From the NCBI GenBank assembly GCA_019828545.1, contig JACVRA010000149.1:146057-210056 (forward strand): a DNA stretch of 64,000 nt. The letters run 5' to 3'. The translations under genes and the position numbers were made by a program. This DNA is from Paracamarosporium sp. OC-R06-R3. Taxonomy: Eukaryota; Ascomycota; Dothideomycetes; Pleosporales; Didymosphaeriaceae. This document shows, piece by piece, positions 1 through 64,000 of the stretch. A model generated the notes under the pieces. The model saw nothing but the letters and a program-made list of their open reading frames with translations, ran no database searches and was not told the DNA's origin. Positions within the stretch are counted from its first letter, which is position 1, and every line of letters begins with the position of its first letter.

Positions 1-194
1 TTGTACGCGTTGCTAAGAATGGCACAAGAAACGCGGAACAAGGCGAAGCAAAAGAGCAAATTATAATTAAACAAGATCCTTCCCTAACTATCCCCACAAC
101 AATACTTAACGCCTGATCTATGATACCATACTTATAGAGGGAGATAAACTCGAAACGTATGCTCACCACACAAGATTGACACGAATTAGCCGCT

Positions 195-1242
195 TTACGA
201 ACCACGACTTGCATCTCGAACCAGTTCCACTCCTTCTTCCAATTTATGACCCTTCTTTTTTTCCGAGCGTGAAAACCACCTCATCCAGGCTACCTGCTTG
301 TTATCTACGTACCCGACTTCTGTAATACCATCGCCAGCCAAGTACACATTCCTCGTAAAGAACCTTCCTGGATTCCACACATTCCACAACCCTACATTGA
401 TGAGCATAGCCACTGCCTCAAAAACATAGAAAAATGCCTCGTACCGCAGAAGCGGGCTGAGCCTGGCAAGCTTGCTCTCATCATCCAAATCGATCTCCGT
501 ATTTCCCACATGCTCGAAGAGCCGGTATATGCAACGCACAAAAATGAGCGTCATACTGGCATATAGCGTCATCATTGCGACCTCCACAGCATGGATCTTC
601 AATTTCGCTGCCCTCATCCGGCGATGGAAGATCACGGCCAATATTACAAATGTGATTATCACCAAAACCTGCAATGCAAGCGCTGCAAGCGTCAATCCCT
701 TGCCCAGAACTTGCGTCGTCTCCTCCGAAGAGGGGTTTGAGGATAATGAAACGCCCAATGCATTCAGTGTCTCGACCAATAGCATGATGCTTCCGAAAAT
801 TCGCAAAACTGCTTTCGGGCGGAGAGGCGAGCATTGTGGGACGTAGGCAAGGAGGCGGCCGAGAATGTGGTAGTTCGCGAGTTCGAGGAGCGGCGGGCAG
901 ATGTAGATGAAAACTTGGCTCATGATGTAGACCATGAGGTTGGTTTTGTTAGATTCGGAATAGAGGTAGGCGTCGAAGGAGTTGTAAATGCGAAGGGCGT
1001 AGCCGAGGGTGAAAGAGATGCCGCAGAGAGGGAAAAGGCCCATTAGGCGCCAGGACCTATCGCGGCTGGCATATGTCAGCGAACGCTTTGTGATGGTGAA
1101 AAGGGGACACTGACCGGCATTGGTAGATATGCGCGGCTGCTGATAGACAATAGAAGATTGTGAAGAGGATTGGTGCGACCTTGTTGGGCGCATAGATGTA
1201 GAGGCTGAGTGGTACTGGCTGTCCGTTTGCCATGTTGAACAC
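195..1242 (-). CDS. RTA1-like seven-TM membrane protein
   Basis: Two exons on the minus strand, 1115-1242 and 195-1065, separated by a 49-nt intron (1066-1114; GTCAGT donor, GCTGAC branch, CAG acceptor). The junction restores a single frame (HIYQC|RRDRSWRLMG). The product is 332 aa, or 329 aa from the second Met at 1233. Seven hydrophobic stretches and the conserved order of the RTA1 family are visible: short N-terminus, then FPLCGISFTLGYALR, a PPLLELANYHILGRLL-type helix and a basic cytosolic tail. RTA1/RSB1 proteins are fungal lipid-translocating exporters or resistance proteins of the plasma membrane; the substrate here cannot be told. It is divergent from the Zn2Cys6 regulator gene next to it, with about 540 bp between the starts. 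The family call is confident, the exact start less so. Confidence 0.88.
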
Positions 1243-1778
1243 TTAGGTGGTTTTCTAGAGGTAGAATCTTCGACTAGATGTATGCGGGTGTGTTCAGGAG
1301 GTGGTGAGAAACTTGATGCTGAGAAAGCGATGTTCTCCTATAGTCCTTATATCGACATCGTAAACAGGCAGAATGTCATTCCAAGCCTCGCGCGTATCTG
1401 AGCCTCGACAGCCCCCAAAAGAATGACGTATATGAAACCATGTTGCATTCGATTCTAAGCATTGATGTCTACTTAGTATAGCACGAAAGTACGCTCTTGC
1501 GTGGGGTTTTGAGCATTTACGAACGCACAGCCAATAGGCGTCCAGTATATGCTAGGGCCATAGTGGGAGGAGGATTCGAATACGCGTGTTACATAAGGCA
1601 AGCACGAGTCATTGCCTCTGCGCAGCCACGAATTTGTCCAAGCGTCTTACGTCTGCCAATATCTGTCTGTCGAAGTTGTCAAATATTTAAGGTTGCGATA
1701 CGCGTATTCGTGTGTTACTGTAATTGGTGACAATGTGGAAACGTTAGACTTTGTAAGTGACATCAAACAAGATCCAGC
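1243..1778. other. divergent intergenic region, no gene seen
   Basis: This is the shared upstream region of the RTA1-like gene (minus) and the Zn2Cys6 factor (plus). Short ORFs here have no family signature. Two ACGCGT hexamers occur near 1580 and 1700, but this hexamer is frequent across the window. Confidence 0.5.
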
Positions 1779-3161
1779 ATGCAGAGACGTAGCCACAAGA
1801 AATCGCGAGGTGGATGTTTGCAGTGGTGAGTTAATCTCCTTTAACTGGATAATGACTGTCATATGTGTCGCTTGCTAATGCTTTTTCAACAGTAAGCGAA
1901 GGCACGTCAAGGTACGTCTTTAGGGGACTACTAGTATAGACTATGCATGATCGTCCGACCCTGACTGACAGCTTTGGGCTGGTAGTGCGACGAGCAACAT
2001 CCCTCCTGTCGCCTTTGCGTTGTCTCTGAACAGACATGTAGTTTTACAACCCAGCCTCAACCTTCGAGCGAGAGCTCCACACTAGGAGGCTTTTATAACC
2101 AACAGTCTGCCACCTCGAACGAGTCGGATATTCTCAGCAATATGCCACTTCCCGCGTCGCTTGATCCACTTTCAGAGTCAACGAACCTTATCCGACCCAC
2201 CTTGTACATCCGCCGGCAACCTTCAGACGACCCAAACCCGAACCTTGAAGTTGAGATTAACCTCGAGCATATGAACTTACTCCTTCACTTTCTCAAAAGC
2301 CATGACCTCTTCAGCCTGGGAGGTGACAGAGCGCTCCACGAAGAATTCCTTGAGGTCGCCGGCTTTGTAGAAATAGGCATCAAAAATCCTTACCTGCTCT
2401 ACCAACTCCTTGCCTTCTCCGCTCGACACCTCGCCACGCTACACCCCTCCAAAGCCGCATCTCATATGCACCAGGCCTTAGCATTACAGACGCGCGCTGT
2501 CTCAATGTTCAACGCTTCCTACGTGCCCATCACAAAAGAAACCTGCGTCCCTATCCTTCTCTTTTCTGTGGTACTAGGTCATCATATCCTTGCGGATACA
2601 TTGAGCAGGCGAGATTTAGATGACCTAGATGGGTTTCTGGTGCACTTTGTACAATGCCTAGATACGCTTCGGTGGGTGCATGTAATCTTCAAGGAAGCGA
2701 GGCCATTCTGGCCTGAGTCTGTGATTGGTAATATAATCTCGCTTAGCTCGGCATTTACCTCACGGGCGCCTGTCGGGACGCGCTGCCAGCCCGTAAAAGA
2801 GCTAGTTGAAGCATCTGTAAACCTCAGTCCGGATGAGCGGGAAGCGTGTATGAGGGCGATCCAGTTGCTCCAAATCGGCTTCGATGCCGTCCTTGCGGAA
2901 CATGAGGAACGGAACAACAGACATCAAATGTTGTTCCTATGGTGTGCCTTGGTGCCGAAAGAGTTCATTGTGTTGTTGTCAGCGAAGAACACAGAGGCTT
3001 TGGTCGTGTTAGGTTATTATGCAATGCTACTGGGTTATGGGACGGAAATGTGGCAGGTGAGAGATGCAGGAGAGTATATATCGAGGCTTCTGCGGGCGGA
3101 ACTTGATGAAATAATTGGATGGAATTGGGATTCTGATGCGCCCGAGGTGGGATCTGGATGA
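1779..3161 (+). CDS. Zn2Cys6 fungal transcription factor
   Basis: Three exons: 1779-1825, 1893-1911 and 1986-3161, with introns of 67 and 74 nt (GTGAGT and GTACGT donors, CAG and TAG acceptors). The product is 413 aa. The zinc cluster is split over all three exons and becomes complete only after splicing: Cys13, 16, 23, 30, 33 and 40, spaced C-x2-C-x6-C-x6-C-x2-C-x6-C, with the typical KRRHVKCDE core. A Ser/Gln-rich linker leads to a helical fungal-specific regulatory domain of the UPC2/sterol-uptake-regulator type. The 19-nt middle exon is easy to miss, and gene finders may start this gene at 2142 and lose the DNA-binding domain. The target genes are unknown; the RTA1-like gene upstream is one candidate, because RTA1 genes often respond to such regulators (inference). 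Confidence 0.9.
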
Positions 3162-3672
3162 ATGCTATGCAGCCAGGCCACAGGATTCAGGTGAGTGTCT
3201 CCACGCGATACGTCTGTGTTTCGCGATGGGACGATGGCGAATCATCTAACCCAAGACAGAGTATTATCAGTAACATGCATGTTTTGATAAGGGGGTTCGA
3301 AAAGCATCCCGCCGCTCGTGACAACCCTTTCTAGTCTTAGAAGCTAGAGATACGCCACTTTTGCGAGCTTTTGCCGGATTGGGACATATCGGGCTACTTA
3401 GCGATCACACCGTTCCATGACCTACACTAGTACACGCAAAGATTTGAGCTTTGCTCCCCTGTACCTTAGCAAAACTCTCATCTAACCGTTATCCTTCGCA
3501 TAAATATTAATCGGTGCCGACGACCTTGCTATCTCCCGACTTTCCGTTGTTTCGTGTAACACTTTTAGAGGCTTACCTAAAGGAAAAAGACCATATAAAG
3601 ACGTCTGAGCACCTTCAACCCTGCAGAATCACAATCCGAACTAGCAAGACGCCCAACGAACAACCGTTCACC
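3162..3672. other. intergenic, no gene seen
   Basis: This holds the 3' flank of the transcription factor and the 5' region of the hydrolase. An in-frame extension of the hydrolase frame reaches back to an ATG at 3514, but the 53 extra residues resemble no signal peptide or domain, so they are taken as 5' UTR. Confidence 0.5.
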
Positions 3673-4611
3673 ATGACCCAGAGTCTAACGCTCGTTTTCA
3701 TTACAGGCTCCTGGCATAAACCCCAATGCTATGAGAAGATCATCAAATCACTCCAAGATGGATACGGTTTCAAATGCACTTCCATCACATTGCCTTCAAC
3801 AACTGGTGACCCAGACGCTACCTTCAAAGACGACATTGACGCAGCTCGCAATGCGATAATAACCGAGACGACCACAGGTCGCGATGTCGTCGTTATTGCG
3901 CATTCGTATGGCGGAATGGTCGGCAACAGCTCAATTAAAGGCTTAACACAACCACCGTCCAGCACAGCTCAATCACCCAAAGGCCACGTGATAGCACTCG
4001 TCCTCATCGCATCGGGTTTCACCATCACCGGGCTATCCTTCATGGACCCATTTTTTGGTATTCCACCGCCCTTCTGGCGCGTGAATAAAGACACAGGCTA
4101 CGCTGAGCTCACGGCCGACACCCGCGAGCTTTTTTATCACGATCTTCCGCAAGAAGAAGGCGAGTACTGGGTCAGCCAGTTGACAACACAGAGCTTGAAA
4201 GCGTTGTTTGAGGGTGGAGAGCATGCGTACGCCGGATGGAAAGATGTGCCGACGTGGTACATTGGTACTGTCGAGGACAAAGGGCTACCGGTCGTGGCCC
4301 AGAGGGTACAAGTTGGTGCGGCGAGGGGCCAGGGTGGTGTCGTGCATCATGTGGAGCTACCAACTAGTCATTCTCCGTTCTTGAGCATGCCGGAGGAGGT
4401 CGTGACAATTATTGTTCAGGCGGTAGAAACGGTGACAGGATTACAAGGCCTGGATGTACGAGGTATTGCGGATCTGAAGAAGTTCGAGATACCGGGAGCG
4501 AGGGTCTTTGCGCCAGGGACGTGGTTTCGATTTGGCTTGCCGCTAGCTGTTGGTCACGTGCTGGGTTGGGGCGTCGCAGGATATTATGGCTTGAAGAAGC
4601 TGTTCACTTAG
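3673..4611 (+). CDS. alpha/beta hydrolase (AB_hydrolase_6 type)
   Basis: Single exon, 312 aa from the ATG at 3673 (context CACCATGAC, a good start). It has the VFITGSWHKPQCYE opening typical of fungal alpha/beta hydrolases with an oxyanion-hole loop, a nucleophile elbow HSYGG with Ser78, and a late His in TSHSPFL that can serve as the catalytic base. The family includes methylesterase-like and salicylate-esterase-like enzymes; the substrate cannot be inferred. The last 30 residues form a hydrophobic helix (FGLPLAVGHVLGWGVAGYYG) followed by KK, suggesting a C-terminal membrane anchor, which is not standard in this family. Confidence 0.85.
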   Translation: MTQSLTLVFITGSWHKPQCYEKIIKSLQDGYGFKCTSITLPSTTGDPDATFKDDIDAARNAIITETTTGRDVVVIAHSYGGMVGNSSIKGLTQPPSSTAQSPKGHVIALVLIASGFTITGLSFMDPFFGIPPPFWRVNKDTGYAELTADTRELFYHDLPQEEGEYWVSQLTTQSLKALFEGGEHAYAGWKDVPTWYIGTVEDKGLPVVAQRVQVGAARGQGGVVHHVELPTSHSPFLSMPEEVVTIIVQAVETVTGLQGLDVRGIADLKKFEIPGARVFAPGTWFRFGLPLAVGHVLGWGVAGYYGLKKLFT

Positions 4612-5862
4612 TCGTAGGGTTGCGGGTACGAGAGGTATGTAAAAGAGGCTTTGAGAGACCGAAGAGAGATACCCCACTCCATAAAACACATCTTTATCAT
4701 GCATTCTGTATTAGTACAAGGTAAAAGATTTGTTCTTGTAAAGGAAGAAGGCTGTAGCTCAATCGTGTAAGAACGGAAAAGAAAAGAATCTGAGGTACGA
4801 CCACTGACAAAGTTAAGTGCGAGATGCTAAACGCCCTGCATCTGAGTTATACATATAAAACTCACTCGAATAGAATAGCGCCTCAAGCAATTGGAGCCTC
4901 GAGCAATGGAAGATCAGTGTTTTTCGCTGGAAATGTTTCGATGCCGTTAGCGTAATTTTTGCCAGCATTTCAGCAGCCTTTGATCCGCACAAAGTTCCAG
5001 CCAGACCGATCTCGCGAACGTCTGTCAATAACCGGACACGAACTATGTGTGTTCTAAGACCAAGCAGATGTTATCTTAGCCTGTAAATGCTGCTTTGAGC
5101 ATGTAACTCCAGGGCCGTGGTAGCTTTCGCTACAGAGTACATTGGGCTAAGTGTGCTCTTCAGACAGAATCTATCCTAAGTGTTTGCAAATAGACCTCTT
5201 TCATAACCGCGTGATGGGCAGAGAACTGGATAGTTTCTCAACTTCTGTGGATAAAACTATACTAAACTGCATTTCTATCCTATTCCGTTTCGGATATACT
5301 ACGTACCGGCGCTTGATATGACCTTCCCAAGTTTGAAGTTCCATTTTAAACCAAGACCCTTCCTGGCTGTGTCAAGCCTACCAGAGAACTAAAATATTTT
5401 AGCGTTGGTTCTGCCACGGTCGGACTAAGCTCTCCCCCGCCGGGCGTTCTACCCTGCTTGCAGTACGCAGTCGCTTATTGGTCCCGCTGTTGAACTCCGC
5501 CCTCCAAGCCACCACTTCGCAAACATGGTACACGTCCTATACAAGCAGACCAAAAATGTACAGCTGCAAATCCCAAGCATCTGTCGCCGTGAAAAATTAT
5601 CAACAAAGAAACGTGGAAAGGCGGACCGCACGAAAATGGCGCAGGCGGTCATTCTTCGTACGACCGACCGGCCTTGTCGATCCCGCTGACCGAGCCGTGG
5701 CTTCCGCAAAGCACCGCGATTATTATATATCAACACCGTTCATTATCTGACGTTCGTCATTCCAAAGCTCAATAGGTCGCAATCGTTCCAGTTCGCAAAC
5801 AATTCAGAAAGACTACCATATCCCATATCTCATCAAATCTTGATAAATCCTACGATTTCGAA
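4612..5862. other. intergenic, no supported gene
   Basis: About 1.25 kb without a convincing gene. ORFs at 4813-5028 (-), 5449-5736 (-) and 5478-5750 (+) overlap on opposite strands and show no family features. A TATA-like stretch (ATTATTATATATC) near 5720 and a pyrimidine-rich stretch precede the small ORF at 5863. Confidence 0.45.
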
Positions 5863-6087
5863 ATGTCGTCTACCCTCTCCTTTGAGATCGCCTACTCGCT
5901 CTTCCACTGGATGAGTGGGGATATCTCTCCGCAAGTACTGGCTGCGAAACATCGGAGGACAAGTTCCAATGCGAGTGTGAGCTCGAGTGTAAGCTCGGCG
6001 ATGGAAGGTGCTGAGATGCAGGCTTTCTCAAGGAACGGAATTAGGCATCACAGATCGGGCTCGGAAACCAGCAAGAAAAACACATGA
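5863..6087 (+). CDS. small Ser-rich hypothetical protein
   Basis: A 74-aa ORF with a good start context (CGAAATGTC), a TATA-like element about 140 bp upstream and an adenine/pyrimidine-rich leader. The protein has a hydrophobic N-terminal third (SFEIAYSLFHWM) and a Ser-rich, basic C-terminal half. I recognise no family. It may be a genuine small protein, a first exon of a longer gene, or a chance ORF. Confidence 0.4.
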   Translation: MSSTLSFEIAYSLFHWMSGDISPQVLAAKHRRTSSNASVSSSVSSAMEGAEMQAFSRNGIRHHRSGSETSKKNT

Positions 6088-6987
6088 GCCTTTCCAAATT
6101 CTGCGAGACGCATGCTAAAAAGATTACGCCACGCAATCTGCCGGAAGAGGTGAGTTGGATTCTACTCGGTGTTAAAGTGTGAGTGTCGGTACTCATACAA
6201 ATTAGGCATCATAACCTTCTTCTCAGCTCCAATTTCTTCGCGGTGACTCGGTTTCCTTCTGACCAGAAGCGATTGCAAGATACGATGCGAGTGAAAACGA
6301 CAACGAACTAGACATAGCCATTGTTCAAAACGTTCTTTGCATGAGCTCTCGAGGTCGTCGCGCATGACAAGGCGCTAGCGAAGAGTGGGCACTGAGGAAT
6401 GTTTGAGGGGAGCGAAGTCGTGAACAACGAGAACCGGGATGGAACTAAGATTTTCAACAACCTCTTGTCGAGCCGAGTACAGAATTGAAGAAGCAAAGCA
6501 AAGCAAAGAGATAGAATTATGCATGCAGTCGAATACTATGAGCTTGCTACGTCATGCTTACTGTTATGAAACTATCATTCAGACCTGTGTTAACTTCGCG
6601 TTTCGTTTCATCTCGCCTTTTGTATTTTCATCGCGCCTTGGGTACAATTTTGTATTTGGCAAGGACGCGTGGATTAGCTTGACTGCGATTGCTACGTCAC
6701 GCGTCGGTGTTGCTTCGGCTTTAGGACTCGCAAATATTGCAGCTGTCTTACTACTACTTTGGTATGGGTGGGGTCGGGTCCACTCGCTCAAAGCTCTTAG
6801 AGTAGGCGCTACGGTACGCTAGGTGTATAATCCTCGTCGATGGAGACATCGTTCCAGTCAGAAAAGCACTTCGTCTCATAATTTAGACCTTATTGACAGA
6901 GATTGTTAGACCATGACAACAAACTCGATAGAATCGATATGAATTCTCAGGTATCATGTTGCGCGCCATCCATTATGACAGCTCAAC
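6088..6987. other. intergenic, no supported gene
   Basis: 900 bp. A 127-aa ORF at 6439-6822 contains one hydrophobic segment but starts in a poor context, is overlapped by an opposite-strand ORF and matches no family I know. I do not call it. Confidence 0.4.
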
Positions 6988-7954
6988 CTATCTAGTGGGG
7001 AAGTCTAGTCTTCGATGAAGGTGACACGCAATCTTGGTAAGATCCTTCTCGTTTTCCGCATGAAGCTCACCAGTAGCGATGAAATACGCAATCCATGTCA
7101 AAGAAACATTTGTCTTGAACTTCTCATCAAGTAAAGCAGCCTGCACCTCTTCCAAAGTCATCAACTCAAAATGGTCCACTTCTCCGTCAGATGGTGTGGG
7201 GATAACGTCCGGCGGAAGTTCGATGCTGTAGAGGTATTGCACTTGAGGCATATGCCCAGGATTTCCATTAGCATCAGTAGCCATGTGGAAAGAGATGACT
7301 CCGAACGGCTTCGCATGCGCCCGAACGTAGTCTTGAGATAGAGCAGCTTCTTCTTCGGCCTCTCTAACGAGTGTTTCAAACGGCGTTTCTCCGCTATCGA
7401 GGGCGCCAGCCACGGTAATGTCAAGCTTACCCGGGTAAGACTTTTTGGTTTTGGACCGCGTAGGAACCCAGTATTTAGTTCCCTGCTCCCCGCGAATGTA
7501 TGCTAGTAGCTGTGCACCGTAGACGACACTTCCAAACAGATTTATGGCTGCGCGATCGATATTGATAACGAGCTTCCCTTCCGGACCGAAGATGGGCATG
7601 GTCTCGTGTCGTAAAGCTTTGAGTGCTTTCACATCAGGACTATGAAGCAGAAACTCCATGGTTTCTGCAAACGCAGCGGACCTGTCATTGGCATTTGATC
7701 CACGATTAAGAGTTAAAGTACGCTTTTCGTGGTCGACGGACCAGAAATCCGGCCATTGAAAGGCTGTAGCAACGTGTGTGGGTAGGAGACCGAAATTGTG
7801 CGGAAACGGAGCAATACGGAATGTGTAGTAGTTCTCGATAAGGCTGGAGTAAGCTTCTGGCTCGTTTGCTCGGTCTGGGAAGCTTTGAAAGTCTCAGTAG
7901 ATGCGACAAAGAGTGTAGAGGGCGTGTATAGGTAGGCTGGAAACGCTCACCCAT
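6988..7954 (-). CDS. NUDIX hydrolase with N-terminal DUF4743-like domain
   Basis: The main exon is 6988-7892. Reading upstream of the Met at 7659, the frame stays open and encodes the conserved N-terminal half (ENYYTFRIAPFPHNFGLLP, then FQWPDFWSVD) until an in-frame stop just before 7892. A 58-nt intron (7893-7950, GTGAGC donor, CTGAG acceptor) would join it to a 4-nt coding exon ATGG (7951-7954), giving 302 aa. The Nudix box G-x5-E-x7-RE-x2-EE is at about residues 164-186 (GALDSGETPFETLVREAEEE). Fungal proteins of this layout are often annotated as thiamine-pyrophosphokinase-related and may hydrolyse damaged thiamine diphosphates (family knowledge). The tiny first exon is the weakest part of the model. 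Confidence 0.85.
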
Positions 7955-8456
7955 CGACCTTTTGCGCAAGCAGTAGATACATCTTCACCATGCGAAAACC
8001 TTTTCAGTCCTAGCCAAATTACGAGCTGTCTGGCCCCCAATTCGTGTGGAGGTCGGTAGGAAGAGAGTCGTGTGCTCTAAAAGAAAAGTGAGGCTGCCTG
8101 GGTAATGCTTTTGAGTGCCACTTCGTGTCACCGTTCAATAACGCCCTGTCTGCAATTGGCTATGTGTGGGGGTTGGTTTGCCTTGTCTATGGTACAAAGT
8201 TGCCTTGTGCGGGGTTTAAGGTTATCGAAGTGCAGGGTTCAAGGTCGCTTTAGGCTGCCGTGAGGGGTTCACCGGTGCTTGAGTACCACGAGGCTGCGCT
8301 TAATAAATCTCGCCAATAAAAGCACATGTTTACCCCTCTCTCATGCCACACAGCCACGGGAACTCCAGTTGTGCTGTTTCACAATCGCCTTGCATTATTT
8401 CTCTGGCTATCATAATCATAATCAATCACGTTATACCCATTACACACTAAGGAACC
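7955..8456. other. divergent intergenic region
   Basis: 500 bp between the NUDIX gene (minus) and the CmcJ-like gene (plus). It is presumably a shared promoter region; no clear motif was recognised. Confidence 0.45.
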
Positions 8457-9543
8457 ATGGGCTCAATCATCGATAATGCTGTATTCGCGGATCTGAACTA
8501 TTATCTTGATCCCGAGAAAGGCGGGCACACTTCCTATCAAGTAGGTGTATCGAGGTATTGCCCCAGAAAGAACAATCCCCACGCGCAGCGTCTCATGCTA
8601 TTAGCTATTATCGCCGCAAGTACGAGACACACAGTGTTCCTATCCATGATATTCGAGGTGATGAAGACCAATTCACACTCGAAATACATGGTTTCCAGCA
8701 TCACAAGCATGCCAGCGCAGAGAAAGATTTTGACAACGATGAACGCATTAAGCAGCTCGTGTACCCGGAGACTGAGCAGTTGATCAAGAGCATGTACGAT
8801 TTGCAGACGCATATAATAGTTTGAGATGAATGCAGCTTACCATTTGGCTCTAGCACTGGAGCGTCAAAGGTCCATACATTTTCTCATATGGTCCGACGCG
8901 ATTCTCGAGAAGAAGTAGAATCCGCCGTCAACAGCGATCCGGATCTCCAAAACGATAGTGCTCCGGTCAAGGAAGTCGTTCCGGCTCGTTTCATCCACGT
9001 TGATTTCTCTAACAAGGGCGCTTTACAAATTCTTCAGGACAACTTTGATCATGACCAGGGAAAACTATTGACCAAAGGGCGCTGGAGTATTATCAAGTGA
9101 GTTGCATAGGAATTTAGGAGCTCTCTCCGCTCAGCTCACCTAAAGAATCTTGTTGACAAGTGCGCAGTGTTTGGCGACCCATCAAACCAATCTCGAAAGA
9201 CCCTCTCGCAATTTGCGATAGTCGTAGTGTAAGAGACGAGAACCTCATTCCTGTTACCGCTCTGCTTCCCCCTAGGGCTTCAGGTCAGTATGGTGATCTT
9301 TCAGGCGGTGAACATTTCGAAGCATGTTACCTAAGATTCAGTCCGGGCGAGAAATGGTACTACATCAACAAGATGGCACCAGACGAGGTTTTGATGTTCA
9401 AGTGCTTTGATTCGTTAGTCGATGGGGAAACGGCGAGGCGGTGCCCTCACTCCGCATTCATTCACCCTGACACTACGGCTGATCCGACGAGGGAGAGCAT
9501 AGAAATTAGATCGCTAGTTTTCTTTGATGGGGAGAAGGATTGA
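8457..9543 (+). CDS. CmcJ/AsaB-like non-haem oxygenase family protein
   Basis: Four exons: 8457-8544, 8589-8793, 8854-9096 and 9168-9543, with introns of 44, 60 and 71 nt. The frame is exact, giving 303 aa. The joined frame carries the family landmarks in order: ADLNYYLDPEKGG at the N-terminus, VHDIRG-like (IHDIRGDEDQFTLEIHGFQ), an SAEKDF motif, ITGASKVHTFSHMVRRD, a VHVDFSN-type HVD motif, SIINVWRPIKP, and LRFSPGEKWYYINKM near the end. Relatives include cephamycin 7-alpha-methoxylase subunit CmcJ, AsaB and GA4-desaturase-like proteins, often in secondary-metabolite clusters. No synthase gene is nearby, so its substrate is unknown. The first intron is the least certain, because it lacks an obvious branch site. 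Confidence 0.86.
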
Positions 9544-10271
9544 AGGCAGTACACTTGGCATGCCCCAGAGAGAACCGATCCAATACAATCAACTCCGTGT
9601 CTTAGTAATCGCAACAAAACATTGATTCGAATCATCTTAAGTAAATACATAATCTGCTATGGCATATCGCATCGCAACACACACAAATTATCTGCACGTG
9701 TCTCAAGAGTATCAATTTTGGTATGTCGGCATTTTCGTGGCAACTACTGTAGGCATGGCATCATAGCAAGTGTTATATTCTCAATTCCCTTGTGGCGTCG
9801 TGAAGCTTACCGGTATAGGCGCGGGTAATGAATCCTGTTTTTCCGTTCAACCAACAGCCAATAGCTAAACTTGATGCCCTCCCATTTCTGCCCCAATGCG
9901 CCTCACTTTGCTTCTGTAGCTGCAGCTTAGTGTGCATACGGCTTTCTGCTTGGCGTTGCGTGTGATGCCTACAACGAATTGCAGTGGCCGACCGCAGCAT
10001 CTGACACACCTCCACACCACCTGCTTTACTTTTCAGCCTTAGAGCTTCGTATTACGCATCTGGATTCGCTCTACGATTACGTGGCACCGCCACGCTCATG
10101 GTAGGGATTAAGATGCAGGTCGATCTTGGGCTTCGCTGGAGGAGCTGGCGGAGCTGGCGGCCTCCTGCAGAAGAGGGGTCGTAGCCTTCCTCACTCGCTA
10201 TATTCTTCAGCAATGGCCTTATCTCTGTCCCACCGTCCGCCTCTAGGTCCCAGTTCAACACGAGCTATTCG
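9544..10271. other. intergenic, no supported gene
   Basis: 730 bp. ORFs at 9773-10015 and 10052-10261 on the minus strand show no family features. A short GGAGCTGGC duplication occurs near 10140. Confidence 0.4.
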
Positions 10272-12823
10272 ATGGATCCTCTTTCGATCACAGCAGCTTC
10301 TATTGCATTAGGTCAATGCCTTATTGGGCTCTCCAAGGGTACGCGTAAACTTGCGCAACTGCGACACGTCCCCGAGCAAGTACTACAACTGAACAATGAG
10401 GTACAGTGCCGAACAATTTTTCCATTACGAACAATTTAACAAACTACTGACCTAAAGTCAAGTTGTCTGAATTTAAGTGCCTGCTCGCGAAGGTGAATTT
10501 TCTAGTCGAAAAGTCCTCTTTAGGACATCCCGAGAATGAGGACGTTTTGCGCAATCTGCTCAACAAACTCCAAGACCCTCTGCAGCAGCTAGAGACTTTA
10601 ATCACATTGTTAGTGGTTGATCAAGATGAGGTAGCTGGGGCCTTGGAATTCTCCAAGCGGGCATGGCTAAAACATGGATCTAAAGCCCAGCAGCTTCTTA
10701 TGTCTCTGAAAGCCCTGCGCATAAACATTAGTGATGCATTGCTATTGGTATCTGCGTAAGTCATCTACATCTTATGAACGTGATTACAAAGCTGATCAGA
10801 TAATTCAGCACAGAAAATGTCCATTTCCGTACCGAGCTTCATGCTTTGGCGGTTAAGGCGACTAAGACAGAGGAAGTCAGAGCTCAAGAACAAACCAAGG
10901 CTCACCGCGAGATTGCTGCCATCCAGCATACTTTGTCGGGATTTGCTCCGATCATGCAACAGATCCAAAAGACTCTGGATAACGAGAACGCTGCTAAACA
11001 GTCCGCTGGACAAGTGATCAGAAGAGATAGCGCCAACTCAGGTTCTGGATCGCTGAGCGCCCAATATCAACCACCCATTGAGTTTCAAACGGTTGTTAAA
11101 AGACCAAGTGTATGCCGCACAGCTTGCCCATGTGAATGTCACCGGATAGCTGTTCTTCAATATCCTGACTGGGCAAAGGCAAGTAGCATCACGGTGTGAT
11201 CTCACCGATGACAAAGTACTAATATGATGCAACTATGTAGAAGCTTGTCGGTCAACTCTTCATCGGATATTCTGGCATACCTTTGCTCAACACTAATAGA
11301 TGTAATGAAAAGGTCTGTAAGCGAGGACGTCGGACACTAGTAAAGGTATCGTATTTCTTTCCAGGGTGGCTCGTGTCCAGAATGGTTTTCATCATGAGCG
11401 ATACGAATAGCTATGATCGTGGAGATATCTCGATTCGGATACCTAGGGTTGTGCCAGCGGATCGTGAGATTTTCGTTTTTGCCCAGAAAGGTAATATCGC
11501 TGGCATGCAGCGGTACTTTTCTGAAGGAAAAGGTTCGATCTTTGATGTTAATGACACCGAGGGTCGTTCTCCAATCCATGTAAGTAGCAATTTTTGTTCG
11601 ATATTGGAACTGTACTGAAATTCTTAGCTGGCAATATCTTCAAGGCAGTCAGAAGCGTGCGCGTTTCTGATGTCCCTAGGTGCAGATCCCAGAGTGGAGG
11701 ACAGATTTGCCATGTAAGTTCACATCTTCCATGTATATAGTGGGACAACTTTTCTAGTATCATCTTTCCAAGAGATGGACTCCGCTGATTTCCATGACTT
11801 GGCCATGAAAATGAAGTTAAATTATCACTGACATCAATAAGCTCACCTGTCGATCTACTGTGGAACTACCTTCTTCAGAATGATAGGAGAGGGGACAAAT
11901 CTGCCATGCAATCTCCTTTCGAGACATTGCTCGACGATGGTGACGACCTTATCAAACGTCGACTCACACCCATCCACAAGATCGTATTCGGACTGTCAGA
12001 TCTCAATCTCGACAAATACCTTCAACTCACTACGGCTGAGATTGACGTCCAATGTTCACACGGACGAACGCCACTATTCTGGGCAGCAATTCGTCAAAAT
12101 ACAGACCACATCAGGACCCTGCTTAAGTACGGCGCCTCAGTGGAAATATTCGACAGCCGGAAACAGACCCCTATTCATGTAGCTGCAGCGTACGGCCTAT
12201 TGGAAGCATTGCAGATGCTTCTTGAAGCCGCTACCAAACCGTATGGGACCAACCACGCCTCCACAAATCCCAAATTAGCACGTTGGGTGAACGGGCTAGA
12301 TATCAAAGGCAGAACGCCTCTCCACGGTGCCATCCACGGACGGCAACTCCAACACGCAGAGATGTTGCTCGAATACGGTGCTGACGTCGACGTCCCGGAC
12401 TCAGTTCTCGATCAAACAGCTCTGATGCTTTGTATCTACTGGGGTTACGGCCATAGCCACTTGATCAAGATCTTGCTCCAGAACGGCGCTAGCCTGACTC
12501 TTTGCGACAGACACGGCATGAATTCACTCCACTACGCGGCACAGTACGGAACAGAAGACACAATTGAAGCTATTGCTAGAAACATACCTGCAAATAGCGA
12601 TCTCGATCCTGATGCCGTGGAAAATGAAGGCAGAACGGCTCTGGAACTTTTCACTGATGTGCGGCCATTGACTTTTAAAGAGGATGGAGAGGCAAAGGCA
12701 ACGGCTGCTATTGCGTTCTATCACTTACTGGAGGTTGTGAGGGCTAGGTATTTCTCCATTGGTGTTGTAGATGACTCGGACGATGAGGATACGGCTGAGT
12801 TCTTCGATTGTGTAGAGGGGTAA
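10272..12823 (+). CDS. HeLo-like N-terminal domain plus ankyrin repeat protein
   Basis: Six exons: 10272-10400, 10463-10755, 10809-11178, 11241-11579, 11628-11713 and 11842-12823. The frame is exact, giving 732 aa. The start MDPLSITAASIALGQCL is the hallmark opening of the HeLo-like/PigL_N helical domain of fungal STAND and ankyrin proteins. It is followed by a Leu-rich helical region, a Cys motif CPCECH, a conserved middle block (LVGQLFIGYSGIPLL) and ankyrin repeats in exons 4-6 (GRTPLFWAAIRQN, KQTPIHVAAAYG, GRTPLHGAIHG, NSLHYAAQYG). The third intron (11179-11240) starts with GC (AAG|GCAAGT) and has a perfect TACTAAT branch site, so it is a GC-AG intron. The fifth intron (128 nt, AAG acceptor) is the least certain. 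Such proteins are candidates for self/non-self recognition or signalling; the function here is unproven. Confidence 0.84.
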
Positions 12824-13591
12824 GGTTCTTAGTCGGGGCTTTCTACCTTCTTTTCATTTTGTGGTTTTTCATCTAGTGTGCTTTTACGTACAGCAGTGAC
12901 CAGCCATGCGATACTACTATTTATCATCAAAGCTCATTGACCAATATAGTTGTAGCACATCCTGTGCGACAGGAATGATCCTAGCTGGTCTTTATTCTAG
13001 CGAGTTTGTTTGCAGTCAAAGGCCTGACCATGCTAGGGGTAGAACCTGGGATCTATTTATCCACAGTGTCTTGAGAGCAGCGTGGCGTTCGGCCACTGCT
13101 GGCCGGATGAAGCCGCGTGCTTGACAGGCGTGGAAGGAACTATTTATGATAAAAACTTGAAGGGTACTATGAGTCATGAATCTTTTCGCAAATGGAATGA
13201 CGAACCGAAAAGTGAAAAGGTATTTATGTGGACAGTAGCCAGGATATTCTACCTTGTGATGTGTAAGTAGAGGATGAAAATAAATAGAACGAGGTTGTTA
13301 AGGCAGAGCTAAGCGAAGCTATTAGGAACGACAAGTTGGTCAAGATTTGACCACAAGAAACATGGTACGACTATACATTTTGTCAAGACGCAACTAGTTG
13401 CTTTCGTTACTCATATCAAAAGGGGATTCCTGATTTGTTAGCCAAATTTCGTAACAATGAGACACCTAGTTTGTTACAATCGGTTGCAATATCTGCTGCT
13501 CCTTCAGTAGTAGCTTTGATTCAGTCACCAGTGCTTTCTCATGGCAAGCATTTTTCCTCGAGTTTCCTCGGGTACATAAAACTACGACTTA
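12824..13591. other. intergenic, no supported gene
   Basis: 770 bp between tail-to-tail genes. The stretch GGGGTAGAACCTGGG near 13036 resembles a reversed Pol III B box, but no cloverleaf can be built around it. Confidence 0.4.
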
Positions 13592-15214
13592 CTAGTACCA
13601 CAATACTTCTCGCGAGGCACATATATTGGCACGACAAGCGGGACAGCGAACGAAAGGTTGGTCCCAATACGTACAATTGACGAGATGATCCAGGTCCTCA
13701 AGATGTAGCAAGTGACCACAAGCCCGTAAGCGAACGCAAGGGTTAGTTACCGTCACAGCCTCGATCAAGGGTTCTTGACAGATCATACAATTGTCCTCTG
13801 CTTGGAGGCTGGATGTCTGGACCACATGGCTATATTGGTGAGCATCGATACGATGATCCATAGTAACAAATTCAGGCTGAGCTGCATGGTGGAACTCAGG
13901 CTCATATACGTCTCTTCCCTGTGCCTCCAATGCTTGCTGCTCGTTTTCGGTCTCGTCTTCATCTTCGGGGTCGCGAAGAACCGGGATCTCGAGATTGGGA
14001 TCGGGATCGAGGGCAACTTCAACATCGACATCGGCATTGCCTTGGTCAGAACTAAAGAATTCATTGAGCACCGAATCATTCAGTACCCCTTCATCGATAA
14101 TTTGTTCCAATGTAAGAGGAAGGGGCTCATGTGGCAGTTCTAGTGTGTCGGGTCGAGGAAGACCCTGAATCACATATCCACTCCCAGAGGACTGTCTATG
14201 GGTGCAGAGATCATCTGCAAATGGCTCGAACGTATTGAGAAAATGGGATGCGCTTGAAAAAGGGTTTCCCAGACGCCCCGCCTTAAGACGTTGAAGGCGT
14301 CTCCAGTCCATAGCCTCTGCAGCCCATTGTACTTTCCAAATGAAAAACTCTGAAATCCTATCGATGTTCATAAAGCCAAAGACTGGAAAATCTATTGGTT
14401 TTTGGAGGTCAACGAGGAAATAGTTCGCAGCGGCGATCATATTACACCTTGCAAGGATCCGGCGAATGCGCAACGGCGCGTCTGAGGACGGGGTCTCAAT
14501 CATACGGCGCCAGGCATTACCGACTGCCACAATTCCAGCATATCGTTCTGGTTTGCTCAGCAAGGGCTTGTTGTCTGTACTCGGGTTCCATTCTTGCGGG
14601 CCGTACATTTTCCACACTTGGGCACAATTCAAGGCAAGGCGCATGAACTCGCGAAGGATGTGGAAGACGTCATCGTCCCGGACTTCCTCACCGTTTTCAC
14701 GAGCGTTATTAGACAACTCGAACATGGCGCGTGCCATCTCTGGAATAGATGAGTCACCGCCGGCCTCGATGGGAACCGGAGAAGGTGGTGGTAACGCCGC
14801 AAGAACAGGTTGAGGTTCCCAAAATTCGATCAAATCTATGTGCAGCGTTTCAAACCTATTCACTGCTAAGTGACATGCACAGTCGATCAGCCACTTCTCC
14901 ACTTTACTGGAGAAGTCGTGCTCAGCTAACAGTGCGCTGTTATTCAAGACTACGCGTCGAACGCTAGCATGGAGGCTGAAGAACTCAGAAGGTCCGAACT
15001 GAAGCAATGTTCGTTTAATTGTGCTACCGCTATCGTAGCGTTTCGCTTGATTTAAGAAGAAGATTTGATTTCGTACAGGAGACGTTTGCGAGCTCATAAT
15101 ACGAACAATGACCATTCGTAAAAATTTCAGGACCTCTCGCACTTCGTTATATCGATGTGCCTTATAGAAGAGGTCAGTTAGCCCAGCTTGCGGAATGATG
15201 GTGAAGGTCGACAT
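13592..15214 (-). CDS. RING-finger protein, function unknown
   Basis: Single exon, 540 aa. The first 400 residues are helical and match no domain I recognise. A strongly acidic region (around DPEDEDETENEQQ) precedes a C-terminal RING-like zinc finger: Cys476-x2-Cys479, Cys499-x-His501-x2-His504, then Cys514 and Cys524-x2-Cys527. The spacing in the middle is looser than in a textbook RING-H2, so zinc ligation is inferred. RING proteins usually act as E3 ubiquitin ligases. A C-terminal RING on a large helical protein is typical of lineage-specific Pleosporalean families, many with several paralogues. Confidence 0.75.
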   Translation of the reverse strand: MSTFTIIPQAGLTDLFYKAHRYNEVREVLKFLRMVIVRIMSSQTSPVRNQIFFLNQAKRYDSGSTIKRTLLQFGPSEFFSLHASVRRVVLNNSALLAEHDFSSKVEKWLIDCACHLAVNRFETLHIDLIEFWEPQPVLAALPPPSPVPIEAGGDSSIPEMARAMFELSNNARENGEEVRDDDVFHILREFMRLALNCAQVWKMYGPQEWNPSTDNKPLLSKPERYAGIVAVGNAWRRMIETPSSDAPLRIRRILARCNMIAAANYFLVDLQKPIDFPVFGFMNIDRISEFFIWKVQWAAEAMDWRRLQRLKAGRLGNPFSSASHFLNTFEPFADDLCTHRQSSGSGYVIQGLPRPDTLELPHEPLPLTLEQIIDEGVLNDSVLNEFFSSDQGNADVDVEVALDPDPNLEIPVLRDPEDEDETENEQQALEAQGRDVYEPEFHHAAQPEFVTMDHRIDAHQYSHVVQTSSLQAEDNCMICQEPLIEAVTVTNPCVRLRACGHLLHLEDLDHLVNCTYWDQPFVRCPACRANICASREVLWY

Positions 15215-16386
15215 ATCTTCTGTAAAGCTTTGGTGAACTCGGATAGGATGTCGTCTATTCCGTTTGTTGAAGATGTTTCTCGGTTGTTGTCTTGTGTCTT
15301 AATTGTAAGTTTGTGGGTGGTCTTCGAGAAGAGTATTGGAATCTTTTATATGTGCCCTGCCATGCTAGAAGGTTGTTCACTTAAGGATGTTCGTATTCAT
15401 ACTTCGTGAGATGATAATGTTGCGACTACACCTAGTAATTACGATTACTAATCACTGGTCGTCTGGAATAGAAATACTGTATGCTGCTGTTATTCCTTAG
15501 CGTTGTGGAAAGACGTGGCTTGGGCTTTCACGCGCAAGAGAGAAGATAAGGGTCCGAAGATCAATTAGCATTCGTACAGGTCGGTGCGGCTCTGAAGACA
15601 CTGTTTACTTACAACGGTGAGTATATAGATCCACTGTCACTATGCTACGCATTCGGAACGACCACGCCTTCTTCGCCAACTGCATGCTTCACCAACTTCA
15701 TCGTAGATTCCGCTATATATATATATATATGAAAGATTCTTAGGATCTTCGTTAACCGCTGATAGAAGACGTAGCAGCCACAGGCGAGAAATTCGCGTCT
15801 TAACGAAGGCCCTAACGTTTGCTGACGGCCAGCATTAAACGCGCAGAAAATTGAGACCTCTTCTACTATTCTGTCAGGCAGAGCTAAATCTGATTGTTCG
15901 TAGACACACTGGGATGGTTTGCTCGCCAAAGGTTGTCGTTCGTCTCGATTCTTGGCGTCGCGTCGCGTCGTCCGACCCTATTGAGCCACTCGTTCGCCCC
16001 TGGCCTTGCTTCAGAAAAGCGTTCTTGAGCGACCCCGCAAAATTGCGCTGACTGTACTCGGCAGGGAAGAGTTTAGAGTTAATGCGGTTGTGGTAGGCAC
16101 GAATTGCACCCTATAGGGTAACCGCGCATCACGAACGACCTCGTCGCAACAACGCTTGTTTGGCCCGCCTCCTCGAACAGGAACACACCTCGCCGTCCAA
16201 CCCCATACAAGAGCATGGCAAACGCACAACGTACAATTGACCGGCCATAGAGAGGATATCCGCTGCGGCGCATATACAGGAAGGGCAGGAGAGAGGGACT
16301 GAAGTAGCAACGACTCATTCCTACGGCGCGCCCACGCTCCGACGACCACCGCACCGTATCACCCGAATGAGAAGACACGGCAAACG
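15215..16386. other. intergenic with (TA)n microsatellite
   Basis: 1.17 kb without a supported gene. It contains a (TA)9 run at 15713-15730. The 300 bp before BST1 hold only opposite-strand ORFs without family features. Confidence 0.5.
15713..15730. repeat. (TA)9 microsatellite
   Basis: Nine uninterrupted TA units, seen directly. Confidence 0.9.
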
Positions 16387-19300
16387 ATGAGCTCGCTAGC
16401 GAAGGATATCACACAAGACAGCATGATCGAGCATCGTGAAAGCAAGCAGCGCGCGGGGAGGAGGAATCCTTGGGCATGCTCGCCGTATACAATTGCCGTA
16501 ACCCTGCTGGGGGTGGGGGCACTGGCGCTCATGGCGCAGTCCTTTCTCACCAGGCAAATGGACAGCAAAGGATGTGAGATGTCATATATGCGACCCGCCT
16601 ACCTCAAGTTCGACGACTTCGATACGGAACACACGCGGTTTGCAAACAAGTATTCTCTCTATCTGTATCGGGAAGGCGGCATTGATGAAGACTCCAGAGT
16701 AAGAGAGTCTCCTAGTTCTAGCAGACTGGGCTAACGACTCAAAGGTCAAAGGCGTGCCTGTCCTCTTCATTCCAGGAAACGCTGGAAGCTACAAACAGGT
16801 TCGGTCATATGCTGCTGAAGCAGCATATCACTACTATAATTCCTTTCGCCATGACATCGGGGCAATCAACGCGGGGAAGAGGCCATTGGATTTCTTCTCT
16901 GTGGATTTCAATGAAGATTTCACTGCATTCCACGGACAGACGTTATTAGATCAGGCCGAATACCTCAACGATGCCATATCATTCATCCTGTCTCTGTATC
17001 ACACCCCGTCTAAATCTCTGCGAGATTCAAATTTGCCGGACCCGACTTCGATTCTCATAATCGGCCACTCGATGGGAGGTGTGGTTGCTCGCACCATGCT
17101 TACCATGCCGAACTATCAATCCAACTCTATCAATACCATCGTCACACTTGCCGCACCTCACGCTAGGCCTCCTGTGTCCTTTGATGGAGATATGGTGCGC
17201 ACGTACAATGGGGTCAATGGTTATTGGCGACGCGCTTACTCGCAGGAACGTGCAATAGACAATCCTCTGTGGCACGTCACTTTAATTTCCATCGCTGGAG
17301 GAGGTTTAGACACGATCGTATCCTCAGACTACGCCAGTATTGCCTCACTCATTCCTGAATCGCATGGCTTCACTGTTTTCACGTCCTCAATCCCGAATGC
17401 CTGGACCGGGGCCGACCATTTGGCCATCACGTGGTGCGACCAAGTGAGAAAAAGTGTAATACGCGCGCTTTATGATGTCATCGATGCATCGAAGCCTTCA
17501 CAGACAATTCCACGTGCGGATCGTATGCGTGCATTCAAGAGGTGGTTTCTGACGGGGCTGGAGGACAACATTGAGAAGTCTTTGCCACAAGAAGAGCCAA
17601 AAATACTATTAACTATCGAAAAAGAGAATGCGATTGTTCCCAAAGACGAGAGACTAGTATTGCGGACACTCGGGCAGTTTGTGCAAAAGCCGAAGGCGTA
17701 TCTCCTCCCTGTACCGGAAGGCCAACTCGACACTAGCAAGTTCACCCTTCTTACGAGCGAAAGGTTGGATGTTACTGGACAACATGGCAGACTCGAGGTA
17801 CTATTTTGTAGCGCCTTTCCGGCTCAGGTTGGCCAGTACACAACCATGTTCCAGGTGAATATGGATCTATCAGGTGATAGCTCCGTCCCGACGAGGCTAG
17901 CTTGCAAAAATGCCGCATACGATGCTGCCATCCTCCCTGCATCCACCCAGCATTCTATGCATCCATTCAAATCTGACCAACAACCCTTTTCGTACTTGCA
18001 ATACAAAACACGAAATCTCTCGGAGCATCAGTTCGTCGTTGTCGTTGACAAAGCCAGCCAACACAGCTACGGCTGGGTTATCGCCGAATTTAGTGAGCAA
18101 GCCGAATCGGTGCATCGGGTAGACAAAGGCCTGCAGAGCCTGCTTGCTACGGGCCTAAGCCTCGAATTGCCTTCCCAGCGGCCCTTAGTCGCAGAAGTCA
18201 AGGTGCCAGCGTTTCACTCGAGTCTTTTGGCGTACAATCTCCACGTCCGACAAGACGGATGCACCACCGGCAAGCTATTCATGCCGCTTGTCCGTCAGTA
18301 TATTACCAACGTCTACGAAAGCAAATACTTTGTGAACGTCAAAGATGCGAACATCAATCTTCACGGAGTCGCACCGTATATGCCACCTCCGTTTTTCGCA
18401 AAGCAGACAAACAATGGTCTTTCTTTCCAGATTTGGACTGACCCTACCTGCGATAGCGGGGTTGACATCAAATTAAGTATAGATGTCTTAGGTAGCTTGG
18501 GAAAACTGTGGATGCGCTATCGCATCGTATTCGCCGCTTTCCCATTGCTTATCGTCACATTAGTGCTTCGACATCAGTTTGCGATATATGACAAGACTGG
18601 TGTTTTCATCAGCTTTGCCGAAAGCATGAATGAATGCGTGCAGACCTCGCTCCCTTTCACTTTGGCTGCCCTAACACTCCTTTCTGTTTCACTGGCAGGG
18701 GCCCAGGGGCAGATTTTCGGCTCGGCATTCGATGCTACCTCTCCTGGCCACTTTGGCGACACCAATCACGAACTGCTACTGGGAACACAGGATCCTTTTT
18801 TCTGGTTTCTGGTTCCGCTGTTCGGCTTGATGTGTATTGCTATATCTGTTGCCGTCAACTATGTCGCCCTCGCACTTGTTCTGCTGCTCGCGCTGCCATA
18901 TTCACTACTTTCTTCTACATCGCGGACTGACGGGGATCAAAGGACTCCCACCAAATTCGCCGTGACTTCAAAAAGGCAGCGGATCATCACAACTTCTATC
19001 CTGTTGTCGCTAGTGTCGACGGTGATTCCTTATCACTTCGCATATGTGGTACTGTGTCTTGTGCAGCTGGCTACTTGTGTGCGCAGTCTGAGTCTCGCAA
19101 AAGATACGGTATGTCATTTCCTTGTTCGGTACATCCGCTCAGTACTGACTCACGCCAGTGTCTGGACGCCAACTACAACTTTTCCAACTACACGCACTCC
19201 ATCTTCATCCTCATGCTGTGGATCCTGCCCATCAATCTCCCAGTGCTTGTCGTCTGGATTCGCAACCTCGGAATCCATTGGCTCACGCCGTTCTCGTCGC

Positions 19301-19599
19301 ACCACAACGTCCTCTCTATTATGCCATTCATCCTCCTCGTCGAGACGCTGAGCACAGGCCGCATGGTTCCGCGAGTACAATCGCGTCTCTCACTAATCAC
19401 CAACGCCATTTTGTTCTCTATCGCCGCATATGCGTCGGTTTACGGCGTGACGTACGCTTATGTGTTGCATCACCTGGCAAATATCTTCTGCGCTTGGCTC
19501 GTTGCGGTCCATTTCGATACTTCCACGCTGTCAGCTAATCGCATTGGCAATATCCTAGACACTATGGATCCCGACGGTGACACGAAAAAGCGACCTTGA
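16387..19599 (+). CDS. BST1: GPI inositol-deacylase (Bst1/PGAP1)
   Basis: Three exons: 16387-16698, 16745-19108 and 19159-19599, with introns of 46 and 50 nt. The frame is exact, giving 1038 aa, the usual size for fungal Bst1. A single N-terminal transmembrane helix (TIAVTLLGVGALALMAQ) is followed by the luminal lipase domain: the PVLFIPGNAGSYKQVRS oxyanion loop and the GHSMGG nucleophile elbow with Ser213. The C-terminal third has several membrane helices. The enzyme removes the acyl chain from the inositol of GPI anchors in the ER, which is needed for export and quality control of GPI proteins (family knowledge). The third exon replaces a spurious frame continuation at the end of exon 2. 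Confidence 0.95.
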
Positions 19600-22017
19600 A
19601 GACCCAGGAGCATACACAATTGCGCGATTCCGAATCAAAACTAGAAAACAAAGCCAAAAAGGTGCAGGCAGATGACCTTATTGATTTATACGAGTTATGT
19701 TTATGAGGCATGTGTTCGTCCGGCATTCTTCTGTGCATTTCCACTGGCGTTACATACCCTGTTCGAAGAGCGTTCTGCATCGGCATGGACTGCATCGGTG
19801 GCGTTTTGATACGAGATTTACAGCTTCGAGGGTCGCTTATCCGGTCGGCTTCTCTGTTAGGTTACTTTGATCCGTGTTCTTCTTTTGCATAGAAGCTACG
19901 TATTTGGAGCCCAGGCTCATGGATAGAGGGTGGTCGGTGAAGGGGAGCGACGACTCTCAGCTAAATACGTGGAAGAGTTCGTACTGCGAGGCTGAAGAGC
20001 GGTGGCTGGGGCGTTGTGTACAATGGCCTGGTAGTTTAGAAGAAGGCACAGATGAGGACGCCCCGGTAGGGTGCGTGTACATAGCCAACGATTACACTTG
20101 AAGACGTGTCCAGTGGACCTGTTGCGGGAAGTAAAGTGATTGATACGGATGATATTAGAACGTCAATGAGATCCTGAAGGACACTATCTTCCGAGCGTCT
20201 TTGTCTACTTGCGTCGGTCATTTCGAATCGGTCCTCCGCCTAAAGCACACTCTAGTAAGTGTTCTCAGCGAATGGAGTTATGAATATGCATCTACATGAG
20301 GATGACGTGGAGCTCTACATGTACCTTCGTCTTGTAGTGATCCAGTCCAACTGGCTATACTCATACGATACTGAGTCAACTCTGGATCGATTGATTGATC
20401 GGGAGACCGATTTCAGACGACCAACACGACGAATAGCAGCACTTCACTACTATCAAGATGAAGCTTGATGGGAAATGGGCACCGCAGTGGCCATGCGCAG
20501 CGGGCGCTCCCGCCAGGAAGGACTGCGCCGGGACTCATGCAAGTCACACCGCTGGCTCGGACCAAAACGTGCAAGCGTACTGTGGAGAACACAGAATGCG
20601 GAGGGAGGGAATCTGGGGAATATGGCAAAGTTGCGGGGGGTGGTGCTCGAGCGCAAGGCGGAGGTGCACGCTGCTGGGCGCCCTGTGCGACGCGGATGCC
20701 GAGGGGCGGTGACCTGGAGCGTGAGTGAGTATCGTTGTGGGAGCGGAGAAGGATTGTTTCTAGGCGCGTGAGGGCAGCTTTGGAGGTGGAGCGGGCAGTG
20801 TGGAAAATTTCTTGCGCCTGGGAACCAAGACTGAGAGAGGTGTGAGGTGAGATGGTGCGCTCGCTGCATGCGGCTGAGATGGGGCTATCCAGAAGCGGAA
20901 AAGGGCGGCAGCCATCCTTGCATGTTTTTTTCGACTTCTGTTCTCACCGCAGGCGCAGGGTTGGTTCGTCGGGGAACAAAGTGCTAGGCGGGCAGACGGG
21001 CCACGTTGGCGCTGATGGGAAGGGAAGGGCGAAGAATAGCCTCGACCGAGCACTTAGATGCGGTCTTGCCCTGTGCGCTCGAGTAGCGGTGTTCTCGTTG
21101 GAACAAGATCACCACGACGTTTCGGCACATGTGGCAAAAGTACCCGCAATGGCAATTCGGTATGGGAGGGGACTTTGGCGGCGGGCCTGGCCACTCAGGG
21201 TCTGCGGCAGGGCTGGTGCTGGAGTCGCCTCGAACGGGCAACTGCGTGCCGGCTTCATTGGATGCCGCGGCTGCGAGTGTGCGAGTGTGCGTATGTGTAC
21301 TCTGTGCTCTGTACTTTGTACGTTGGGTGCCAGCATTTGGGCGCCAGGCACGCCGGCCGACGGCTCGAAACGCCAGCGTGGCAGTGCCTGTCGTGCTGGG
21401 GCAGGTCGCAGGCGGTACTCTAGCATGCGCATAATCCAACGACCCCGAAACGCGGCCGGGGCTGTTCGAGGAGGCGGTCAGCACAGGTCGAGGGTGCGGC
21501 GGCCACAGCCCTCTCAGAGGGACGGCCGACAGTCGCCGTGGGCCAGCAGCAGGCGGGTTAGTAATGGGGTGGGCACGCCTCGACGTAATTCAGCATGCCG
21601 GAGCGCTGAGGCAAAAGAAAATTCGGCGCTGGTGGAGCCTCGAGCCTCTTGTGCGCTGCGCAGAGTGCGGGCGTCGCTGTTGAGGGGCGGTGGCCCGTGC
21701 GACCCTGGCCTTATCGCTCGCCCTAGCACAGAAATTTCTGTGTCCCGCCCTCATAAATATTCCACCGCCCCTCCAAGTCGCCCACACCCTCTCCCCTCTC
21801 TTGAGTTCTGCCCCTGGGCTTCTTTCTTTCTGTTTCTGTCTTTGCATAGCTTGCATAGACGCTGCCAGTGCAGCCTTGATACCCGGGTAGTTCCTATCCC
21901 ACGTCCGACAAACGAGCAGACCGCTATTCAGTTAGCGCTTTATCTGCTCCCACAAAGGCACTCGTTTGCCCCGCCAAATTTTCTCTCTCCGACTTTTCCA
22001 CCCCAACACCACCAACA
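19600..22017. other. GC-rich gene-free stretch upstream of EF-3
   Basis: 2.4 kb. From about 20460 to 21750 base composition becomes clearly GC-rich and long ORFs open in several frames on both strands (for example 20852-22114 plus, 20984-21484 minus). They overlap each other, have no domain features and run into the EF-3 start in another frame, so I read them as composition artefacts. From about 21760 to 22017 the plus strand is strongly pyrimidine-rich (CCCCTCTC, TTCTTTCTTTCTG), as in promoters and leaders of highly expressed fungal genes. A 5' UTR intron for EF-3 could lie here, but none is proven. Confidence 0.55.
21760..22017 (+). promoter_or_regulatory. pyrimidine-rich promoter/leader of EF-3
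   Basis: Long CT-rich tracts on the coding strand end in CAACACCACCAACAATGG, an A-rich leader directly before the EF-3 start. CT boxes followed by the transcription start are typical of strongly expressed filamentous-fungus genes (inference from composition). Confidence 0.5.
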
Positions 22018-25000
22018 ATGGCTCCCGCTGCCACCGCCGCACACACGGCCAAGAACGTCAAGGCCGAGAACTCAAAGTCCGTCAAGGTCCTTGAGGAGCT
22101 CCTCGGCAAGTTGACCGTCTCCAAGGCCCAGGACGAGATCAACGCCTCTGCCCTCGACCTCGCCACCTTCATCAACGGCGACATCGAGGAGGGCGATGCC
22201 CCCGTCAAGTACGTCGAAACCCTGCAATTCCTCCCACCAGCCTTCTAACAACAACTCCAGGGCCGTCGAGCTGCTCCGGAAGCAGTTGAGCAACCGCAAG
22301 GATGCCGTCGCCCGTGAGCGTGCGCTGGACGCCATCCGCGCCATCGCCCAGCACTCGACCGTCTCCGCCGCTGTCGAGCCCTACCTCGTCTCTCTCCTGC
22401 CCGATACCCTCAACGCCGTCGCCGACAAGATGAGCGCCGTCAAGGTCGCTGCTCAGACCGCCTCCGAGGCCATCGTCTCCGCCGCCAACCCCAACGCCGT
22501 CAAGGCCATCATCCCCCACATCATCCACTCGCTCGAGGCGACCCTCAAGTGGCCCGAGAAGATCACCGATCTTAAGTGCATCGAGATCCTCACCAAGAGC
22601 GCCCCTGCTCAGCTCGCCTTCCGTGTCCCCGACCTGATCCCCGTCATCTCCGGTGCTATGTGGGATACCAAGGCTGAGGTCAAGAAGGCTGCCTACGCTA
22701 CCATGGAGACCCTTTGCGGCCTCATCTCCAACAAGGATATCGAGCGCTTCATTCCCGAGCTCATCAAGTGTATCGCCAAGCCTGAGAACGTCCCCGAGAC
22801 CGTTCACTTGCTCGGTGCCACCACTTTCGTCACTGACGTCCACGAGCCCACCCTCGCCATCATGGTTCCCCTGCTTGAGCGTGGTCTCGTCGAGCGCGAG
22901 ACTGCCATCAAGCGTAAGTCGGCCGTCATTGTCGACAACATGTGCAAGCTTGTCGAGGACCCCCAGATCGTCGCTGCTTTCTTGCCCAAGCTGATGCCTG
23001 CGCTCGAGAAGAACTACGACAACCTTGCTGATCCCGAGGCCCGTGAGAAGACCAAGCAGGCTTTGGACACCTTGATCCGTGTCGGTCACGTCGAGAACGG
23101 CAAGGCTCCTGAGATCTCCAAGGATGGTGACATTGCTACCGTCGCTGGCCACCTCAAGGACGTTGTCCCCGGCAGCGTCAGCCTCGACAAGTTCGGACCC
23201 ATCATTGACTACATCGGTGCCATCGGTGGCCAGCTCATCGACGAGAAGGACTACGAGCCCTTCAACTGGCAGTCCAACGTCGGCCCCTTCCTTGCCATCA
23301 TCGTTGGTGACGAGCAGGCTAAGGACCTCGTCGACAACCTTCGCAAGCGTGCCATTCCCGGTGCTGCTGCCGAGGATGCCGTTGAGCCCGATGAGGAGGA
23401 GGGCGAGGATCTCTGCAACTGCACGTTCAACTTGGCCTACGGTGCCAAGATCCTGCTTAACCAGACTCATCTCCGCCTGAAGCGTGGCCAGCGTTACGGT
23501 CTTCTCGGCCCCAACGGTTCCGGAAAGACCACCCTCATGCGCGCCATCAACAACGAGCAGGTCGAAGGTTTCCCCAAGCAGAACGAGGTCAAGACCGTCT
23601 ACGTCGAGCACGACCTTGACTCTGCCGATACTGAGCAGACTGTTATTGAGTGGACCGTGAAGAAGCTGCAGTCCGTCGGAATCAACAAGCCGCAATCCGA
23701 GGTTGAGGCCACCCTTGTCGAGTTCGGTTTCGTCCAGGAGCAGCTCCAGAACCCCATCACCTCGCTTTCTGGTGGTTGGAAGATGAAGCTCGCTCTCGCT
23801 CGTGCCGTGTTTGAGGAGCCCGATATCCTGCTTCTTGACGAGCCGACTAACCACTTGGACGTGAAGAACGTCAAGTGGCTCGAGGACTACCTCACCAGCT
23901 CTCCCTGCACGTCCATCGTCATCTCTCACGACAGCAAGTTCTTGAACAACATCATTCAGCACGTCATCCACTACGAGCGCTTCAAGCTCAAGCGTTACCG
24001 TGGTAACCTCGATGCTTTCGTCAAGCGTGTGCCGTCTGCTCGTTCTTACCACGAGCTCGGTGCTTCCGAGATGGAGTTCAAGTTCCCCGAGCCCGGTTTC
24101 CTTGAGGGTGTCAAGACCAAGGCCAAGGCCATCGTCCGTGTCAACAACATGACCTTCCAGTACCCCGGTACCTCCAAGCCCCAGATCTCCGAGATCACCT
24201 TCCAGTGCTCGCTCGGTTCGCGTATTGCCGTCATTGGTCCCAACGGTGCCGGAAAGTCTACCCTCGTCAACGTTCTGACTGGTGAACTCATCCCCACATC
24301 TGGTGACGTCTACCAGCACGAGAACATCCGTATTGCGTACATCAAGCAGCACGCTTTCGCGCACATTGACCACCACTTGGACAAGACCCCCTCCGAGTAC
24401 ATTCAGTGGCGTTTCCAGACTGGTGAGGACCGTGAGACCATGGACCGTGCCAACAAGATCGTCACCGAGGAGGACGAGAAGGCTATGGACAAGATCTACC
24501 GTATTGAGGGTACCCAGCGTCGTGTCATCGGTATCCACTCCCGCAGGAAGTTCAAGAACTCGTACGAGTACGAGTGCTCGTTCGCCCTTGGTGACAACGT
24601 TGGCATGAAGAACGAGAAGTGGACTCCCATGATGACTGCCGACAACGCCTGGATTCCCCGTACCGAGATCCTTGCCTCGCACGCCAAGATGGTTGCTGAG
24701 GTCGATCAGAAGGAGGCTCTCGCCAGCGGACAGTTCCGTCCTCTGGTCCGTAAGGAGATTGAGCAGCACTGCTCCAACTTCGGTCTTGACGCTGAGTTGG
24801 TTTCCCACTCTCGTATGCGTGGTCTCTCTGGTGGCCAGCGTGTCAAGGTTGTCCTTGCCGCTTGCTCATGGCAGCGTCCTCACTTGATCGTCCTTGACGA
24901 GCCTACCAACTACCTTGACCGTGACTCGCTCGGTGCCCTTTCCAAGGCCATCAAGTCCTTCGAGGGTGGTGTCATCATCATTACTCACTCTGCTGAGTTC

Positions 25001-25316
25001 ACCAAGGACCTTACTGAGGAAGTCTGGGCCGTCATGGACGGTAAGATGACGCCTTCCGGCCACAACTGGGTACAGGGACAGGGTTCCGGTCCCCGGTTGC
25101 AGGAGAAGGGTGAAGAAGAGGAGAAGTTCGATGCCATGGGCAACAAGGTACGTCATCACCATCGGTGCTCTGAAATACAATTGCTAACGACGAGTTCAGA
25201 TTACCGGAACTGAGAAGAAGAAGAAGCTCACATCGAGCGAGATGAGGAAGAAGAAGAAGGACCGTATGGCCCGCCGCAAGCGTGGTGAGGAGGTCTTCTC
25301 CGACGAGGACGACTAG
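22018..25316 (+). CDS. TEF3: translation elongation factor 3 (ABC-F ATPase)
   Basis: Three exons: 22018-22208, 22261-25147 and 25200-25316, with introns of 52 and 53 nt. The frame is exact, giving 1064 aa, close to the 1040-1060 aa usual for fungal EF-3. The N-terminal HEAT-repeat region is followed by two ABC modules: Walker [10 protein letters not shown] near residue 480, signature [12 protein letters not shown] and Walker [13 protein letters not shown]; then Walker [10 protein letters not shown] near 723, a chromodomain-like insertion, [12 protein letters not shown] and [12 protein letters not shown]. The tail is Lys/Arg-rich, as expected for ribosome binding. The protein is cytosolic, fungus-specific and drives E-site tRNA release. 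Codon use is strongly biased to C-ending codons, unlike its neighbours, which indicates very high expression and explains the long antisense ORF on the other strand. Confidence 0.98.
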
Positions 25317-25749
25317 ATGGTTGATGGTTACGACATGCATGGTATGGTCTCAGGAGGTTTATGAACAAAAAGTTTCGAGTACAGTTTGTCTCATGGATGG
25401 CGTTATGATCGATACCTTGTAGATCTTGATAGATTTGGCTGGAACATGTGTGTGTTGTGTTCTTCAGCGCATTAATGAAATAGTTATACTTCAGCTGGCT
25501 TTCTCTGTATGGGTGTGTGTTGTGTTTTGTGTCTTTGCTGCTTGATGTCTGCTTAATCGGTTCTATGCAAATGATTGACGTCGTTTTGACTTGTGTCCAT
25601 CAGAGCCTGCTTGGTGTTCAGAGGATCGTGGACAAGGACAACGTTACCTTCCAGTTAGCTCCCTTCTAATATCAATTATCTACACGACGACATACGTTCT
25701 ACCTCCATGTCTCTTCGCCCCCCCTAGTCCCATCCCATCCCATCCTCAT
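25317..25749. other. EF-3 3' region, no gene
   Basis: The 3' flank of EF-3 facing the 3' end of the next gene on the opposite strand. Nothing else was recognised. Confidence 0.45.
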
Positions 25750-26490
25750 TCACACACGTCTAAACCCAACATACCCCCCCGTCCCCATCCGCCCAGTAAC
25801 ACTCTGCTGATACGTAGCCCGATTATCCCGGCACCAATACGCGCCGTGTAGAGGCCGATGGCATCGCCAGCAGATGTGCCGCCGCCAGCAGTAGGCCGAG
25901 TCGCACCCGTGGACCCGGTTGAAGTTCCAGCAGATGAAGCCTGGGGTGTTGGTGGAGGGGTGTCTGGGTAGAAAATCGTTGCGCCCGTGGAACCGGTTGA
26001 AGTTCGTGTAGATGAAGTCTGGGGGTTTGGTGCTGGGATGGCTGGGTGGGTGGGGGATGAGTTGGTTGGGTGCGGTGGGTGGGCGCTTGGGGAGGGGGTG
26101 TTCGGGTTTGGTGGGCGGACGGTTGGGTAGGGGGTTGGTGGTTTGGCTGGGTTTTGTGGACGGGGGCTTGGGTGGGGGATTGGTGATTTGGTCGGCTTTA
26201 TGCCTTCGCTCGGTTGCGGCTTGCAGGTTCTTTTTGTAGTTTGTTTCGAAGGTGGCTTTGAGGTTGGCGGCTTCTTCTTGGGTGGGGTTGGCATGTGCGA
26301 GGGTGTCTTTCTTCTTCTCTTCTGTGAGTAGGGGCTTGAGATATGTAAGTGCGGCGGTTCTGGATGCTTGCTGCTGGCTTGGAGGGACGGCTGCGATCCA
26401 GGGCTCGCTCATGATGCAGTCGATGCAGTTGCAGCCGGGGACCGGGGTGTCTTTGATATGATGGTAGTTGGAGCGAGGTGTGGACGACAT
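25750..26490 (-). CDS. Pro/Thr-rich protein with C-terminal CCCH-like knuckle
   Basis: Single exon. The likely start is the Met at 26490 (246 aa), since the 14 residues before it look like leader sequence. Residues 1-100 hold a CNCIDC motif and a charged helix. The middle is a low-complexity Pro/Lys/Thr segment (repeats like PPTKP, PLPKRPP). The C-terminal part contains two related copies of a FI-x2-NFNR-x-HG block; the second continues as GCDSAYCWRRHICWRCH, a CCCH-type arrangement. The same NFNR-HGC-C-RHIC-C pattern occurs in CCCH fingers of many fungal host proteins and in some retroelement proteins. No other transposon feature is near, so I favour a host gene. Function unknown. Confidence 0.6.
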   Translation of the reverse strand: MSSTPRSNYHHIKDTPVPGCNCIDCIMSEPWIAAVPPSQQQASRTAALTYLKPLLTEEKKKDTLAHANPTQEEAANLKATFETNYKKNLQAATERRHKADQITNPPPKPPSTKPSQTTNPLPNRPPTKPEHPLPKRPPTAPNQLIPHPPSHPSTKPPDFIYTNFNRFHGRNDFLPRHPSTNTPGFICWNFNRVHGCDSAYCWRRHICWRCHRPLHGAYWCRDNRATYQQSVTGRMGTGGYVGFRRV

Positions 26491-27344
26491 TGTTAGGCTA
26501 TACCTAAGGATTTGGATCGGATTCGATTGCAAGAAGGGGGATGAAAGTTGAGGGTTGGGGTGGTTGAGATAGCTGGATGATTTAGAGGGTTATACCATAG
26601 GCTTTTAAGTAGGCAGGTAGACCTTCTTTTGGTCTATGCAAACTTCAGAGTTGAGTGATATGGACTTCTATGGCCTTTGCTCGCCGTGGCTCCAGTGGAA
26701 AATGTCAGTGAAATTAACCTGTGCTTGGTATGCGTTGGGCATGGAGTCTACACGAGGCTAACATCATTTCACAAAGACCTTGAACTAAATTACAGTAACA
26801 TCTTGTAGGTTTCGATTGCAATACATTCTACCTCGTGAACACTCATTAAGCCAGACTGGTTCGCATTTCACTTCAACTTGGCTGGTGTGGGTATGTATCC
26901 AAATCCGTGGAAGTGATGACAAGAAGTGACAATAACAATCAGGATTAATGACACAGGCTTGAAATTTGGTATCACAGACATTATAACATCCTTTCATCAA
27001 GCTCATGAATATGTCACTGATCATGTGGCAAACGTATGTTGATGGACTGACCCATGTTAATCCAGGGGAGTTCACCAAACAAAATCGTAGAGATGGGACT
27101 CGCATATGCGCTTAAACTCATATAATGATGTTAGAACAGTGTGAAGCCTGAATTACTCACAGATCATTGACGCGGGGAACTCGTGCACACCCGTTCACGC
27201 TATGACGTTGACCCAATGACACCACCTTCCCAAGCATTATCTCTTCCATTCGATGCGGCCATCCCAGCTCGGCAGGCCGTGTCGCGGATATTGCTCGACA
27301 ACAAGAAACCCAACAGACAGTTTGAGAACTCCACTCAACGCAAG
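26491..27344. other. intergenic, no supported gene
   Basis: 850 bp. A Cys-containing 106-aa ORF at 26785-27105 (minus) has no start context or family signature and is not called. Confidence 0.4.
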
Positions 27345-28033
27345 ATGCTGAAACTGTAAGCGCCACCCTCTCCATACGCGCGCAAAGTCCGCATCTCCCT
27401 CCACGAGAAGAACATACCATTCGAACTTATGACCGAGGTCCCATGGAACAGCACAACCCAAACACCGAAACACAATCCCCTAGAGAAACTTCCGGTCCTA
27501 ATTTCCCGGCAGAAGGGATTCCAAATCTCGATCTCCCACCTAGCAAAGATGGCAAACCTGTTTCGGTCTACGAGAGTCACTTCATCATGGTACGGCTTGA
27601 GACCAAGCTTACCGCACCTCGATGGCCAAGTATGCTACCCGAGGATGTAGAGGGCAAATTGGAAGCGCAGAAAGTGGAAGTAGTCTGTGACGGCATCTGC
27701 GACGCGTTCGTCCTCCGCTTCTTCGAAATTCAATGCGAACATCAGTCGAAAGAATGGATTGCAAGACAACAGCGCAAGATCAACGGGGGAATGAAGTGGC
27801 TGGCTGAGAAAGCTTCAGAGAGTAATAGTAGGGAGTTTTTGGTTGGTGGCAAATTTGGACTGGCAGACATAGCGGCAGGAACTGTTTGTTTGTATCTGGA
27901 TGTTAGATGGCCAGATTATGCTTGGAGGGAGAAGTATCCGGAGTTGGCGAGGTACGCGGATGGGTTGGCAAAAAGGGAGAGTTTCAAAGAGACAGTGCCA
28001 GTGCCGCAAGTTATTGATGATAAGATTGTTTAA
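27345..28033 (+). pseudogene. glutathione S-transferase with disrupted N-terminal domain
   Basis: The frame from 27345 encodes MLKL, then a TAA stop (27357-27359), then the unmistakable GST thioredoxin-fold start APPSPYARKVRISLHEK and NPLEKLPVLI. After VLI the homologous sequence continues in a different frame (PSKDGKPVSVYESHFIM), which implies a one-base loss in or near the TTT CCC run at about 27502-27507. From there the GST C-terminal helical domain runs intact to 28033 (FLVGGKFGLADIAAGTVC). No GT-AG intron can repair both lesions. Either this is a young pseudogene or the assembly has errors. An ORF starting at 27443 would give a protein with most of the N-terminal domain replaced and no glutathione site. 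Confidence 0.65.
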
Positions 28034-28504
28034 GGAGAGTGTCCGGAAAGAGGATACCGCAATGTATAGTTCGAGTGTTAGAAGAATAAGCTAAATATTG
28101 CGTATCTTCGAACCATCCGATGCCTTCAAACTGCGTTCCAAGTAGTGAAAAGACGCGTTCCGTCACGCGTCGAGTGGAAGGCCAGTTACATAGCGCGCAT
28201 ACGTGTACCATATCACAGTCTCATGCTTATCGTAAGGTCTAGAGTAGCCTAGATTTACTCAGTACGGCGTCCACGTGCGATCCGATTACTATTTTGACCA
28301 TGAACAAGGTAAACAATGTTGTATTAGATGAGAAGTGACCAATGGAGCAAATGCCGGAACCCGTGATTCTTTCCCGAGGTGCCTCGGCACCGTTGTCGCC
28401 GCCCCACACGATCAAAGACCTCCGCATCGCTCTCCGCATTTTCACATTCTGGCCTCTTTCACCTTGTTCCAGCGTTCAATTCTCATTCACAACATACATT
28501 CACC
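28034..28504. other. intergenic, thiolase promoter
   Basis: 470 bp of 5' region of the thiolase gene. Short opposite-strand ORFs only. The 80 bp before the ATG are pyrimidine-rich. Confidence 0.45.
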
Positions 28505-29893
28505 ATGACCGAGCGACTGAAGTCCATCGTATCGCATATCGCACCCGCCAAGAACGGAGTGAGCGCCCTGTGAGTATCCGCCGCACCTCCGGAAGCCGAG
28601 CTCAAGCTTCAGGCAGAGATGAGGTATCAGAAATTAATGTATGAACAACAGCACAACGAAGAATCCAGATGACATTGTCATTACCCTCGCGGTCCGGACG
28701 CCGCTCGCAAAGGCGCACAAGGGAGGCTTCAAGGACACGCCGCTCGACGGCATCCTTGTCAAGCTGCTGAAGCAGGTCATTGCGAAGTCAAAGCTGGACC
28801 CGGCACTAGTTGAAGATATCTGTTTGGGAAATGTACATCCAAATGAACCCGCATTGTGCAAGAGTGCCGCTAATGTTGAGTTCAGGTCTCAGACGCCAAA
28901 GCCGCATACTACATCCGCGCCGCCATGCTTGGTGCCGGCTTCCCCAATACCACGGCCGGCTCTTCCGTAAACCGTTTCTGCAGCTCTGGCCTCAAAGCCG
29001 TGCAGGATATCGCCAATCAGATCGCTACCGGGTCTATCGAAGTTGGTCTCGCGCTTGGTGCTGAGTCCATGACTACCGGTGGCGACCGCTTAGAACGTCC
29101 CTTCTTCGACGAGATTCTTGAGAAGCAGGAAGCCCGCGACTGCATGCAGCCCATGGGACAGACATCTGAGAACGTCGGAAAGGACTTCAACATCTCTCGC
29201 GAGAGGCAAGATCACTATGCAGCAGAGTCATACAGGAGAGCAGAGGTTGCGCAGAAGGCGGGCTGGTTCGACGATGAGATCGTGCCGATCCAGGTCAAGG
29301 TCAAGGATCCTAAGACGGGTGAGGAGAAGGATGTGACTCTTACCAAGGATGAGGGACCAAGGTACGGAACCACATTCGAGGCTCTGCAGAAGATCCGGCC
29401 CGCCTTCCTGCCGCACGGCGACAGGTCGCACGGTGGAAACTCGTCGCAGCTCACCGATGGTGCCGCTGCTGTGCTTCTCATGAAGCGATCAAAGGCTCAG
29501 GAGCTTGGCCAGCCCATCCTTGCAAAGTTCGTTGGCGCTACCGTCGCTGGACTTGCTCCTCGCATCATGGGCATTGGTCCCACCCTTGCTATCCCGAAGC
29601 TACTCACCAAGTTCAACCTCACACTTGACGATATCGATCTTATCGAGATTAACGAGGCCTTTGCCTCTATGGCTGTGTACTGCTTGGACACTTTGAAGAT
29701 TGATCACTCGAAGCTGAATGTAAGAGGTGGAGCCATTGCCCTCGGTCACCCGTTAGGATGCACAGGTGCTCGACAGATCGCTACAGGTCTTAGCGAGTGC
29801 AGGAGACAAAAGAAGAAGATCCTGTTGACGTCTATGTGCATAGGCACTGGCATGGGTATGGCCGGTCTGTTCATCAACGAGCAGAACGTGTAG
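28505..29893 (+). CDS. POT1: peroxisomal 3-ketoacyl-CoA thiolase
   Basis: Three exons: 28505-28569, 28652-28832 and 28886-29893, with introns of 82 and 53 nt. The frame is exact, giving 417 aa, the size of fungal peroxisomal thiolases. It carries out the last step of beta-oxidation, cleaving 3-ketoacyl-CoA to acetyl-CoA. The active-site Cys114 lies in NRFCSSG, followed by HGGNSSQ-TDGA, NEAFA, GGAIALGHPLGCTGARQ and CIGTGMGMAG. The N-terminus reads RLKSIVSHI, which fits the PTS2 peroxisome-import pattern R-L-x5-H-L/A except for Ile in the last position. The start context is CACCATGACC. The three-exon model replaces a spurious readthrough at the second intron. Confidence 0.96.
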
Positions 29894-30160
29894 ACTATTA
29901 TACAAAACTGTTTAATTGTTGTACGGTCTTCGAGCCCACTTCGTATGGAACGTGCCGAAATTCTTGAAAGTGCCTGCCCTTCAACTTATATTTTACGCTA
30001 CGAATCGCAGAGGTTTTAGGAAAGCGCATCACTATAACGCTATACCATTTGTGGAACAGACATTATGGCCCCCAGCATCTACGCCCCGTTGATCCTGTGG
30101 ACACAATCGTACCGTCTTATCATACTTTCCACTGCTCCACTCACCATAGCAACTGCCAAT

Positions 30161-31530
30161 ATGGCTCCTAACAGAATTGTAGAGCTCTCTGATATCATCT
30201 CAGAACACACACGTAGGGTAGACACCTACTTCACCTCAAAGGACCTCCCTACCCCTTCATTCGATGCGTCCTACCCACCGAAGATCCAACTTCCACCCGA
30301 GATTGAGCAATCTCAACAGGCTGTGCTGGAAGCCGCAGACGAGCTCACTACGCTCATGATGGGTCCCGCTACAATGCTTCTCAGGAAATACTCAGTTTGT
30401 GTCACCAACACATCTCAGTCGATCTCACTCATTGATCTTAGTTTAACGCATGGTCAAGCGTGCAAGCAATCGAGCGTTTCAACATCGCCAAAGCCTTCCC
30501 ACCAGGCGAGACCTCAACCTTTGAGGACATTGCACGGACATGCTCGATCCCGGAACCAGACGCGCGCCGCATTATACGGCACGCTGCGGCTCACTACATC
30601 TTCGCAGAGGCGGAACCTGGTGTCGTGAAGCACACGGCTGCTTCCAAGGCACTAGCTACCGTTCCATCGCTCAGCAGTGTAGCTGGGTTCCTTGCGAACG
30701 AAATGTGGCCATCTTCATCTCGACTCGCAGACGCAATGAAAAAGTGGCCTGGTTCTGAAGAAGCGAACGAAGCTGGGTTTAATGTCGCATACGGAGTCGA
30801 TCGTCCCATGATGGATGTAGTAGCCCAGGACTCTGCGCGAGCTAAACGCATGGCCGGAGCTATGCAATTCATGCACAGCGGTCCAGGATACGACATTCGC
30901 CATGTAGTCGATAACTTCGACTGGGGCGACGCAGCCAGCGGCTTGCTTGTTGATGTCGGCGGAGGGAATGGGACTGTCGGCGCTGCAATTGCTCGGGCAT
31001 TACCTAATATCAGCTGCGTTGTTCAGGACTTACCTGAGACGGTCAAGGATGTTGATGTCCCTACGGATCTGCGTCAAGGAGGGAGATTGAGATTCATGGC
31101 TCATGACTTCTTTACCGAGCAGTCGGTCAAGGGCGCGGATATTTACCTCCTGCGATGGGTCCTTCATGATTGGTCTGATAAGTATGCCATCAGGATTCTG
31201 AGGAATCTGATTCCCGCGCTGAAAAAAGGCGCGCGTGTTTTGGTGAACGAGTTGAGTTTACCTCCAGCGGTAGGATTATCGCCTTACCAGCAGAGGTCCG
31301 CTCGGTAGGTATGCTTCATGTTTGGCGACGGTAGATTACTGAGGTTTTCATTTAGGGTATTTGATCTTGGTATGAAGGCCTTACAGAACGCGAAAGAACG
31401 CGACGCGCAGGATTGGAAGGATCTGTTTCACAAAGCAGATCCGAGATTCAAGCTGCAAGACATCAGGACGCCACCAGATGCAACTCTAGCGATCATAAGC
31501 GCCACCTGGACAAATGAAGTTGTAATGTAG
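30161..31530 (+). CDS. COMT-type O-methyltransferase
   Basis: Three exons: 30161-30394, 30442-31304 and 31356-31530, with introns of 47 and 51 nt. The frame is exact, giving 423 aa. An in-frame ATG at 30065 would add 32 hydrophobic residues, but MAPNRIVELSDIISEHT is the family-like start. The N-terminal half is the dimerisation/winged-helix domain (WSSVQAIERFNIAKAF). The SAM-binding glycine loop is LLVDVGGGNGTVG, and LLRWVLHDWSD carries the presumed catalytic His. Fungal relatives methylate hydroxyls of polyketides and phenolics, often in secondary-metabolite clusters. Here it stands alone beside thiolase and a sugar transporter, so the substrate is unknown. Confidence 0.9.
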
Positions 31531-32384
31531 GCGGGCAACTATCGACGAAAGTGCGATTGAGTGACAGGTAGACTCTCCTCAACGTCTAGTTTTAACGAGA
31601 CTATACGATTACCCTACCAGAGTATGTAAAGCCATGAGATCCGAACCGTCACTGAGGACTCGGGGTTGAGAATAGGGCAACTATCGGAGGGAGGGTTGGG
31701 ATCTTCGACTGATAGGCAGAGTCTAAGGCCATCTTGTTAGATACAAGGGAGATCGGTTTATTTGTAAATGCATACAATTCCGATACACGTTGTTAAAACC
31801 ACGCGATGCGAACTCCCAGGCTAATCTTCTACATAGGGTCCCGTGGGGGGCCACAGCGATCGACGGAGATGCGACCTACTACCCATAAAAGCAATTTCGC
31901 TTGCCGTTGATCGCAGAGATCGACGGCTCCCGCTATCTTACCCAACCCGGCTTTTCACAAGCCCACGCTGCGCCGACCGTTCCGTACACCACCCACCAAA
32001 CATCACAGAAGAGCCGTCCGATCCGTGCTAGAATCGATGCTTTTCTCTCGACTTGCCCTGGGGGGAATGTTGCGAGACCGTTGGGGTGGTACGGCGTGCA
32101 AAGCTTCACGGTCCGCGCGGTCTAGAGCCTGACAGACTGGTTATCACGGCTGACTCGCATGCATGTGCGGACATGGCTCCCGCCGTGATGCCGGCCTCCA
32201 ACGCTCATGGCAGCAGAAATCGCAGGGGAGTGTGGATCGCAGGCTTCGATAGAAAGTGTTGACTTGCCCGTGTGGGAAGTTTGCATTGAATTTTGCTACT
32301 ACGGCTAGCTAGCTGCGTGCAGAGAACGCTTTTCGCGCTGAGGTTCCTCGACCACCACCTCGCGCGCTGTCACACCTGCGAGTC
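31531..32384. other. intergenic, no supported gene
   Basis: 850 bp between convergent genes. Short overlapping ORFs only. Confidence 0.45.
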
Positions 32385-34105
32385 TTACGCGTGGCTCTCG
32401 ACATACGTGGTATAGCCTTGCTTGGCCTCGACTTCCTGTACGCGGTGCTCGAGATCGTGCGTCTCGAAGTCGACCTTCTTCATGCCGGGCACGAAGAAGG
32501 GGGCTTCGGTAAAGAGGTACTTCATCTCCTCGAGCGGACGCTTGGCCGTCTCCGGAAGCACGGCCCAGAAAAAGATCGCGTTGGTAAAGTTGCCAATCTA
32601 GGGAGATGATCAGTAACGAACATGTGGTCCAAGAACGCATGCAAACTTACAACGAAGAGGAAATAGTACTTGTAGCCGATGTTGGTCATGGCAATGGGCG
32701 TGATCTGGCCAATCATGGTGTTGAAGGCGAACGAGGTCATGGTGGCAATCATGACACCGTAGGCACGCGTCTTTGTGTCGAAGATTTCAGCGGGAATGAT
32801 CCACGACAGCGGACCGTTGGTCGCCGAGAAAGAGATGTTGTAAAGCCAGGTGATCACGATGAAGGCCCAAGCTGCAGACTTGTTGTTGTTGGCGCCCGGT
32901 GGGAACTTGGCTAGCAGAACGGTCGCGATGATGAAAGTCACCATGTTGAACAGGTTACCACAAATGAGCGGCCAGCGACGACCGAATCGATCGATGAAGA
33001 GAATACAGGTAGCTTGAGCGATGAGGGCAAGCACCGAAGAGATGGCTTGGTACTTCAGCGTGTCGTCGCCTGCGATTCCCATGAGACCGTAGATCTCAGG
33101 CGAGTAGTACTGGATCGCAGAGACACCCGTCATCTGGACTGAGGCTTGGATGGCGCAGGCGAGGAAGAGACGACGGAAGCAAGATCGATCCTTGAAGAGC
33201 TCACCAATCGACGAAGCCTCATGCTCGTGCTCGTATGTGATGGTCTCCTGGATCTGTTCGAATTCAGCGCGTACCCATGGATCGTCGATATTCCCGTGAG
33301 CATGCAACCTAGCCAGCGTCTGCAACCCTTGTTCGGTCCTGCCCTGGTCGATAAGCCAGCGAGGCGATTCGGGGAAGAGTAAGATCAGAGCGGCGAGGAT
33401 AACGGCCGGTAAGATCTGGATACCAAGACTGGTCCTCCATTGACCGTTATCGTCTGGGGAGAATCCGACGTAGGTACCTAAAAGAATTAGCGCAAAACTC
33501 ATATCACAGAAGTTGAGGACCCACCATATGAAATCCACGCAGCCGCGAGCGCACCCACGCCAAGCATAAACTGCTGCAAGGCAGTGACACGACCACGGAT
33601 GCTGGGATGAGCCAACTCGGCTTGGTACAGAGGAATGATCATAGTGAGGACACCGACACTGCCGATACGTCAGTCTTTGTCGATGCGTAAGGTGAGAGAC
33701 ACTTACCCAAGACCTGCAATGGCACGTCCAGAGTAGAGATACGACAGCGCTTTAGCACCCGTTTGCAACGCACCACCAAGACAGAAGATAATGGCTCCGA
33801 TCATGATGGTCAATCGACGACCAATCCTATCAGCCAGAATACCGGCGACGCCAGCCCCAATGAAGGCACCACCCGTGAAGACTGACACGACAGCTCCCGT
33901 CTCATTGTCTTCTGGATGGTTGAATTCTGTCTTGAACGACGGCGACGCAATGACCTGAGCGATGACACCCAAGTCGTAACCGAAGAGGACTGAACCGAGA
34001 GAGGCGAACACACCAACGAGGAACTGTATATGGTCAATTAGCTGTCATCACGTTGATGTCTTCGAAGTCACCCCATACCTGGTACCACTTGGGAGGAAGC
34101 GCCAT
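32385..34105 (-). CDS. MFS sugar transporter
   Basis: Five exons on the minus strand: 34079-34105, 33707-34023, 33525-33658, 32651-33477 and 32385-32597, with introns of 55, 48, 47 and 53 nt. The frame is exact, giving 505 aa. Sugar-porter landmarks are all present: FGYDLGVIA in helix 1, GGAFIGAGVAGILADRIGRR in the first cytosolic loop, PESPRWLIDQGR before the central loop, QASVQMTGVSAIQYYSPEIY in helix 7, DRFGRRW and PETAKRPLEEM after helix 12. It is a plasma-membrane hexose/pentose permease. It is divergent from the GH51 gene 600 bp away, so uptake of arabinose or related sugars is a reasonable guess but is not proven. Confidence 0.93.
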
Positions 34106-34707
34106 TTTGTCGAGCTCAAGGCGCAAACAACAGTCGCAATGAACGATGCGCGACCCACAACCGCGGTCCCAACAAGCTTTTATACCACCAGGGCATATTG
34201 CACATGCCCTGCTCCCAAGCACGCGTCAATCGAATTCGAACGCGGGCCAAACATCAGGATCGAACCACGCCGCGTGCTGCACGTTCCCCAGTCTGGGCCC
34301 CGGATTCTCTCATCCCCGCTTTATGCGTGCCATTCCGCCAATCCCCATGGTCTTCGGTTTACCATTGCTCCCCCGAGGTATCGGGGGCTCTTGTCCCGCG
34401 CATCGGCAGTGCCCACGGAAAAACCCAAGACTTACGAGTGGAGGAAATGCACTCGCTAAGAGCGGGATGAATACTACGAAGAGCTTAGATCTGTGTTAAT
34501 GGGAATAGTATTACGAGGTATAGTAATTCCACGAATCGGAGAAAAATGCCGCTAGGCCCTGTGAGGACAAGCAACGCCGTGAGTTGTCACGCGTAGCTTT
34601 TCTCGACGCTGCACTTTTTGGGTCAAACAGAAGGATTCGCTCTCATATTGTAATTCTCGCATACCCAATTGAAAGAGAAACAGGAACAAAGTTTGTTGTG
34701 CGCAATA
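34106..34707. promoter_or_regulatory. divergent promoter: sugar transporter / GH51
   Basis: 602 bp shared between two genes likely used on plant polysaccharides. It contains a perfect inverted repeat, CCCCCGA-GGTA-TCGGGGG, at 34370-34387. This GC-rich dyad resembles binding sites of Cys2His2 or Zn2Cys6 regulators, but it is not an exact match to the CreA site SYGGRG as I read it. Confidence 0.5.
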
Positions 34708-36505
<1,798 letters not shown>

Positions 36506-38055
36506 GGGAGGCCGGTGATGACTTAATGACTGGGCTGATAGATTGCGTAGACTATAGACATTCATGTTAACGTTGATGACCTGACAGCGGATACGTAGGA
36601 ATATGCACTGAAGCATGGAGGTTGTGAGCATCGTAGATGTTCTACCCGCTTCATACAGACAATGAGAATCCACATCTTAGTTCCTGTCACTCCCATGCGC
36701 AATCGTAATTACCTGAGCCCCAAAAAGTATTGATAAAACTTCATTCCAACGAACCATATCTTAAGTCTCGCGCTTATTGATCATGAAAAACCGCCCGAAG
36801 CTTCGAACCACTAAACAAGCAAGCCCTTACCGTAGTGATCAATGTCAAACTAGGGCATTCAAAAGGTCGCGTTGTCACCGATGAGCCGCGAGCATAAGTT
36901 TTGAAGCCGAGGATGCATACTGTCACAACCAGGACTCTTTCTAAAATTTCCTTTGAATCTCCAACCGGTCCAGCTATTTCGTTTTTTCTTTCGTGTATCC
37001 TGATAGACTTGTTTACTAAAGTGGCGGGCTCGACAGCACTCACGCAGAGATATCCTCGCAGTTTAATAATGGTATGAGATAGATAGTAACCACACTTCCT
37101 TTTGTGAATCCAACATACACTTTCTTAATGCACAATCTCTGTGATCACATACAAAATAACCCAGACGAATCGGAGCAAGCCTTCGAGATGCCCATATCGT
37201 ATCAAACCCGAAATCCAGATCCAAAAGACACCAAGTTTCTATAACTCTCACTTTCAAATCCATCAATCATCCAACCCAAGCATCAATTTATCAGCGCCCA
37301 GCAACTCGACTCAAAATCCAAATAACACCGCTTAAATCCTCAACCTCGTACTCAGACTCAAACATAACCACAGCACCCTGCTCTCCCACTACCTCCCACA
37401 ATATACCACCTTCCCTTGCTCAGCTCTAATACATCGAGCAACAACCCATCGCACCAAGTATAAAAGCTCATACACACCGATATTCTCTACTAACCCCTGC
37501 ATCCTTCCGTACCCGATTCGCAGCAGAGTCTCGAGATACCATCCTCTTCTCTCCTTCCCACCGAGTTGCTCTACAGGAACTAGTGCCTAAATCGCTCATC
37601 TTCACGTCATCTATATCGCAGCGCGCACTACCAGCTGAGCGACACTGCAATCTGTACGCAGAACGCCGAAATACATGGGCCTTTGATAATAAATGATGAT
37701 GAAGCACCCATTCATACCGCATCACTTCCGCCCCACATACCCCTCGACGACTTCACACGTCAAACACAAACTAGTTTCACAAGAAAGCGGTGCACATTCC
37801 GAGACCAAAAAGCGCATTAAACATCGTTAGAGATTCGGCTGCTACCTCGCGAATCCATTTCGTATATACACAGCGAAAACAACACTAAGCAAGGCGCTGA
37901 GGTACATCTCCGGCGCCGCTCCCCACGTAGCCAAAGACTACATACTGAGATAACAGGTCCATAATCAACAGCGCACGCCTCATCAGTCGGCATGGCTCCA
38001 ATCGACATCATAGTATCGACGGTTAGTCGCAGAGGAACAAGCAGTCCCGTACCCA
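36506..38055. other. intergenic, no supported gene
   Basis: 1.55 kb between convergent genes. Only short ORFs; the part after about 37140 is A/C-rich with many CAA/CCA stretches. No RNA gene was recognised. Confidence 0.45.
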
Positions 38056-40711
38056 TCACGCATCAACGCCCTCTACCTTCCTCAGGAACTCCTTCACCCG
38101 ACCTACGTCCGCGCCCTCGAGCGGATCGCTATCCAATGCCTGGACCAAGAGATCCAGGACGCTGTCCACTTTGTCTTCGTTGACTTTGGTGCACAGAGAA
38201 ACGACTTTCCTATACATGACTTCCAGTTGGCCGTCCTTCTCTTTCAACATGCTGCTCCGCTCCGCCAATTTGGTATTAATCCTAGTATATACCTCCAGCT
38301 TGTTTCTCAGCGTCGCTATGCTGGGTAGATTCGCCAGCAAACTTGAATTTGTCTGCGTAAGGAATGCAGCATCTGCTGGTAAGGGTGTGTTCAAGTACGC
38401 GGGCCCGTCGGAGGCTTTGCGGATGAGTTGATCGCCAGCAACAAGGAGCTGGGACGGAAGGTCGGAGGCGGATATGGCGAGATTGGAGCCTTCGATGTCG
38501 GCGTAGCCGATCTGGCGCTTTTCTCGGAGGTTTGCATCTGTGCTTACGGCGAGACTCTTGCGTTGGAGATCGACCCATCGTTTTAGGTTCGAGATGCGTT
38601 TTGCGCGGTCTTGCCGCGCTCGCATACGTCCTCGCAAGCTTTCCAGGCGTTGTTGTTCGTTTTTTTGGAGGGAGGAAAGTTGGGCTATCGTTTCGTTGGT
38701 GCGGTCAATATTGTCTTGTTTGAGACGGGCTTCTTGAGTGAATTGCATGCTTGCACTTTGTAATATGCCGCTCATGACTGCATTCGATTAGCACAGCACC
38801 GACAATAAACTTCTAAATAACCTACGCGGCTGAATCTCCCGACTCGTTTCCTCCACCTTGCTCAACGGCGCCTTGCCCTTATTAGGACTGCTGATCGTCG
38901 TGGGGAGGTCGGCATCTGTGTCGCTTCCAACACCGAAGTCTATGGGTCGTGTGCCCTTGTGATTTGGTATTGTGGGGTCGGCTTGAACCTCCATCAGTTG
39001 AGATATTATGTTCCGGTTTCCAATTCTTGCCGCAAGGTTTAACGCTGTGTTGCCAGCCTTATCCCGAGCGTTCACCATGTCTTGCATGAACCGCATCAGA
39101 CCGATAGGCTTCGCGTAGTTGCCGTTTCCTTCATATGCAGAGTGGCTGGCGCCAATGTTGCTTCGTACCAGGTACTCCAGGAGGGCCTCAAGGTAATACT
39201 TGCTCGAGGCTGCTCGACCCTTAATAGCGCATGTAACGGCAATGTGGTGTAGGATGGTTCGCCCTTGGGCATCGCGCAGCTCGATGAGGGGGGCTAATAT
39301 TTCGAGCGTCTCTGGGAAACAGCTGTGGTCAAGACTGTTGTTTACCGAAACAGCACTCATCAGTGGAGTCTGGCCTGCCGCGTTTCCTCTGAACATGTTT
39401 GCGCCCTTGGATACAAGAAGACGCATCAGAGACACACGAGCCAGCGTTGCCGCCCAGTGCAAAGCGGTGTTGGAGCTGTTGTCGATTGGCATATCGAGGT
39501 CAGATCCAGAAAGGTGAAGTATTGCGGGGTGATTCGTAAAGTCTGTTCTTGACTGGTCTGCGAACAGGTCGGTCAACATGGCCTGCTTTTCCTCTGAGAT
39601 CTTGTCGCTGGGATGAGGCAACGGTGATAATGCAGTGGATACGTCGCCATCAGGCGTGGTAACAGGCAACCCTGCCTGATAAAAAGACTCATTTGGCTCT
39701 GTGGGAGAGCCGTGATCTTGCAAGACCACCTCTCCTCCGTTTGGTTGCGATTGCGAGAATGATTCCTCCTGAGACGGGCGCATCCTTTTCCGAGGTGGCT
39801 CCTGTATGTCGTCGACGCCGGTGCCGTATGCAGAATCGGTGTGGCCGTTGGGAGCTCCAAAACTACGTTCAGATGCTAGGCTTGGGACGCTCTGCTGGCT
39901 GCTGGCGCGGAACGAGTCCTGACTTCCGATGGGGTTTTGTGACGGTCGGCCCATGGACCTGCGCCCCTGGGAAGAGCTTGCAGGTCGAGGGGGTGCTGGT
40001 GAGTTCAGCCTTGCTACTTTGTTCATGGCGGCGAGCGCACTTGTCGCTGTTGACGATATGTTGGAGAAAAAGGTGCCGCCTACGCTCTGGCTTGTGCCGC
40101 GGCCGTCTATACTCTGGGTGTAGAAGCGCTTCCTGTTTGCTGCCATGGCCTGCTCCTTGGTTGGCGTTTCAATGCCCAGCCCTGCATTCCCATCGGCGCT
40201 GACGTCGTAGTCGAGCAGCGGCCTGAGAATGTCCTCGACGCCGTACTGCCGGCAGAACTCCCTCCCACGGCGGTAGTTGATCCACGTGCCCTGGTACTTG
40301 CCGTAGCCACCCTGGACCTTCTCGTGCTCGCCCGTCAATATCTCTTTTTCAAGCACCTTTGTGCGCTTGCCCTTGTCGACGCCTGCCACCTTGAGGATCT
40401 GGGTCGCGTTCAGCCAGCCGTCGGAGCGCCGGCGCATGACGGCGACGCGGTTGACCTCCATCTCATACACGGAAACGCCCGAGTAGACGGCCTGGGCACG
40501 TTAGCAGAGGCATGCAGAGGGCACGGGGCATGCGCACGGTATATATCTGGGGCTTGTCCATGGAGTGTTGCTGGTAGCCATTGACGTCGGAGAAGGAGCG
40601 GTTGAAGGAAGGGGCGGCCATGATGCCGTGGGGCGAGTTGGCGTACATGGCAGGCTGCGAGGACGAGCCCGAGGGGAAGGACTGGGAGACGGCGGGACGC
40701 GCGACTTGCAT
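38056..40711 (-). CDS. MBP1: MBF cell-cycle transcription factor (APSES + ankyrin)
   Basis: Three exons on the minus strand: 40538-40711, 38826-40491 and 38056-38777, with introns of 46 and 48 nt. The frame is exact, giving 853 aa. The APSES/KilA-N DNA-binding domain is split by the first intron (MDKPQIYT|AVYSGVSVYEMEVN) and continues with RRRSDGWLNATQILKVAGVD and the KYQGTWINYRRG motif. A Ser/Pro-rich linker, ankyrin repeats (DNSSNTALHWAATLARV, GNTALNLAARIGN) and a C-terminal coiled coil (QFTQEARLKQDNIDRTNE) follow, the order seen in Mbp1/Res2. The coiled-coil exon is easily mistaken for a separate gene. The protein binds ACGCGT boxes with a Swi6-type partner and drives G1/S genes. The upstream Met at 40711 keeps a conserved-looking Ser/Gln leader. 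Confidence 0.94.
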
Positions 40712-41052
40712 GCTGCGGCGGGAGAGTGCGTGAAGCGGCGGTCAGTCGGCGCAGCGCATGCGGGCGCGGTGGCCGTCGCGACGCGGGGGGGTCGAGGGCG
40801 CTGGGAGGGGCACGGCGGGCGCACTGGATGGTTTCTGCTGCGAGCCCCAGAAGATGCCGCTGCCGACGTGCTGCGTGGTGTGGGAGGGCCGCTGGGGTGG
40901 GGAATCGGTCGCGATTGCCTGGCCGAGCGGAGAGGGCAAGCGCGTTCACTTCGTGCGCGTTTGGGGCCGTGCTGCGCGCTGATTGGACGCGTCTGCCGGC
41001 TCGACAACCACGCCTCCCACGTCGTCGCAGCCAGGTCAGTCAGCCATTCCCC
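40712..41052. promoter_or_regulatory. bidirectional promoter MBP1 / LYR gene with MCB and CCAAT
   Basis: 341 bp between head-to-head starts, GC-rich. A CCAAT box (as ATTGG, 40982-40986) lies directly beside ACGCGT (40987-40992), the MluI cell-cycle box bound by the MBF complex itself. Confidence 0.5.
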
Positions 41053-42474
41053 ATGCAGGCCCCGTTGGCACACCAGACGACGTCGACCCTCCAGTCTGTC
41101 CACCTGCTGCGCGCCCTCCTCCGCGAAGCCTCGTACCTGCCCGACGCGAACGCCCGCCAGTACTTCCGCCGCTACATCGTCAACCGCTTCAGAGCCTACC
41201 AGCCCGCCCAAAATGCATCGCCCTCGGTCCACGCGAGGGCCGTCGAGAAGCACCGTCACCGCTTCGGCAAGCGGAGGCCCGCGTCCATCGTCGAGGACCG
41301 CACACGTGCCATGCAGCGGAAGGGCAGCAAAGGGCTGAACTACCTGCGCCGTGCAAACGCTGGCGAATATCTGTGTCTCCAGAAGATACTCTACTTGACC
41401 TACGGCCGCATGGGCAAGCGGAAATACGCATTGCTGGAACAACTTCTGCGTCCAGATGATCCCGCAGCCGCTGAAGAGTCTTCGCCGCTGCAGAAGCTCT
41501 ACTACAGCAATGAGCGCTGCCTCTCGTTCTTCGATGCTCCGCAAAAGGTAAACTCCACTCATCACAAAATCCAAATTTCAGACCGTTATGCCAGGTTGAA
41601 AACGACACTCAAAGCCCAAGTCCACAACGAGGTCGCACTCGGCCGCTCCATCAAGCGCCCGTTTATCCAGACGCCCATCAAAAATGTGTGGGAGCGCCCG
41701 ATGCCCATCACGCGAGCTCGCGGCAATGTCAGGAGGTGGTACGCCGAAACCATGACGAGACTCCTCCCGCCGCTACCCGTCGAGGAGTTTGATGAAATCC
41801 AAGCCATGGTGGATGGTACAAAGAGGATCAGCTTCGCCAGGCGCCGCTCGCCTGCCCTCGAGCTTCATCCAGCAGAGGAGCTTCCAGAGGTAGAGCAATT
41901 TACGAAGCGAGTACACGACGCTCTGGTATTGGCGAAACCGAGCAAAGTCGACAAACGAGCAGCAAGGCCCAGCAATTTCACTGCACGCTTCATGAAGCGT
42001 CTGTATGCCACCATCTTGACTTTGTGCAGCAAACTGGAGTGGAATGAGGAGTTCAAAAAGTGGGACTCCATTTGGGGCAATCGTTTACGCGGAATGAACT
42101 CTAGTCTTAACTCTGATGTCGCACATGACGATCTCTTTGCCGGAGTGGACGCAAAAGGCCAGGCGCTCGTACAAGAGCAACCCGAACTCCTCCAGGCTTC
42201 GCTCAAAATTGCAAAGGAAGAAGCAGACGTGAAGCAGTTTCTCAATTCCGCCCTCGCAGACTACAAGAAAACGAAAAGCAAGAAAGAAAAGTATACCGTG
42301 GTGCCGTTCTATGTCGACTTTCTGCCGCCAGACCATCCCGTCCGTGTAGCCGCAGGCAAAGTCTGGTCCCGAGAGGATAGAGACCAATCAGCAGGTGGGG
42401 CTAGTACCCCCCGCAAATCGGCTGTAACAACAAATCCACCTGGGCATAGGGCGCGAAAAGAATCAAACACTTAA
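41053..42474 (+). CDS. LYR-motif (Complex1_LYR) protein
   Basis: Single exon, 473 aa from the ATG at 41053 (context CCCCATGCA). The frame is open upstream to 40726, but that part is GC-rich promoter sequence and is excluded. The N-terminus carries the LYR-family pattern LLRALLREASYLPD followed by RQYFRRYIVNRFR. The rest is basic, with no membrane helix. LYR proteins act in mitochondria as assembly factors for Fe-S clusters and respiratory complexes; this long fungal subgroup has no assigned role. A short GTAAAC...TTTCAG segment at about 41549-41582 (34 nt) is too short for an intron and the frame is open through it. Confidence 0.8.
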   Translation: MQAPLAHQTTSTLQSVHLLRALLREASYLPDANARQYFRRYIVNRFRAYQPAQNASPSVHARAVEKHRHRFGKRRPASIVEDRTRAMQRKGSKGLNYLRRANAGEYLCLQKILYLTYGRMGKRKYALLEQLLRPDDPAAAEESSPLQKLYYSNERCLSFFDAPQKVNSTHHKIQISDRYARLKTTLKAQVHNEVALGRSIKRPFIQTPIKNVWERPMPITRARGNVRRWYAETMTRLLPPLPVEEFDEIQAMVDGTKRISFARRRSPALELHPAEELPEVEQFTKRVHDALVLAKPSKVDKRAARPSNFTARFMKRLYATILTLCSKLEWNEEFKKWDSIWGNRLRGMNSSLNSDVAHDDLFAGVDAKGQALVQEQPELLQASLKIAKEEADVKQFLNSALADYKKTKSKKEKYTVVPFYVDFLPPDHPVRVAAGKVWSREDRDQSAGGASTPRKSAVTTNPPGHRARKESNT

Positions 42475-42554
42475 CCAGGGCGTATTTGAACGAAACCAAA
42501 CCTCCACTCATACCTTCAGCAATATATTCCACAACACAAAACAGCATAGCACTG

Positions 42555-43128
42555 ATGGCATCTGACGGGGCTACCATTCGCCACGCTACGCGTGAAGGTA
42601 TGCGGTACAGACTTGGGTACTGTCAACCCCACAGCTCTAACATAGCCTGCAGATGTCGACACGATCTACAACCTCATCTATGAGCTTGCCGAGTATGAGA
42701 AGGCGACAGACACTGTAAAAGCCACCCCAGAGATCCTCGCAAAAACGCTCGCGTTCCACGATCCGTCCGCGCCCGACTCCTTCACGCCCGGCTATGCGCG
42801 AACGTTTCTCCTTGTCGCTCCCGACAATAAAATCGTTGGAATGGCCCTCTACTTCTACAACTACAGCACCTGGACTGGCGTACCTGGCATATATCTCGAA
42901 GATCTCTTCGTCAAACCCGACTATAGGAAGAGGGGATATGGCAAGGCGTTGATCAAGGCATGTGCGAAGGAAGTGGTCAGAATCAACGGCCAGCGACTGG
43001 AGTGGAGCTGCTTGGACTGGAACACACCAAGCTTGGAGTTTTACGAGAGTCTAGGTGCGACACAGAAGAAGGAATGGGTAGGGCTCAGAGCCGAGGGTGA
43101 GGCGTTGGCCAAGTTAGCAAAAGACTAG
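42555..43128 (+). CDS. GNAT-family N-acetyltransferase
   Basis: Two exons, 42555-42597 and 42653-43128, with a 55-nt intron (GTATGC donor, CTAAC branch, CAG). The frame is exact, giving 172 aa. The protein begins with a beta strand (ATIRHATRED), has YLEDLFVKPDYRKRGYGKAL (motif A, acetyl-CoA loop RKRGYG) and ends with DWNTPSLEFYESLGA (motif B). It is most like diamine (spermidine/spermine) acetyltransferases, cytosolic; the substrate is inferred from overall similarity only. It starts 80 bp after the LYR gene on the same strand. Confidence 0.9.
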
Positions 43129-43836
43129 ACACAATGAAGCATAGAGGAGTCAGCCGAGTATCAACCGTGCCCGCATCACCGTGCCCCCTCTCATTCGATC
43201 ACGTTGGAACGTTTGGACGGGCCCTTGCACAAGCCCCTGGTGTCAATCAATAGCTTGATGATATGGTTCGAGGCCCCAGTGGCGCAAGATCCACCAACCC
43301 TGTACCAGTCACGCGGGCCAGGGCTTTCCGGATGCAATTCTGATTTGGCACCAAACAAAATGCAGCGAAATTCCTCGACCAACGTGGATCTGTAGGCATT
43401 TCGGCGAACGTCTGTTTTTGTGATTCGTCCGAGCGCCGACAATGTTTCCGAAACACTGGATGCACGCTAGATTGCCGCTATGCCGACCTTCGAACGTTTG
43501 CTAGGCCCACCTACAGCTACGCACAACCCTTATCCGCTGATAGCGCATCTATCAAGGTGGCACTACCCGAGGCTTGACAGAGGATGACAGCTCATCCCTG
43601 CTCTCATGATGGTCGCCACCGGCGCAAAATTGCCAGACGGGGCGTGGCCGGAGTAATTATCGAGGCACATTCTCTAACGGAGGATGCAATTTGCCGTTCA
43701 CATAAGATAGAGGCGTATACCGCCATGGAATAATTCTTATCACGCCCATCGGTCCTTCAGATACATTCACTCTTTTTTAGACAATCCTTCTTTATACTGC
43801 TCAGTGAGCGTCCATTCTTTGATTACTTTAGCAAAC
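43129..43836. other. pectin lyase upstream region
   Basis: 700 bp without a gene. The last 100 bp before the ATG contain a pyrimidine-rich stretch and a CAAACATG start context. No carbon-regulator site is claimed. Confidence 0.4.
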
Positions 43837-45104
43837 ATGAAGTTTACCGCTGCTGCTATCGCGCTTGCGGGCGCCCTCTCCGTCGATGCTGCTGTCCTCG
43901 GCGAGAGAGCTACTTATGCCGTCAAGGGCACGCCTGAAGGTTTGTTGTACTCTACGAGCACTATTACTGCTTTTGACTAACTCATCCAATAGGTTTCGCC
44001 AAGGGTACTACGGGAGGAGGCTCCGCTGCCTGTGCCGTCCCTTCCAGCACTTCCCAGTTGAAGACCTGGCTCGCCGACAGCACCGCCCGCTGCATTGTCC
44101 TCGACAAGGAGTTCAACTTCAAGGGTACTGAGGGTACTGCCACCGAGACCGGATGCAGGCCTGCCTCGAACAAGTGCCCTGGCAACGGTGGCCAGGACGC
44201 CATCAACCATGCCAGCTGGTGCGACAACGGTAATGCCGGTGCCGGCTCCAAGAGCATCAGCGTCACGTACGACAAGGCTGGTGTCAGCGGTCTCACTGTC
44301 GGCTCCAACAAGTCCATCATTGGTGTTGGATCCAAGGGTGTCCTCCGTGGAAAGGGTCTTCGCATCGCCAACGGCGCGAAGAACGTTATCATCCAGAACA
44401 TCCACATCACCGAGCTGAACCCCCAGTACATCTGGGGTGGTGATGCCATCACCGTTGATGGCTCTGACCTCGTCTGGATCGGTAAGTCTCCTACTCCTTC
44501 AAAATTAGGATACCTCTAACGAATACGCAAAGATCACAACAAGATCTCCCTCATCGGTCGCCAGTTTTTCGTCGCCGGAAACGGCGCCTCCAACCGCGTG
44601 ACGCTGTCCAACAACGAGTTCGACGGCTCCACCTCCTGGTCCGCCACCTGCGACGGCCACCACTACTGGGGCATCTACCTCACTGGCTCCTCCGACCTCA
44701 TCACCATGAAGGGCAACTACATCCACCACACCTCCGGTCGCTCCCCCAAGATCGGCGGCAACTCGCTCGTCCACGCCGTCAACAACTACTGGTACGCCAA
44801 CAGCGGCCACGCCTTCGACAACGGCGCCGGCGGCAAGGTCGTCGCTGAGGGCAACGTCTTCCAGAACGTCGTCACCCCGCTCCTCGAGAACGCAGGCCAG
44901 TTCTTCGGCAGCCCCTCCACCGGTGCCAACGCCGTCTGCCAGGCGAACCTCGGCCACACGTGCCAGCTCAACTCGTTCGGCAGCTCCGGCACCCTCGGCG
45001 GCACCGACACGTCTTTCCTCAGCAACTTCAGCGGCAAGAACATTGCGAGCGCCAGCGCGGCTAGCACAAACGTCGCGTCTACTGCTGGTGTTGGCAAGAT
45101 CTAA
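43837..45104 (+). CDS. secreted pectin lyase, PL1
   Basis: Three exons: 43837-43939, 43993-44481 and 44533-45104, with introns of 53 and 51 nt. The frame is exact, giving 387 aa. A signal peptide is clear ([19 protein letters not shown]). The parallel beta-helix family motifs are in order: [66 protein letters not shown], and [12 protein letters not shown] carrying the catalytic Arg. The pattern matches fungal pectin lyases (PL1 subfamily 4) better than Ca-dependent pectate lyases. The enzyme cleaves methyl-esterified homogalacturonan by beta-elimination outside the cell. Codons are strongly C-biased, suggesting high inducible expression. Confidence 0.95.
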
Positions 45105-45840
45105 GGATCTTCGTAATGTCTTGTAGACGCCACCGTTCCTTTTATCTTCCGAGCGGCGGTGCACATTAAGCTTCATTTTGTACATACATTTTTATTCTAT
45201 TATCCGGTTTAGATGAGACTAGAGGTAGAGGGACGCCTGCTAGAGTAGATATGCCTGCGGCGATCTGTGGTCAATGCGGCTGCAGTGTCTGTAGATCGTT
45301 ATATTGAATGGTCAGTCAGACCAAACTTATTTGAGAAAGCTTGTGCGCGCACTTCTTGAGGGTTGTATATGGTGTAGTGTGATCTGGGCATCGTATATGT
45401 GATTCGAGTAACGTGGAGTTACTTGGCAGTATAAGCTTATATAGAGCATGCTGATAAGCCTTTACTCCCTGTTCCGTCTAATGCTTGTCACTAACTACAC
45501 ACCTCTCACCATACCAACCACAAATTAAATCCACTCTCACACGATTGACTTGCATCGAGTAGCTACCACAACATAAATCAAGTCATTGTGCACAGCGTCT
45601 CATCAAACAACTCTACCCCGCCCCATAGGTTTCTCAATTGAATGCGTTTCCTTAACAATGTTGTATAGATTGTGTTTTCTTTTAGCAAAACGCCGGTATA
45701 TAACGCGTATTTACCACACGCATGCAAGCGTGTTTTAATCGCGATTGTTATGCTAGTAACATTCAGAATCACTATTTTCAACTGATCTCAGCCAGCCATC
45801 TTCCCCTCCAATCCTCTCCTTCTCAACCATATCCTTAGCC
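45105..45840. other. intergenic, no supported gene
   Basis: 740 bp. Pectin lyase 3' region, then a moderately AT-rich stretch; nothing recognised. Confidence 0.4.
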
Positions 45841-46920
45841 ATGCCTCTCCATAAGACCAGAAAACAACCCCTCCCAATCCGCCTTCAAGATAAGCGGAAT
45901 GACACGGCCTCGGATGGGAAACCACGTTCTCAGACGCGGCGTATCACGACGCATAGCCAGTCTGTGTTTGCGCGTAGAGAGTCTCGAGTAGAGCGGTGGC
46001 TGAAGGAAGTGACAGCTGCATCACCTACGAGCGTTCAGCTTGCTAGTAGTAATTCGACTGAGGACGACGATGTATGGCTCCAAGCTGCAATAGCTCGGAA
46101 GATGGCCGCGGAGGCGATTTCTAGAAACAGTTGTACGGTAGAAGATGACACAACATCATCTGATGAATTCCAACAGCACGAGACGACTGAAGAGGACACT
46201 TCGGCACCAGTAACTCCTTGCTCGTACTTTGATTTCCCTCACGAGCACGTCCACCTTGAGGAGCGCATTCGTTCGGCTATCACATACTTTCAATCCCACC
46301 CATCTGACCTGAGCCAACGAGTAGTATATACTAATGTCAGGCTCGCTATAACCACCCCACCGTCGGTATCACTAGCCCTCCTCCGCGGATCAAAACCCAC
46401 AACCCTCATCTCTAGCAGTCCTACTCATGAGACATACTCCCTACCTCTTCCTGTTATACCGCATGCATATGGAAGCGTGTCGAGTCAGTGGTGGGTCGGC
46501 CTTTCGCCCGCTGAGATGCGCGCTGGTCCGTTCCGTGGGGTTTTGGATCCCAAGAAAGCGAAACGGGAAGCCATGGACGGCGTTGGTAGGTGGAGGAAGA
46601 GCTTGGTAGCGGAGGAGAAGATGATGAAAGAGCAGGGAGAATGCTTGTTAGAGGGCTTGAGAAGGCAGGTTCTAGAGCTGCCGATGGAAGGGGTGGTGCC
46701 GTGGGATGTGGAAGAGCGGGCGATGGAGATGCATGGGGAGAAATGGGAAAAGATCTGCGCTGAGTTGGAACAGGATGATTTTGTTCTTGTCGATGACTAT
46801 ATGACGGAACTGCATGAGGATTTTGAGATGGTAGGCGATGATGCAGAGAGTCGAGGGGAGTCTGAGTCCTCGGAGTCCTCGCAGTGGGAGGACCCAGATG
46901 ATCATGACTATGTAGCCTGA
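45841..46920 (+). CDS. hypothetical acidic protein
   Basis: Single exon, 359 aa, start context TAGCCATGCC. The N-terminal 60 residues are basic. The centre includes a conserved-looking block (VYTNVRLAITTPPS), and the C-terminal third is helical and highly acidic with Ser/Glu runs (SRGESESSESSQWEDPDD). No known domain or signal peptide. Length, codon use and the absence of competing ORFs support a real gene of unknown function. Confidence 0.65.
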   Translation: MPLHKTRKQPLPIRLQDKRNDTASDGKPRSQTRRITTHSQSVFARRESRVERWLKEVTAASPTSVQLASSNSTEDDDVWLQAAIARKMAAEAISRNSCTVEDDTTSSDEFQQHETTEEDTSAPVTPCSYFDFPHEHVHLEERIRSAITYFQSHPSDLSQRVVYTNVRLAITTPPSVSLALLRGSKPTTLISSSPTHETYSLPLPVIPHAYGSVSSQWWVGLSPAEMRAGPFRGVLDPKKAKREAMDGVGRWRKSLVAEEKMMKEQGECLLEGLRRQVLELPMEGVVPWDVEERAMEMHGEKWEKICAELEQDDFVLVDDYMTELHEDFEMVGDDAESRGESESSESSQWEDPDDHDYVA

Positions 46921-48023
46921 CAGACAAAAGCAGGTCATATGTATCAATAATCAGGTAGTAATCGGGTACCGTGGGTTATCTCAATGATATTTGGTGATTG
47001 GCTCAACGTAAGGAATCTCCGAAGATCGTCAAAATAGTGTTACTGGCTGGACTTTGTACAGTAGATTGATCGATTTAATGGGCATGGATTGTTACGATTT
47101 TACATTTTTACAATAACGATTCAGTGACGACTGCATCAATTTCAGGTGTGCTATGTCAATTTGCTTACTTTCGATTACTGAATATGCCCAATCAAAATGC
47201 TGACGAAGATGGTCTAGGTTGGTGGGTTTATTCAAACTCGGGTGCCGGATTGATCCCCATGCCCTATGAATTGATCCAGGGATCAATGAACGTTTCTTCG
47301 TTTTTCACGATATATGCAAATATTTCAGACGGTCCTCTATTGTGACAAAGGCGGGTTGAGAACTACTATTTAGAGTCTCCTTTATCTTCGTAAGGGCAAA
47401 CTCTAGTCGTAGTTTTGCGCTTCAAGTTGTTGCCTCGTTGCGCTCCTTCTCAGTAATGCGGCAAAGATCGTGAGTTCAGGAATGAACGTGAAGACTTATC
47501 ATTCGCCAACATGGATTGGATCTTGACGTCTGTCAAGTCCAGTATCATCCATAATGGCCCCTTGTAATACCTGGTTATATTTGCTATCGCTCATAGTCAG
47601 GGTAGGTGGGTGATATCGGTCATCACGTAACAGCATGGAGTTTCTACACTTCGGGTCACTTCTGTGGCGAAAAGTCTTATTGATTCGTCTCAAAATCTCC
47701 AGAGTTCGAACGTTTTCATCCTTTTTATGAAGAAGATTTCGGATACCTTACTATTTGTATTGATACACTTGAAAAAAGTCATGTATGCCCGTCGAGTTTT
47801 CAGTCCTGGACAGACACAATCACCACTTGGAGATCTCCCATTATCCATTGCAAGTGTGCAATGCCCCGTAGTCTTCCACCTAATGCAGTTTGGAATAGCA
47901 TGTATATATACCCTGAAGACTGGCCTCCATACATATCGACCAGTCAGGTTAGTATGTGACTGGCAATAAGGTAGACCTTCATGTCGCACGCATACGTACT
48001 GTGACGTACCACAGACGAAAATG
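46921..48023. other. intergenic, no supported gene
   Basis: 1.1 kb between convergent genes. ORFs on both strands overlap and lack family features. Confidence 0.4.
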
Positions 48024-49859
48024 TTACTTTGACGGTGTAAAGCCCGCAGGCAACTCGATCTTTTCCCATCCTTCGTATTGGTTCGTTTGGTGGATAGTGT
48101 TCAGGAAACCTCTGTCCAAATCCTGGATGTGTTCTCTGGCAGCCTTCATAATAGCGCGAGCGCCAGGGCCGTGTAGTCTGAGCTTCTTCAATTTCTCCTA
48201 CACACGACATCAGCAACCGCTCAACCACAAGACATTCTTACTTACAGCTCTGTCAAGAATAGAGGTGCGCAAGGTAACTGCGTCAGTCAAGACTTTTATG
48301 CCTCCCGGTGGTAACATCACCTTCGTTGTCTCGGTCTCTAGATCTTCGACTTTCTTCTCCCATCTCTCCAAATTTGCTCTGGATGCCTTCAATTCCTGCC
48401 TCAGCTCTACGAGCCTGTGGTTGAGTAGAAGACGATCGTTCTTTTCGGCCTCCATGCCGGATTTCTTGGCTTTCAATGCGTTCTTGAATGACACTGTGCC
48501 TGCTTGTTGGCGCTCGGTGCTATGATTGAATTTGTCGTTTGGAGATGTTAGGAGCTTGTAAGAAGGAGAAATTGCAGTTGTGACTGTGTCTGTGTTCTCC
48601 TCGTCTCTCTCATTGCGACTGGAATCTTCTTCGTCGGTACTCTCATCACCAATATCCCAGCCATCTTCCTTGAGATCATTTTGCAGATGCATCGTGAATG
48701 ATATAAGCTTCTTCATGGCTTTCATCGTACGTTGACCATATCCTTCGAGTTCGTCTGCGTGAGCCTCGGCTTCCCTCAAAGCGGCTGCATTTTCCCGCTT
48801 CTGACTATTCTTGCGCTGCGCCGTCTCGAAATCTTGCTTCCGCTGTACGATAAGGTCGCGAGTGATCTCAATCTTTTCAGCAAGGATAAACGTCTGGTCG
48901 CGCATCCTTTTCGTTGGCCAGGAGGCGTGTTCAGCCCACCACTTCAAGTCATCTTCGTTCTTGAACTGCCGTCATTTCAGCGATTGAAATCATCTTCGAG
49001 TTTTCAAACCATAAATGGACCAACAATGACCTACATCCTTAGGTGGATTCTCATTGTATCCGACATGCTCTGACCCTAACTTCATGCCTTCGCCCTCTTC
49101 GCCGCTTGTTCCTCGCTTGCCTGTCTTTTCCTCATCGTTATCTTTGGTGTTCTTCGTCCTGTTCTCTTTCTTCTGCGAGTTCTTCTTGTATTCATCCTCA
49201 GCTGTTGACCAGAATCCGAAAAGCATGCGGGGAGGCTGTGATTGTAAGCTTCACTTTGTGGAATACTGTTGCGGCTCTTACCTGGGCATCTGCTTTCTTG
49301 GTAGGCCTACTGTGCATGAGAGGCTCCTCCAAATCTTCTACAGCACACTCATCTATGATCAGCGGAGACTTTCGAAGTTAGTTTTTTCTGTGAAGCCTAG
49401 GAGTAGTCACTCACAGTATCAGGCGAGTCCTGGTTGTCGCTCTTCTTGAGAACTCGACGGCCTTCAAAGAGCTCCGGAAATGTGTCTTGATAGACCTTAC
49501 CAATACGATATGCCCAATGGTTGGCGCCTTCGCCGTCGAAAATCGTCGAACTGTCCATCTTTTGGACTGCTAAGCGAGCTGATGAATCAGGGTCTGGATA
49601 GAGAAATGAGACAAGCTTCGTCTTGTTGCGTCCGATTAATGCGGTTCTCCAAGTCGCAAGCGATACGGATTCGGTGAGTCTTGTCGTCCTTGGCGAACTC
49701 TTGAAGACGGTCACTGTGAACACCCTTCTGGTTGGACAATCTCGGTCTGGCCTTCTTTCCCGCCTCATCATCTTCAAGCGCTCCAGTTGTCTTGCGCTTT
49801 GCCTTATGTAATGATTAGCCTCAATGATTTCCTGACATCAGTCGACCATGACTTACCAT
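48024..49859 (-). CDS. hypothetical coiled-coil protein, seven exons
   Basis: Reconstructed on the minus strand from exons 49857-49859 (ATG only), 49667-49802, 49415-49593, 49282-49347, 49035-49235, 48246-48965 and 48024-48197, with introns of 43-73 nt; total 492 aa with an exact frame. The N-terminus is basic (AKRKTTGALEDDEAGKKARP). A conserved-looking block with WAYRIGKVYQDTFPELFEG follows, then a hydrophilic Lys/Glu region and a long charged coiled coil over exon 6. The C-terminus reads RAIMKAAREHIQDLDRG. I do not recognise the family. The nuclear-like basic start suggests a nuclear protein (weak inference). Intron 3 has two possible acceptors, and only the one after ATGAG keeps the frame. 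Confidence 0.62.
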
Positions 49860-50295
49860 ACTGTGATTCCTGGCTTGCGCTAGTTCTCAGAGTTGATATT
49901 AGCTCACGGGTCTGGAAAGAGTAATAAGGTTTCTATTTTCGATCAAAGAAGGTTGTACTGGGGTATTAAGCCCGTGAAAGTTGGGACGGAAGCAAAGGGT
50001 GAGTACGTGCATCCCTCGTACTCGGCGGTCTTGGAAAGGCAGGTCAAAGCTAGTCTTAAAAAAGGATTAGCTCCAAGGCTAACCAAAAAAAAGAATGGCG
50101 CGCTTGGCGCAGGGCTCCCACAAGGTCGAAGTTCGAAGTTTGGTTCACTCAACCCAACAACCAAGTCGAAGTCTGGTTGAGGACACAGTGTCGAGGATGC
50201 TGATCGAGAGGTGTTCGCAGGTGGTGGCAGCCACCTGCGGCACCTCTCCATCTCATCAGATCACGACACTGAGTCCTCCACCAGACAGAATCATT

Positions 50296-50339
50296 ATCTA
50301 TCCATCTATCCATCTATCCATCCATCCATCCATCCATCG
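50296..50339. repeat. (ATCY)n microsatellite
   Basis: About eleven units of ATCT/ATCC in tandem, seen directly. Confidence 0.85.
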
Positions 50340-50768
50340 AAACATGTCGCCAATCAAGAATGTCCTTACAGCTCTTGGAAAGAGTAATCTGAAGGTGACT
50401 TCTAGCTAAACATGATTTCGCCCCCACATAACTTGTTTTGTAGATTTGAAAAGTAATTGTTATGTATTTCGATTAATTTAAGGGTTGTTGATATATCAAC
50501 GCCAGAAGCAGTTTCTAATGAGATATGCAGCCTAATCATAACCAATCTACATACGTTCTGTATACGCACTTATACAATGATAGAAGCTTAAACTTAATTT
50601 ATGTGAGGACGAGCTCAGTCTCCTGTATCAAGGGTAGTTGATAAGGTAAGTTGGCTCTATTTCAGCTACACTAAGATGAGGAGATAATAGGTACAAAGGG
50701 CGCGCTTACTTTTATACGCAGTTGCCAGGCGGAACAATGTTCCGCTCCGGGTAGCAACGTCGTACAAG

Positions 50769-50804
50769 GTAGTCGCGCCTGAGCGCGTAGTTGCGTCTGA
50801 ACGC
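50769..50804. repeat. two 18-bp tandem units differing only by transitions
   Basis: Units 50769-50786 and 50787-50804 match at 15 of 18 positions. The three differences are C to T, C to T and G to A. Confidence 0.7.
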
Positions 50805-51526
50805 GAGATCATGTGACCTGCCAGTGCACCAGGCCGTCACAATTTACACCTTTAATATATAGATAGTATCTGCCGATATAATCGTCCTTAAGCATAATAC
50901 AGCAATATTTGTTACACCTATGGGAGGTCGCAATTAATCCTACTGCTCGGATAAAATTATAGAATAAGAGAATATACCCATGATTTAAGAGTGTTCTTAA
51001 TACAACTCTTTTACATATCGTTCGTATCGTCTCGCTGGACGATGCGGCTTCTTGGCTGCCTACCAACTCAATACTTTTTAGATATCTTTATGCTTGCGAT
51101 ACACTTTCTACGTTTCGTAGAATATGCGGCATACACATTCGTTTGATCGTGTTATCAATGATAAGACAACAAGTTATCACACCTCCACGAGGTTCTGGAT
51201 GTGAGTAAGAGGTCTGAGCTCAGAAGTAAGCCAAGCTAGAGAGTACAAAAAAAAACTGCATTATTGCATAGATAGCATATTTGACGACAGAAAACTAACT
51301 TGATTTGGTGGAAAGTATTGATACGGGAGTGTTTGGGGCGTTAGCTGGTTACAGTATCCAAAAATGGACAGTATTTGAGAGATGGGCCAATTAAAAGAAA
51401 TTCCCACCAGAAGAAAGACCTCTAATAGAGGACAGTATCTTTTCGAATCAAATAACCTGGTCATACGAGTGCGTACTTCCTACGACATTTTGATTCATGC
51501 ACAAGTCTTGGTCCGGCGTGGGATAA

Positions 51527-52182
51527 TATAGTTCCGCGTATTTACAAGGCACCAGAAGTGCGACAAAATATTCAGAAGGGGTGGAAAAGGCAAGCAAGAT
51601 TGTAGTGGGGCAGTCACATGTTGTCGGTTGGGCAAAAAGATCACCAACCCTCCGGAAGAAGAGAACGCAGGATGAACTAACGCATCCACACCCCAACAAA
51701 AAAGAAACTTTCTTAGCTGAGCTACGTTTCGATCTAACTTCCCCGGGTAAGTCCGTCTATGTTTACGATTGTGTTTTTATCTAGGTGCTTACTGTACATC
51801 TTCCATTAGATCCTTCTCGGCTTTCCCTCGTCTAAGCAACGGACTCCGTTACGGAACATTCCTACTGAAAGACTTCAGTGATGAGAATGTGAAGTCGGAG
51901 GGTATGCAAGAGCTTCTCAAGATCTTCCAGAGGATCAACGTCGGAAAACAGCAGTATGTTTTCTTGAAGATTGAAGAGCGTTTTACTAATGAAGATAGAC
52001 TTAAATACCGCTTCAACCTGCAAAAATACACAGTAGGCCGGGCGAATTTCCGCGTACATCCAAAGACCTTCAAACCTAGTGGTGTCAACGGCGATCTGAC
52101 AGAGGAATCACTCCAGTACGAATTAGACGAACGACGATGGAAAGATCTCAACCGCATAAAAAACGAGACAGAGGAAGGGTAG
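51527..52182 (+). CDS. possible spliced gene fragment, unknown
   Basis: An open frame from 51527 (no in-frame ATG; earliest near-start is a GTG at 51581) reaches a good donor at 51746 (CCGG|GTAAGT). Joining to the acceptor at TTTTTATCTAG near 51783 continues in frame for about 130 residues of ordinary-looking protein (RYGTFLLKDFSDENVK, ELDERRWKDLNRIKNE). An upstream exon with the true start is missing from the model. There is no recognised domain. The first exon overlaps, on the opposite strand, the 21-nt tRNA 3'-end copy. It could be a real gene or a relic. Confidence 0.3.
51698..51734 (-). other. fragment of initiator tRNA 3' end with T6
   Basis: Positions 51714-51734 are identical over 21 nt to the T loop, T-stem 3' strand, acceptor 3' strand and discriminator of the tRNA-iMet at 52984-53004. 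A T6 run (51698-51703 on the minus strand) follows at a similar distance, 10 nt. Immediately upstream the sequence no longer pairs as a T stem, and no 5' half is found nearby, so it is a 3' fragment. Confidence 0.6.
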
Positions 52183-52968
52183 GTGTCGAGAAGTGAGATG
52201 CCAGACAGACATTATGGAGTATATGGGATCTAATAATGGGAGTCATCTTATCTATCGCTGTTTATGTCTAAGACGACACTTCTACATGAGTAGAGTAATT
52301 AGCGGAGGATGACCCACGACCAGGTGTATATGCTCTATATCGCTTCATGTTCACAGCCAATTTTCCATGTAGAGAGTCTATATTAGCAGTTTTTCCCTAG
52401 ATGGAACATTTCCAATCCTTTCCCACACTTGAATTAGTCGCGCTCGCCCTCCTTGGTCACTTCATTCTAGGGCCCGTCATAAGTGACAAAGAACGCAAGG
52501 AGCAGCACGAAGCCAGGAATTGATAGCACTGCTGCAACCTTATAAAGTTTTGCTATTATGCAGGAGATTAATATCTAGTAGAACGCAACTAAGCGATATT
52601 TCTCGATGACTTTCAAGGGAGTCGGTCCGCGAACAGCTTAAACACGTCCGATAAAATGAAGCAAGAGTTCATGAATTCAGACCACGGAGCAAGCCACGGA
52701 AAACAAAACAGTTATTACTAGCTGTTATGATAACCTTTGTTTGATGGCAGTGGCTGCTATGCGCGAGTACTTGTCTGACGAGCCAAAGTAGTCGAAATAC
52801 ATCTTAAGTAGAGTCATTGAACGTGTATCCCTTAATTCTTTTTGTGTTCATGAAAGCGCTGGTGCAAAGGTTGAGTTGTGTCGTGTAAGGGATTCCGAAT
52901 AAGGGCAAAAAGAAGCTGGCAGTAGGTCTAACAGTAAGACTCGAACCACTACAGGTTCACTCAAAGAC
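52183..52968. other. gene-poor spacer
   Basis: About 790 bp without a gene. The stretch GGTTCGAGTCT (minus strand, near 52940) resembles a Pol III B box just downstream of the tRNA terminator, but it has no matching stems. Confidence 0.4.
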
Positions 52969-52974
52969 AAAAAA
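52969..52974 (-). terminator. T6 Pol III terminator of tRNA-iMet
   Basis: Six T residues on the minus strand, 9 nt after the last base of the mature tRNA; a canonical Pol III stop. Confidence 0.8.
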
Positions 52975-52983
52975 GATGTGCTA

Positions 52984-53159
52984 TAGCTGAGCTACGTTTC
53001 GATCGTAGGCTGAGTGCTGTTAGCTGAGATCTGAGGTGATATCCATGGTGTGAACGTACTCCTCCGGGTTATGAGCCTTTGAACCATATTAGTACAAGGT
53101 GTGGAAGTGTTGGAGTAGAGAAGAACGTACCCGGCGCGCTTCCGCTGCGCCACTCAGCT
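52984..53159 (-). tRNA. initiator tRNA-Met(CAU) with two spliceosomal-type introns
   Basis: On the minus strand, three exons (53131-53159, 53060-53076, 52984-53009; 29+17+26 = 72 nt) form a complete initiator tRNA. Stems pair perfectly: acceptor AGCTGAG with CTCAGCT, D stem GCGC with GCGC, anticodon stem CCGGG with CCCGG, T stem CTACG with CGTAG. Anticodon CAT is at 53073-53071. The A1-T72 pair and T loop ATCGAAA are marks of eukaryotic initiators. Intron 1 (53077-53130, 54 nt) interrupts the anticodon stem; intron 2 (53010-53059, 50 nt) lies before the last variable-loop base. Both begin GTACGTTC and end in AG; branch-like TACTAAT is at 53088-53094 and GCTAAC at 53019-53024. No T4 run lies inside the gene, and a T6 run follows. 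A TATA-like stretch is about 50 nt upstream. Neither intron is at position 37/38, so the Sen tRNA-splicing pathway is unlikely. Confidence 0.85.
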
Positions 53160-53814
53160 TTTCAAAGCTTGATGTGAATTGATGGGACTTTTTCATGCAA
53201 AAAATATTATATACAGCAACAATAATCAAAAATAATCAATATTTACAACGCTGTTTTTACGCGGAACACTTGTCGGGCAATATTCAGTCCAGTGTGGGGT
53301 CTTTTTGCCCCTCGGTAAGCGTAGCGGCACCAATGGCACAACCTGACTCTAGAGCGGTAAAATAATTCGATAGCCTGACAGGATGCATGACAAAGTCGTC
53401 AACATAAGACTTATCCTTGTATCTAGCTCCCTTAATTAACGAGAATTGTTCAGTGACGATATGAATGGATACTATGGAAATGGCTATTTTCCCGAAGTGA
53501 CATGAAAGGGAATTATCAGATTCACAGACTTCCTTGAACGCCACTTGCCAGTACCTGAAACTAATATCATGTGTCGAATATCAATGATGAATTTTTGTTG
53601 CGACTTTACTGTTGGCCATACTTCTAGGATGCGTGTTGGCAAGTGCGTACGGCGCGCCTGCTCTGTGAGGAGTCAGGCTAGGCCAGTGCGGCTAGCGTAT
53701 CGCGTCGCGTGCCGAAGTGGTGCACGCGTCGCGACTGGATACTCGTCTCAAGTCTCCTGCACTGTCTTCATTCACATACACAATACACAATGTCGTCACA
53801 ATCCTAGAGAATCA
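53160..53814. promoter_or_regulatory. spacer tRNA-iMet / CTF18, with MCB box
   Basis: It contains the TATA-like upstream region of the tRNA (near 53206-53216) and, 86 bp before the CTF18 start, an ACGCGT box (53724-53729) inside a stretch rich in GCGTCGCG. An 86-aa minus ORF at 53284-53544 has no support. Confidence 0.45.
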
Positions 53815-56800
53815 ATGAGCACATACTCCGACGGTATTCCAACCTCCTTTGACCCCGCTCTTCTCAACTCCGAACTCGATTTTCTTGACGCGCCGCCTTC
53901 TAATTCCTTCTCCGACGACATCAACGCGATCCAGCAGTGCATTGCCGACGATAAAATCCAGAAAACCAAGGCAGGAATAGTCATCCAACATCGCATTTGG
54001 AGCATAACAGACGCATTTAGGAGCGAGGAGGATTACCCAATTGGTACTGTGGACGGTTGAACTGCGCGGTAACCGAACTAAGATTCCTAGACACGCCGCT
54101 GAAGCACTTGAAGAACGCGCCAATCCAAAGCTTCCCCACTGATACTTGGACTGAAAGCCGTATACCCTCCTCGCCACCCACCATGCCGCATATCTCTTCA
54201 CCCCCCGCGTATCCTCCCAGCTCGGAACCAAACCACACCTCCCCAAAGAAGAGAAAGCGATCGGATGCAGAGCGCAGCCCACTCAAGGATGTGTCGCACA
54301 ACAATGTTTCAAGAAGAGTGGGTGCATTCCTGGACGACTCAGACGACGAGGACGAAATCGCTGCGCTCAAAGAGCAGGCTCTAAAAAGGAGAGCTATCAA
54401 CAGCATCAGGGATCTCCCAGCCCTACCAGATGGCATGGACGATTACACACCGCCAGCCAGCCAATCAGACATCGCAGATCCAGAGACAGTACCACTCGAG
54501 GCGCTGGATGAGTACTTTAGGTCACCTTCGCCGGCCAAGCAGCCCGTTGCGGCACCGGACCAGCCTACCTCAGCGCAGCCAAATCGTGGCAAGGTTGCGC
54601 GGACAGCTTCCGGCAAGCCATTCTACATTCCCAAGAAGCTTCAACGAGAGCCTGTTTCGTATGAGCAGCTCATAGCATCTCGGTCCACTGGCGAGCAGGG
54701 ACAGGCCAGACAAAGCTACTATGGTGTTAACATCCACCGACTCATCGATGATGCGAAGGCCATGGATGAGGCAAAGCTCGCTCGACAAGAAGAGGCACGC
54801 ACTGAAACCACACGGCAATCCGTTGAACAGCCTGTCTCTGGAAAAGGGAGCCGTACTTTGATGTGGACTGAAAAGTATCGCGCAAAGAAATTTACAGATT
54901 TGGTCGGCGACGAACGCACGCATCGCTCAGTTCTTCGTTGGCTCAAGGCATGGGACCCAATAGTTTTCCCAGGTTCAGCTAAGCAAAAGCCGAAGAGCGC
55001 AAGGCAGGGATTCGATGAGGAGGAACAGAGACATCGCAAGATTCTTTTGCTCACCGGACCGCCTGGTCTCGGGAAGACGACGCTTGCCCACGTATGCGCT
55101 CGACAAGCTGGTTACGAAGTTCAGGAGATCAACGCATCTGACGAGCGCAGCAAGGATGTTGTCAAAGGCCGCATTCGCGATATGGTTGGCACCGAAAACG
55201 TTCGCGGAGTAAACACAACTACAGCGAATGGCAAAGTTCGGAAAGCGGGCAAACCCGTGTGTGTAGTCGTAGACGAAGTTGACGGCGTGGTATCTGGCAG
55301 TGGTGGCGCTGGGGAAGGAGGTTTCGTCAAGGCGCTAATCGACCTCATCAATCTGGACGAGAAGAACTCGAAGAACATTGGACAGCAAAGCTCAACAGGA
55401 CCAAAGCGAAAGAAGAAGGGAGACAGGTTTCGACTCCTTCGTCCATTGATCCTCATATGTAACGACGTGTACCATCCTTCACTTCGACCGCTGCGACAAT
55501 CATCGCTAGCTGAGATCATTCACATCCGCAAGCCTGCGCTCAACATGGTTGTTACGCGTATGCAAGAGGTATTTACTAAAGAGGGCATTCAGTGCGATTT
55601 AGACGGTGTGCGACGTTTATGTGAGGCGACCTGGGGTGTGAGCACGAAAAAGGAGGGCGGCACGGGAAATGGAACTGGTGAAGGGGATATTCGCGGCGTT
55701 ATGGTAGTGGGAGAGTGGGTTGCCGGTCGCTTCAGGGGTTCAATGGACCCGAAGATGAAAGATTCACCAAGACTCAGCCGTCGCTGGATCGAGGACAACA
55801 TCATCAACGATCTCGGACATGGAGGCGGAGCAGCTCGCAGCTTAGGCCGAGGAGGCGCAAAGGATGTAGTCGATCGAGTCTTTCGCGAAGGCGCCGGGTT
55901 TCCCAAGCAGGCCGAAACTACCGACGTCAACACAGCAACGGCGAGAGCGAAGCAGGGAGTTATTGGCGTTGCCGAAGCAGCAAAGAAGCGGGCGATGGCT
56001 CGGCTACGGGAGATGGTAGATACGAGCGGCGATTGCGATCGCATCGTGACTGGTATGTGCTTCCTGTCTCTTTGATTACCAGCTACTTACGATGCCTAGA
56101 TTGCTTCACTGCTTACCCTGCGAAATCCTTCCAGGACGACAACTACCTCAGCAAACCTACCGCTGCATATGAGTGGCTGCACTTCCACGACACACTCTCT
56201 TCCGCTGTTCACGGTTCTCAGGAATGGGAACTTGCGCCCTACCTTTCGCAATCTATTCTTGCCTTCCACAATTTCTTCGCTTCACCCCGCCAACAGTCTT
56301 CTAACCCGATTGCCGATCCTGATGCAGAGACGAGCGCGTTCTCTGGTCCCAGTGCTAACTATATGGCGAGTGAGGAGCTAAAGAAGAACCGAGCACAGTT
56401 GATGGCATTGCAGAGCACGTTGAGTCTACCACTTACTAGACTATTCAGGAGTCCGGAGGAAATGGCAGTCGAGCTAATACCGTACGTGCTGAGGATGCTA
56501 TCGCCAGATGTCAAGCCTGTTATCGTGAACACCGGCGCTGCGGGTTCGAAATCGTCCGCTACTGCCTCTGTTCGGAAAGCGTCAGAAAAGGTCCTTGTCA
56601 AGAAAGCCGTTGAAGCAATGGCCGCTACAGGCGTTCGATTCGAAAGGAGTAGAGTGGAAATAGAAGACATAGCAAATCGGACTGGCGGTTGGGTCTTCCG
56701 CATGGAGCCTCCGCTAGACTCACTTGCTGCTTTCGAAACATTGGCCGATAAGAAGGATGAAAAAGTACGCTATGCGGTTCGCAGTGTATTGGAGACAGAG

Positions 56801-57115
56801 TGGAAAAAGGAGAGCGTATTGATGGATGCTGAAGCACGGAAGCGTAGAGGCGGGCAGCTTGACACTGATGAAACAGTTCAAGACGCGAAAGAAGAAGTCG
56901 ATAAGGACAAGGCAGCGGAAGAGAACAAGAAAGCTGTGAAAAGAGATTTCTTTGGTAGGATCATTAAGGAAGCTCCGGCCACCCAAGGGGTCAGGAGAGA
57001 GAAGAAGACAGTGAAGAGTGACGACGAGGGTAGAATTTGGGTGAGCTTCCACGAAGGATTCTCGAATGCGGTGCGGAAACCTATTACAATTGATGAGCTG
57101 ATGAGGGGTTTGTGA
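53815..57115 (+). CDS. CTF18: alternative clamp-loader subunit Ctf18
   Basis: Three exons: 53815-54043, 54091-56052 and 56100-57115, both introns 47 nt. The frame is exact, giving 1068 aa. The N-terminal region is family-typical (IPTSFDPALLNSELDFLD, IQHRIWSITDAFR, DTPLKHLKNAPI). The AAA+ core has MWTEKYRAKKFTDLVGDE, Walker A GPPGLGKTT near residue 398, Walker B VVVDEVDG and ICNDVYHPSLRPLR. The C-terminus is a Ctf18 collar and tail (WVFRMEPPLDSL, KRDFFGRII). Ctf18-RFC loads or unloads PCNA at forks and supports sister-chromatid cohesion and the replication checkpoint. The first intron ends at CCTAG (54090); the closer AAG would break the frame. Confidence 0.95.
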
Positions 57116-57637
57116 TTCATTGGAATGGTACCTGAGAATAGACAAACTTTGTCGTTATAATATGTGGCAACAATCAGATAATGTTCCCAGGACTTGAGCA
57201 CTATTTGTAGTACACAGCGATACCCCTGGTTAATTTCTGTGATACAATAAGATGCGAAGTGGTTTTTGGGTGAGCTATGGAGTACATTCCACTACCGTTG
57301 ACTTGTTCGAGCAAGCACTCCGAACAACAGGATCATTTCGTCTTGGAAAAGGCTGCAGTATCTGAAGCCTGAACCAGCACACGTTTTGAAGCCGCCCTAG
57401 GGTCTATGCATCACGGTGCCCACTGAGAGCCTAACAAGAGTAAAATTTATCCTCGAGAAGGGATCATAGGCCCTTGGATTAGCAATATGACACTGTACAT
57501 TGATCTACTTCAGCGAGTTTCACAACAGTAAGCTCTATCTTTGAAAAGATGACATAAATAAACTTAACGTTGTATGAATCATATATGATTATATGAAACG
57601 ACAGTTCTCCAACTATATACACCAAATGAATGTCCGA
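57116..57637. other. intergenic between convergent genes
   Basis: 520 bp, AT-rich, nothing recognised. Confidence 0.4.
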
Positions 57638-60600
57638 TTACCTCCCATTCGTAAGCCCATATAAGTACGGGTTTCCTCTAGGTATTTCCTCGTTCTTGTC
57701 CACCAAGTCCCTATCCCAGCCTAACTCTGTCGGTGTCTTTGGGGTCTTAGGAGTCTTTAGCGGACGGCTGAAACTCTCGTACCGCTTCAACGTGGGGCCT
57801 GGTGCACCGCCAGTTAGATTTATCTCGTTGGCTTGTGCCGTAGCGTAGTAGCCCATGTACCGACTCTGCGGATCAAGCTCTGAAGAAGGCCTGAATTCGT
57901 TGGGTGCAACGTTGTCGTTGTTGACATTGGTGGGCTGAGGCACAGGAAATGCGGGTCCGCGCTGGTTCTCAAAACCAATTAACTCAGAGTTGTAGGCTCG
58001 TGGCGATGACAGTTGCTCTCCAGGATCGACAAAGGGGTTGGAAGACATGGATGGAACGCGGTTACCGGGATGAGGATCTTGTTCACCGAGTTTGCGCGCA
58101 TCAACGGGCCAGCCAATCTGGGAATCTTCTTTGCCGAGCAAATCAGCCGTCCTTCGCTCCACGAGCGGTGGTCGCTCTGTCGGGTTGGGAACAGGAGTCG
58201 AGTCGAAGCCGAATGTTTTCATAGTATCGGTCCTGTTCATCTTAGGTTTACCGTCCTTCTCGGCAAACAGAACGTCACCATGCTCGTCACCACCGTTTTT
58301 CACGATCCTCCTCTCTAGTATGAATCTCGTTATTAGTAGTCCAGTAGCACCGATTTGCATGAACAGAACCAAGTTCATCAATCCCACGATCATGGGCGCC
58401 GTAAGAATAGCGTCAACTATGCACAGCGAAATAGAGCGAAGATCCGAGAAACCTTGTATCCACGAAATCATACCAAAGGCGAGAGTCTGTTGGATAAGCA
58501 TATTGGCGATGATGTGGATCTTGTGAGGGCCTTTCATGGCAGCGATTTGATTCTTGAACAGAAAAGCCGAGGGTGGAGGGATGGGTATAGTGGTGCGAAG
58601 GCGCATGAAGCTCAAGATTACAGAAGGAAGGATAAAGAGAAGCGCGATGAGGCCGAAGATCTGCTGGTAATTAGTAGACGCACAGATACATGACAACAGG
58701 ACGTACGCTGTGAGGAGTTCGGAAATGCACTGCAGACCCCTTTCCGACAATCCCAAGAATGATGCCGACAAATGCGAGAGGCGTAAAAAAGCCGAGTAGC
58801 ACAACCATGCGCCACTTCTTCATTTTTACGTCGCTGATAGGGAGGCCAATCATATCAGACAAGCGCCAGATTGCACCCAGCGCTAGGTAAGCCGGAAGAG
58901 CAAAGAAGAAAGCCAATGTACAAAAGATTACTATTTTGATCAGTACCTCTATTCAAGAGACTGGTGAACTGGACGTACCGTGTAGTGCAGTCATGATTGC
59001 AAATGGCTTGAGCTGGAGCCCATTGATTGTCACCGCCTGCTCAGCAATATTGATCGTGAACATATTTCCCTCGTTCATGACCGTAACCGGACCCTTTGGA
59101 AGAGCGGCAAGAGTGGAGTTATCCAGTGGTGGTGACGCAGTTATATCTTTGTTGTCCTTTAGGGCTGGGCCTTGCATGACGCCCAATGCGAGAGCAGCAA
59201 GCCCGCCGAAACCAGAACAGGTGATAGTTTGAAGCCCGGTTTGAGCGATCCCCTGCAATGTTTGTTCATCGATAGCTGGAACTATGGTATCGGCACGACG
59301 GCTTAATCGATGGTAGGTCACTACTCTGGTTAGTACATCATAGTCACAAAGACGTAATTATCTCACCTACTCCGCTAGCATCAATGCTTCGCTTCGCTGG
59401 TTGTGCCCCAGAGTTGTTCTTTCCCATATTCAGCATCTTAGAGACGAGGAGGACCCCCTCGCCAGACAAGCCACGCGTAAAAGCCACAACGGAGCCATTC
59501 AAGGAGTCATTGAACTGTGTCTGAGGAAGAGATGGAAGGTTCATCGCAAGCTCTTCCGGGAAATCGCCGTTGATAACCTTTTGCAGGCCACCAGCTTCTG
59601 ATAGAGCGCTGATACTACCCTCTACCAAGCCTCTCGCGGCACCTTCGACCGCCTTGGCCATGTCCACGTTAGCTGTAAGACCTCCTGCTTGCGAGGTCAG
59701 AGTGTCTCCAATCGCCTTCATACCCCCATTCTGAAGCAAGCTCGTGACCAGGTTCTTGGTGAATTGCTCCCCAATCTGCTCTTCTGTCTGATTTCCACCA
59801 GCGGTAGCCTTAGAAGCCAATGTTGTGCTATTAGCACCAGCAGTGCCACCCAAACCAAGCGCGATGCCTTCGCCAATACCTTTACCAGCACCAGAAGCTA
59901 GTAATACAAGGCTGGAACTGTCAAGCTTGAAACTACCCCCACTGCTCTGGAGGAGCATACTGAGATTGGAAGACTCCAAGAACGACTGGCTGAGTCCTAG
60001 GGTAAGGTTTCCTACAATGCCTGGAATATCCATCTGTGTTGGGTTAATCGCTAATTGGCGCTTGCTCACAATTCCGGTCGCGCCGTTCTTCGTCAAACCC
60101 AAGCCTCTGCTTGCTCCCTGCCCTAGCCCTTCACCTGCTGCAGCAGCTATCTGCGGTATTTGAGCCATGATATCGCTGCTACCACCTGCTTGGTTCAGCA
60201 ACTTTTGCACACCTATGCTACTTGCAATCGGCCCAGTCACACCCAGTCCAAAGTTCCTGGCGATGGTCATGACATCGCTGCCATTCGTCGGTGGAAATGG
60301 TTGTTGTGTGAGGTTTAGACCGCTTGCACTACCTTGACCGATGCCTTGTGCTAGAGCGAAAGCCACCATGCCGATGGGCAGGTCTGAGGTGCTCATGTTG
60401 CCTAAAGCTGGGGCGATCTGTGCGCTCAATCCAGTCCCAAGATTCTGAGCGACGAGATTGATCCCAGTAGGTTGTTGTCCGCTCGCTGCGGCAACCTTCG
60501 TTGCAATAGCCTTCGACTCATCCGGAGTAGTGAGGTTGAGACCATCCTCTGCACCCATTCTGCAGGAAGTCAGCGCATTCTTTTTCCAAAAAAATTTTGA

Positions 60601-61131
60601 AGCCTACCCAAGACCAATACCGAGAAAATAGGCTGGTGTTGCCAGTCCATCAACGATAGACCCAGTGATTCCCGACAATCCCTGCTTGAAAAGATCGCCC
60701 AAGCTGGTCGCATTACCATTTCCCCCGAGAATGCCCATCAATCCAGAGAGTATTCCATTGTCTTGTTCACCACTGCCGAAAAGTTGCCTCTTATTCTTGT
60801 TTGGTGCATTGACTGCTTTCATCCGTGCGACCTCTTCCGTCAGACTCTTGCCAAAGTCTTTTAGTCCGCCGCTCTCCAAACTGTCTCCATATCTTATCGA
60901 AGCCTTCGCAACCATCTCCGTCAGATCCAGTATCGCATGATGTAAACGCGCATCCTCGTACAATGCATCGATCGTCTCCGGAGATAAGATGCTGTCGAGT
61001 GCATGCGCCGGCCGCACCTGGCTGGCCGTCAACCACTCGATGAACCAAAGCCCAAGAGAAACATAGAGAAGAACGGCAATGGTCAAAAGCGCGAACGGCA
61101 GGTGCCAGCCCGCCTTAGAAGAGGAAATCAT
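57638..61131 (-). CDS. large membrane protein: Gly-rich repeat ectodomain plus cytochrome b561-like helices
   Basis: Five exons on the minus strand: 60608-61131, 59367-60559, 58979-59323, 58707-58930 and 57638-58663, with introns of 48, 43, 48 and 43 nt. The frame is exact, giving 1103 aa. An N-terminal membrane helix (LPFALLTIAVLLYVSLGLWF) is followed by about 550 residues of Gly/Ala-rich, N-glycosylation-rich sequence with recurring units (AQGIGQGSASGLNL, GEGLGQGASRGLGL, GKGIGEGIALGLGG). Five to six membrane helices follow with His residues placed as in cytochrome b561 (TALHVIFC, HFRTPHSQQIFGLI, GPHKIHIIANML), then a 230-residue hydrophilic cytosolic tail. The last intron ends CAGCAG, so two neighbouring acceptors are possible. 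Haem binding and transmembrane electron transfer are inferred from layout only. Confidence 0.8.
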
Positions 61132-62568
61132 GCCGAAGGGTTGCTAAACAGACGCATGGAAAGGATCCATTATCGCGGCCCGCCACGGACAGCGCCTTCG
61201 AGAACTGGATGGACACATGGGCAGTCATATAGTCGGGGCATCGACTCATGGTTTGACGCCGGAGCAAGTGTTTATGAAACATGGTAGGTGTCGTGTTTCC
61301 TGAGGTAGGATGGGCGCGGTCGAGGTATCTCCAGAGCGAAAGGATATATTCTCATTGGATGCCGATATCTAAGAGCGAGCGGATCTGCATGAATCCAGGA
61401 ACCATTTGGTGGTGCTTGCAAGCATTGCATGTGCATGTCGGCTAGCATTGCATGTCACGAAAAAGCCGAGCATGAGCGAATCAGCGTGGGCGGAAACGCC
61501 AAGGGATGAATTGCGCTTAAGAAATCTACGAATTAGCGAATCAGCCACCAGAGCAGAGCCTCATGAGGCGACTCCCCAGACTTGAACCCTGGTTTCTTTT
61601 GTGAAATGCTTGGCGAATAGGAATCCCATACGGCGTAGCGGCGCGTGCTAAACATGATGCGACGGGCGTGAAACGGCATTAGCAGGCTACACAGCGTTTA
61701 GAGTGTGAAACGCCGCGCAACAGAAGTCTAAAGAGGACTGAGCGCCGCATATATACATAGAAATTATTAACAAGAGAAGGCATAGAAGAAGACCCTCCTG
61801 GCTGCTACCGTTCTCCTAATAAGTGGTGATGTTATGTCTTGGGAGACGGCGTACTGTCGTTAACATATCTTGCACTGGAGAATACCGCAAAGTGAGAATA
61901 CAATACATTGTAGAAGATATCCACCGGAATTCTCTCCAGCCGAATATTGAGGAAGATGAACTAACAATGTCTGTTGGGAAGATCGTTGCGTTGGTAGCGC
62001 TGTAGCCTTATTTCGGTTTTACTAGCGAGGTGCTTGCACGTCATCGACGCGTCGCGCACACGTACACTAAATTGTGCTGCCATTTTTACGCTTGCATGAA
62101 CTCAATATATTTGCTCTGGAACATGCTTTTTAGACATGATTAGCTTATACGTCACATATGCTGGAACAACACAGTCTGCAGGGCAGTGTCCGAAAAGGGG
62201 TCTAGTCACTGTGCATTCTTGTAGAGAATTCCAATAACATTTTACAGGATCGAACCGCTATATGTTTCCCAACACACGGTACACTATATAGGAATACGAT
62301 AGCTCACGTGCATTACTGTCATTTGCAAAAGTTCCCGTGCCACCTATCCACGGTTTTGGCGTTGTTAGTTTTTAAATTCTCTGTCAACTCAGCATTAACA
62401 AGCTCTAGTAAAGAATTACTAAACGACAACAAGAAAAAAAAAATCCCTACTCTGTCGGAGTAAATGTCTCTTACGCCGGATTATGAAGGATCTAGCCAAG
62501 TCGAGGCGCTTCCCATTTCTTGGTCGGGTTCTCGTTGGTACGGAATTCATTTTACGGCTTCGCGTACG
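61132..62568. other. intergenic, no supported gene
   Basis: 1.4 kb. A short direct repeat AGCATTGCATGT occurs twice near 61421-61457. A tRNA-like B-box stretch near 61580 has no cloverleaf. The rest shows nothing. Confidence 0.4.
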
Positions 62569-63461
62569 TTACGCCGCCTGCCTGATAGCCTCGATGTCCG
62601 ATTCCGCAATCAGGTACCCGCCACTATCCATGTCTGCGTGTACCCCTTGCGCCACAGCCTTTCTTTTCTCCTGAAGCAACTTGATAACAATCTCCTTATC
62701 CTTTACTGTCCAATAATTCCACCACTTCTCCTTAGCATATCGCACGGCCAATGCGTCATCACTTTTATCATTCTCTGAAATTGATTGATTGGCGAGCAAG
62801 TTGACATGGTACGGAGAGACGCGGTCTGTACCGCTGCACGGATATATATCGAGGAAGTCGCGATAGCAATATGCGAGGATATCATTGCCAAGCTTCATCT
62901 CGGCCTGGAGCTCTTTTTTCAACTTGCTTTTTCGCTCCCGTTCGAGGCGCTCTTGCTTCTTAATCTCGGCCTGTTGCGTTTTCCACTCCTCGAGTTGCTT
63001 CTCATACTGTATTTGTTCGTGTGTCTTGGTGGGGGTCGGAGGCGGCAGCACTTGTGGTGGAGGCTGCAGCACTTGTGGTGGAGGCTGCAGCACTTGATAT
63101 GGAGGCTGCAGTACTTGATGCGGAGGCTGTAGCACTTGATGTGGAGGCTGCAGCACTTGGCTGTTCCTGTGAGAAGTGGTGAGATCGTTGGACAAGTAGT
63201 GCCTATGCTGCAGTGACTCACGTACCTGAAAGTGTGTAGGCTGTCCGAATGCATGTAAGTATTCTGGCTGATCTGTCCGTTCATCCACTGCATACGTTCT
63301 ATCGCAAGTTGCCGTGCGCGTTCTTCAGCCTGAGGATTGAACAGGGAAGAAATCTGCTGTTGGTATGACGGTGGCCATGGCACCATCGGGGAAGGCACGA
63401 ACTGGTTCCTTCCATGTTCAGCGGCTGGCGTCAGGAAAAGCTGCGGCATGTGTCCCTGCAT
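62569..63461 (-). CDS. hypothetical Q/P-repeat coiled-coil protein
   Basis: Two exons, 63226-63461 and 62569-63166, with a 59-nt intron (GTACGT donor, CAG acceptor). The frame is exact, giving 277 aa. The N-terminal part is Gln/Pro-rich, followed by five to six tandem heptapeptides QVLQPP(H/Y/P), a highly charged helix (EEWKTQQAEIKKQERLERERK) and a C-terminal region (RDFLDIYPC). No recognised domain. It may be a lineage-specific gene with a variable repeat number. Confidence 0.6.
63045..63160. repeat. 21-bp coding minisatellite
   Basis: About five and a half tandem 21-bp units in frame inside the Q/P-repeat gene; copies differ by a few substitutions. Confidence 0.85.
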
Positions 63462-64000
63462 CGTGGTTTTTGCTAGGTGGTTTTGAATTTGTTAGGAGTT
63501 TAAGAGCCGCTTGCGTGGTGTGCGCTTCGAATACCTGCTAAAGTCTATCTGGTCCGCATCCGTTGTTGGGCCGGGTCGATCTGTGGTAAGGGCGTATTGT
63601 GGCGGTTAAGTGTGGGGTCGAGAGGCCAACCTTGGGAAGTCTTGAATTGTGTTACCGCTGGCAACTTAGTATCATAGAGGGTTACCGACGCCAAGGATAA
63701 AGATGTGAAATATTCATCACGTGATACATGTTGACCATTACTGCCTGACACATATCCGTGAAGCGTAGTACAAAGCCACTAAAAGAATAAAACTTTTTGC
63801 TAGATCTAGATGTATGTTGTCGGGTTGCGTTGCAAAGCCAGGTGCAAGTTCCTTTCACAAAGTATGCCTTGTGCACAGATACAACTGCCAGCCAAGCATG
63901 AAATTATAATGACTTTTCAACAATTCCATTAACGTGTTCCACCAGTCAGTGGGACACACCAGTCAGTGGGACGCCCCACCAGAACGCGCGACACCTCAGC
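63462..64000. other. intergenic end of window
   Basis: No supported gene. A 15-bp direct repeat ACCAGTCAGTGGGAC occurs at 63941-63955 and 63958-63972. Confidence 0.5.

Follow-up and report, generated by a model that had tools for sequence, protein, structure and literature searches.

Introns of eukaryotic tRNA genes lie mostly between positions 37 and 38 and are cut out by the tRNA endonuclease, the exceptions named in the available portion of one survey being nucleomorphs and a red alga (PMC4090602), and the accessible text of the tRNAscan-SE 2.0 paper puts the maximum at one intron per eukaryotic tRNA gene (PMC8450103). Non-canonical tRNA introns have been described in Cyanidioschyzon merolae, nucleomorphs and Crenarchaeota; according to the excerpts available (PMC4090602, PMC9602550), they interrupt the D, anticodon and T arms, may occur several to a gene, and either have bulge-helix-bulge (BHB) type sites or are very short (3–24 nt, in one nucleomorph). 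An mRNA-type spliceosomal intron is present in the U6 snRNA of fission yeast, a Pol III-made RNA, as PMC10484740 states, and the original prediction cited fungal U6 genes with such introns as a precedent. A literature search of titles and abstract openings, which took in few subscription papers and no bioRxiv preprints, listed none in which nuclear tRNA genes are described as having spliceosomal introns.

The genes described here depart from the one-intron, 37/38 picture of eukaryotic tRNA genes. Their introns resemble those of C. merolae, nucleomorphs and Crenarchaeota in the arms that are interrupted and in being several to a gene, and differ, as far as the excerpted descriptions go, in carrying spliceosomal signals and lacking the bulge-helix-bulge. 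Like canonical 37/38 introns, which are abundant in this genome, they interrupt tRNA genes, and they sometimes share a gene with the canonical type, from which they are distinguished by position, GT-AG ends, a branch motif and the absence of a bulge-helix-bulge. The likeness to fission yeast U6 is that of a Pol III-type non-coding RNA gene with an mRNA-type intron, recognised here from sequence; the differences are that the RNA is a tRNA, that seven isoacceptor families are involved, that each initiator gene has two introns, that six genes join spliceosomal and 37/38 introns, and that the full U6 genes of this fungus are themselves intron-free.

The window, by which we mean the whole 64-kb stretch of DNA analysed, contains what we consider, with a probability of roughly 0.92, to be a functional nuclear initiator tRNA-Met (iMet) gene, whose Pol III precursor would have two U2-type introns removed by the spliceosome. 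Its features, all on the minus strand, are as follows.

53206 to 53213, minus: TATATAAT, TATA-like element located some 50 nt upstream of the gene
53169 to 53184, minus: CATCAATTCACATCAA, possible transcription start region, presumed so after the CAA-type start of yeast tRNA genes
53159 to 52984, minus: whole iMet gene, coordinates and sequence as in the original prediction
53131 to 53159, minus: exon 1 of initiator tRNA-Met(CAT), positions 1–30, with the A box inside; the same in paralogues L003 and L005
53077 to 53130, minus: intron 1, 54 nt, GTACGT...TACTAAT...AAG, at tRNA positions 30/31; same site in both paralogues, sequence diverged
53060 to 53076, minus: exon 2, positions 31–47, anticodon CAT
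53010 to 53059, minus: intron 2, 50 nt, GTACGT...GCTAAC...CAG, at positions 47/48 (46/47 in the two paralogues)
52984 to 53009, minus: exon 3, positions 48–73, containing the T arm in full together with the internal B-box region
52969 to 52974, minus: T6 run, resembling a Pol III terminator
52938 to 52946, minus: GTTCGAGTC, external B box downstream of the terminator

Removal of both introns leaves a tRNA of 72 nt with the T loop ATCGAAA, in which all 21 stem pairs are Watson-Crick (acceptor 7/7, D 4/4, anticodon 5/5, T 5/5), just as had been proposed. Eukaryotic initiator tRNAs are marked by the anticodon CAT, A1:U72, GGG:CCC at 29–31:39–41, A54 and A60, and the spliced form has every one of these (the second as A1:T72). 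A comparison of the two forms with a tRNA finder had also been suggested: with introns allowed, ARAGORN reports tRNA-Met(cat) for the spliced form and a false tRNA-Leu for the raw locus. Stock ARAGORN reports no tRNA at all in the 64-kb window, and no Rfam model exceeds its cut-off there, the iMet locus included. It had further been argued that neither the anticodon stem nor the T arm could form in the unspliced RNA. The first part holds and the second does not, since exon 3 contains the entire T arm, which is predicted to form even in the three unspliced iMet precursors. What the introns interrupt is therefore no more than the anticodon stem, in the case of intron 1, and the variable loop, in the case of intron 2.

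The proposed pathway would begin with a Pol III unit consisting of the upstream TATA element, the A box of exon 1, the B-box region of exon 3, the external B box and the T6 end. The spliceosome would then recognise GTACGT together with TACTAAT or GCTAAC and excise both introns in the manner of an mRNA, and the joined RNA would fold as an initiator, with ordinary tRNA end processing and modification finishing its maturation. The sequence shows the anatomy of the gene, a spliced product that is conserved while the introns diverge, the splice signals, the lack of endonuclease motifs and the promoter elements; from these we infer that splicing occurs in cells, that the spliceosome is its agent and Pol III the polymerase, and that the steps follow in this order. 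The spliceosomal route would be common to at least nine other tRNA genes of the fungus.

Three lines of searching in the genome (43.1 Mb in 337 contigs) bear on whether this gene stands alone. First, an initiator D-arm query with up to two mismatches hits 24 places, three of them exactly, and all three exact hits are iMet genes with both introns, namely the window copy and paralogues on contigs C11 and C55 (L003 and L005). The exons are identical at 72/72 positions across the three loci, the intron interiors are 56–71% identical between copies (shuffled sequences give means of 50–53%), and the 800-nt flanks share short local matches of chance size only. In the window copy intron 2 is displaced by one base in the 3′ direction relative to the two paralogues, and as the spliced product remains the same, both boundaries of the intron have moved together. 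Second, among the matches listed in a genome search with the spliced 72-mer, only the three intron-bearing loci appear, piecewise, with exons 1 and 2 listed and exon 3 absent from the listing, and no uninterrupted copy in the genome matched the 72-mer. Third, when up to two mismatches are allowed, an anticodon-arm pattern occurs at 13 places, the three iMet genes and ten others; nine of these ten were excised, and none parsed as a tRNA. The search for uninterrupted copies covered two families, iMet and Ser-GCT. Several intact, intron-free iMet genes elsewhere, together with a lack of reads across the junctions, had been named as grounds for calling the locus a pseudogene; none matches the 72-mer, although one initiator-like gene without spliceosomal introns exists on contig C282.

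Other tRNA genes with introns of this type were sought by combining B-box-plus-T5 patterns, fetched stretches and an Rfam tRNA search, in which 63 of 1284 candidates were scored, and by parsing the results with a cloverleaf model allowing both a 37/38 intron and GT-AG introns. Because the parser admitted only introns with suitable ends and a branch-like motif, the signal statistics outside the initiator genes reflect selection in part. The survey is pattern-based and incomplete, in that tRNA genes lacking a T5 run are missed and a few pattern places were left out; the totals for the later B-box-plus-T5 patterns were about those of their controls, and 20 places resembling tRNA ends were taken from them. 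A first pass gave 79 distinct gene sequences scoring above 20, six with spliceosomal-type introns, and a relaxed pass gave 79 without such an intron and 12 with. The final list consists of the relaxed-pass 12 minus L116 plus Pro-CGG (L119, from the 79), and amounts to 12 genes with 15 introns in seven isoacceptor families:

iMet, three genes: two introns each, at 30/31 and at 46/47 or 47/48
Ser-GCT, two genes: intron in the D loop
Leu-CAA, one gene: intron in the D loop, plus a 37/38 intron
Val-CAC, one gene: intron in the D loop
Ala-CGC, two genes: intron at 25/26, both plus a 37/38 intron
Glu-TTC, two genes: intron in the D arm of one and the T stem of the other, both plus a 37/38 intron
Pro-CGG, one gene: intron at 34/35, within the anticodon, plus a 37/38 intron

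A 37/38 intron is thus also present in six of the nine non-initiator genes, which would therefore need two splicing machineries. ARAGORN names all twelve genes correctly when they are spliced and none in the raw form (8 misnamed, 4 missed). The two Ser-GCT genes repeat the pattern of the initiators, with exons identical at 81/81 positions and diverged introns; no uninterrupted Ser-GCT copy matched, the only other matches being three Ser-AGA genes at 83% identity. When 36 random motif sets served as decoys, they produced 1.2 calls on average and never more than 5, as against 12 for the real motif, these 12 being eleven of the final twelve genes (Pro-CGG is absent) together with L116. Some decoy matches fall at true loci (e.g. 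L151, L152 and L153), because excising nearly the same piece also rebuilds much of the cloverleaf. Pro-CGG is the least certain of the twelve, as its unspliced parse as Thr-CGT scores 20.6 and the spliced one 20.1; its body and discriminator are like those of the other Pro genes, which is why it is assigned to Pro. L116 (C61:163100-163650), a tRNA-like sequence whose very long insertion cannot clearly be assigned to either intron type, was dropped as a spliced tRNA since decoy motifs "find" it too. Canonical introns are widespread in the same set: most parsed nuclear tRNA genes carry one at 37/38 (65 have one of at least 6 nt), and another Val-CAC gene has a 37/38 intron only.

The most serious competing account is that the three iMet genes are real but minor, that the gene on C282 supplies most of the initiator, and that translation start does not depend on the spliceosome. 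This gene (C282:515110-515196; L008:1494-1580) is identical to iMet at 59 of 72 positions once its 37/38 intron is removed, and has no spliceosomal intron. It retains A1:T72 and A54 as well as a D arm like that of initiators, every stem pairs, and a TATA-like stretch lies upstream. It may be a variant, possibly a second, initiator. Against a leading role are its departures from two initiator hallmarks (A29:T41 for G29:C41, and G60 for A60), the TTTT within its 15-nt intron, and its end only 292 nt from the contig end. The three dispersed iMet copies with identical exons argue that they are the standard genes, and the C282 gene would in any case leave other families untouched, such as Ser-GCT with its lack of a matching uninterrupted copy. 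We consider this account unlikely. Because the C282 gene exists as a possible other source, however, we make no claim that the initiator depends strictly on the spliceosome. The window locus is real and, judged by its conservation, functional, and it most likely belongs to a group of tRNA genes whose maturation requires the spliceosome. It is also probable, at a distinctly lower level of confidence than the reading of the iMet gene itself, that the spliceosome is an obligate tRNA-maturation enzyme in this fungus, with the standard initiator, Ser-GCU and Glu-UUC coming, within the scope of the survey, solely from genes with spliceosomal introns, and Leu-CAA, Ala-CGC, Pro-CGG and Glu-UUC maturing through both the endonuclease and the spliceosome.

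The signals around the iMet genes are those of Pol III transcription. The elements of a type 2 gene (A box, B box and T-run terminator) are all present, in agreement with the predicted anatomy of an A box in exon 1, a B-box region in exon 3 and a T6 end. The lack of an internal T4 run, which had been offered as a further sign of Pol III, was dropped as uninformative, the five protein-gene introns of the window also being without T4. Of 73 other parsed tRNA loci, 56 have a TATA-like element 25–62 nt upstream, as do 8 of 10 spliceosomal-intron genes examined, all three iMet genes among them. An external B box (GTTCGANNC) follows 23–44 nt past the 3′ end in 3/3 iMet genes and in 0/59 other parsed tRNA loci that were covered for 60 nt or more downstream, a split with a chance probability of 2.6e-5 if loci are taken as independent (Pro-CGG is grouped with the other loci in the promoter, B-box and BHB controls). 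None was seen in the other spliceosomal-intron genes, of which Ser-GCT and Val-CAC were covered for 16–23 nt downstream. The promoter of the S. cerevisiae U6 gene SNR6 consists of a TATA element and a downstream B box, and here too a B box lies past the terminator, in the iMet genes as well as in the two full U6 genes (L141 and L142, on C53 and C302), the latter having no intron; the difference from SNR6 is that the external B box would serve a tRNA gene that still holds its internal B-box region. These features suggest that iMet is transcribed by Pol III with an added external TFIIIC site. C302 also has an additional, shorter U6 match in the opposite orientation. The 29 listed 5S matches (28 above cut-off; 111–120 nt) span the whole model, so these show no such intron.

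Transcription by Pol II, yielding a capped precursor that is spliced like an mRNA and then trimmed to a tRNA, would bring the coupled splicing machinery to the precursor, and TATA elements are found in the Pol II and Pol III classes alike. Nevertheless, the spacing of the upstream TATA is that of ordinary tRNA genes, the iMet genes retain A and B boxes in their exons and end in T runs, and the external B box sets the iMet genes apart from other tRNA loci and joins them with both full U6 genes. Moreover, Pol III-made RNA can be spliced, as stated for fission yeast U6 in the available part of PMC10484740. A Pol II origin thus seems quite improbable, and Pol III transcription followed by spliceosomal removal of the introns remains the preferred reading.

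That the introns are of the spliceosomal type is indicated by several properties. All fifteen are 48–57 nt long with GT-AG ends, and CTAAY is present in 14 with the branch A 10–14 nt from the end, the other having TTGAC; the six initiator introns all follow GTACGT...CTAAY...AG. The ends are partly independent of the parser because the cloverleaf and the identical iMet, Ser and Ala exons constrain the boundaries. The introns lie outside 37/38, at 30/31 and 46/47 or 47/48 in iMet and in the D arm, at 25/26, at 34/35 or in the T stem elsewhere. For the window copy, the original prediction had described GTACGT starts, TACTAAT and GCTAAC motifs, AG ends, positions away from 37/38 (here 30/31 and 47/48) and a match in size to the protein-gene introns of the window, and all of this is borne out, the 54 and 50 nt lying close to the 46–52 nt of the introns placed in the following genes:

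PGAP1, window: introns of 46 and 50 nt
CTF18, window: introns of 47 and 47 nt, one at 54044 to 54090
EF3, window 22209 to 22260: intron of 52 nt, GTACGT...CTAAC

CTRAY is found at −11 to −13 in three of these five introns, and the other two do not fit it. Ab initio intron finding in the window yielded few dependable introns, and four of the five were placed by means of homologous proteins, the CTF18 intron at 54044–54090 with a moderate fit to the homologue (27/39 residues). The PGAP1 homologue shares 80% identity with its Karstenula rhodostoma counterpart, and CTF18 shares 88% with the one from Kalmusia sp.; the best named protein matches are in the Pleosporales, in the Karstenula/Paraphaeosphaeria/Kalmusia group. 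Genome-wide, AGTG|GTANGT...CTAAY...AG occurs at 24 places and the reversed pattern at 5; the Leu-CAA and Ser-GCT introns account for three of the 24, and the remaining 5′ splice sites include GTACGT.

Removal by the tRNA endonuclease, as non-canonical introns of the BHB type, has precedents in archaeal tRNA introns at 30/31 and 45/46 and in a red-algal tRNA gene with three introns, according to the portions available of PMC4090602 and PMC9602550. Here, however, a BHB central helix of at least 3 pairs can be drawn at only 1 of 13 junction pairs (those of all introns but the two of Glu-TTC). Such a helix is found in 26 of the 65 canonical introns and at 16% of random positions, and GT..AG ends are seen in none of the 65 canonical 37/38 introns. 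Endonuclease removal is unlikely because the bulge-helix-bulge is rare at the junctions and no canonical intron is GT..AG. With mRNA-type ends in every intron and CTAAY in all but one, we judge this alternative to be highly improbable, and the tested junctions do not appear to belong to the archaeal and red-algal class. Likewise, no Rfam family with a group I or II ribozyme core exceeds its cut-off in the window, the introns being just 48–57 nt, and the exon 1–intron junction had no match when viral and prokaryotic contigs were scanned. That these are dead tRNA copies carrying inserted introns or random sequence, as short D- or T-arm insertions in eukaryotic tRNA genes are usually read (PMC4090602, accessible portion), is scarcely credible given identical exons in three dispersed iMet copies despite diverged introns and flanks, identical exons also in two Ser-GCT genes, and the compensated sliding of iMet intron 2. 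The reading of spliceosomal introns in a working iMet gene, as first put forward, is thus supported by the paralogues, the splice signals, the lack of a bulge-helix-bulge and the Pol III-type elements.

If the spliceosome is indeed obligate for tRNA maturation, translation start and the reading of certain codons would depend directly on splicing capacity, which could then act as a regulatory link to translation. The tRNA finders used here overlook or misname genes of this kind, which could account for initiator and other tRNAs that seem to be "missing" from fungal annotations. Such genes also open to test the action of the spliceosome on Pol III transcripts beyond U6, the entry of introns into tRNA genes, and the extent to which splicing defects feed straight into translation start.

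Some further genes were noted. A tRNA-Ile(AAT) and a tRNA-Glu(CTC) lie a few bases apart at L113 (C57:208700-209250) and may be co-transcribed. Within the window, the GTACGT intron at 22209–22260 belongs to an elongation factor 3-like gene at 22115–25213, and 38788–40500 encodes a protein with KilA-N and ankyrin domains, which we take to resemble fungal cell-cycle transcription factors.
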